DNA from: Candidatus Poribacteria bacterium
Lineage (GTDB): Bacteria; Poribacteria; WGA-4E; WGA-3G
Length of the DNA stretch: 33,600 nucleotides
Direction: 5' to 3'
NCBI GenBank assembly: GCA_028820845.1
Contig: JAPPII010000001.1
Location: 1-33,600 of the forward strand
The notes under the pieces were generated by a model, which had not been told where the DNA came from, did no database searches, and saw only the letters and a list, made by a program, of their open reading frames with translations. A program made the translations under genes and the position numbers. Shown here in pieces: positions 1 through 33,600 of the stretch (position 1 is the stretch's first letter; each line of letters begins with the position of its first letter).

Positions 1-1868
1 GGTGCGCGGAACCCGGTACTATAACTTCCCCGCAACCGCATCGTTTCCGTAACCTTGTAGTTTACAGCGGCTTTGTAGTTCAGGGTGCTACCGAAAATCT
101 CAAATTGTTCACCGCGCACAGCGAGCGCGATCAGGAGCGGATCAATCGGTCTGATTTCAGTTTCCAGATACATCGCAACGTTGGAACGGTACCACTTGCC
201 TGCTGCAACCGGGCTGAACCCTGAAAATCCATTGGAGGCGGCAGTGAAGCCTTGCGCTGCGAGGGGCCCGATCTGATGCGACTCGCGTTCGCCCTCTATG
301 ATTTCAAATCCTTCGTCCCGATATTCCAAACCCGAAGCGAGGAACACCATGTCGCTGAGCGGATAAGTTACATCAAAGTTGAGGTTATAATCCGTCTGGA
401 TATAGTCGCCCGGATCAAAATAGGTCGGTGTATCTGGACCGAGCGAAGCATTAACGGTATTGAAAATAAAGAAATCAGCATGGTTTCGTCCAAAAGAGCC
501 GCTGAGATCCCACGTTAAGTCCTTACCCAACGTGTCTCTGAGCGCGGTGCCTTTAACGCCAACGACGACGGAACTATCCCACATGAATGCACCAAATCTG
601 GGGGTGAATCCGCCTGGGAACATCTCCTGAAATGTGAATAGATTCGGGTCATTCTTGACGGCTTGCAACCGTTCAGGATCCGGAACGTGGTTGGTTATCG
701 GGATATCGTCAGCATCGTGAGGTGAGAGTTCAGTAAACTCCTGTCCTGCAGCTTCCGCTGTTGCCTTTCGGGCTTCCCAGTCTGCCATCTCGGCTGTCAA
801 ACCCCGCATATCCCCGACGAGCAACGTATCGCCACCGGTCGTACTAAACACACCACCGCGGGTATTCGGGTTACGGAAATAGAACCCACCTTCAACGCGC
901 TTGCGGGCGTAGTTAGCATGCCCATAGAAGTCGATGGTATCCGTGAGGGTCGCACCGTAGTTAGCGAAGAGTTTGACATCATTCTCTATAATCGGCTGTC
1001 CCCAAATTTGTGCCGGGTCTTTCACACTGAAATTGCCTGCGTTAATCAAATTTATGGCATCCGTACGTTGGACAGACCGGATGGTTGGATCCGCGCCACC
1101 GTATTCTACACTGAGGCTAGTCCATGCGTCCGGATTTCCTAAACCGATGTTGCCAGCGATTGCAAATTGCCTACCGTCGCCCTCTTGGTAGATACCGGGT
1201 TTAAATTCAATCGATCCGCCTTCATAGTTGTCTTTCAATCGAAAATTCATCACACCAGCAATGGCATCAGAACCGTATTGTGCGGATGCGCCATCACGGA
1301 GGACCTCTACCTGTTGCAGGGCAATCGCCGGAATAGGTGCGAGGTCAGGTCCCTGTGAGCCATCAGATAAACCGTTCCCGAGCCAGTGAATCACTGCGGC
1401 ACGGTGGCGCCGCTTGTTATTAACGAGTACCAATGTATGGTCTGGAGCGAGTCCCCGTAAATTCGCCGGACGGACCACTGTTGACGCATCACTAATCGGC
1501 TGTGTATTGACGTTATAGGAGGGCACCAAAGTTCTCAGCAGATCCGGTAGATCCGCGCCGCCCTGCTTTTCAAAGGATTCGTTTGACACGATATCGATCG
1601 GGACTGCCGAATCCAAGACGGAGCGTGGCTGCGCACGGGTACCCACAACAACAAGCTCCTCAAGCCTTACAGGTTCCTCTGCCGTAGCTGCTTCAGCTTC
1701 ATCCGTCCCTTCTGCCTCTTCAGATGCTTCAGCCTCGTCCGTGGCTTCCGCTTCTTCTCCCGCTTCGGAATGTTGGTCCGCCATAACGGTTGTAAACGCG
1801 CACATCAAAACACTCATAATAATAATGAGTGTTAGGATAACTGGGTTAATATGATTCTTGTAATACAT
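1..1868 (-). CDS. TonB-dependent outer-membrane receptor (3' end beyond window)
   Basis: The frame is open from ATG 1868 to the left edge (622 codons, C-terminus missing). Residues 1-30 form a signal peptide ending in VMA. Residues about 34-66 are an acidic Glu/Ala-rich stretch with repeated TDEAEA units. A TonB-box-like segment (EELVVVGTRAQPRS, about 70-83) and the plug domain (to about residue 215, including VEVLRDGASAQYGSDAIAG) follow, then beta-barrel sequence up to STGFRAP at the edge. The family imports ferric chelates, cobalamin or glycans through the outer membrane using TonB-ExbBD energy. The substrate cannot be read here. Because the frame crosses the edge, the gene is easily missed by ORF listing. 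A promoter lies at 2004-2032, implying a leader of about 130 nt. I am confident of the family; the substrate is unknown. Confidence 0.93.
   Translation of the reverse strand, partial: MYYKNHINPVILTLIIIMSVLMCAFTTVMADQHSEAGEEAEATDEAEASEEAEGTDEAEAATAEEPVRLEELVVVGTRAQPRSVLDSAVPIDIVSNESFEKQGGADLPDLLRTLVPSYNVNTQPISDASTVVRPANLRGLAPDHTLVLVNNKRRHRAAVIHWLGNGLSDGSQGPDLAPIPAIALQQVEVLRDGASAQYGSDAIAGVMNFRLKDNYEGGSIEFKPGIYQEGDGRQFAIAGNIGLGNPDAWTSLSVEYGGADPTIRSVQRTDAINLINAGNFSVKDPAQIWGQPIIENDVKLFANYGATLTDTIDFYGHANYARKRVEGGFYFRNPNTRGGVFSTTGGDTLLVGDMRGLTAEMADWEARKATAEAAGQEFTELSPHDADDIPITNHVPDPERLQAVKNDPNLFTFQEMFPGGFTPRFGAFMWDSSVVVGVKGTALRDTLGKDLTWDLSGSFGRNHADFFIFNTVNASLGPDTPTYFDPGDYIQTDYNLNFDVTYPLSDMVFLASGLEYRDEGFEIIEGERESHQIGPLAAQGFTAASNGFSGFSPVAAGKWYRSNVAMYLETEIRPIDPLLIALAVRGEQFEIFGSTLNYKAAVNYKVTETMRLRGSYSTGFRA
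1809..1833. repeat. Perfect 9-bp inverted repeat inside the receptor's signal-peptide codons
   Basis: AACACTCAT (1809-1817) and ATGAGTGTT (1825-1833) are separated by AATAATA. The repeat falls on codons about 12-20 of the receptor, just after the start codon. In the mRNA it could form a stem near the ribosome-binding region. It may equally be chance in AT-rich hydrophobic codons. Confidence 0.4.
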
Positions 1869-2003
1869 AGGTCTCCCCTATAATTTTGGCGTAAATGCCA
1901 GACTGTCCGCACCGATTTCACAACCAGTGATAATTTAACATAATATAGATACCTTTTAGAAAACGCACGAATAATCCGCGCCTTTTCCACAAATGTTTCT
2001 ATA

Positions 2004-2032
2004 ATTATACCCAATATTTGACAATTAATCAA
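2004..2032 (-). promoter_or_regulatory. Sigma70-type promoter of the TonB receptor
   Basis: On the minus strand TTGATT (-35) and TATAAT (-10) are spaced by 17 bp. The -10 is perfect. The predicted start lies near 1997, about 130 nt upstream of the receptor's ATG. Confidence 0.6.
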
Positions 2033-2065
2033 ATTACCTATACAAAAATCCAAATAAATTTAGAC

Positions 2066-2094
2066 TTGACAATGAAAATGTGTTGATATATACT
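2066..2094 (+). promoter_or_regulatory. Sigma70-type promoter of the 420-aa gene
   Basis: TTGACA and TATACT are spaced by 17 bp, a near-consensus promoter. The transcript would start near 2101, about 90 nt before the ATG at 2194. Confidence 0.75.
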
Positions 2095-2193
2095 TAAAGT
2101 TATGTGTTAAACTTGGTGCTATACACTGTGAGAATATAAACAGTTATCGAAGCGTTCACCAAATAACTACACTCATAACAGAAATACATTACC

Positions 2194-3456
2194 ATGGCTA
2201 AGAAAAAGGGACGCCGCTCCGCAAATGTGGCACGAAAACGTGAAAAACGAAAGCGCTACCAGAAATCCAGGCAGAAGCAGCTTGCCGTCGAAAAGCAACG
2301 CAGACTCCGCTACGAAAAATCAGAAGAAGAGCATTTACATGCCTGCATTGCACAGAGCCGACAACTGCTCCATGAACCTGAACTTGAAGGCGTACTTTTC
2401 GATCCCGAACTGATGTATACACAGGTAATGGAACTCCTCAGTGATTACGAAGTAGAGGGGCGAGATACACCTACAAACGAATCAGTTGAAGTGAGCCCAA
2501 TTTTCCCGCGAAACGCATTGGACACAGAAATGGCGATCATGGAGCAACCCGCTTCAACATCGGACGCGGAGACAGCGTGTGAGAACTTTCGGTTAGAGGT
2601 ACTTCCACATCTGGTTACACCGGAATTCATGCGAAACCTTAGACAAGCACTCACAGCATGTGAAACTCGTCTCAAGTTGACCGGCAACCGAAACCTTGCC
2701 GAGGTGGCTTATGTGACGCGCTCCCTTTTTGAGGCAGCACCGCCGGAAATATTAGCATTTCACCCAATGATCCAAGCCATCGGTATTGAAACGTTACGGG
2801 TGCTTGTAGAGGAACAAGACTTAATTATCGAATGGCGTGATGGTGTAAAAGAAATTCTTTCAGACGTATTAGAGCACGAAGATTTGGAAGCATCCTCGCC
2901 TCAACAGACCTCTGTCTTTTCGGATACTCCCATTGATAACAAACGCCAGAAAGGCAATGATACTGAAACGACACCTCCGGCCTTAGATGCAATGGATGTC
3001 GAAACAGAAACCTATATTGAGTATGCTGCTCCGAATCGGGACGAACCAGAGGTGAATGCAACAATAGAAGCAGCGTTAGATCCGGCACCTGTTGAGAGCC
3101 TTGAAACACTTATGCTGGAAGCAGCCCCACAGCCGTTATCCTTCTCACCCGACGAACTTCCAGCTCGAGCACTCTACAAAAATTTCACAGGGCTGGCAAT
3201 AAAGGAAAATTTTAAAGAACAAACAGACAAAGTGGCTTCACAAAACGGTCTTCTCAATTACGCTTTGGTAAGCGAAAGCGAAGAGCAGATCGAATTTATT
3301 GATATAGAGAACGAACGCTATGTGAAAATCACCGAAGAACGACTTCAGTTACACGCGCGCTCAGACACAGAGTTGCGTATTGCAATGACAGAGATAGAAG
3401 CACAGTGTTCATCGGTACTCATGTACCTTGCCAAAACGATCGAAGAAAGGGGGTAA
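2194..3456 (+). CDS. Unrecognised 420-aa protein with highly basic N-terminus
   Basis: I do not recognise the family. The first 45 residues are almost all Lys/Arg/Gln (MAKKKGRRSANVARKREKR at the start), as expected for a nucleic-acid-binding or ribosome-associated tail. A mainly helical segment (about 45-90) follows, then a helical stretch about 125-225, an acidic low-complexity linker about 230-310 and a C-terminal part about 320-420 containing YVKITEERLQL. There is no signal peptide, membrane helix or catalytic motif that I can see. The gene has a near-consensus promoter at 2066-2094, so it is probably expressed. A Shine-Dalgarno sequence is not evident before the ATG. A 39-aa basic peptide gene begins 4 bases after its stop, suggesting co-translation. 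The coding call is firm; the function is open. Confidence 0.8.
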   Translation: MAKKKGRRSANVARKREKRKRYQKSRQKQLAVEKQRRLRYEKSEEEHLHACIAQSRQLLHEPELEGVLFDPELMYTQVMELLSDYEVEGRDTPTNESVEVSPIFPRNALDTEMAIMEQPASTSDAETACENFRLEVLPHLVTPEFMRNLRQALTACETRLKLTGNRNLAEVAYVTRSLFEAAPPEILAFHPMIQAIGIETLRVLVEEQDLIIEWRDGVKEILSDVLEHEDLEASSPQQTSVFSDTPIDNKRQKGNDTETTPPALDAMDVETETYIEYAAPNRDEPEVNATIEAALDPAPVESLETLMLEAAPQPLSFSPDELPARALYKNFTGLAIKENFKEQTDKVASQNGLLNYALVSESEEQIEFIDIENERYVKITEERLQLHARSDTELRIAMTEIEAQCSSVLMYLAKTIEERG

Positions 3457-3460
3457 AATT

Positions 3461-3580
3461 ATGCCACGGAGTAAAAGCGGGCTGGTCCGGCGTCGGACGC
3501 AAATCCGTCAACGCCAAAAACGACGCCTGAAAAAGAAGAAAGCGACATTGAAAGAACTCTTGCAGAACCGCGCAGTTTAA
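3461..3580 (+). CDS. Small basic peptide, 39 aa
   Basis: A short open frame (start MPRSKSGLVRRRTQIRQ, end LKELLQNRAV) lies 4 bases after the stop of the 420-aa gene. An AAAGGGGG Shine-Dalgarno sequence sits about 8 bases before its ATG, the best ribosome-binding site in this part of the window. About 16 of 39 residues are Lys or Arg, including a run RRLKKKK, so the predicted pI is very high. Such composition fits a nucleic-acid-binding or ribosome-associated microprotein. It shares this composition with the N-terminus of its upstream neighbour. No known small ribosomal protein (bL34, bL36, THX) matches by eye. Spacing and ribosome-binding site support a real gene. Confidence 0.62.
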   Translation: MPRSKSGLVRRRTQIRQRQKRRLKKKKATLKELLQNRAV

Positions 3581-3599
3581 GACACCCAGTTCCCGTCGA

Positions 3600-3618
3600 G
3601 GCGGGTTCCCTGCCCGCC
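3600..3618. terminator. GC-rich stem-loop between convergent genes
   Basis: GGCGGG (3600-3605) pairs with CCCGCC (3613-3618) around a 7-nt loop. It lies between the basic-peptide gene and the convergent nitroreductase gene, where a two-way terminator would be expected. It has no strong T-tract, so it may instead belong to the dispersed palindromes seen elsewhere in the window. Confidence 0.45.
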
Positions 3619-3639
3619 CATATCACTAAGATTCAACAC

Positions 3640-4410
3640 CTACTTCACCTTCTCAAAATGCACGAACTCCGAGGTCGGCAATCGGACAGCGCTTTCGGTC
3701 TCTTTTTCAACATATCCGAGTCTGAGAAGTGTAATTACCTCATGAAAGATAGGAATATTGAAAAGCTGGCGAATCTGTTCACGATCCGTTGAACGTTCTA
3801 AAGGCGCACTGACAAACTGCACACCGATGTCTAACGCTGTCGCTGCGAGAAGGATGTTCTGAATTAACATTCCCATACTCAACCACATCCATCGGGACCC
3901 ACCTTCACCGGGCGGATATCTCTTGCAATTCATCGTAACCAGCATAAGTAGCGGTGCCTCGCGCACCTGCAGCGAAATCTCCTTAGCCGGTATCTTCCCA
4001 GCTCCCAGATGCCCTAAAAGTGTAAATGACTTGGCGTTTTTTAAGAGGCTCTGCAATAATTTTTCTGGGGCATCCTGAAGGGGTTTTGGTAGCGTCACGT
4101 GGTCTGCGAGCAAGACACCATCACCCAGTTCTTGCCATTCTTTTTCTGTGAGACGCATCCAACGGCTATTGTCATCAAGAAAGTTGGCATCCTTGAATTG
4201 CGTAATAACGGCACGCTCCGTCAGATCAGCGAGTGCCGATTTTCCTGCTGTCTCCTGAATCAACACAAGTTCCCAAGGTTGGACATTAAAGGGAGAGGGT
4301 GCCCATCGTGCAGCCGCAATGAGTTTTTCGAGGTCATCAGTTTCTATATCGCGCTTCTGAAATGTTCCGCGATGGCTTCGGCGTTGGGTTATTGCATCAA
4401 GGACATTCAT
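3640..4410 (-). CDS. Nitroreductase-family FMN oxidoreductase
   Basis: The 256-aa protein opens with MNVLDAITQRRSHRGTF, the family's Arg-rich FMN-phosphate-binding start, and carries APSPFNVQPWELVLI at about residues 37-51, the usual second FMN segment. The LGYVEKETESAVR segment near the C-terminus matches the LGYP-type motif late in nitroreductases. The family uses FMN and NAD(P)H to reduce nitro groups, quinones, flavins or other acceptors in the cytoplasm. The substrate cannot be told from sequence. Its ATG overlaps the stop of the upstream kinase gene (ATGA), so the two are translationally coupled. The family call is firm; the partner pathway is unknown. Confidence 0.88.
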   Translation of the reverse strand: MNVLDAITQRRSHRGTFQKRDIETDDLEKLIAAARWAPSPFNVQPWELVLIQETAGKSALADLTERAVITQFKDANFLDDNSRWMRLTEKEWQELGDGVLLADHVTLPKPLQDAPEKLLQSLLKNAKSFTLLGHLGAGKIPAKEISLQVREAPLLMLVTMNCKRYPPGEGGSRWMWLSMGMLIQNILLAATALDIGVQFVSAPLERSTDREQIRQLFNIPIFHEVITLLRLGYVEKETESAVRLPTSEFVHFEKVK

Positions 4411-5462
4411 AGGTTTATACAGTTCCGATGGCGTTCAAGGATCTCCGCCGGTGAAGCTGTACCAGTCGTTCCGATTTTGGTGACCGTAATTGAAGCCACC
4501 AGATTCCCGACATAAGCCGCCTCAATAGCTGCAGCACCTCCTCGTGAAGGGCGCAAACTACAAAGCGACGCAACAAGTCCAGCAGAAACACTGTCTCCCG
4601 CGCCAACCGGATCAATCTCACTATCAACAGGGATGCCTGGGATATGCGTAAATTTTCCTTCACAACAGACAAGAATACCGTTTTCGCCGAGAGTGACGTA
4701 TACCGTATTTTGGGTCTGCGCCGCGAGCGCGATGGCACACTGTTTCGCCATCGCGATGTCAACTTCGTGTCCGCGCCACCCCGGCTGAACAGCACGCTTT
4801 GCCTCAAACCGGTTCGGCTTAATGATCACATTCCGATACGCGCCAATCCGCGTCCGGGAGTCGGCGAAAAAAATCTTTTCAGGAAACGCCGCCGCCAGCT
4901 CACAGAGTGCTTCTCTCACTCGGTTGGTAATAACACCTAAATTTTCATGCGGCATCTGGTCTCCAACGATTATACCGTCAACAAGCGGAAGACAGGCTTT
5001 CAGGGCCTCAATAACTGCGGTCTCAACATCTTCTACCATTGGGGATTGGTTCTCAATATCGAACCGGGGTCCCTCTGTCTCCACGCCTTCATAACCGCGA
5101 TGTATCGGTTTGAGGTAGGTAGGCGTGACCAAATCCGGCACCTGTACCATAAAATCGGTCAAACACCCGTTCGCCTCTAAACGATTCAGCAGCGTTCCTC
5201 CAAATCCGTCCTCACCTATGACCCCAAGGGTGTAGACGTTACCCACACCCAACGCCTTCAGGTTATTTGTGACAGTCCCTGCTGCGCCGGGACTATAGCG
5301 TTGCGCAACGACCGGGTTGGTATGCCACGGTGTTTCCAGAGACAGCGTAGACTGCGTTTTATCTATGTGCCAGTAGGCATCAAGATAGAAATCTCCGATG
5401 ACAAGGATACGTTGTTGGTGAAATTGACTGAGAATAGTTTTCAGGCGCGCTTCGCTAATCAA
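4407..5462 (-). CDS. PfkB-family sugar kinase, RfaE1/HldE-kinase-like
   Basis: The protein has the PfkB fold signatures. ILVIGDFYLDAYWHID near the N-terminus resembles heptose-7-phosphate kinase. The substrate-site SPGAAGTVTNNLKALG follows, then IKPNRFE, and DPVGAGDSVSAGL near the C-terminus with the GAGD anion hole and catalytic Asp. No nucleotidyltransferase domain follows, so it is kinase only. RfaE1 phosphorylates heptose-7-phosphate for ADP-heptose and lipopolysaccharide core; other sugars are possible. Start: an ATG at 5483 exists, but TTG 5462 has GGAG 7 bases upstream and gives an 8-base overlap with the stop of res, so I prefer it (351 aa). It is followed by the overlapping nitroreductase gene. 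Confidence 0.82.
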   Translation of the reverse strand: MISEARLKTILSQFHQQRILVIGDFYLDAYWHIDKTQSTLSLETPWHTNPVVAQRYSPGAAGTVTNNLKALGVGNVYTLGVIGEDGFGGTLLNRLEANGCLTDFMVQVPDLVTPTYLKPIHRGYEGVETEGPRFDIENQSPMVEDVETAVIEALKACLPLVDGIIVGDQMPHENLGVITNRVREALCELAAAFPEKIFFADSRTRIGAYRNVIIKPNRFEAKRAVQPGWRGHEVDIAMAKQCAIALAAQTQNTVYVTLGENGILVCCEGKFTHIPGIPVDSEIDPVGAGDSVSAGLVASLCSLRPSRGGAAAIEAAYVGNLVASITVTKIGTTGTASPAEILERHRNCINL

Positions 5463-8088
5463 TGTATTTCTCCAAGGTCTCATTCACTGTTTCACGCCAA
5501 GAATCTTCAAATAGCATTCGGAAAGACATTGTTCTGTTATTAGGAGAGGTAATGTCCATTGTGCCGTGTGATGTAGCGTTTTGATAGGCTGTTTCCAACG
5601 CTTGAATGAGCTCCTGTTTATAGGTCGTGTCGCTATTGCCTTCAAGGTGTTGTCCTTTAGTCTCAAAGATACAGAGGCGTTGCGGTCCCGTTTGACTCCG
5701 TTGGAGACAAGCGATAAAATCTGGGTAGACGCGATCGCGTCGCCACCCTTGCAAGAAATATCCCTGCTTCGCAGCGATGCGGTGCCACCACTGAATCGCG
5801 TTCTGTTTGTCCAAGTAGAGCGCGAAATCTGTTTCTAAATTGTTGAATTCTGCTTCAAACACTTGTTCAAATAGGTTCAGCTGCAACGGATCCCCGTGTG
5901 GATGCGTCATCGGTCTTGCTTCAGGTGTAAGATTAACCATGAGAGTTTTTTCCATCTGGTAGTTTAACGCGGCATCTGCTTGTAGGTTAAACTGGATTTT
6001 CCCGTCTTCCAACTTCTCCCGAAAAACGGCTTCAGCGAGTTTGTCAATGCGATCGCGCAGATGGCGTTTCAAGTACTCGGAGAGATACAACCGATGTGTA
6101 TACAATGTTTCATCGTCAGTGCCTTCTTCACGGTAGGCAGCGAGCGTTGCCTTTACGATGCGTGCGGCGTGCCACGGGTTCGGCAGGACATCTCCCAATC
6201 GTCGCACGAAAAACGCTACCTCTAAGTTATGCGTTGCACTCGCTTGCAACTTTTTATTAATTACCGCTTCGTCTTGGAGGTGGATAGTGGCGCGAATTTC
6301 TTGGAGTTGTGCCTCCGCTCCTAAGTTGATAGGGGCTATCGCACCAAGTTGATGATAGTCAATTGCACTCAGGATGTCACGCTCATAATTGAGCTCTCGC
6401 CAGTTTCGTCCGTGTTTATGCAGGACGCGCGGCAGAAAGATGTCTGTATCACGGTATGCTTGCTTTCGTTTGATGGTTCGCTGAACATGCTCCGTACCCG
6501 GTCCTTCAACAAAATTGCCCAATCCTGTCAGCCCTTCTGCCTCTAATCCTTGCTTGACGTTTGCCACTGCATCTTTAACTTTCTGATTGTAACAGAAGAT
6601 ATAACAACTATCCAATTCAGGTTGGTTTGTAGCGCGGGCATAGGGTTGACGCATAACTCTGCCGATGAGCTGCGTCATTGCTGTTGCTGCGGTGGTGTTA
6701 TCAAGAAGCGCGAGCAGGTAAGCAAAGGGGCAATCCCACCCCTCTTTCAAGGCATCTTTGGTAATGATATAACGGACAGGGCAAAACGGACTCAGGAGGT
6801 CTATTCCCGAAAGCTCATCTTGTTCTGACGATTTCACTTTTACTTGTTCTGTCGGCACACCCAAAACGTCAATAAGTTCTTCGCGGGCATCTTCGGCGTG
6901 TACCCGGACCCCATCACGCTGGTTTTTGCCAGTGCGATCTACACGAATCACGGCGATCGGACGAATATAGCGGTTTTCTACTTGCTGGAACCATTTCGTC
7001 GTTTCCTCAAGTTTATCACGTTCTACCTTCGTCTGCGCGAGGGTATACTTCCAATCAGAATTCGGGAAATTTCGGAGTTGGATCGGGAGTTTAATCATTT
7101 CTTCGTCTTTAAGTGCAAGGCCGGAAATGTTGACGAGAATGTTACTGATGCCGAGTTTTGGGGTGGCAGAAAGTTCAAGGACAAAACGCGGATTGAGCCG
7201 ATTGACCGCCTCTACAAACTGCTCGTTATTTTTGGCGTTCCTACTCCCGTAAGCCTTGTGTGCTTCATCTAAAATCACGGTGGGACGCAGCAACTTCAGC
7301 ACATTAAAAAGACTCTGTTTGATGAGTCTGTCTGCTGGATTCACTGTAAGTCGAGGCTGTTGCGGTTGAGTGTCCGTTGCTGTTTCAAGGTCAGGATGCT
7401 TTTCCGATAATGCCTGATGTTCTCGGACATCATCTTCAACGGGAAAAAAGGAGGCATAACCGCCAGTATCACGGAAAATCTTAAGGAATTCCTTGTTTCG
7501 GTTTCGGTTTGCGGCGGGGAGCATGAGGAGCATGACACAGAGGTAGTTCTCAACATCGTGCTTCGTGAATCTATCGTCTTTCTGAAGCAGCTTGACGCGG
7601 TCACCGGAAGCGCGGTCCAAAATCTGCCGATACGGATGCTCTCTGTTCCGAAAAGCGTCATAAGTTTGTGTATAGATGGCTTTCGTGGGGACGAGCCACA
7701 GCACAAACCCGGTGCCGAGTTTCAAGCGACGCACCGCGTCTACACCTAACAGGGTTTTTCCACCCCCCGTTGGCACTTTTAGGCAGACATGCGGAATCGG
7801 TTCACCGGCGGCACTTTCACGCGAAATGTGTTTTGGAATCAGTTCTTGCCCTTGTGCGTCTGTAACGCTCGGTAGGGCAGCTGCTTTTCGTAAATTTTCC
7901 CATGCAATGTGCGGATAGTCCTCCGCTCGCGCTACTAAATTCGCTGCTTGCTCCATCAAGAAGTCTGGAACATCATCTGATGCGAGATATGCGGCGGCTT
8001 TATCTGCTTGCTGGTGGGCTTCCTCTAATGCTTGCAGATAGCGATCCAGTGTATCTAATGCTTGTTGCTGATAGTCTTTGAGTTCCAT
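5455..8088 (-). CDS. res: Type III restriction enzyme, Res subunit
   Basis: The 877-aa protein is an SF2 helicase-nuclease. Walker A is PTGGGKT (106-112), motif II ILDEAH (272-277), motif III SAT (308-310) and motif VI QLIGRVMRQP (473-482). The C-terminal nuclease is of PD-(D/E)xK type: VYPDFIA (Asp790) and IFETKG (Glu809, Lys811). In type III systems Res joins Mod to cut DNA when two unmodified sites are met, using ATP hydrolysis. The partner mod lies upstream at 8617-10362, but a HicBA pair sits between them, which is not the usual contiguous order. All motifs are intact and no frameshift is seen. The length fits the family. The ATG at 8088 starts 37 bases after hicA. Confidence 0.93.
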   Translation of the reverse strand: MELKDYQQQALDTLDRYLQALEEAHQQADKAAAYLASDDVPDFLMEQAANLVARAEDYPHIAWENLRKAAALPSVTDAQGQELIPKHISRESAAGEPIPHVCLKVPTGGGKTLLGVDAVRRLKLGTGFVLWLVPTKAIYTQTYDAFRNREHPYRQILDRASGDRVKLLQKDDRFTKHDVENYLCVMLLMLPAANRNRNKEFLKIFRDTGGYASFFPVEDDVREHQALSEKHPDLETATDTQPQQPRLTVNPADRLIKQSLFNVLKLLRPTVILDEAHKAYGSRNAKNNEQFVEAVNRLNPRFVLELSATPKLGISNILVNISGLALKDEEMIKLPIQLRNFPNSDWKYTLAQTKVERDKLEETTKWFQQVENRYIRPIAVIRVDRTGKNQRDGVRVHAEDAREELIDVLGVPTEQVKVKSSEQDELSGIDLLSPFCPVRYIITKDALKEGWDCPFAYLLALLDNTTAATAMTQLIGRVMRQPYARATNQPELDSCYIFCYNQKVKDAVANVKQGLEAEGLTGLGNFVEGPGTEHVQRTIKRKQAYRDTDIFLPRVLHKHGRNWRELNYERDILSAIDYHQLGAIAPINLGAEAQLQEIRATIHLQDEAVINKKLQASATHNLEVAFFVRRLGDVLPNPWHAARIVKATLAAYREEGTDDETLYTHRLYLSEYLKRHLRDRIDKLAEAVFREKLEDGKIQFNLQADAALNYQMEKTLMVNLTPEARPMTHPHGDPLQLNLFEQVFEAEFNNLETDFALYLDKQNAIQWWHRIAAKQGYFLQGWRRDRVYPDFIACLQRSQTGPQRLCIFETKGQHLEGNSDTTYKQELIQALETAYQNATSHGTMDITSPNNRTMSFRMLFEDSWRETVNETLEKYID

Positions 8089-8124
8089 TGTGTGATCACT
8101 TAACTGAAAAGTGGATTGATCTGA

Positions 8125-8316
8125 CTATGGAGGTGGAATTTTTAAATCTTTACAGATTTTCTCAACAAGCCACTTACCAATCTCATTATGGCGAGGCACA
8201 GCAGTTGAGACTTGAACACCTATATGCCTCTTACCCCACTGTGAGTGCCGGCCGCCTTCTCGAATAAAATAACAACCATGCCTCCTGAGATGCCTAACCA
8301 ACGTCCTTCGTTTCAT
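8125..8316 (-). CDS. hicA: HicA-type mRNA interferase toxin
   Basis: The 63-aa protein matches the small dsRBD-like HicA/YcfA family. It has MKRRTLVRHLRRHGCYFIREG, then GGRHS with the catalytic His at about residue 24 (most members have GSHH), and PRHNEIGKWLVEKICKDLKIP at the end. HicA degrades mRNA until HicB binds it. Here the gene follows hicB with a 4-base ATGA overlap, so toxin translation depends on antitoxin translation. It is placed just upstream of res, inside a type III restriction-modification operon. The catalytic His is present, so the toxin looks intact. Confidence 0.88.
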   Translation of the reverse strand: MKRRTLVRHLRRHGCYFIREGGRHSQWGKRHIGVQVSTAVPRHNEIGKWLVEKICKDLKIPPP

Positions 8317-8525
8317 ATCTGGATAGTGACTTCCTCATGCTCAACTTTTGCAGCCTTGATAGCCTCTTTACGATTGTATTCTACCATTTCCAGGAGCGTA
8401 ATTCGTAGTGCTTCAAGTAATTCGTCTTTAGTCCGTTCTTGGCCATTCACACCGGGAATTTCTTGTATCCATCCGATCCACCAGCCTTCGTCCTGTTGAA
8501 TAACTGCGGTATAGTTTTGTGTCAT
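8313..8525 (-). CDS. hicB: HicB-type antitoxin, minimal form
   Basis: The 70-aa protein has the HicB partial RNase H-like fold. It starts MTQNYTAVIQQDEGWWIGWIQ, followed by EIPGVNGQERTKDELLEALRITL, the usual antitoxin core. It ends at VTIQI with no ribbon-helix-helix or HTH DNA-binding part, unlike long HicB proteins of about 130 aa. It should neutralise the adjacent HicA by binding its active site. The gene has a strong AAGGAGG ribosome-binding site and its own promoter at 8560-8588, so it is transcribed apart from mod. Without a DNA-binding domain, classical autorepression is doubtful. Confidence 0.88.
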   Translation of the reverse strand: MTQNYTAVIQQDEGWWIGWIQEIPGVNGQERTKDELLEALRITLLEMVEYNRKEAIKAAKVEHEEVTIQI

Positions 8526-8559
8526 GGGTTCTGTCCTCCTTTAAGAAAATTACACAATA

Positions 8560-8588
8560 AGTGTAGCACGAATTTATGGTCAGGTCAA
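8560..8588 (-). promoter_or_regulatory. Promoter of hicBA (internal to the restriction-modification cluster)
   Basis: TTGACC and TACACT on the minus strand are spaced by 17 bp, with TGC just before the -10 (extended -10). The predicted start lies near 8553, about 27 nt ahead of hicB. It gives hicBA, and probably res, a transcript independent of mod. The -10 region resembles that of the TIR-like gene at 11996-12457. Confidence 0.65.
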
Positions 8589-8616
8589 ATCAAATATGAA
8601 CAACGGAAATCGCGCT

Positions 8617-10362
8617 TTACGCCTCCGCAATGCGATGGATGCTGTAAGGCAGCTGGCAGAACGTGATTCCCATATCCGTTAGTTCTTTCTGACTGACGAA
8701 TTTCTGTGGTGCATAGACGTAAGCCTTTTTACCGGTTTCTTGGCACGTTTTGGCGATCTGCTCGGCACGCGCCCCATCTAATGCCGACGCATTGCTCTCC
8801 AGAAATTCCAATGATCGTTCATAGATAAGATAGAAACGGATGTTGTCGGTTTCGCCAAAGCAGTAATCTTTCCGCTTTTCAATGGAAGTCAACGCGCTAC
8901 CGGTGGCAGTATAAGCGATATAGTGTGCTAAAGTTTCGTAAGAGGGGAGCGTCTCACCCGTGAGCATACCTTCCTCGTCAATCGGTTCACCGAGGGTGCA
9001 GTAGGTAAAGGAGCCGCCGAGGCCGTTTCTGAGGGTTTCATCTTTGACATTTTCAACTCCGTTAATGACGCGGCGGACGCGTTCTGCAGTGATGGTATCT
9101 GCGTAGTCTTCACATTCAACAAGAATAAACTTTCGGTTACCTCCATCTTCTTTATTGAGAGATAGGACAGCATGGGCGGTTGTGCCGCTACCAGCAAAAG
9201 AGTCAAGGATAATGTCGTTAGGACCAGTCGCCGCCTCAAAAATTGATTTTAATATTCCTTCATCTTTAGGAAATGGGAAAACCTTACCAAGTATCCTATT
9301 TAATCGTTGTGTTGCCCCTTGGGCATCTTTGTAAAAGACGCTATAGGGTGTCTCATACTCAGTTTCCCTTAGGTAATGTTTGCGTCTGGGCACAGTTTTT
9401 TCGTTACTCCCAAAGAGGATACGATCATCTGCGATAAGTTCTTTCATTCTTTCTTGGGTGTAACGCCATCCGTTTATGGGAACAGTACATGGCTTGTTCG
9501 TAATCGGGTGAATTACTGGATACCTGTCTTTTCCGCTAACTGGCGGAGAAGTACTGGTAGAACTATAAGGTCCCCGGTTATCCACATAGCGGTAATCTCT
9601 ATGTCTCTTAGCGGGGTCAACATCAGATAATCCACTAAACCATGCTGCCAATTCTTTCTCAATCTTTGGAAAGTCTTGTCCGTGCTTTCGTCCAAGTTCT
9701 ATATGTTTCTTGTAGACATCATCAAGTCCCTGTTTCCGCACGCGCCATGAGGTTCGCTGTTCATTCAGATACTCATGATTTTTGAGGTAGCACAGGATAT
9801 AATCGTGTGAATTGGAAAAAAGCCGAGAGTTGTTTTTTATTCGAGCTGCCCAGATAAATTGTCCGACAAAATTTCCCTTCGGAAAAATATCTTTTGCATC
9901 AAAAATGTCATCCATGATCGCGCGCAGGCGATGCACTTCATTATCATCAATAGAGATGAAAATAGCACCATCCTCCGTTAGCAACTCCCGCAATAAATGG
10001 AGCCGAGGCCACATCATGCACAACCATTTATCGTGACGCTCTAAATCCTCAACGTCAATAGGACTGTGCTTCTCTAACCACGCTTGCATCATCGGACTGT
10101 TGACATTATCATTGTAAACCCAACCTTCGTTGCCGGTGTTGTAGGGGGGATCGATGTAGATACACTTGACTTTGCCAGCATATTTCGGGAGGAGTGCTTT
10201 TAGGGCATGCAGGTTGTCGCCGTGGATGATGAGATTATCGTTGAGTGATGGATCCTTGTCATTGGTGAGGGATTTGTCTGCGTCTGTCTGTAAGGTGCAG
10301 ATGGGGACGGTGAGGTGGTGTCCGTAGATGAATTGTTTACCTTTGAAGTCGAGCGTGGGCAT
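8617..10362 (-). CDS. mod: Type III DNA methyltransferase, Mod subunit
   Basis: The 581-aa protein is an adenine-N6 DNA methyltransferase of the beta class. The catalytic motif DPPYNTG (71-77) precedes the SAM-binding motif FAGSGTT (389-395), the order typical of Mod. The stretch between them (about 180-340) is the variable part expected to hold the target-recognition domain, so the recognition site cannot be read. It methylates the host's sites and guides Res. AAGGA lies about 8 bases before the ATG. It is 42 bases downstream of a TIR-like gene and 91 bases upstream of hicB. Both motifs are intact. Confidence 0.94.
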   Translation of the reverse strand: MPTLDFKGKQFIYGHHLTVPICTLQTDADKSLTNDKDPSLNDNLIIHGDNLHALKALLPKYAGKVKCIYIDPPYNTGNEGWVYNDNVNSPMMQAWLEKHSPIDVEDLERHDKWLCMMWPRLHLLRELLTEDGAIFISIDDNEVHRLRAIMDDIFDAKDIFPKGNFVGQFIWAARIKNNSRLFSNSHDYILCYLKNHEYLNEQRTSWRVRKQGLDDVYKKHIELGRKHGQDFPKIEKELAAWFSGLSDVDPAKRHRDYRYVDNRGPYSSTSTSPPVSGKDRYPVIHPITNKPCTVPINGWRYTQERMKELIADDRILFGSNEKTVPRRKHYLRETEYETPYSVFYKDAQGATQRLNRILGKVFPFPKDEGILKSIFEAATGPNDIILDSFAGSGTTAHAVLSLNKEDGGNRKFILVECEDYADTITAERVRRVINGVENVKDETLRNGLGGSFTYCTLGEPIDEEGMLTGETLPSYETLAHYIAYTATGSALTSIEKRKDYCFGETDNIRFYLIYERSLEFLESNASALDGARAEQIAKTCQETGKKAYVYAPQKFVSQKELTDMGITFCQLPYSIHRIAEA

Positions 10363-10383
10363 GGGGATTTCCTTTTAACGCTG

Positions 10384-10401
10384 TGCAGAGGGGCCTCTAC
10401 A
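10384..10401. repeat. Palindrome between TIR-like gene 3 and mod
   Basis: This 18-nt palindrome (AGAGG / CCTCT core with TGT/ACA arms) lies right after the stop of the TIR-like gene. It has 15 of 18 bases in common with 11360-11377, at the 3' end of the middle paralogue. It could be a short stem in the transcript. No T-tract follows, so it is not a clear terminator. Confidence 0.45.
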
Positions 10402-10404
10402 AGT

Positions 10405-11259
10405 TTATCTATTCGGGAGGAGCTTGTTCATATCAATAGTTATACCAACGGAGGCTATTTCTTGAGCCAATTCCATTTTCCAGGCCCCGCGATCATCCAT
10501 CTGCACGTAGATTATTCCGTGAATGTCTGAGGGTAGTTCAACCCCTTCTTCATAGAGAATACATACACGATCACGCCCTAACCCACACAAAAAGTAGCCG
10601 AGTTCCAAGATAACATTCTGACGTGCCCTCGGTTTGGATTCATCTGTTTTATCTTTTGGCGCGCCAACATCATCAGCAGTCAGCAGAACAATTGCAAAAC
10701 CTGCTTCTTCTGCGTGCTCTTCAAACTTATCAATGATTGTTTGACCTTTGCTTGGCTGCTCGTCAAGTATGGTTGCAGTTAGATCCAAGTCAGTGACGAA
10801 CCTTGCAATCTTGTGTTTTGCAGCTTCGTTATGTCCGTGGACAATGAATATCTTGTCCCCAAAGTTGCGTGTAAAAGGTGCTGGTTCATCAAAAAGTTCA
10901 AGTTGATTTTGAATTCCCATTAAGTAATTGATGTCCCTGTCTACATTTTCTCTGTACCTAGTCAAATCCCTTGAAAACTCGACTCTTTCCTCTGTATTTG
11001 GAGACGAAACTATTCCTATAGGAGGAAAAATGCAGCATCTAGCGTACTCCTCTGCCACTAAAGAGCCATCAAATAGTTGTAACAAAAGGTTTTTATTATG
11101 GCGTGACCAGTTTCCATGAGCATTTAGAGCAAGACTATATTCATTTCGTGAATCAATTTGTCTATCGCGGAGTTGTTGTCCTTTCTCAATTCGCTCTTGT
11201 ATTTTCTTCTCGGCTTCTTCTCTGCTTTCGCGCAATTTCGGCAGTGTCTTTTCTTCCAT
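10405..11259 (-). CDS. TIR-like (PF10137-type) nucleotide-binding protein with N-terminal helical domain
   Basis: The 284-aa protein has two parts. Residues 1-130 are helical, with a charged coiled-coil start (EAEKKIQERIEKGQQL) and a segment WSRHNKNLLLQLFDGSLVAEEY. Residues 135-284 form the TIR-like domain: KIFIVHGHNEAAK (136-148), LDEQPSKGQTIIDKFEEHA, FAIVLLTADDVG, and RARQNVILELGYF with a candidate catalytic Glu219. In Pfam the family is named for CAP12/Pycsar effectors, which degrade NAD+ or bind a nucleotide signal in anti-phage abortive infection. That role is inference here. It is the third of three tandem paralogues and lies 42 bases upstream of mod. GAGGCG serves as ribosome-binding site. 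Confidence 0.85.
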   Translation of the reverse strand: MEEKTLPKLRESREEAEKKIQERIEKGQQLRDRQIDSRNEYSLALNAHGNWSRHNKNLLLQLFDGSLVAEEYARCCIFPPIGIVSSPNTEERVEFSRDLTRYRENVDRDINYLMGIQNQLELFDEPAPFTRNFGDKIFIVHGHNEAAKHKIARFVTDLDLTATILDEQPSKGQTIIDKFEEHAEEAGFAIVLLTADDVGAPKDKTDESKPRARQNVILELGYFLCGLGRDRVCILYEEGVELPSDIHGIIYVQMDDRGAWKMELAQEIASVGITIDMNKLLPNR

Positions 11260-11334
11260 AGTTTCGCCTCTACTTTTATGCCAACGCAGCGTAAGTTTGC
11301 GCGGAAGGATTCGATAACTCCCTCCGGTTCAGAT

Positions 11335-11835
11335 TTAGATAGCGACTTCTTCATGATAATGAAGAGGCTCCTCTACAGGTCTTTCCTGTGATTCAACGGG
11401 TAGCCCTGCGTTCATCATTTCTTTCCCGATTTTCAATTGCCAATTGTTGTCACTATCCATAGGGATATAAATTAGACCAGAGATGTCCGATAGTAACTCA
11501 ACGCCTCCTTTATACAAAGCACACACGCGTTCACTACCTAAGCTCCCAAAGAAGTAGCCGAGTTCCAAAATCACATTCTGGCGTGCTCTGAGTCTGCGTT
11601 CTCCTGTTGCCTTTGAAGATCCAACGTCATCGGGAGTTAACAAGACAATTGCGAAACCCGCTTCGTCTGCATGTTCTTCAAACTTATCAATAATTGTTTG
11701 TCCCTTGCTGGGTTGTTCGTCAAGAACGATTGGCTTTAAACCTAATTTCTTGATGAACTCAGCAAGAGTTGTTGCAGCTTCTTTGTCGTCATGTATATAG
11801 GAAATAAACACTGTCCGCCGATTTTTTTCATCCAT
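11335..11835 (-). CDS. TIR-like (PF10137-type) protein, middle paralogue with TIR-style box 1
   Basis: The 166-aa protein is a single TIR-like domain. The body matches its neighbour at 10405-11259 nearly word for word (LDEQPSKGQTIIDKFEEHA, FAIVLLTPDDVG, RARQNVILELGYF with Glu91). Its start differs. The first strand is VFISYIHDDKEAA (9-21) instead of IFIVHGH, which resembles box 1 of classical TIR domains (FISY-S/x-H). Its C-terminus runs about 13 residues past that of the paralogues, through a palindrome at 11360-11377. It has a strong GGAGGAG ribosome-binding site and its own promoter at 11908-11936. The family predicts NAD+ hydrolysis or nucleotide sensing; activity of this variant is uncertain. 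Confidence 0.82.
   Translation of the reverse strand: MDEKNRRTVFISYIHDDKEAATTLAEFIKKLGLKPIVLDEQPSKGQTIIDKFEEHADEAGFAIVLLTPDDVGSSKATGERRLRARQNVILELGYFFGSLGSERVCALYKGGVELLSDISGLIYIPMDSDNNWQLKIGKEMMNAGLPVESQERPVEEPLHYHEEVAI
11360..11377. repeat. Palindrome in the 3' end of the middle TIR-like gene
   Basis: The 18-nt palindrome (AGAGG / CCTCT core) resembles 10384-10401. It is coding here, in the extra C-terminal residues of the middle paralogue. This suggests the reading frame has run into a former 3' untranslated repeat. Confidence 0.4.
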
Positions 11836-11907
11836 GATTCTCCTCCATTCTTATGCCGATGCGGCACGCGGAGACACTTATTCATATAAGGTGAGAACAC
11901 TGTATTG

Positions 11908-11936
11908 ATTATAGCATTAATCCATTGGTAGGTCAA
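11908..11936 (-). promoter_or_regulatory. Promoter of the middle TIR-like gene
   Basis: TTGACC and TATAAT on the minus strand are spaced by 17 bp, with TGC before the -10. The predicted start is near 11901, about 65 nt ahead of the ATG at 11835. It means the tandem paralogues are not simply one transcript. Confidence 0.68.
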
Positions 11937-11995
11937 CTCTATTGTGGAAGGACCACCTTACAAAAATCCTGTTAAGGGTTTTCAAATTCTCTATT

Positions 11996-12457
11996 TTATA
12001 AAAGTTTGTTTGCATCGAAAGATAGTCCCGCCTGTTTCATTTCTCTTGCTAACTTCAACTGCCATGCACCAAGCTCATCCATAAGCACATAAACAACGCC
12101 GTAAATATCTGAGGGGAGCTCAACGCCTTCTTTATAGAGGGCACAAACACCTTTACGCCCTAACGCATGGAAAAAATATCCGAGTTCAAAGATAACATTT
12201 TGCCGTGCTCTGAGTTTGAGATCGTTCTTCTTTTGAATAGGAGCACCAACATCGTCGGGGGTCATCAGGACAATTGCAAAGTTGGCATTTCTGGCGTATC
12301 TTTCAAATTTTTCAATGATCGTCAAACCTTCACTGGGCTGTTCATCAAGTATGACTGCCTCTAAGTCAAGTCTTTGGACAAACCTTGCGGTGGCTATTTT
12401 GGCTACTTCGTCATGTCCGTGTACAATAAACACTTTTTGCGACACTTTTTCGTCCAT
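11996..12457 (-). CDS. TIR-like (PF10137-type) protein, first paralogue
   Basis: The 153-aa protein is the TIR-like domain alone: VFIVHGHDEVAK (9-20), LDEQPSEGLTIIEKFERYA, FAIVLMTPDDVG, RARQNVIFELGYF (Glu91 candidate catalytic) and a C-terminal DANKLL. It is the most family-typical of the three copies and more diverged from the other two than they are from each other. The family contains NAD+-degrading anti-phage effectors, usually turned on by a cyclic nucleotide made by a neighbouring enzyme. No such enzyme is visible in this window. GAGGAG serves as ribosome-binding site and the promoter lies at 12485-12513. A 160-bp gap separates it from the second copy. Confidence 0.86.
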   Translation of the reverse strand: MDEKVSQKVFIVHGHDEVAKIATARFVQRLDLEAVILDEQPSEGLTIIEKFERYARNANFAIVLMTPDDVGAPIQKKNDLKLRARQNVIFELGYFFHALGRKGVCALYKEGVELPSDIYGVVYVLMDELGAWQLKLAREMKQAGLSFDANKLL

Positions 12458-12484
12458 AGTTCTCCTCGTTAAAATGGTACGATA

Positions 12485-12513
12485 AGTATAACATGAATTT
12501 ACAATAACGGCAA
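12485..12513 (-). promoter_or_regulatory. Promoter of the first TIR-like gene
   Basis: TTGCCG and TATACT on the minus strand are spaced by 17 bp, with TGT before the -10. The predicted start lies near 12478, about 20 nt ahead of the ATG. A 23-nt stretch over the -10 (12479-12501) agrees at 19 positions with the hicBA promoter (8554-8576). Confidence 0.65.
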
Positions 12514-12536
12514 GTAAAAACCTAATAACACCTAAT

Positions 12537-12565
12537 TTGCAATATCGCCCCAGATGTAGTAAAAT
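12537..12565 (+). promoter_or_regulatory. Promoter of leuB
   Basis: TTGCAA and TAAAAT are spaced by 17 bp, followed by a leader of about 55 nt to the leuB ATG. It is divergent from the TIR-like promoter at 12485-12513. Confidence 0.55.
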
Positions 12566-12627
12566 ATTAGGAACCCAGTTTTCTTAGAACAAATTTAGAT
12601 TACGATCCCAACATTTGGAGGAAATTC

Positions 12628-13680
12628 ATGTATAAAATCGGTCTCATCCCGGGCGATGGCATCGGCCCCGAAGTGACACGGGAAGCAATGAAAGTCTTCG
12701 GGGCAGCAGCCGCAGAAGCAGGCATACAGTACGAAACAGTTGAATACGATGTCGGTGGCGACCGGTATCTCAGTACGGGTGAAGTGTTACCCGATTCGGT
12801 TTTAGAAGAACTTCGGGGACTCGACGCTATTTACCTCGGTGCTATCGGCCACCCGGATGTCAAACCCGGGATTTTAGAGAAAGGTATCCTGCTAAAGGTC
12901 CGGTTTGAACTCGATCTCTACATCAACCTCCGTCCTGTTAAACTTTATCCTGGCGTGCCGACACCACTGAAAGATAAAGGACCTGAGGACATTGACTTTA
13001 TTATCGTTCGCGAAAATACTGAAGGTCTATACGCCGGCATAGGCGGTTTCCTGAAACGTGGGACGCGCGATGAAGTCGCCATCCAGGAGATGATCAATAC
13101 CTACAAAGGTGTAGAACGCTGTGTTCGTTATGCTTATGAACTCACCCAAAAGCGCAATAAAGAGAATACGCTGACGCTCTGCGATAAGGCAAACGTTTTG
13201 ACTTACGCTCATGACCTCTGGCGACGCGTTTTTGACGAAGTTGGTGAAGATTATCCCGATACAAAAAAAGAATACGCTTTTGTTGACGCAACGACGATGT
13301 GGATGGTGAAAAATCCAGAGTGGTTCGATGTCATTGTGACATGCAATATGTTTGGCGATATCATCACCGATCTCGGCGCGATGATTCAGGGTGGCATGGG
13401 GATCGCAGCATCCGGTAATCTAAACCCAGAGAGCGTCGCTATGTTTGAACCGATTCACGGCTCCGCGCCCCGTTATACCGGCAAAAATGAGATTAATCCA
13501 ATCGCAGCGATAGGCGCAGCTGGAATGATGTTAGACCACCTCGGACACGCAGCGGCAGCAGCAAAGGTGGATCAATCCATCAGCGATCTGTTGGCGAGTG
13601 GTAAAATCAAAGACCTCGGTGCTGGAAGAATGGGTTATACGACAGAGGAGGTTGGCGATCTGATTGCCGAAGGTTTATAA
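12628..13680 (+). CDS. leuB: 3-isopropylmalate dehydrogenase
   Basis: The 350-aa protein is a beta-decarboxylating dehydrogenase. [13 protein letters not shown] (4-16) opens it. Arg92, Arg102, Arg128, Tyr135 and Lys187 sit at the substrate positions, and Asp220, Asp244 and Asp248 at the metal positions. Its reaction, oxidation and decarboxylation of 3-isopropylmalate, is the third step of leucine synthesis. The cofactor loop reads [15 protein letters not shown] where most LeuB proteins have APDIAGK, so the Asp that selects NAD is replaced by Arg-Tyr. Isocitrate or another malate-type substrate cannot be excluded. GGAGG precedes the ATG at good spacing. Its stop abuts the stop of the convergent methyltransferase gene. 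Confidence 0.85.
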
Positions 13681-14442
13681 TCAGGTTTCCAAGCGTGCTG
13701 TAAAATTAATCCGATCTGAATACCGGTTCCAACGACTGAAGGTATACATATCGTAGGCACTCAGCGGTTTATAACCCGCCTTTTTGAGGAGATCATTAAT
13801 AACAGGAACTTCATAGATGCGTTGTTGATGTACCTCCTCATAGCGTCTAAATAACTCACCTTCACGGATAAAAAAGGTTAGCAGTGTACGGCACATTTTG
13901 CTGTGATAGAGATAATTATTTTTCCAAATGTAGGTATAATCCTCATGGTTTGCGGCGAACGTTTTGTTGTGGAAATGCTCAACAATGTTCCGTTCTGTTG
14001 TCACGTCAAAAATAAACAAGCCATCGGGTTCGAGATGCTCAGCAACGCACTCAAAGACCTGACTGAGTTCGTCCTCATCGTAGGCATAGTTAATGCTGTC
14101 ATAGGTGCAAAGGATAGCGTCAAACCGTTGGCTGAGGTGAAAATCGCGCATATCGCCGTGATGCAATCCGATGTTCAGATCGTGCGCGGCTACCTTCTTC
14201 TTAGCGATTTCCAGCATGCCCGCCGCCCGATCTACCCCTGCCATTTTATAGCCTTTTAAGGCAAGTTGAATCGTCAAGGCACAAGTCCCACAAGCCAAAT
14301 CAAGGACGCGGCGCGGTTTACAATCATACCTATCGAAAAGCGACTCAATGTAATGGGTCCAACGGGTATAGTTCACATTGGTCATCATACGGTCATAAGC
14401 GTAGGCGAATTTCTCATAGGGGGGCGTTAGGTGTGTTTGCAT
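13681..14442 (-). CDS. Class I SAM-dependent methyltransferase
   Basis: The 253-aa protein has the Rossmann-type SAM fold. Motif I is VLDLACGTCALTIQLA (about 46-61), the acidic ribose-binding Asp follows in MAGVDRAAGML, and GDMRDFHL and FDAILCTYDSINY are motifs II-IV. A C-terminal region of about 90 residues is typical for small-molecule methyltransferases of this group. It is cytoplasmic, and the substrate is unknown. It lies 34 bases downstream of a small membrane-protein gene and probably shares the promoter at 14907-14935. No clear ribosome-binding site is seen. Its stop directly abuts that of leuB. Confidence 0.85.
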   Translation of the reverse strand: MQTHLTPPYEKFAYAYDRMMTNVNYTRWTHYIESLFDRYDCKPRRVLDLACGTCALTIQLALKGYKMAGVDRAAGMLEIAKKKVAAHDLNIGLHHGDMRDFHLSQRFDAILCTYDSINYAYDEDELSQVFECVAEHLEPDGLFIFDVTTERNIVEHFHNKTFAANHEDYTYIWKNNYLYHSKMCRTLLTFFIREGELFRRYEEVHQQRIYEVPVINDLLKKAGYKPLSAYDMYTFSRWNRYSDRINFTARLET

Positions 14443-14476
14443 TGTTCACGTGTCGTTTGCAAAACGCTATTGCAAG

Positions 14477-14866
14477 TCACTCGTTTCCTCCTTTAAATCC
14501 GACAGAGGCATTCATCATCCGAAGGAGTGTGTTAATCTCATCAGCGTCCCAGACCTCATCTCTGTTGGCTTCTATTGCGTATCTGCCGACAGCTCGAATC
14601 TTGCGGAGACTGATTTTCCGGGTGAGGAAACTGAAGGGCAGCTGCATACCCGCAGTTTTGACCCGGTCAAACGTAGCCTCAATGTCATATCGATCAACGC
14701 CTTCAGGTGCCTGTCGAATCAAGGCATCTCTTACCATATCTGTACCAAAACCGAATAACTCTTTGATAATAAACCATTGTAAAACCGCAAGGCACACTGT
14801 GAGGATTAAGAGAAGTGTTAAAACTTTAACGATATGCCGTTTCCATCCGGCTTGCTCGGCAGCCAT
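14477..14866 (-). CDS. Small single-span membrane protein, unknown function
   Basis: I do not recognise this 129-aa protein. Residues about 13-35 (VKVLTLLLILTVCLAVLQWF) form one membrane helix preceded by positively charged residues, so the rest should lie outside the cytoplasm. The soluble part is mixed helix and strand with a C-terminal segment EVWDADEINTLLRMMNAS. AGGTGA lies about 8 bases before its ATG and a promoter with 17-bp spacing lies at 14907-14935, so it is a real gene. It is followed by the methyltransferase gene on the same strand, probably one operon. No link between the two functions can be inferred from sequence alone. Confidence 0.75.
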   Translation of the reverse strand: MAAEQAGWKRHIVKVLTLLLILTVCLAVLQWFIIKELFGFGTDMVRDALIRQAPEGVDRYDIEATFDRVKTAGMQLPFSFLTRKISLRKIRAVGRYAIEANRDEVWDADEINTLLRMMNASVGFKGGNE

Positions 14867-14906
14867 ATCTGATTCACCTCGGGGTTGGATTCTGTATCTA
14901 ACGCTT

Positions 14907-14935
14907 ATATTACCAGTTTACGCAGATGTCGTCAA
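14907..14935 (-). promoter_or_regulatory. Promoter of the small membrane protein and methyltransferase genes
   Basis: TTGACG and TAATAT on the minus strand are spaced by 17 bp. The predicted start is near 14900, about 35 nt ahead of the ATG at 14866. It overlaps the leader region of the divergent ychF gene. Confidence 0.58.
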
Positions 14936-14962
14936 TAGGTTTTTTATGGATAAAGGTAAAAC

Positions 14963-16057
14963 ATGAAGATAGGAATTGTCGGTAGACCGCAAGTCGGAAA
15001 AACCACGGTGTTCAATACCTTAGCCCACTCCAATGCAGAAATTGGAGGCTACACGAACCGTGGTCAGATAAACCTCAGCACGGCTAATGTCCCAGATGAA
15101 CGTTTGGAGCAGTTAGCAGAAATATTGCAATCTAAAAAAATAACCCACGCGACAATTGACTATGTAGATGTCGCTGGCGTAACGAAATCGGATGTGGAGC
15201 AAGCAGAGCTGGATACTGGAACGCTCGCCTCCCTCCGCATAGTTGACGCGCTTGCACATGTCGTCAGACTGTTTGAAGATGAAACAGTCCCACATGTCGA
15301 TGGCAGCATTGATGCCGAACGTGATATTGAGAGTGTCTCTCTTGAGTTCGCACTCGCCGACCTACAGATCGTTGAAGGCAGACTTACACGACTCCGCAAG
15401 CAATTTCAAAGCCAGAAACTACCAGAACTCCAAAGCGAAATCCGACTTTTAGAAGTGTGTCAGCAGACCTTGGAAGACGGCAAACCGCTCCGTGTCCTCG
15501 ACCTATCCGCCAATGAGGAAAAATTGATACGCGGTTATGGGTTCCTGACGCAGAAACCGTTGCTGCTGGTGTGCAACATCGGTGAAACACACTTGGACGC
15601 AGTTGATGACATTCTCAAACACTTCAGGAAATACGAGGTGGAGCCGCAAACAGCAGTCATCGTGCTCGCCGCACAGTTAGAAATGGAACTCTCACAACTT
15701 GAGGATGCCGATGCGGAAATTTTCATGGAAGAATTGGGATTACAAGAGTCGGCTTTAGAACGATTTATTCAGACCTCGTATAATTTGTTAGGGCTTCTCA
15801 CGTTCTTCACAATCAACCCAACGGAGTCCCGCGCCTGGACTTTGCGGGAAGGGCAAACTGCTGTCGACGCAGCTGGGCGCGTCCACACCGATTTCGCGAA
15901 GGCTTTCATTCGTTCGGAAACAATTCACTGGACAGACTTAATCGGATGCGGGAGTTATCCCGAAGCGCGAAACAGAGGGTTGCTGCGATCTGAGGGTAAA
16001 ACCTATCAAGTCCAAGAGGGTGATGTGTTATTAATTCTTGCGAACCCTACAAATTGA
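14963..16057 (+). CDS. ychF: Redox-regulated ATPase, YchF/OLA1 family
   Basis: The 364-aa protein is an Obg-like P-loop NTPase. The G1 loop is GRPQVGKTT (7-15). The helical coiled-coil insert follows at about 130-190, and LLLVCNIGETHLD contains the altered G4 region (Asn-x-x-Glu) that gives YchF its ATP preference. The C-terminal TGS domain is clear (FFTINPTESRAWTLREGQ, AAGRVHTDFAKAFIRSE). YchF binds ribosomes and acts in translation and oxidative-stress responses. Length matches the family. AAAGGT serves as ribosome-binding site. Its last 11 bases overlap the 3' end of the convergent plsC gene. Confidence 0.92.
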   Translation: MKIGIVGRPQVGKTTVFNTLAHSNAEIGGYTNRGQINLSTANVPDERLEQLAEILQSKKITHATIDYVDVAGVTKSDVEQAELDTGTLASLRIVDALAHVVRLFEDETVPHVDGSIDAERDIESVSLEFALADLQIVEGRLTRLRKQFQSQKLPELQSEIRLLEVCQQTLEDGKPLRVLDLSANEEKLIRGYGFLTQKPLLLVCNIGETHLDAVDDILKHFRKYEVEPQTAVIVLAAQLEMELSQLEDADAEIFMEELGLQESALERFIQTSYNLLGLLTFFTINPTESRAWTLREGQTAVDAAGRVHTDFAKAFIRSETIHWTDLIGCGSYPEARNRGLLRSEGKTYQVQEGDVLLILANPTN

Positions 16058-16700
16058 GCATCTGATCCCGCAAATCCGCAATCGCTTCCATCATCTGATT
16101 CCCCATGTGCTGATACATCTCACGTCTCGTCTCGAATTCCTCGGCGGTGAGTTCAAGCGGTTCACCGAAAATGACTCTTAGTTTTGATCGGCGCAAGCGT
16201 TTACTGTTGCGTGGCAAAACCCGTTCTGCGCCGCTGTGAAAAACCGGGATAGTCGGAACACCGGCTCGGTGTGCAATAAAGCAGGCACCATCGCGCGCTT
16301 TACCCAGCGTCCCATCAACGCTACGGGTCCCCTCTGGAAACATAAGCACAACATTCCCATCTTGCAAAAGCGAGATCGTTCTTCGCAGTGCCCCTAAGTC
16401 AGGCGCGCCTCTATTCACAGGATAAGCATTATAAACCGAAATGAGTTTCCCTAAACCGGGGATATCGAACGCTGTACTGCGTGCCATGAAATGAATTTCA
16501 CGGTTCGCAGCAGAGCCAATGATCACAGGATCAAGGAAACTGACGTGATTTGAAATGAGTAACACGCCACCTTCCCTCGGAATATGCCCAACGCCGTGCG
16601 CCTCAAGGCGACCCACGGTTTTACAGAAAAGGCTCGTAAGCCGATGCCCCCATCGGTAAATTGAACGCGGTGTCCAGAACTGATTATTGGTATACCACAT
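16047..16700 (-). CDS. plsC: 1-acylglycerol-3-phosphate acyltransferase
   Basis: The protein has the acyltransferase motifs SNHVSFLDP (the NHx4D block), FPEGTRS and a downstream VPTIPVF block. PlsC makes phosphatidic acid from lysophosphatidic acid at the inner face of the membrane. The frame is open far upstream into cmk (to 16895), but that part is not family-like. I take ATG 16700, giving 217 aa, the usual size. No Shine-Dalgarno sequence precedes it. A terminator-like hairpin with five T residues lies directly before this ATG, which would tune read-through from cmk. The 3' end overlaps ychF by 11 bases. The function is firm; the start is moderately sure. Confidence 0.87.
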   Translation of the reverse strand: MWYTNNQFWTPRSIYRWGHRLTSLFCKTVGRLEAHGVGHIPREGGVLLISNHVSFLDPVIIGSAANREIHFMARSTAFDIPGLGKLISVYNAYPVNRGAPDLGALRRTISLLQDGNVVLMFPEGTRSVDGTLGKARDGACFIAHRAGVPTIPVFHSGAERVLPRNSKRLRRSKLRVIFGEPLELTAEEFETRREMYQHMGNQMMEAIADLRDQMLNL

Positions 16701-16726
16701 AAAAACAGAGGGGTTACAAACCCCTT
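16701..16726 (-). terminator. Terminator-like hairpin between cmk and plsC
   Basis: On the minus strand AGGGGTT and AACCCCT form a 7-bp stem with a TGT loop, followed after CTG by five T residues that end at the plsC start codon. It sits between the cmk stop (16738) and plsC. It has the shape of an intrinsic terminator or attenuator. It also resembles the other short-loop palindromes in this window. Confidence 0.55.
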
Positions 16727-16737
16727 CTACTCTCCTA

Positions 16738-17412
16738 TTACTCCTGATTTCCGCACACTTGCGCAATAATAAAGTCGACCACTTCCTCAATCGTCTTATC
16801 TGTCGTATCCACGATAATAGCATCATCGGCGGCGCGTAACGGACTGTGTTCTCGTGTTGTATCTTTTTCGTCGCGTTCGCGAATCTCTGCCTCAACTGCT
16901 GCTACTGTTGTATCCACATTTTGCGCCTGAAGTTCAGCGAGTCTACGTTTTGCCCGCTCTTTCACGGAGGCATCCAGATAGAACTTAAAATCAGCGTTGG
17001 GAAAGACGATCGTTGTTAAATCCCGTCCCTCAGCAACGATGCTTCCCTCAGCACCAATCCGCTGTTGGTGTCCGACGATTTCGTGACGAATCTCTGGGAT
17101 CTTCGCGACATCTGCAACCAACCTATTAACAGCCGGTGTCCGGATCTGAACAGATACATCTTCAGCATTGAGTAAGATCGTTTTGCCGTTATCTCTAAAT
17201 TCGATATGACACGCTTTCACCTGTTCTATCAACTTCGGGCTATCCGCTGGTAGGCTATCCGCTATTGCCAATACAGTTACGGCTCGGTACATGGCTCCAG
17301 AATCGAGGTAGAGCAATCCAAGTCTCTCTGCGATCCGTCGAGCCACTGTGCTTTTCCCAGACCCAGCGGGTCCATCCATCGCAATCGTCACCTGAGGTCC
17401 AATCTTTTTCAT
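16738..17412 (-). CDS. cmk: Cytidylate kinase
   Basis: The 224-aa protein has P-loop DGPAGSGKST (13-22) followed by ARRIAERLGLLYLDSGAMYRAVT, the substrate-binding start characteristic of Cmk. RQRIGAEGSIVAEGRDLTTIVFP is the catalytic Arg-Asp segment, and RAKRRLAELQ and RDEKDTTREHSPLRAADDAI complete the lid. It phosphorylates CMP and dCMP with ATP for CTP and lipid synthesis. Its ATG overlaps the tyrA stop by 4 bases (ATGA), so the two are co-translated, and plsC follows. tyrA, aroA and cmk are often neighbours in bacteria, so the context supports the call. Confidence 0.94.
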   Translation of the reverse strand: MKKIGPQVTIAMDGPAGSGKSTVARRIAERLGLLYLDSGAMYRAVTVLAIADSLPADSPKLIEQVKACHIEFRDNGKTILLNAEDVSVQIRTPAVNRLVADVAKIPEIRHEIVGHQQRIGAEGSIVAEGRDLTTIVFPNADFKFYLDASVKERAKRRLAELQAQNVDTTVAAVEAEIRERDEKDTTREHSPLRAADDAIIVDTTDKTIEEVVDFIIAQVCGNQE

Positions 17413-18314
17413 GCGCCTCCTAACACTTCCCTGCGTTTTTTAACGATAGTCTGTGCTTCAACAAGCACACGTTCAATCTCAGCAAGATTGTCTGTTTGAA
17501 GTAAGGTTTTGAATTCCGTTAAATTGGCAACGATGTCCTCAATTAATGCTAAGAGGGCATCGCTGTTCTGCGTAAAAATACCGGTCCACAAGTCAGGTGA
17601 ACCGGCGGCGATACGGGTGGAATCTCGAAAGCCGGTCGCTGTAAAGTCCAATGCTTTACCCTCTTGGATTTCGACATTCGCAACAGTATTCGCGAGTATA
17701 CTTGCAATGAGATGGGGTAGGTGGCTTGCGGCACCGATGAGTTGGTCATGTGTTTTAGGTGAAAGGAGATACGGCACTGCGCCGACAAATTCCCAAAGAC
17801 TCTTAACCAGCTGCAAGGCATCAGGATCGCTGTTTTCTGTGGGGGTCAAAATACACTTTGCGTTTTCAAAAAGCGTTGCACACGCCGCGTCTACACCTGT
17901 TTCGTGTGAACCTGCCATCGGGTGTCCACCTATAAAAGAGAGAGCATCTGAAGCGTGCGTCTGCAGACATTCCTCAACGGACTTCACCAACACAGACTTC
18001 GTGCTACCGGCATCTGTCAATACAATCCGGTGCTCTGGCGCAACGGATTCAACGATACGTTGAACCAATTCAGGAATCAATTCCACGGGTGTACAGAGCA
18101 CTACAAGATCGCTTCCACGAATCCCATCTTCTATCTCTGTTGTCACGACATCAACGGCATCCCGTGCGAGTGCATTTTCGAGCCTATTGATGTTCCGTCC
18201 CAACCCGACGCGTTGCCCCTGGAACCCATTCTTCTTGAGTGCAAGCCCAATGGAACCCCCGATTAAGCCAACACCCCATATTGTAATTCGACGAAGCTGC
18301 TGTATCTGTGCCAT
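17409..18314 (-). CDS. tyrA: Prephenate dehydrogenase
   Basis: The 301-aa protein has a Rossmann start ITIWGVGLIGGSIGLALK (GxGxxG at about 14-19) and the catalytic segment FIGGHPMAGSHETG with His131. It converts prephenate to 4-hydroxyphenylpyruvate for tyrosine using NAD+ or NADP+. The C-terminal helical dimerisation part (about 170-300) is present. No ACT domain follows, so feedback control by tyrosine through that domain is not expected. An arogenate preference cannot be ruled out by eye. It heads the tyrA-cmk-plsC unit from the promoter at 18380-18409 and overlaps cmk by ATGA. Confidence 0.92.
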   Translation of the reverse strand: MAQIQQLRRITIWGVGLIGGSIGLALKKNGFQGQRVGLGRNINRLENALARDAVDVVTTEIEDGIRGSDLVVLCTPVELIPELVQRIVESVAPEHRIVLTDAGSTKSVLVKSVEECLQTHASDALSFIGGHPMAGSHETGVDAACATLFENAKCILTPTENSDPDALQLVKSLWEFVGAVPYLLSPKTHDQLIGAASHLPHLIASILANTVANVEIQEGKALDFTATGFRDSTRIAAGSPDLWTGIFTQNSDALLALIEDIVANLTEFKTLLQTDNLAEIERVLVEAQTIVKKRREVLGGA

Positions 18315-18379
18315 AGAAGTTCAAGAAACCTTCAATCTGCGAACATATCGCTACACACTTCCATTGAGAAACTGATTAC

Positions 18380-18409
18380 ATTTTAAGAGAATTTAGGTGC
18401 TTCTGTCAA
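18380..18409 (-). promoter_or_regulatory. Promoter of tyrA-cmk-plsC
   Basis: TTGACA (perfect) and TAAAAT on the minus strand are spaced by 18 bp. The predicted start lies near 18373, leaving a leader of about 59 nt to the tyrA ATG. It lies within the 160-bp gap after the membrane-protein gene. Confidence 0.68.
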
Positions 18410-18474
18410 GTGAAAAACTTATGTGCCGGCAATCGAAAGTGAATGCAGAGAACGCTCTGACTGCTGACAACCAT

Positions 18475-20385
18475 CTACCATATAAACCGATACATCGGCT
18501 TCTCTAAGAAGATACCGAGAAGTCCCCAAACACTTCCGACCAAGAACTCTCCGAGAATCAGTCCTAAAAAGAACGGCGCAACCCGCCGAAACGTCTGGAT
18601 GCCACCGAAACGCAGGATTGCCAACTTGATGAAATAACTGATAAAGACGGAGAACCAAAAAAAATTCACTGCCCACGTTCCAGAGATTGCATACCCGATC
18701 GGATACAAGGGCCACCAGAAAAATCGAAGTCGAATCAAGGTCAGACCAAACGCAAACAGAAGTCCACAGACCATAGCAATTACGGACGGAATGTTCACAG
18801 GCATCGGGTTTGTGAGCCAATTCTGTGTGCGATTAAACACAGAACCCGACCAGACTTCAATCGCTCCACTCTCATAACCGATATGAAGTGCGCCCCAAAA
18901 CGCAGCAAAAGGACTTAGCACCATCGCAAGGAACATAGCAATTGCAATGCGGCGTGGCGAACTTCGAGAGCGTTCTGCCAATTTTAAACCCTCTAACTGA
19001 TGTGGCATGGTATTGCCACGATACGCACGGTTGAAGCAGAACACGAGCGAAAAGAGTGCCAAATTCTGTCCACCCAGCCGCCGCATTCCGAATATTTTGG
19101 GGAGCAGCACATCGGGTCCCATGGAACGCAAATCGTGGATCGGTGGACCCAGCTCAGCACGGACGCGAGTGATAACGGTGACTGTCGTTAGGTGGATGGC
19201 AAAGACAAGCACTGCGACCCACAAAGACATGCCCGCCATCCACCAAAAACCCGCCAATAGCAGAAATCCACCGATGAGCCCTAAGACCGCAGCACGGTAG
19301 GAAATCGGTTCTTTTGCTGCCTTTTCTTTCTTTCCACGCCACGCCTGTCTGAGAACGTCTCTGAGATGGTGCCGCGCACTCCATAACGCCATGCCTAACA
19401 CACCAACACAGACCCCAAAGGACTGGTCAAAAATGAACGGGAACCCCGGAATCCGCTGCAAGCCAGCGATACTGCCGAAAATCATCTCGAATTTCCAGAA
19501 AATGTAGAAGAACCAGAATGTAAACGAAAGATCAAGAGGTATGAAGTACGCCATCCCAATAACGAACGGAAAGAAAACAACTGGGGTCCAGCCAATCGCG
19601 TTCCACGGTTTCGTTGTAAAGAGCGGACGTAAATCGTAGAATTCGCCGCCGAGTCCAGGGAAGTTTGGAAACAGAAAATGGAGTCCATTCACGACATCTA
19701 TTCCGCCTGCGAGAATTATCCCGACCCACAACGGTTTTGAACGGAAGAAACGCGCTGTTGTCATCTGATAGGGTAACTCAATGATCGGATAGCTAAGCCT
19801 TTCGACTTCAATCCACTGTCTGCGTAGAATAACGTTGATGCAAAATGTTGTGGAAAGGAGGACGATGATAAACCCACTCCACGCCAGCGTAGGTTTCCAC
19901 CACATTTGGAGATGTGGCTGTAGATAGAGGCTCGACTCGCCTGTAAAGTAGACGGTCAATTTATTTTTATCCGTCAGCGCAAGCCAGTCTGGGATATAAC
20001 GATGAAAAAGCGTGCTCCACTCGTTTTCCTCTGTCGCCAGCCATCCAACCGTGGCAATATTGGTAATAATTACCTCAAACAGATCGTGTCCACAGATGGC
20101 TGAGGCAACAGACAGCATTGCATAGAGCGTTAGGAGTTCGCCTTGGGTGAGCGCGGCACGTGGTGCGAATCGGTGCAGGGCTGTATTGAGGGCTATCAAG
20201 ACGGCAAGTGCGAAGACGGTATTGAAAAAGAGGGACATCGTTGTTGGAAAGCCTTGATCCCAACGCAGCGATGCGAAGACCCAATAGTTATTGAAGGGGA
20301 TCAGCAGGAGTCCAAGCCAAATAATCCGCCACCGGATTTTCTGGTGAGAAGCAGACGTAGCAAAGGGGACAGAGCGTCGCAGCAT
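18475..20385 (-). CDS. Large polytopic membrane protein, DUF6785-like
   Basis: The 636-aa protein is dominated by about 13 hydrophobic segments, beginning IIWLGLLLIPFNNYWVF and ending VAPFFLGLILGEFLVGSVWG. Loops are short and rich in Trp, and a central loop holds RVRAELGPPIHDLRSMGPD, a conserved-looking cytoplasmic or membrane-edge signature. It resembles the DUF6784/DUF6785 proteins that are common in Poribacteria and Planctomycetes and show a distant likeness to oligopeptide-type transporters. I recall the family by appearance and cannot confirm it. Transport of some solute across the inner membrane is the likeliest role. The promoter at 20436-20464 precedes it and it stands alone in its unit. 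Confidence 0.72.
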   Translation of the reverse strand: MLRRSVPFATSASHQKIRWRIIWLGLLLIPFNNYWVFASLRWDQGFPTTMSLFFNTVFALAVLIALNTALHRFAPRAALTQGELLTLYAMLSVASAICGHDLFEVIITNIATVGWLATEENEWSTLFHRYIPDWLALTDKNKLTVYFTGESSLYLQPHLQMWWKPTLAWSGFIIVLLSTTFCINVILRRQWIEVERLSYPIIELPYQMTTARFFRSKPLWVGIILAGGIDVVNGLHFLFPNFPGLGGEFYDLRPLFTTKPWNAIGWTPVVFFPFVIGMAYFIPLDLSFTFWFFYIFWKFEMIFGSIAGLQRIPGFPFIFDQSFGVCVGVLGMALWSARHHLRDVLRQAWRGKKEKAAKEPISYRAAVLGLIGGFLLLAGFWWMAGMSLWVAVLVFAIHLTTVTVITRVRAELGPPIHDLRSMGPDVLLPKIFGMRRLGGQNLALFSLVFCFNRAYRGNTMPHQLEGLKLAERSRSSPRRIAIAMFLAMVLSPFAAFWGALHIGYESGAIEVWSGSVFNRTQNWLTNPMPVNIPSVIAMVCGLLFAFGLTLIRLRFFWWPLYPIGYAISGTWAVNFFWFSVFISYFIKLAILRFGGIQTFRRVAPFFLGLILGEFLVGSVWGLLGIFLEKPMYRFIW

Positions 20386-20435
20386 AGAGGGTACCCGTCA
20401 GGATGCGTGAGATTTTCAGCCCGAACCGCGACGCT

Positions 20436-20464
20436 ATTATACCTCAGAATCGAACCTGACTCAA
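20436..20464 (-). promoter_or_regulatory. Promoter of the polytopic membrane-protein gene
   Basis: TTGAGT and TATAAT on the minus strand are spaced by 17 bp, with the start near 20429 and a leader of about 45 nt. It is divergent from the TPR-gene promoter 12 bp away. Confidence 0.65.
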
Positions 20465-20475
20465 CAAATTTTTCC

Positions 20476-20504
20476 TTGAAAAAATAAAGAAAATCTGGTA
20501 AAAT
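20476..20504 (+). promoter_or_regulatory. Promoter of the TPR gene pair
   Basis: TTGAAA and TAAAAT are spaced by 17 bp. The predicted start is near 20511, about 35 nt ahead of the ATG at 20546. Confidence 0.6.
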
Positions 20505-20545
20505 AAGCCCTAAATTACCTAAGCTCAAGGCAATCGTTTTTCAAA

Positions 20546-22747
20546 ATGAACGCTATAACAGAAGCGCACTATAACCTCGGTATCGCTTATCTGGAAGCCG
20601 GACAATACAACAGAGCCATCCCTGAATTTGAAGCCGCCATAAAACTGGACGCGAATTTTATAGAGGGGCACTGCGCGCTTTGCCGTGCCTATCTCGAACA
20701 GGGCGAACTGGAAAAGGCGAGTGGTGCGGTCACAACGGCACTGGAACTTGACGCGACTCACCAACCGACGCTGCTCCTCCATGGCACCATAACGGAAGCT
20801 TATCACGACAAGGGCAAAACCTACTTAGATGGCGGACGTTACACTGAAGCGGTTACAGCATTTCAGCAAGCGATAACGCTTGACGCGGATTTAGGGGATA
20901 ACCCGCAGAAATCTCCTCTGGAAAAGACGCATATCCATGCCCATCTGGGTGCTGCCTACATCGGTATGAAGGCGTATCAAAACGCCATCGATGCATTGCA
21001 AAACGCGATTGCCCTTGATCCAGATCTTGTTGATGCACATTATAACCTCGGTCGTGCCTACATTGAACAGGGACACTCTGACAAAGCGATTCCGCATCTG
21101 GAACGTGCCATAGCGATTTCTCCAAATCTCAAGAGCGCACACTACAACCTCGCACGTGCCCACCGAGCATCGGGTAATTTGGAAGCGGCAACACACGCTG
21201 TCACGGAAACATTAAGGATTGATCCGAGTTATCAAACTGCCCACGAACTCGCGAACACAATAAAGCAAGCACATTACAATAGAGGCATCACTTATCTCAA
21301 CGATGAACGCTATAGCGAAGCCGCCACAGCCTTTCAAAGCGCGATAACGCTCGATCCTGACTTTACAGCTGCCCACTACAACTTAGGATTAACCTTCCTC
21401 AAGATGGAGTCGTATCCTCGCGCTGTAGATGCGCTTCAGAAAACGATAACGTTGGATCCGACTTATGTCGCTGCACACCATTCCCTTGCACTCGCTTATC
21501 TCGGTCAACAGGAACTTGGAAAAGCAAGAGATACGGCAAGAAACGGTTTGGCGGTTGATCCGAATTATCAACCACTTATTTCGTTTTTGGCAGCGGTTGA
21601 TCCAAGCTTCACTGCATCGCCACAAGAAACGGAAACCGCCGCGCCGCCAGAACCGGAACAACCTATAGTCTCACCAGTTGATGTAAAGCCGAAGCAAGAG
21701 ACCCATTACGAACTCGGTATCGTTTATCGGGATGCGAAAATGTACACTGAAGCGATTGCGGAGTTCCAAAAGGCGATAACTGTGGATCCGAACTTTGTAG
21801 CTGCACACACGAGTTTAGGTGAAGTCTATCTTGAAACCGGAAATCTCAAGGATGCAGAAAACGCAGCGAACGCGGCGTTAAAAATCGATGCTAACTCTCA
21901 ACCAGCGCGTCAACTTTTAGAGGCTATAAAACGTGCACGTCCCACTTCGAGTCCAGCGAAAGCACCTGAACAGACAACAGCTCTTGATATACCGAACAAG
22001 CAGCGAGACTTAGAACGCGGTATGATTTTCCTTAACAACAGGCAGTATAATCAAGCCGCTGCGGCATTCAAACGGGTGATAAAGGCAGACCCTAATTCGG
22101 TAGAGGCACACTATGGATTAGGGCAGGCTTACCTCGGAATAGAAGCATTCGATGATGCAGAAGCTGCAGCAAACGAAGCGTTAAGGCGAAATCCAAAGCA
22201 TCCGCCCACACGTGAATTGATCCAACTGATAAAGTTCGCTAAAAATAGAGAGAAAAATCGGGGAAAACGGAGGACAATTCTGAGGTATGCTGTGATTTTG
22301 GGGGTGATTGCGCTCGGTATTTTCGCAGGCATAGGGTTTGAAATCATCCCCTGGCCCGATCCGATGCCTCCAATTATCTCAATAGCAGCCTCTTTGGAGG
22401 AACCGTCTGGAAACGACTTCCTTGATGCCGATGAAACAGGATATATTAGACTCACTATCAGCAATAAAGGTGGTACAGCACGCAATGTAGAACTTAGACT
22501 TGAGCCGCGTGAACGCACATCTTTTGCAGGGTTAACGTTTATAAAACCAACACTGATTTCTGAGTTAAAAAAAAAGAGTATAGAGACTATTAGAATCCGT
22601 GTAACCGCAGCGAAAAAAATACAAGGGCGGGAACAGTCCTTGCAAGTCCAATTGCTTGATATGGATAAAATATTCCTCGCAACGAAAGATTTCACCTTCA
22701 AGATTATACCGCAAACACCAAGACCAGAGCCACCAAGGGGGCGATAA
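20546..22747 (+). CDS. TPR protein with membrane anchor and extracytoplasmic beta domain
   Basis: The 733-aa protein starts directly with tetratricopeptide repeats (AHYNLGIAYLEAGQYNRAI and about a dozen related 34-residue units up to about residue 560), broken by Pro/Glu-rich linkers near 365-385 and 465-485. A basic segment leads to one membrane helix at about 575-597 (YAVILGVIALGIFAGIGF). The last 130 residues look like a beta-sandwich (ADETGYIRLTISNKGGTARNVELRLEP), similar to CARDB-type repeats. There is no signal peptide, so the TPR part should be cytoplasmic and the beta domain outside. TPRs bind proteins. The specific partner is unknown. Its stop overlaps the next gene's ATG by one base. 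Confidence 0.82.
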   Translation: MNAITEAHYNLGIAYLEAGQYNRAIPEFEAAIKLDANFIEGHCALCRAYLEQGELEKASGAVTTALELDATHQPTLLLHGTITEAYHDKGKTYLDGGRYTEAVTAFQQAITLDADLGDNPQKSPLEKTHIHAHLGAAYIGMKAYQNAIDALQNAIALDPDLVDAHYNLGRAYIEQGHSDKAIPHLERAIAISPNLKSAHYNLARAHRASGNLEAATHAVTETLRIDPSYQTAHELANTIKQAHYNRGITYLNDERYSEAATAFQSAITLDPDFTAAHYNLGLTFLKMESYPRAVDALQKTITLDPTYVAAHHSLALAYLGQQELGKARDTARNGLAVDPNYQPLISFLAAVDPSFTASPQETETAAPPEPEQPIVSPVDVKPKQETHYELGIVYRDAKMYTEAIAEFQKAITVDPNFVAAHTSLGEVYLETGNLKDAENAANAALKIDANSQPARQLLEAIKRARPTSSPAKAPEQTTALDIPNKQRDLERGMIFLNNRQYNQAAAAFKRVIKADPNSVEAHYGLGQAYLGIEAFDDAEAAANEALRRNPKHPPTRELIQLIKFAKNREKNRGKRRTILRYAVILGVIALGIFAGIGFEIIPWPDPMPPIISIAASLEEPSGNDFLDADETGYIRLTISNKGGTARNVELRLEPRERTSFAGLTFIKPTLISELKKKSIETIRIRVTAAKKIQGREQSLQVQLLDMDKIFLATKDFTFKIIPQTPRPEPPRGR

Positions 22748-24717
22748 TGAACAATAGGACATTGGGTATTATCGGCGGAGTCGCTTTAGTTCTTGCCATC
22801 CTCGCGCCATTCGTATTAGGAAATGCTAACAAGGTTAAGAAGTTTTTTGAAGAAGCTGAAATGCTGTATGAGCGTGAAGACTACGAGATAGCGATCACAA
22901 AATACACGAAGGCACTACAAGAATCGGAGAAAATTGGAGCGAAGACTGAAGCCATTGATACGGATTTCACCACCCTCGTCAATCTCAAAATTGCGTGGTG
23001 TTACTACAAACTTGCTGAAAACACAAGCGATGTCAGACATAACCAACAGGCCCTCGTACATATCAAAAAAGTTGCGTCAGATACACAAGTAGCCAAATAT
23101 CAAGAAGAGCTCACCTACTTGTGGGCAGAGAATCTTTACGCAATTGAAGAGCATAATCAAGCAAAATTTAAATTCGCCCAATTGATAGAAAAATTTCCAA
23201 AAAGTCAATGGATACCAAAAACACTTTATAGGGTTGCGGAAATTAACTATCAACAGGAGAACTACGATGCAGCTCTGGCGAAATTCCAAGAATTGGTTGA
23301 AAGGTTCCCACATTCTGAATTGACGGGGGAAGCAGAACGACGTATTTCTGAATTGACGGGGGAAGCAGAACGCAATGAAAGAAACGATGAGGATCGGCAA
23401 CGTGAATCAGAAAGTCCAGAACCTGACGATAGAGCAAAACAATTGCTGAAAAAAGCATCCGACTTACAAGAACAAGGCAAAATCCACGATGCCTATGAAC
23501 GCTATACACAGATCACCAAACAATACCCTAAAAGCGAATATGTTACGGATGCCTACGTCGGAAAAGCAGAAATCCATCTTGAAGCGAAGGACTATGCAAC
23601 TGCTCGAAAATACTATGAAGAAGCTATGTATAGTATTACTGATGGAGATCGAAAAGAAAAATTATATAGGGCATACCATCGTACCTACCTGGTTCCTAAT
23701 CCTGACAGAAACAGGAGAAGACCAAAGGAACCTATTGGCGAACTTTTTGTCAAAGCAAGACTACTTCGATTGGAAAGACAATGGTTAAAGGCAGCTGAAG
23801 TTTATGAGAAGCTTCTTAATAGGAATTTATCCGTTGATGATAGGGTCTACGGACTTTATTGGTGTGGTAGATGCTATTACGAAGCCGCTCAGATGGATTC
23901 AACATTATTTTCCAAACCGGTTGAGGTCTTCAAAAAAATTACCACTGGTTATGAAAATAGCCGGTATGACATCAACGCCTACTACTATCTAACTCTGGCA
24001 TATAGCGACTGGGCAGAAGAGTTATCTGGGGATCTATCCAAACACCAATCAGTTATCCATGTCGTTGAGAAAGCCAACGCAAAATATGTAGACAATCATG
24101 ATCCTACAGTTCGCGAATGGCTCAGTCGCATGCAAGAATTGAGTAATAGGGCTGCTCAAGAGTTATCCCCTGATCCAGAACCTGATGATATAGAACTTGA
24201 ACCTGATGATGATACAGATGATCCAGAACCTGAACCTGATTACGAGCGGTTCGTTAATCAAGGCCACGAGTATCTCAATAAAGGCGATCTTGAAGCTGCC
24301 GTTAAGAAAGTGAAACAAGCGTTAAGCCGTAACCCAAATTACACACCTGCTGATGAGCTTAAGTTAAAAATCAAAGAAAGGTACTATAGAAGTGGATGGG
24401 TGCTTTTTGGCGAAGAACAATACGAGAAAGCGATTGAAGAATTTAAGAAAACCATTGCTCTTGATTCGGAGTTTAAAGAGGCTTACTGTTATCTCGGGGC
24501 AGTTTATATTGAACAAGAAAAATATACCAAGGCAATAGAAGTACTTAGAAAGGCGATTGACATTGATGAACAGTTTGAAGAAGCGTATTTTAACCTTGCT
24601 CTTGCTTACTTAAAACGTGGACATTTTAAAGAAGCAAGGGAAGCTGCTGAAGCTGCTCTCAGAATTGATCCAAATTACGAACCACCACGCAGGCTTATAG
24701 AGTTCATAGCCGATTAA
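22747..24717 (+). CDS. Membrane-anchored TPR protein
   Basis: The 656-aa protein begins with one membrane helix (residues 5-24, LGIIGGVALVLAILAPFVLG), probably an uncleaved anchor. TPR-like and BamD/YbgF-like repeats follow (AIEEHNQAKFKFAQLIEKFPKS; DAALAKFQELVERFPHS), then an acidic Asp-Pro-Glu linker at about 475-500, and three classical TPRs at the C-terminus (AIEVLRKAIDIDEQFEEAYFN). It shares TPR style with its upstream neighbour and overlaps it by one base (TAATG), so they are co-translated. A scaffold role at the inner membrane is inferred. An in-frame 33-base duplication lies at 23313-23372. Base composition looks more A-rich than that of the housekeeping genes. Confidence 0.8.
   Translation: MNNRTLGIIGGVALVLAILAPFVLGNANKVKKFFEEAEMLYEREDYEIAITKYTKALQESEKIGAKTEAIDTDFTTLVNLKIAWCYYKLAENTSDVRHNQQALVHIKKVASDTQVAKYQEELTYLWAENLYAIEEHNQAKFKFAQLIEKFPKSQWIPKTLYRVAEINYQQENYDAALAKFQELVERFPHSELTGEAERRISELTGEAERNERNDEDRQRESESPEPDDRAKQLLKKASDLQEQGKIHDAYERYTQITKQYPKSEYVTDAYVGKAEIHLEAKDYATARKYYEEAMYSITDGDRKEKLYRAYHRTYLVPNPDRNRRRPKEPIGELFVKARLLRLERQWLKAAEVYEKLLNRNLSVDDRVYGLYWCGRCYYEAAQMDSTLFSKPVEVFKKITTGYENSRYDINAYYYLTLAYSDWAEELSGDLSKHQSVIHVVEKANAKYVDNHDPTVREWLSRMQELSNRAAQELSPDPEPDDIELEPDDDTDDPEPEPDYERFVNQGHEYLNKGDLEAAVKKVKQALSRNPNYTPADELKLKIKERYYRSGWVLFGEEQYEKAIEEFKKTIALDSEFKEAYCYLGAVYIEQEKYTKAIEVLRKAIDIDEQFEEAYFNLALAYLKRGHFKEAREAAEAALRIDPNYEPPRRLIEFIAD
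23313..23372 (+). repeat. In-frame 33-bp tandem duplication in the TPR gene
   Basis: A 27-bp identical stretch occurs at 23313-23339 and again at 23346-23372, period 33. It encodes SELTGEAER twice, so 11 residues have been duplicated in frame at a helix boundary. Exact identity suggests a recent event. Confidence 0.85.
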
Positions 24718-24738
24718 CTTTGATCACAAGGATCAGAG
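24718..24738. terminator. Stem-loop directly after the TPR gene stop
   Basis: An 8-bp stem (one G-T pair) with an ACAAG loop begins at the base after the stop codon. No T-tract follows, so Rho-independent termination is uncertain. Confidence 0.35.
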
Positions 24739-24840
24739 AGATTCATACCTACACAACCGCACACCTGTCGATTCCTTGACTTATACCATTTCTAAAAGTT
24801 TATCTCGCATTAACCGAACCCACTCACGTCACACCCAGTA

Positions 24841-24861
24841 GGTGCGGTTTCTAACCGCACC
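24841..24861. repeat. Perfect 9-bp palindrome with 3-nt loop
   Basis: GGTGCGGTT and AACCGCACC flank TCT. Perfect arms with a minimal loop in an intergenic region look like a dispersed REP-type element. Similar shapes lie at 3600-3618 and 16709-16725. Confidence 0.55.
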
Positions 24862-24911
24862 GAGCAGTGCTGAAAAATAGCCAACCTTTTAAGAGGAATT
24901 ATCAATTAGAA

Positions 24912-24942
24912 TTGGTATTAGTCTCTCAAATCGTGTTATAAT
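24912..24942 (+). promoter_or_regulatory. Promoter of the Gp49/RelE-type toxin gene
   Basis: TATAAT at 24937-24942 is preceded by TGT (extended -10). The best -35 (TTGGTA) is 19 bp upstream, so activity rests mainly on the extended -10. Confidence 0.5.
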
Positions 24943-24993
24943 TCTGAGACTTGAAAATATCTGTCCACTTTCCTTATTTTGAACGGAAACCCC

Positions 24994-25353
24994 ATGCTTG
25001 ATGCCGTCTTTTTTCGCACTCCCAGCGGAAATGAACCTGTACGAGCATGGCTCAGCGACCTTGGTCAGGAAGATGCCAACATAATTGATACTGATATCAG
25101 AATAGTAGCAGAACATTGGCCCCAGGTGCTTCGCACGAGTCTTGTTAAGAAGATGCCGGGTGAAGAGCAATTATGGGAAATTCGTAGTCGTATCAGTGAA
25201 GGAAGACGTATCGCACGGGTTTTGTTTACTCTCGAAGGCCGGAGGATGATTCTCCTACACGGTTTTATCAAAAAGTCGAGAAGGACACCCCGAAAGGATT
25301 TACGCTTGGCTCGAAAACGAAGAGACTTATTAAAAAATGGGAGTCTGTCATAA
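24994..25353 (+). CDS. Gp49/HigB-type RelE-superfamily toxin
   Basis: The 119-aa protein matches the phage-derived Gp49-like branch of RelE/ParE toxins: MLDAVFFRTPSGNEPVRAWL at the start, LVKKMPGEEQLWEIRSRISEG and RRIARVLFTLEGRRMILLHGFIKKSRRTP, with the Arg/Lys-rich C-terminus used to contact mRNA on the ribosome. A TTG at 24979 could extend it by 5 residues, but the ATG fits the family start better. In this family the toxin gene comes first, as here, and the antitoxin gene follows with an overlap. The overlap with the next gene is TAATG. The toxin looks complete; its partner is unusual. Confidence 0.85.
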   Translation: MLDAVFFRTPSGNEPVRAWLSDLGQEDANIIDTDIRIVAEHWPQVLRTSLVKKMPGEEQLWEIRSRISEGRRIARVLFTLEGRRMILLHGFIKKSRRTPRKDLRLARKRRDLLKNGSLS

Positions 25354-25559
25354 TGAATAAGTATCATGGAAGCAAGTTTGAGGAGTATCTGAAAGAAAAA
25401 GGCACGTTTGAGGAAATCTCAGTGCTCGCGCAAAAACGTTGGGAAGAGTTACAAACTCAGGAGCCGGAAAACACCTCTGGAATTGCTGAGGATTTACCCA
25501 GATGGACCAAGAGATTTTCTCAATGGCTACGGCATGCCATCAATAATCTCATTTCATAG
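25353..25559 (+). CDS. Short antitoxin partner lacking HTH
   Basis: The 68-aa protein starts MNKYHGSKFEEYLKEKGTFEEI, like the N-terminus of XRE-type antitoxins that follow Gp49 toxins. Those proteins then carry a helix-turn-helix of about 60 residues. Here the sequence instead goes through QTQEPENTSGIAEDLP to an amphipathic tail RWTKRFSQWLRHAINNLIS and stops. The position (one-base overlap behind the toxin) supports an antitoxin role. It may be a truncated or replaced antitoxin that still neutralises through its N-terminal part. No HTH can be found downstream in any frame before the next gene at 25614. Confidence 0.68.
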   Translation: MNKYHGSKFEEYLKEKGTFEEISVLAQKRWEELQTQEPENTSGIAEDLPRWTKRFSQWLRHAINNLIS

Positions 25560-25613
25560 CCTAATCTGTCCGGAAAAAATCGGTTAATCACACGATAAAA
25601 GGAACTTGACTCT

Positions 25614-28031
25614 ATGAAAAAAGTTTACCAATCACTTATAGTATGCCTACTAACCACAAGTCTATTTCTACCCAATACTTTTGCCCAGGATTCCGCCCAA
25701 TGGCATTTACCGCAGTACGCGACAGCCCGTTTTGGCAAAGGTTGGGTAAAAGACATAAAATTTTCTCCCTACAGTGATCAATTAGCGGTCGCAACCACCA
25801 TCGGTGTCTGGATCTACGACGTTCGGACTGGAAAAGAGCAGGTGTTGTTTTCTGGAATTATGGGGGGTGCCAACGCTGTATCATATTCCCCAGGCGGTCT
25901 CATGCTTGCAGCAGCACATTGGGATCAAACAGTTAGATTATGGGATACCAACACCGGGAACCATAGACCTTTGTCTACTTTCACAGGACACAACGGTGAG
26001 ATTCATGCTGTCGCGTTTTCGCCAGATGGTAGCATGCTCGCTAGTGGAAGTGCTGACAATACAATTCGCGTCTGGAATGTTAATACCGAAGCACTTATGG
26101 CAATTTTGCCATATAATAGTGCCATTAATACTATAGATTTCTCACAAGATAGTCAAATGATAGCCGGTGGAAGTGAGGACGGCACAATTCAGGTGTGGGA
26201 TGCTGGAACCGGAGATCGTATCTACGAGTTTCACGGACATACAGATTCAGTTTGGGAGATAGATTTCTCACCAAACGGTCAAATCCTTATCAGTGCAAGT
26301 CTCGATGGTACAGTTCAATTATGGAATCTTGTAGCACCGGGTGGTAGACTCGACGAACCAACACAACATAATATGCCTATCTACGCAGTGAATTTCTCAC
26401 AAGATGGACGTAATTTTGCTACCAGTGGGGCAGATAGTGAAATTCGAGTATGGGACACCAATACTCGTGAGCTTACATCCACACTTACTGGACACAATGA
26501 TATAGTACCAACAGTCACATTATCACCAGATGGTACTACCCTCGCAAGTGGCAGTTTAGATGGAACAGTCCGACTATGGAATATGCGTCTTTTTCAAAAA
26601 CGGTTAGAACTTAAAGGACATACTGGCGGAGTCAAAGCATTGACACATACAGAAGATAACCGCATCCTCGCCTGCGGTACTGGATTAGATAATAAACTCC
26701 GATTGTGGGACGCAAGCACAGGTAGACAGCTTTCCAAACTTCAAGACCACAGCGGATTAACAGAGGCAGTCGCTTTTTCAAAAAATGGCAAAACGCTTGT
26801 CAGTGCTGGCAGTGAAAATGGAACTATTTTCATATCAGATATTACTCGCTCTGATGAAAATAGCCTGCAAACAACACTGACAGGTAACCCACTTGGTATC
26901 ACTGCTTTAGCATTTTCTCCCGCAGAAACCATACTTGCCAGCGGTGGCACAGATGGCAGAATCTATCTCTTGGATGTTCAAAACAGAACAGTGATGCAAA
27001 TACTCAGAGGTGCTCAGAGTAGTATTACTGCGTTAACGTTCGTCTTTGATGGCAACCACCTTTTCAGCGGCGAGGAAAATGGAATGATTCGGCGTTGGAA
27101 TTCTACGGGTCAAGAGATATGGAGTGGCAGAGGAGCATTCAGTGCAATTACTGCCTTAGCCTTTTCCCCGACTTTTGACTTTCTTGCAATCGGGGATAAA
27201 ATAGGGCAAATCTGGTTATTCGATTTTAGAGAAGATGAAACTCGTAAGATTTCCATATTCACACATCACACCCGAAAGATAACCGCCCTTATTTTTTCTT
27301 CGCATAGTAACACGCTTGTTAGCGGTAGCGAAGATGGCACTATTCTACTTTGGGATGTGAATGAAGTCCTTCGCAATACGGATGAATCCAACACTTCTTC
27401 ATCAGAGGGTAGTACATCTGTATCAAATACCATCCCCCCAGAACATAATACTACCGAACAGACTGCTCAAGAAATCGCTGAAAGAGCCTTAGCATCTACA
27501 GTTGCTCTCAATATACTGGATGCTAACGGGAATTCTATTGGATATGGTAGCGGTTTTTTTGTTCGTCCTGGATATATTGCAACTAACTACCATGTTATTA
27601 AACAGGCAAGAAGAATGTACTTTAAATCGGTTGGTGACGAGGCAACATATTGGGTTCAAGATATTGTAGCAACAGATCCGACGCACGATTTGGCTTTACT
27701 AAGGGTGTCATCTTTTAATATACCTGTCCTGCCACTTGCTGATAGCGATTCCGTTCAAATTGGCGAAGATGTTTATGCTGTTGGGAATCCTCGAGGCTGG
27801 GAAGGGACGGTTTCGGATGGTATTGTCAGTAGCATCCGAGGCGAAGGTAACAATAAATGGATTCAAATAACGGCACCTATATCTCCGGGAAACAGTGGAG
27901 GTGCGGTGCTAAATAGTAGCGGCGAAGTGATAGGTGTTGCTACCCTGGCAGCTCAAGCTGACTATGCTCAGAATCTTAATTTTGCTGTTCCATCAAACTA
28001 CCTTAAGATTCTGCTTCAAAGGGTAAGATGA
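25614..28031 (+). CDS. Secreted WD40-repeat protein fused to HtrA-like serine protease
   Basis: The 805-aa protein has a signal peptide (residues 1-24, cut after TFA). WD40 repeats fill about residues 40-585, many ending in the usual WD-type tail (LASGSADNTIRVWN, LISASLDGTVQLWN). A Ser/Thr-rich linker follows (about 585-620). The C-terminal trypsin-like domain has the HtrA triad: His660 in TNYHVI, Asp692 in HDLALL and Ser761 in GNSGGAV. No PDZ domain follows. It should act in the periplasm or outside as a protease controlled by a beta-propeller. AAGGA lies upstream at long spacing. It closes the TPR/TPR/toxin run on the plus strand. Confidence 0.9.
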   Translation: MKKVYQSLIVCLLTTSLFLPNTFAQDSAQWHLPQYATARFGKGWVKDIKFSPYSDQLAVATTIGVWIYDVRTGKEQVLFSGIMGGANAVSYSPGGLMLAAAHWDQTVRLWDTNTGNHRPLSTFTGHNGEIHAVAFSPDGSMLASGSADNTIRVWNVNTEALMAILPYNSAINTIDFSQDSQMIAGGSEDGTIQVWDAGTGDRIYEFHGHTDSVWEIDFSPNGQILISASLDGTVQLWNLVAPGGRLDEPTQHNMPIYAVNFSQDGRNFATSGADSEIRVWDTNTRELTSTLTGHNDIVPTVTLSPDGTTLASGSLDGTVRLWNMRLFQKRLELKGHTGGVKALTHTEDNRILACGTGLDNKLRLWDASTGRQLSKLQDHSGLTEAVAFSKNGKTLVSAGSENGTIFISDITRSDENSLQTTLTGNPLGITALAFSPAETILASGGTDGRIYLLDVQNRTVMQILRGAQSSITALTFVFDGNHLFSGEENGMIRRWNSTGQEIWSGRGAFSAITALAFSPTFDFLAIGDKIGQIWLFDFREDETRKISIFTHHTRKITALIFSSHSNTLVSGSEDGTILLWDVNEVLRNTDESNTSSSEGSTSVSNTIPPEHNTTEQTAQEIAERALASTVALNILDANGNSIGYGSGFFVRPGYIATNYHVIKQARRMYFKSVGDEATYWVQDIVATDPTHDLALLRVSSFNIPVLPLADSDSVQIGEDVYAVGNPRGWEGTVSDGIVSSIRGEGNNKWIQITAPISPGNSGGAVLNSSGEVIGVATLAAQADYAQNLNFAVPSNYLKILLQRVR

Positions 28032-28043
28032 CATCCAGGACCC

Positions 28044-28085
28044 AACAGCGGCACCACGCAAAACTCTCTGCGTAATACCGCTGTT
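28044..28085. terminator. Two-stem terminator-like structure between convergent genes
   Basis: AACAGCGG (28044-28051) pairs with CCGCTGTT (28078-28085), and inside it ACGCA pairs with TGCGT. It sits between the WD40-protease gene and the convergent reductase gene. A run of TCTTTT follows at about 28095-28100, so it may end transcription mainly from the plus strand. Confidence 0.55.
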
Positions 28086-28122
28086 TAAGTTAAGTCTTTT
28101 ATGAGCGTCGATTTCTATCCGA

Positions 28123-28899
28123 CTACTCTTCCTTCATCACAAAGAATTTTTCCTCTTTAATTCGTTCTTCAGGGAAACGCGCACGCGCCCAGATCGCTTT
28201 TGCATTCTCAATCATCTGCGGATGTCCGCACGCATAGACGACGGCGTTTGTGTGGTCATAGCCGAGTTGATCGCCGTATTTCCTAACCACATCTTCCGCA
28301 CGCCCGCTTTCGCCTTGCCAGTCCGGATCCTCCCACGGACGACTCACCGTCGGAACAAAGGTGAACCATTCCTCTTGTGCAGCAAGTTCATTGAGCTCAT
28401 CCATGTAATAGCCAAGCTCCCACGAACGGCTCGCACCGACGATTGCAAGGATCTGGTGCGGACTCGCTTTGCCCTGTTCCTGCTCGATTTTCTGCGTTCG
28501 TGCAATGCTAATATACGGCGCAGCACCCGTGACAGTTCCCGCCATCACATGGCGTGTCATTCCACTTTCCGTGTCCAAGACGAATCTTCCAACGAGGCGA
28601 TCTCGAATAAATACACTGTCGCCCAATTTCAGTTCCCAAAAGAGAGGCGTTGTCGCCCCTTCCGGCACCAATTCCACGAAAACCTCCATAAAGGGCTCGT
28701 GCGGTGAGGAGACGATGGAATAGGGACGTTGGACAATCTTTTCGTCAACTTGAAAACCGATTGTAGCGTATTGCCCGGGTATAAATGGCAACTGCTGATC
28801 AACACGGAATTTGAACGCCGCTAAATCTTCAGAAAAGTCCTCACGTTCAATCAATTCACCTTTACAATAACGCGATCTGGAGCGTCTTCTTCTTCCCAT
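28123..28899 (-). CDS. Ferredoxin-NADP reductase-like flavoprotein
   Basis: The protein has the FAD motif RPYSIVSSP, a FIPGQYATIGF strand before it, the NADP-binding GTVTGAAPYISIAR and the C-terminal VVYACGHPQMIENAKAI. These are the landmarks of FNR-type reductases that pass electrons between NADPH and ferredoxin or flavodoxin. The ATG at 28914 would add five residues. ATG 28899 has AAGGGA at correct spacing and is preferred (258 aa). The N-terminus is unusually basic (GRRRRSRSRYCKGE). The gene is alone in its unit, with promoter 28990-29018 and a leader that contains a terminator-like hairpin. Confidence 0.87.
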   Translation of the reverse strand: MGRRRRSRSRYCKGELIEREDFSEDLAAFKFRVDQQLPFIPGQYATIGFQVDEKIVQRPYSIVSSPHEPFMEVFVELVPEGATTPLFWELKLGDSVFIRDRLVGRFVLDTESGMTRHVMAGTVTGAAPYISIARTQKIEQEQGKASPHQILAIVGASRSWELGYYMDELNELAAQEEWFTFVPTVSRPWEDPDWQGESGRAEDVVRKYGDQLGYDHTNAVVYACGHPQMIENAKAIWARARFPEERIKEEKFFVMKEE

Positions 28900-28923
28900 A
28901 ATTTTTCCCTTCAATTTTTCTAT

Positions 28924-28954
28924 AAAAAATTTCGGTCTGTGCGTTACACCGAAA
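28924..28954 (-). promoter_or_regulatory. Terminator-like hairpin in the reductase leader (possible attenuator)
   Basis: On the minus strand TTTCGGT and ACCGAAA form a 7-bp stem with an 11-nt loop, followed by a run of six T residues. It lies between promoter 28990-29018 and the start codon at 28899, so it would end transcription in the leader unless overcome. No known riboswitch consensus is recognised. Confidence 0.5.
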
Positions 28955-28989
28955 AAGAATAGTGGATTTTTTGACTACCGTTTTAACGC

Positions 28990-29018
28990 ATTATACGCGA
29001 AACGATAAATTAGTTCAA
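28990..29018 (-). promoter_or_regulatory. Promoter of the ferredoxin-NADP reductase-like gene
   Basis: TTGAAC and TATAAT on the minus strand are spaced by 17 bp. The start would be near 28983, giving a leader of about 84 nt. Confidence 0.68.
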
Positions 29019-29023
29019 GTCTT

Positions 29024-30460
29024 TTACATCTCTGCCAGTTTCTTCTGAAGCCAATAGGTCATCGGGGCATGCCCTGGATCACAGACCTCGATGAAATGTC
29101 CCGGTAAGGGTTGTCCGATGAGTGCCTCAATATCCCGTCGCCGCTCTGCCACAACCGTTGGATGGTCACTTGCGACGTTTACTTTCTCCTCTGGATCGCT
29201 GCGGACATCAAAGAGTTCATCGCCGTTAGGATCGTTATAACCGACGGATGTACAGAAGTTCCAATGATTATCGCGCACGCTGACGCGTCCGCGCGCATTC
29301 CCAGTAATAAAGCCCGCCCAACCTGTGATGATACGTTCACGAAGGGAGGCTTTCTCCTGCGTAACGAGTTGCCACATATCCTCACCATCTGTCCAATTAC
29401 AGGGAATATCAAGCAAACTGAGGAGCGTCGGCATCAGGTCGTGGTTCTGTACAAACGCCGAAATGTCTGTATCATTCGGTCCTTCTGGATGCCGAATCAT
29501 AAGGTTCAGCTGCGTATTGAACGGATGTAATTTGTTCGGTCCCTTCCCGAAGCTCCCGTGGTCGCGGAGTTGTGTACCGTGATCGGACATCAAGACAACC
29601 AACGTCTCGTCGCCGATACTCAGCTGCTCTATCTTATCAAGGAGAACGCCGACCCATTTATCGACGAACGTCACTTCACCAAGGTAGAGTGCCTCAATCC
29701 GACGGCGTTCATCTTCCGTAGGCCCCTCGCCTTCGTTCGCACTGCCCGGCGTGATGAAATCCTTCCCAGAATAATCAGAGAAATAGATGTCTGCATAAGA
29801 TTTCGGTGGATCCCACGGCTCATGTGGATCAAAACTATCGATCCATAAGAAAAACGGACCGACGGTATGATTATCCTCAAGCCAATCAGCTGCTGCTCGG
29901 AAAACACGCGCACAACTATAGTCGTCCTCGGATTGACGATGCCGCTGCGACAAGAGATAATTGACGAGTCCGGCATGGCGTTGCCAATTGATGGGTTCAC
30001 GGACATGCTTGCGGAGTTGTTCCTCAATCAATCTCGGATCGCCGCTGTGCCAGTTATCCGATTCCTGTCCACGGATGAAATCGAAGTGTGCGAACCCGCG
30101 CGAGAAGTTCATCGTCGGCTTGAACATGTGATAGGTATCGGCAATGAGAGCAGTCAAATAACCCCGTTCCAGCAAGATCTCGGCGATCGTATCCTGTTCG
30201 GGCGGAATCTTGTGCCAGCCGGGTGCGTGGTGCCAATGCCCGCGTCGATCGAAGTTATATCTCCACGGGAAACTTCGCATCCCGGTGAAGTTTGCGCGTC
30301 GCACCTGAAGCGTCGGTTGCCCCTCACCAAAAGCGCGTGTGAAACGGACACTCTCCGATGCCAAGGCATCAAGGTTTGGTGTCTGAACGTGGCTATATTT
30401 CTTGCCTTCGCCGATGATGTCCGCACGAAACGTGTCCAAACAGATACAGATAACGTTCAT
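29024..30460 (-). CDS. Sulfatase-like (alkaline phosphatase superfamily) hydrolase with Thr at nucleophile position
   Basis: The 478-aa protein has the superfamily metal ligands: LDTFRAD (Asp9, Asp13), SFDPHEPWDPP (His212), LMSDHGTQLRDHG (Asp292, His293) and Lys309/His311. The position of the sulfatase Cys/Ser-x-Pro-x-Arg motif reads T50-L-Q-V-R54, so Cys or Ser for formylglycine is absent. Thr as nucleophile is known in phosphodiesterase members of the superfamily, so phosphate- or phosphonate-ester cleavage is likelier than sulfate-ester cleavage. No signal peptide is seen, so it is probably cytoplasmic. I start it at ATG 30460, preceded by GGGAGG; it begins 4 bases after the stop of pyrF. 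Confidence 0.85.
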   Translation of the reverse strand: MNVICICLDTFRADIIGEGKKYSHVQTPNLDALASESVRFTRAFGEGQPTLQVRRANFTGMRSFPWRYNFDRRGHWHHAPGWHKIPPEQDTIAEILLERGYLTALIADTYHMFKPTMNFSRGFAHFDFIRGQESDNWHSGDPRLIEEQLRKHVREPINWQRHAGLVNYLLSQRHRQSEDDYSCARVFRAAADWLEDNHTVGPFFLWIDSFDPHEPWDPPKSYADIYFSDYSGKDFITPGSANEGEGPTEDERRRIEALYLGEVTFVDKWVGVLLDKIEQLSIGDETLVVLMSDHGTQLRDHGSFGKGPNKLHPFNTQLNLMIRHPEGPNDTDISAFVQNHDLMPTLLSLLDIPCNWTDGEDMWQLVTQEKASLRERIITGWAGFITGNARGRVSVRDNHWNFCTSVGYNDPNGDELFDVRSDPEEKVNVASDHPTVVAERRRDIEALIGQPLPGHFIEVCDPGHAPMTYWLQKKLAEM

Positions 30461-30464
30461 AGGG

Positions 30465-31178
30465 TTATGCCTCCCGCATTTCGTCAAGTATCATTTCGGT
30501 AGCCTCTAAGGGATCCTCTGCCTCGATAATCGGTCTACCGACGACAATATAATCTGCTCCCCGGCGGATCGCTTCGGCGGGTGTGGTAATGCGACGCTGG
30601 TCGCCACTCTCTGCCCAAGTGGGACGGATACCGGGTGTCACGATTACAAACTTATCGCCGCACGCCTTCCGTATGGGTTCGATCTCTAACGGCGATGCGA
30701 CAACGCCACTTAATCCTGCTTCCTGTGCCAACTGTGCAAGATAGACGACCTGTTTTGTAAGCCCGCGTTCTGAACCGAAACTCTGCTGAAAGCCGGTTTC
30801 ATCAATGCTCGTTAGAATGGTTACACCGAGTAGAATAGGTCTCGGAATATCCGCTTCGTAGGCAGCATCATCGGCACTGTCTCTGGCGGCTTGCATCATC
30901 TCAAGTCCACCGGCGGCGTGCATGTTAATCATATTTGCGCCGTATTTCGTCATCGTCCCTACATCGCGTGCGACCGTGTTGGGAATGTCGTGGAATTTCA
31001 GGTCAAGAAAGATTTTATGTCCTCTCCCGCTGAGCCACGGAAAGCCTTCGGTCCCAAGGGTACTGAACGCCTGAAAGCCTATCTTAACCCAAGGTACTAT
31101 ATCTATAAGTGTCCCAGATAACCAATCAATATTTTCACTGTCATCTGTATCCAAAGCCACAATTAACTTATCTCTCAA
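30465..31178 (-). CDS. pyrF: Orotidine 5'-phosphate decarboxylase
   Basis: The protein has the TIM-barrel signatures KLIVALD near the start, WVKIG (Lys32), KIFLDLKFHDIPNTV with the Asp59-Lys61-Asp64 charge network, GVVASPLE, and VTPGIRPTWAESGDQRRITTPAEAIRRGADYIVVGRPI at the C-terminus. It makes UMP from OMP, the last step of pyrimidine synthesis. The frame is open up to 31271, but the added 31 residues are not family-like. TTG 31178, with AAGGAG 9 bases upstream, gives the normal 237 aa and is preferred. It lies in a unit with the sulfatase-like gene downstream and HigBA and argH upstream. Confidence 0.92.
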   Translation of the reverse strand: MRDKLIVALDTDDSENIDWLSGTLIDIVPWVKIGFQAFSTLGTEGFPWLSGRGHKIFLDLKFHDIPNTVARDVGTMTKYGANMINMHAAGGLEMMQAARDSADDAAYEADIPRPILLGVTILTSIDETGFQQSFGSERGLTKQVVYLAQLAQEAGLSGVVASPLEIEPIRKACGDKFVIVTPGIRPTWAESGDQRRITTPAEAIRRGADYIVVGRPIIEAEDPLEATEMILDEMREA

Positions 31179-31288
31179 TCTTTTGTTCTCCTTGTCTGCG
31201 TTTAAGAGTATTCGTGTCTTTTTCACCCTATGAGGATATTGCCAATACTTTTGAACCTCATGAATTCGCAAAAACGCCCACGGCTTCC

Positions 31289-31648
31289 TTATCCAGTCGC
31301 AAACCCTTTTCTCGCGTTACGGAACTGTTGCGCTCTACACTTCTCAATGCGCTCAGCTAGTTCTGGCATTTGTGCATGGTCATACCTTTCAATAAGCACA
31401 ATAGCAAATTCCATCAATGGCGCGAAAATGTGATTTTCGTCGTCACGCACAATATCCGTTAATTCACCCAGCAGCACTACAAGTCGGTCGTAGTCGTCTT
31501 CGGTCAAAGCGGTGATGTCGTTGGTGTATGCGTCAACCGCCTGAATTAAAATTTCTAAGGCATCTGCAGGTGACTGCGAATTACTATGCGGGTCGTGCTT
31601 CAATTTTACTCGCGATCCGCTAGATATACGGTGTTCTTCAGTTAACAT
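31289..31648 (-). CDS. higA: HigA-type antitoxin, N-terminal domain only
   Basis: The 119-aa protein matches the toxin-neutralising part of E. coli HigA-like antitoxins: ALTEDDYDRLVVLLGELTDIVRDDE followed by FAPLMEFAIVLIERYDHA, a helical acidic segment. In typical members an HTH domain of about 65 residues follows. Here the protein ends soon after (RARKGFATG-type tail), so no HTH is present. A charged N-terminal segment of about 40 residues precedes the core. CAGGAG serves as ribosome-binding site. It lies 42 bases downstream of the toxin gene, the usual toxin-first HigBA order. Binding of HigB is inferred; autorepression is unlikely. Confidence 0.72.
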   Translation of the reverse strand: MLTEEHRISSGSRVKLKHDPHSNSQSPADALEILIQAVDAYTNDITALTEDDYDRLVVLLGELTDIVRDDENHIFAPLMEFAIVLIERYDHAQMPELAERIEKCRAQQFRNARKGFATG

Positions 31649-31690
31649 AATTTACTCCTGACATTTTTCAGTAGTAGTTTTTTCACCCTG

Positions 31691-31972
31691 TCAGGGCCTC
31701 CATTTATCATACTCGGAGTGTGTCAGCACACGATGGATAGAAACCGTCTGCCGCCCATAGTGGATGAATGCTATAAGGCGAGCTTTGTTACCACCAATAT
31801 TAAAGACTGTCCAACCGTCAACCCGGTCTGCGTGGGGAAACACTTCACGCAACTCAGCAATTGAACGAAAACTTCTTCCACTTATCAATTCATACCAATG
31901 CTCAAGTGCTGATCTCACATTCGGATGTTTCTGTGCAAAGTCCCTCAGCGGTTTGTATGGACCCGTATGCAT
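31691..31972 (-). CDS. higB: HigB-type mRNA interferase toxin
   Basis: The 93-aa protein matches the HigB_toxin family (E. coli HigB/YgjN type). It begins YKPLRDFAQKHPNVRSALEHWYEL, then ELREVFPHADRVDGWTVFNIGGNKARLIAF and HYGRQTVSIHRVLTHSEYDKW at the end. The FNIGGNKxRL and THxEYDK motifs are diagnostic. Such toxins cut mRNA on the ribosome. The gene lies 18 bases downstream of argH on the same strand, so it may ride on the argH transcript. All key motifs are intact, and its antitoxin follows it. Confidence 0.86.
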   Translation of the reverse strand: MHTGPYKPLRDFAQKHPNVRSALEHWYELISGRSFRSIAELREVFPHADRVDGWTVFNIGGNKARLIAFIHYGRQTVSIHRVLTHSEYDKWRP

Positions 31973-31990
31973 CGTTTTTCTAGTTCTCTC

Positions 31991-33499
31991 CTACAATCTC
32001 GCCTCAATTGGCCTTCCTAAAACTTCATTAACAATCCGTAGCGTTTCCTGTTGTGCGTCGTCAATTTGCATCTGGCAATTATAGATATTCAGTGCAATCT
32101 CATTTAGCTGTTCTTCAAAATTATCTATCATTCGATGAACCTCTGTGGGGGACGTACCGCCGAGGCTTTGGCTATTCTCAAGTGCCAATTCTGCATCCAG
32201 AATCTGTTTGAGCTGCTCAACAGAGATGTCAATCTCTTTCTGTTTCAGGAGTGTGTGTGTTAATTCCCAATCCGAGAAGGTTTTTTCCTGCTGCACGAGT
32301 TCCCCGACGAGCCATCCAACAACCTCGTGGCACTCCCGAAAGCTCATCTGACGATCTTTGACGAGATAGTTCGCTAACTCCGTCGCCGTTGCGAAGTTCG
32401 CATTCGCCAATTCCACCATCCGTTCCGTTTTGAAATCCGCTGTCTTGAGGAGTTCGGGTAACATACCGAGACACGCCTTCACAACATCAAACGCCTCCCA
32501 TAATGGCGGTTTATCCTCTTGGAAATCTCGGTTATAACCCATCGGTAAACCTTTGAGATTCGTTAATAGGTCCAACAATGCACCATAGACGCGTCCTGTG
32601 CGCCCCCGTGTGAGCTCGGCGATGTCGGGATTCTTTTTTTGTGGCATGATGGAACTTCCGAAACTGTAGGCATCGTCAAGCACCGCCATCCCGAATTCGT
32701 AGGTCGTCCAGTAGACGATTTCCTCGCTAATTCGCGAGAGGTTCGCCATCACGAGGGAGAGTGCGAAAAGCACCTCGGCGATAAAGTCCCGGCTGCTGAT
32801 GACATCAAGCGCATGTTCGTGCGGTGCATCGAAACCGAGCAATTTTGTTGTCAACTCCCGGTCAATAGGAAACGTCGTGCCAGCCAACGCACATGCCCCA
32901 AGTGGGTTCATATTGGCAAGTGTGTATGCAGATTGCAGACGCTTCTGATCTCGTAGGAACATGCTCACGTACGCCGTTGCCCAGAAACCGAGGCTAATCG
33001 GTTGGGCGTGCTGTGTGTGCGTATAACCGGGCATGACAGTTTCGGCATGTGCCTTCGCAATATGCAGAAATGCTTCGCACAATTCGGAAATGCCTCGCTG
33101 GACGTTGAGAATCTCGTCCCGAATGTAGAGGTGCGCGTCCACGAGCACCTGATCGTTGCGGGAGCGGGCAGTGTGGAGTTTACCGCCAAACTCACGCCCG
33201 GCATTCTCAATCAGATACGATTCGACGTTCATGTGAACGTCCTCTTTATTCGGATCAAGCACAAAATCGCCGTTTTGAAAATCCGCTTCTGCTTTCTGGA
33301 GCCAACGTAAGATCTCGCGTAGGTCGGCATCGGAGATAATCCCCTGTCGGGCAAGCATAATGGCGTGTGCTTGGCTGCCCCAGATATCGTATCCGATGAG
33401 GCGTGTGTCGGCTTCAATAGAGTGCGTGAAGGCGATTGTCTCTGTAGTGAGGCTTGTGCTAAAACGTCCACCCCAGAGCGTTTTTTGTTGTTTTGCCAT
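31991..33499 (-). CDS. argH: Argininosuccinate lyase
   Basis: The 502-aa protein has the fumarase-superfamily features of ArgH: KTLWGGRFS at the start, ARSRNDQVLVDAHLYIRDE, GYTHTQHAQPISLGFW with the catalytic His, and the signature GSSIMPQKKNPDIAE. It splits argininosuccinate into arginine and fumarate. Length is slightly above the usual 460-470, with the extra in the C-terminal part. It is the first gene of a minus-strand run argH-higB-higA-pyrF-sulfatase-like gene. Its upstream region holds a VapC relic at 33506-33544. Confidence 0.95.
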   Translation of the reverse strand: MAKQQKTLWGGRFSTSLTTETIAFTHSIEADTRLIGYDIWGSQAHAIMLARQGIISDADLREILRWLQKAEADFQNGDFVLDPNKEDVHMNVESYLIENAGREFGGKLHTARSRNDQVLVDAHLYIRDEILNVQRGISELCEAFLHIAKAHAETVMPGYTHTQHAQPISLGFWATAYVSMFLRDQKRLQSAYTLANMNPLGACALAGTTFPIDRELTTKLLGFDAPHEHALDVISSRDFIAEVLFALSLVMANLSRISEEIVYWTTYEFGMAVLDDAYSFGSSIMPQKKNPDIAELTRGRTGRVYGALLDLLTNLKGLPMGYNRDFQEDKPPLWEAFDVVKACLGMLPELLKTADFKTERMVELANANFATATELANYLVKDRQMSFRECHEVVGWLVGELVQQEKTFSDWELTHTLLKQKEIDISVEQLKQILDAELALENSQSLGGTSPTEVHRMIDNFEEQLNEIALNIYNCQMQIDDAQQETLRIVNEVLGRPIEARL

Positions 33500-33505
33500 A
33501 TTCTG

Positions 33506-33544
33506 TTAGTTTTCCGAGACGACATTAGTGTCAAGAACAATCAT
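33506..33544 (-). pseudogene. Relic of a VapC (PIN-domain) toxin gene, 12 codons
   Basis: The minus-strand frame ATG 33544 to TAA 33506 reads MIVLDTNVVSEN and stops. This is the typical first strand of VapC toxins (MIVLDTNVLSEL) including the first catalytic Asp. The rest of the gene is absent, as argH begins at 33499. It looks like the truncated end of a lost VapBC pair. A short match could be chance, so confidence is moderate. Confidence 0.5.
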
Positions 33545-33557
33545 AGTTAGGTAGTGT

Positions 33558-33570
33558 TTACATTGTGTAA
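33558..33570. promoter_or_regulatory. Small dyad upstream of argH
   Basis: TTACA and TGTAA flank TTG. The dyad lies just upstream of the VapC relic, where a VapB operator would be found in an intact locus. It could instead be chance or part of an argH promoter cut by the window edge. Confidence 0.25.
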
Positions 33571-33600
33571 GTTATTGACATTTTTGTTAGGTTTTGGTAG

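Follow-up and report, generated by a model that had tools for sequence, protein, structure and literature searches.

The window analyzed here is a stretch of 33,600 nucleotides, positions 1 to 33,600 (forward strand) of contig JAPPII010000001.1 in assembly GCA_028820845.1, a 5.69-Mb draft genome of a Candidatus Poribacteria bacterium in 125 contigs. Close to its beginning, a promoter is followed by two open reading frames (ORFs), which encode proteins of 420 and 39 aa (Table 1). The start codon of the second ORF is located four bases after the stop of the first. A preliminary description, made without database searches, had proposed this pair with its narrow spacing and a peptide of about 40% Lys/Arg, and both ORFs are indeed present. 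Lysine and arginine account for 16 of the 39 residues (41%) of the small protein, and a single residue is acidic. None of the other ATG-started ORFs of 33–60 aa in the six frames of the window (74 in total) attains a K+R content of 38%; hence, this composition is not the result of chance.

Table 1. Features of the two-gene locus, with positions in the window.
Feature	Positions	Strand	Remarks
Promoter of the two-gene operon (TTGACA-17-TATACT)	2066..2094	+	11/12 consensus positions
420-aa protein of unknown family	2194..3456	+	Homologues in 69/84 phylum genomes; dN/dS 0.217
Basic N-terminal tail (residues 1-45) of the 420-aa protein	2194..2328	+	20 K/R; long helix in the models
Ribosome-binding site of the 39-aa gene (AAAGGGGGTAAAATT-ATG)	3445..3460	+	Overlaps the 420-aa stop codon
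Basic 39-aa product, putative ribosomal protein specific to the lineage	3461..3580	+	Profile matches in 78/84 phylum genomes; dN/dS 0.106

In the genus of the window, unrelated genes lie on both sides of the pair, for example, a nitroreductase and a pfkB kinase in the window itself. Farther along, the window carries a type III restriction-modification pair on the minus strand (5455-10362), recognized with Pfam and composed of a ResIII/DEAD helicase-nuclease (5455-8088) and an N6/N4 DNA methylase (8617-10362). The plus strand also encodes (25614-28031) a protein of 805 aa in which many WD40 repeats are combined with a trypsin-like peptidase domain at the C-terminus.

The promoter had been described as strong and near-consensus, which is in agreement with its conservation. 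The pattern is found at 34 of the 39 loci of the genus, five of them second copies, which corresponds to 29/34 distinct loci, and the flanking sequence has diverged. It is missing at five loci (L012, L027, L028, L087 and L090). The motif TTGACA-N17-TATAMT occurs at 136 sites in the genome of the window (G000), and its reversed form at two; this phylum is therefore strongly enriched in the classical sigma-70 consensus. Just past the -10 element, a block on the plus strand (2095-2150, about CTAAACTTGATGTTA) has been retained across much of the genus amid diverged surroundings, and could be an operator or a leader element. No Rfam match was identified over positions 1900-3700.

At least seven exact bases of TAAGGAGGTGATC precede 34 of the 75 small-gene starts, compared to 10 among 166 ORFs with 250 aa or more, a crude background in which the first ATG was taken as the start. 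The other small-gene starts in the genus of the window are mostly preceded by AAAGGGGG, which can pair with the usual anti-Shine-Dalgarno sequence (it may not be that of this host) via one G-U pair.

The charges of the 420-aa protein form a dipole. Its first 45 residues, rightly noted as strongly basic in the preliminary description, comprise 20 K/R and five D/E (pI 11.5), and the other 375 residues contain 29 K/R and 74 D/E (pI 4.3). Two AlphaFold2 models, obtained with inputs of 27 and 41 homologues, have a mean pLDDT of 70.8 and 76.8 and a pTM of 0.43 and 0.45, respectively. Both concur on the layout: a long, basic N-terminal helix (about residues 2-40), a helical middle domain (124-233), disordered linkers and a C-terminal alpha/beta domain (324-416), in which the elements are ordered strand-helix-four strands-helix-strand. 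A Foldseek search with these models retrieved nothing at E ≤ 0.001. In the VIA fold comparison of the C-terminal domain, the best Z values (8.1 and 8.8) were obtained for BBS7 (rmsd 2.9, 92 aligned), followed by TBP at a Z of about 6-7; BBS7 and the TBP halves are both only middling matches, from which no function is deduced. The profile of this large family, built from 27 homologues, matches in essentially the order of the window. Two outliers, a fragment in genome G053 and a weak row in G052 (E 2.5e-6), are both located off the contig of the small gene. The sole row of the large family among PDB profiles (Neoleukin-2/15, E 0.063) and its two weak rows among PHROGs (0.16 and 0.34) were taken as chance, and the comparison with PADLOC gave no rows.

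The small protein is present nearly throughout the phylum. With the 39-aa sequence as the query, 57 of 60 relatives already match at E ≤ 1, some of them weakly. A profile of 30 N-terminal residues, built from 17 rows and used with a cut-off of E ≤ 0.01, detects the protein in 78 of 84 phylum genomes, including 53 of the 55 of high quality, and in 19 of 21 genera; in the genome with the poorest top match, E is about 6.5e-12. The protein is single copy in these genomes except for G061, which has three copies. Extra weak rows in G001 and G009 are interrupted by a stop. Six genomes gave no match to the profile (G015, G065, G067, G048, G049 and G056). The first four are also devoid of the large gene, hence their assemblies probably lack this locus; in G049, a contig end lies 63 bases from the start of the large gene. 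As yardsticks, bS20 was found over its cut-off in 77/81 genomes, bS21 in 73/81, and bL36 and bL34 in 28/29 each; the spread of the small protein matches that of bS20 and bS21. A scan of one-genome-per-species contigs with one strict peptide pattern gave 126 matching stretches, four of which were confirmed, all from Candidatus Poribacteria; divergent members would escape such a pattern, and absence from other phyla is not implied.

The length of the small protein varies from 28 to 83 aa (median 39, 75 distinct loci), with a variable C-terminus. In the core, M1, K5, R11, I15, Q19, R21 and K24 are invariant among the 17 rows. In two genomes of family f6, the small proteins carry a C-terminal extension with KLGITVEELLE (L083:4124-4372 (+) and L084:5816-6001 (-)), which resembles part of a helix-turn-helix (weak HTH Pfam rows).

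The small gene is under strong purifying selection. The Nei-Gojobori method, applied to 561 mutually dependent pairs from 34 distinct genus loci, gave a dN/dS of 0.106 (dS 0.68) for the small gene and 0.217 (dS 1.09) for the large one. In one single pair, L002/L005, synonymous differences exceed the non-synonymous ones (Fisher p = 9e-5 after rounding down). The synonymous-biased change that had been suggested as a check of the 39-aa frame is thus observed, and the frame is a real short gene, as initially proposed: its phylum-wide conservation, together with the dN/dS, rules out a spurious ORF. The codon usage of the small gene is unlike that of ribosomal proteins (mean log ratio of -0.037 per codon over 39 genus loci; ribosomal chunks give +0.024 and background chunks -0.016), but with such a weak bias in this genome the test is of little value, being uninformative or slightly against a ribosomal protein.

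At E ≤ 10, Pfam and NCBIfam gave no match to either protein of the pair. The initial view that the 420-aa protein belongs to no known family is borne out, and extends to the small protein: both lack any convincing sequence match in Pfam, NCBIfam or the PDB. For 26 members of the small family, the Pfam and NCBIfam rows are scattered and weak, with nothing convincing among them. Those of DUF465 (five members, best 0.0073), RRXRR (0.00087, two members) and HTH_3 (0.0053, two members) are discordant between members and were considered as chance, as were the PDB profile rows (designed repeat proteins and MafA), which originate from the C-terminal extension of two rows or from the basic composition. 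The 30-residue core profile gave no match in the PDB, and no paper describing the small protein was found in a literature search. A paralogous relation to the basic tail of the 420-aa protein was rejected as well, the hhalign score of 11.1 being equalled by 65 of 200 shuffles.

Known small ribosomal proteins were also considered. The short basic starts of bL20 and bS20 resemble the small protein by eye, which is no more than a lead; the small-family members have no match to the Pfam families of bL20 and bS20. A truncated or replacement bS20 or bS21 was discarded because both exist as separate genes in most genomes (bS20 at full length), and bL34 and bL36 are present too. A homologue of bS22 looked promising by eye, yet the alignment was no better than shuffled columns: two bS22 sequences score 35.8 and 35.3 on average vs. 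shuffled-column means of 35.4 and 35.2. The bS22/mS38 profile COX24_C (PF08213) is absent among the matches of the 26 small-family members. This profile was over its cut-off in none of 60 genomes, and its seven weak rows (E 0.008-0.76) are all at other places; canonical bS22 itself seems to be absent from Poribacteria.

The two genes are tightly linked. In 66/66 genomes in which the locus of the large gene is contiguous (the 69 genomes with this gene minus G049, at a contig end, G052 and G053), the small gene is adjacent on the same contig. A disruption of the 39-aa frame in relatives that keep the 420-aa gene, which would have spoken against the initial proposal, is thus not observed in any of these 66. 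The pair members are up to about 600 nt apart (G043 and G046). Among the 34 distinct genus loci, the gap from stop to ATG measures 4 nt in 29, 3 nt in two and -14 nt, an overlap, in three; the large ORF also extends 14 nt into the small one at the loci of genus g19. Such constant adjacency and such overlaps are what an obligate complex of both proteins, acting jointly on nucleic acid, would lead one to expect. However, the small gene occurs without a large-family match in 10 genomes (G037, G050, G051, G054, G055, G057, G058, G059, G060 and G061), in quite different neighborhoods. The idea of two proteins that act only as a pair, contained in the preliminary description, is not supported by this observation, and we regard an obligate complex as very improbable.

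In family f5 (L078-L080), the small gene is preceded by another unknown gene. The upstream family, of 310-340 aa, displays VVVENPEEL...DDEAIxxMxTGQAIEDYVY (L078:4980-5912 (+), L079:6128-7141 (-) and L080:1925-2902 (+)) and gave nothing over the Pfam cut-off. In G060 and for one of the G061 copies, the small gene is followed by an AAA ATPase, called MoxR-like here on the basis of its best AAA rows, and by holA. On contig C446 of G061, a deep relative, bS21, an ORF of 140 aa (basic at its N-terminus, with CxxC motifs), the 39-aa homologue and infC succeed each other on one strand, with gaps of 51, 14 and 30 nt. This is the only one of about ten distinct neighborhoods in which translation genes adjoin the small gene. 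Three copies each of the diverged small gene (L132 on C446, L133 and L134), bS21 and IF-3 are present in G061 but one each of bS20, bL34 and bL36; therefore, paralogy or a mixed bin is possible.

With a probability of roughly 0.55, we propose that the 39-aa protein, specific to the phylum Poribacteria, is a small component of the ribosome or is tightly bound to it. This reading is based on a short, extremely basic and position-conserved protein, single copy and nearly phylum-wide, whose surroundings change and whose gene is located once between bS21 and infC. General traits of ribosomal proteins, i.e., near-universal presence in the lineage, a single copy and strong purifying selection, are found in the small family. 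Judged from sequence and context, binding to the ribosome or to RNA is plausible. The vicinity of infC and bS21 in G061, and the three copies of all three genes in this genome, would also suit a factor associated non-permanently with the ribosome, in assembly, initiation or hibernation. A structural protein is at least as compatible with the tiny size and the near-universal single copy, and the hibernation and assembly factors known to us are larger, which counts against such a factor; we deem it unlikely. A DNA-condensing protein of the nucleoid, comparable to a histone tail or a protamine, would account for the composition (Lys/Arg content and one acidic residue), and DNA is bound by basic helices as well. 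However, Q, I, S and G positions are conserved beyond the needs of a charge polymer, and the sole informative neighborhood, that of C446, is translational, which makes a nucleoid protein rather improbable.

As a ribosomal protein, the small protein would be a short basic peptide, probably helical, inserted into an rRNA pocket. In other lineages, bS22, bTHX, bL37 and eL41 are short basic peptides that insert into rRNA pockets. In the order of the window, its gene comes second in a two-gene operon, where the strong ribosome-binding site across the end of the first gene may ensure, by translational coupling, that both proteins are made together. The basic N-terminal helix of the 420-aa protein probably contacts RNA too. 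This larger protein may be an accessory factor limited to the order, with a putative role in assembly, in regulation or in the escort of the basic peptide. As a speculation, its acidic body suits the escort role. Taken to its full extent, this scheme would comprise a phylum-specific ribosomal protein, unrelated to bS22 and eL41 but with the same action, translationally coupled with an acidic escort that captures the nascent peptide and delivers it via a basic helical tail; we consider the scheme as a whole doubtful. Eukaryotes have dedicated ribosomal-protein chaperones, and the escort, if true, would be their equivalent in bacteria.

The catalogue of ribosomal proteins in bacteria rests on a few model phyla, and bS22, bL37 and bL38 of other lineages were discovered only via cryo-EM, because gene finders skip small basic proteins. 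The small family is a signature protein for Poribacteria, and the linked partner gene in the order of the window provides a handle on its function. The small family is in this way similar to the PVC signature protein CT421.2, which is also short, conserved, without known function and found throughout one bacterial clade (PMC3444138). The part of that paper devoted to CT421.2 gives a size of about 53 to over 80 aa and reports its absence from Poribacteria; the small protein had no meaningful match among the NCBIfam models.

For Borrelia, the part of PMC10618245 that deals with bS22 and bL38 describes both as unannotated proteins discovered by structure, bS22 being composed of 61% Lys/Arg and located in the 16S h2/h27/h44/h45 pocket beside H68. 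Unlike bS22, mS38 and eL41, to which no homology is detectable, the Poribacteria protein has the core RSKSGxxRRRTQIRxRQxRR. Like these proteins, it is short, extremely basic and easily missed by annotation, and a family of 28-83 aa in nearly every genome of an uncultured phylum represents a concrete, testable candidate for another such protein.

Follow-up and report, generated by a model that had tools for sequence, protein, structure and literature searches.

An unusual first strand marks an inherited lineage of defence-type TIRs in Poribacteria

The middle of three tandem TIR genes (TIR2) in a 33,600-nucleotide stretch of a Candidatus Poribacteria genome (GCA_028820845.1, contig JAPPII010000001.1, positions 1 to 33,600; hereafter the window) encodes an odd first strand that is real and more than a chance variant. 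Judged from sequence comparison, this strand marks an inherited branch of defence-type TIRs in sponge-associated Poribacteria. We tentatively read TIR2 as a partner subunit that has diverged within a set of tandem TIR effectors adjoining a type III restriction-modification system, with a probability of roughly 0.45. The features of the region are shown in Table 1.

Table 1 Positions of TIR2, its sequence elements, and neighbouring genes in the window.
Feature	Position	Strand	Basis or remark
TIR2, PF10137-type TIR protein with FISY box 1, 166 aa	11335..11835	-	ORF, profile match, clade tree
TIR2 box 1 FISYIHD, codons TTT ATT TCC TAT ATA CAT GAC	11788..11808	-	sequence
Shine-Dalgarno GGAGGAG just upstream of TIR2	11840..11846	-	sequence
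TIR2 alphaC motif RARQNVILE: R85, N87, catalytic-position E91	11563..11589	-	mapped on SfSTING R78, N80, E84
TIR2 DD-loop D117 codon (SfSTING D110 equivalent)	11485..11487	-	kept in window copy
TIR1, sister PF10137 TIR, box FIVHGHDE, all pocket residues intact	11996..12457	-	profile and alignment
TIR3, sister PF10137 TIR, box FIVHGHNE, pocket intact, ~130 extra N-terminal residues	10405..11259	-	
mod, type III DNA methyltransferase	8617..10362	-	profile match
HicB-like antitoxin candidate, UPF0150-like, weak match	8313..8525	-	profile match
HicA toxin	8125..8316	-	profile match
res, type III restriction enzyme	5455..8088	-	profile match

The TIR2 protein starts with MDEKNRRTVFISYIHDDKEAATTL..., and its TIR domain begins at residue 9. 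As the original prediction had it, the first strand reads FISYIHDD in TIR2 and FIVHGH[DN] in the sisters; the first loop is one residue longer (HDDKEA versus HDE-AA). FISY lies at the same strand position as in the classical TIR box 1 (TIR_2 profile; FISYRR in SARM1), and Y568 of SARM1 corresponds to the Tyr of the TIR2 box. Mutants of Y568 lose at least 100-fold in efficiency and multimerise less (PMC8266388), and F565–R570 of SARM1 were assigned a known or predicted role in catalysis or substrate binding (PMC9381744). The proposed likeness to classical TIRs is borne out by TIR_2 (PF13676, cut-off 28 bits), a very broad and non-diagnostic profile (PMC13142454), which TIR2 matches over residues 9–82 with 38.5 bits while the sisters stay under the cut-off with 13.0 and 14.6 bits. 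The classical TIR profile PF01582 and the ThsB TIR profile PF08937 gave no match to TIR2 up to an E-value of 10.

Unlike a classical TIR, the rest of the TIR2 domain belongs to PF10137, and the box appears to have arisen inside that family. The three window TIRs score 123, 130, and 133 bits against the PF10137 profile (curated cut-off, 24.7 bits), TIR2 having 123.2 bits, and membership is also seen in the alphaC Glu at the catalytic position and the Arg and Asn preceding it. AlphaFold monomer models of TIR2 (pLDDT 82.9, pTM 0.78) and TIR1 (pLDDT 83.9, pTM 0.82) both have SfSTING (7un8) as the best match, with Z scores of 15.6 and 14.9, respectively, and the predicted overall fold is unchanged in TIR2. 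The TIR2 model also contains the CC-loop beta-hairpin extension (predicted strands 70–73 and 80–83, then a helix at 86–99) named as a feature of PF10137 CAP12-PCTIR proteins (PMC13142454).

Among known systems, TIR2 resembles Cap12/TIR-STING (PF10137; SfSTING structures 7un8 and 9lmq) in its fold, the R-x-N...E helix motif, the DD-loop Asp, and the modelled CC-loop strands. However, it is a TIR of 166 residues only, lacks the STING domain, and has FISYI where those proteins have FIGSS; its score with the NCBIfam Cap12 model is 40.5 bits, below the cut-off of 450. No CD-NTase was found among the identified co-directional neighbours (two TIRs, mod, HicB-like, HicA, and res). PycTIR of Pycsar (8jsj) likewise belongs to PF10137 and shares the alphaC motif, whereas the stand-alone TIR2 is devoid of a cyclic-nucleotide-binding domain.

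The original prediction described the body of TIR2 as nearly identical to that of TIR3. Such identity holds for a 30-residue block, LDEQPSKGQTIIDKFEEHA[DE]EAGFAIVLLT, and the alphaC motif RARQNVILELGYF, but over the whole domain TIR2 is 50% identical to TIR3 and 54% to TIR1. Recent gene conversion between TIR2 and TIR3 was rejected as an explanation for their common core: third codon positions there are 50–65% identical, against 50% overall, so the similarity reflects conservation at the protein level.

MAGs of Candidatus Poribacteria are the nearest relatives that carry a name. PF10137 is present in 44 of the 85 genomes sampled from the phylum Poribacteria. In a tree of the extracted domains, TIR2 falls into a clade of 14 rows with support of 97/94, whose members usually occupy the middle position behind TIR1 and which spans two genera. 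Box 1 starts with FIS[YH], LISY, or FITY in 11 of the 14 and with FIVHG, YIVHGP, or FIAHG in the other three. When box 1 and the pocket columns were removed, a single branch still separated the same 14 rows from the others (support 93/95, recovered in 94% of bootstrap trees). FIS[YH]/FITY starts were confined to this orthologous middle-gene clade among the 85 genomes. FISY is a lineage property because the TIR2-type genes form one orthologous clade. One ORF in the sample fuses a TIR2-type domain to a FIGHG-type TIR (L038:6001-6942, the same as L068:7750-8610), with two PF10137 stretches in 314 aa.

FISY had been described as replacing the family's own motif, and it is indeed an uncommon start in PF10137. 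In 806 genomes from four further phylum samples, FIS[YH] starts none of the 50 intact PF10137 domains (those with the alphaC Arg, Asn, and Glu kept), and FISY as a general PF10137 feature was rejected. These 50 start with xx[VI]HG (30), F[IL][GA]S (14), F[IV][GA]HG (3), or others (3). The FIS[YH] starts seen in these genomes belong only to domains without the Arg/Asn/Glu set, which are either marginal matches or, in L177, members of a divergent group.

The codons record how the box may have arisen. Ser is TCC in every FIS member, with GCC (Ala) in L081 and ACC (Thr) in L068, and the Tyr codon TAT occurs alongside His CAT in the clade. Codon comparison gives the single-base steps GTN>GCC>TCC and CAT>TAT, and the intermediates FIAHGHD (L081), FISHGHD, and FISYGHD survive. 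These observations favour point substitution within PF10137 over import of a classical-TIR segment. A swap of the first strand from a classical TIR by recombination could draw on the TIR_2 match and on a natural TIR1/TIR2 chimera directly upstream of mod (L112:8407-8829), in which the first third is TIR1-like and the remainder TIR2-like, so that recombination inside TIR arrays does occur. Nevertheless, residues 18–37, which directly follow the box, share 43% identity with TIR1 but 23% with the one classical TIR used for comparison, the PF10137 alignment begins at profile position 1–2 throughout the clade, and the codon intermediates count against segment transfer as the source of the box; the swap is largely refuted and very improbable. 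The suggestion that the strand had been exchanged is accordingly not upheld: the orthologous clade inherits its box. A viral source was also rejected, with one IMG/VR relative only (40% identity, FIVHGRD).

The NAD pocket of TIR-STING comprises F6, W33, F37, L47, S10, R78, N80, and the catalytic E84, and D110 of SfSTING is contributed by the opposite dimer mate (PMC9402430). PDB alignments related SfSTING E84, R78, N80, and D110 to TIR2 E91, R85, N87, and D117, while F6 and S10 were placed on F10 and I14 by the register of the first strand. On this TIR-STING map (PMC9402430), the segment borders the NAD pocket, in agreement with the earlier placement of the change in the nucleotide-binding region. 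HG-type paralogues keep R85, N87, E91, and D117 almost without exception. In the clade, 4 of the 14 rows that can be scored retain D117, compared with 48 of 49 among the other HG-type rows (Fisher 8e-8; such values are descriptive only because the rows are related), and R85 is retained in 9/15 versus 49/49. N87 is kept in 12 of 15 clade rows and the catalytic Glu in all 15. Most orthologues have Tyr, Gly, or Asn in place of the DD-loop Asp, and no one substitute is consistently used. From these alignments, the predicted NAD pocket of the clade looks as if it is being remodelled while that of the sister gene is kept intact.

Within the clade, R85, N87, E91, and D117 are kept together in the window copy alone; relative to its sisters, its pocket differs by V12S, H13Y, G14I, and P115L. 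The claim that only the first loop is affected and the catalytic core stays is right for this copy but not for its orthologues, in which the DD-loop Asp and the alphaC Arg and Asn change. Since all four residues are kept, TIR2 of the window may simply be an active NADase. An enzyme that is fully active and makes a different product or binds a different ligand through its FISY box (e.g., by cyclisation or with another nucleotide), the array then having two activities, competes seriously with our reading in the case of the window copy, because all mapped catalytic residues are retained, though on balance we consider it unlikely. It would account for the invariance of the catalytic Glu, for the retention in the window copy of all mapped pocket residues outside box 1, for the purifying selection on the gene, and for residue 14, which lies at the position of the SfSTING S10 phosphodiester contact and is Ile in TIR2 and Gly in all sisters. 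However, the varied loss of the DD-loop Asp in most orthologues is more like relaxation than a new specificity, and no new conserved polar residue was seen in the clade beyond Ser12.

TIR2 is under purifying selection, though two array copies are broken. The median dN/dS over the same genome pairs is 0.21 for TIR2 and 0.17 for TIR1, and TIR2 is slightly above TIR1 in 36 of 45 pairs. This difference, the broken array members (L063 and L106), and the loss of pocket residues in different ways would all be expected if TIR2 were a redundant duplicate being lost by neutral drift, with a box 1 devoid of functional meaning. Such drift is improbable, since dN/dS is ~0.2 (over saturated divergence), E91 and the fold residues are constant, and the clade has been kept across two genera.

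Our preferred reading of TIR2 as a partner subunit draws on its company. Altered members occur in 16 of the 22 arrays that have at least two such domains, and each of these 16 also has an intact copy. The altered copies that stand singly number five, among them some near contig ends and the L112 chimera. A second altered group, the VGG clade, has the catalytic Glu replaced by Arg or Gln in 4 of 5 members, and L115 is a lone further altered copy. Because the FIS clade, the VGG clade, and L115 stand apart in the tree, alteration of a partner probably arose about three times. The genes at L085:7617-8045, L096:7864-8286, L097:8630-9052, and L100:9241-9666, which have a VLIVGG-type or FIVCGG start and Arg or Gln at the catalytic Glu position, are candidate pseudo-TIRs next to intact sisters. 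Besides the complete residue set of the window copy, several observations count against the partner reading: TIR2-type genes also occur alone with TIR1 undetected (L078, at a contig end, L081, and L084); the catalytic Glu is kept throughout the TIR2 clade, unlike in a plain pseudoenzyme; some array members are broken (L063 and L106); and TIR1-TIR2 pairs are found without mod/res (L073).

Downstream of the three TIR genes and co-directional with them are mod, the HicB-like gene, hicA, and res, and TIR-mod-(hicB)-res layouts are found elsewhere in Poribacteria, e.g., at L074, L101, and L104. The HicA/HicB-like pair (window 8125-8525) sits between the type III mod and res, and HicB-like copies occupy the same mod/res position in relatives. 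A literature search found nothing matching PF10137 TIRs beside type III systems with the terms tried. In PADLOC, the best match for all three TIRs is PDC-S35 (198–235 bits), a candidate single-gene defence family, for which the literature search found no paper giving the name. TIR3 matches its full length (5–262), whereas the N-terminal half is missing from TIR1 and TIR2, TIR2 covering only 115–259 of 264; the PDC-S35 entry does not include tandem arrays that combine intact and altered TIRs. Residues 1–130 of TIR3 have no Pfam match over the cut-off, yet are covered by PDC-S35. The same genome holds a fourth, divergent PF10137 TIR (G000:C9:1144-1476, L095) with the box FIGHGGS, which belongs to a separate clade and has Asn at the DD-loop position.

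We envisage a tandem set of Cap12/Pycsar-type (PF10137) TIRs, often upstream of type III restriction-modification genes in Poribacteria, in which TIR2 descends from a FIVHGHD-type duplicate whose first strand changed to FIS[YH] by point substitutions. Across the clade, the rest of the predicted NAD pocket, namely the DD-loop Asp and the alphaC Arg/Asn, has been relaxed or remodelled, whereas the catalytic Glu and the fold persist. The TIRs may assemble as mixed dimers or filaments, like PF10137 effectors and other immune NADases, with the complete NADase site on TIR1 (and TIR3) and NAD as the presumed substrate. TIR2 could then tune or gate the TIR1/TIR3 site. In TIR-STING, the opposite mate supplies the Asp that completes the site, and an Asp-less TIR2 would therefore act on TIR1: in a mixed dimer it would cripple its partner's site, whereas TIR1 could still complete the Glu site of TIR2. 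The set may also be functionally linked with the restriction system. By analogy only, the sirtuin pair FAM118A/FAM118B consists of paralogous immune-type NAD enzymes that are active mainly in combination, both members being needed for NAD processing (PMC12700824); these have a SIR2 fold, come from a different organism, and are not homologous to TIR2.

A wider generalisation, which we regard as doubtful, is that Poribacteria carry hetero-TIR effector sets of an intact Cap12-type TIR and a pocket-altered sister, that the altered partner arose about three times (FIS, VGG, and L115) and completes or blocks the composite active site of its neighbour, and that the set backs up the type III restriction-modification system next to it. 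TIR NADases are common to bacterial, plant, and animal immunity, and mutual regulation of paralogous TIRs is little known in bacteria. The natural series of pairs, each an intact TIR with a progressively altered one, together with the living box-1 intermediates and the chimera, forms a ready test set for how a composite TIR active site depends on box 1 and on the DD-loop Asp.
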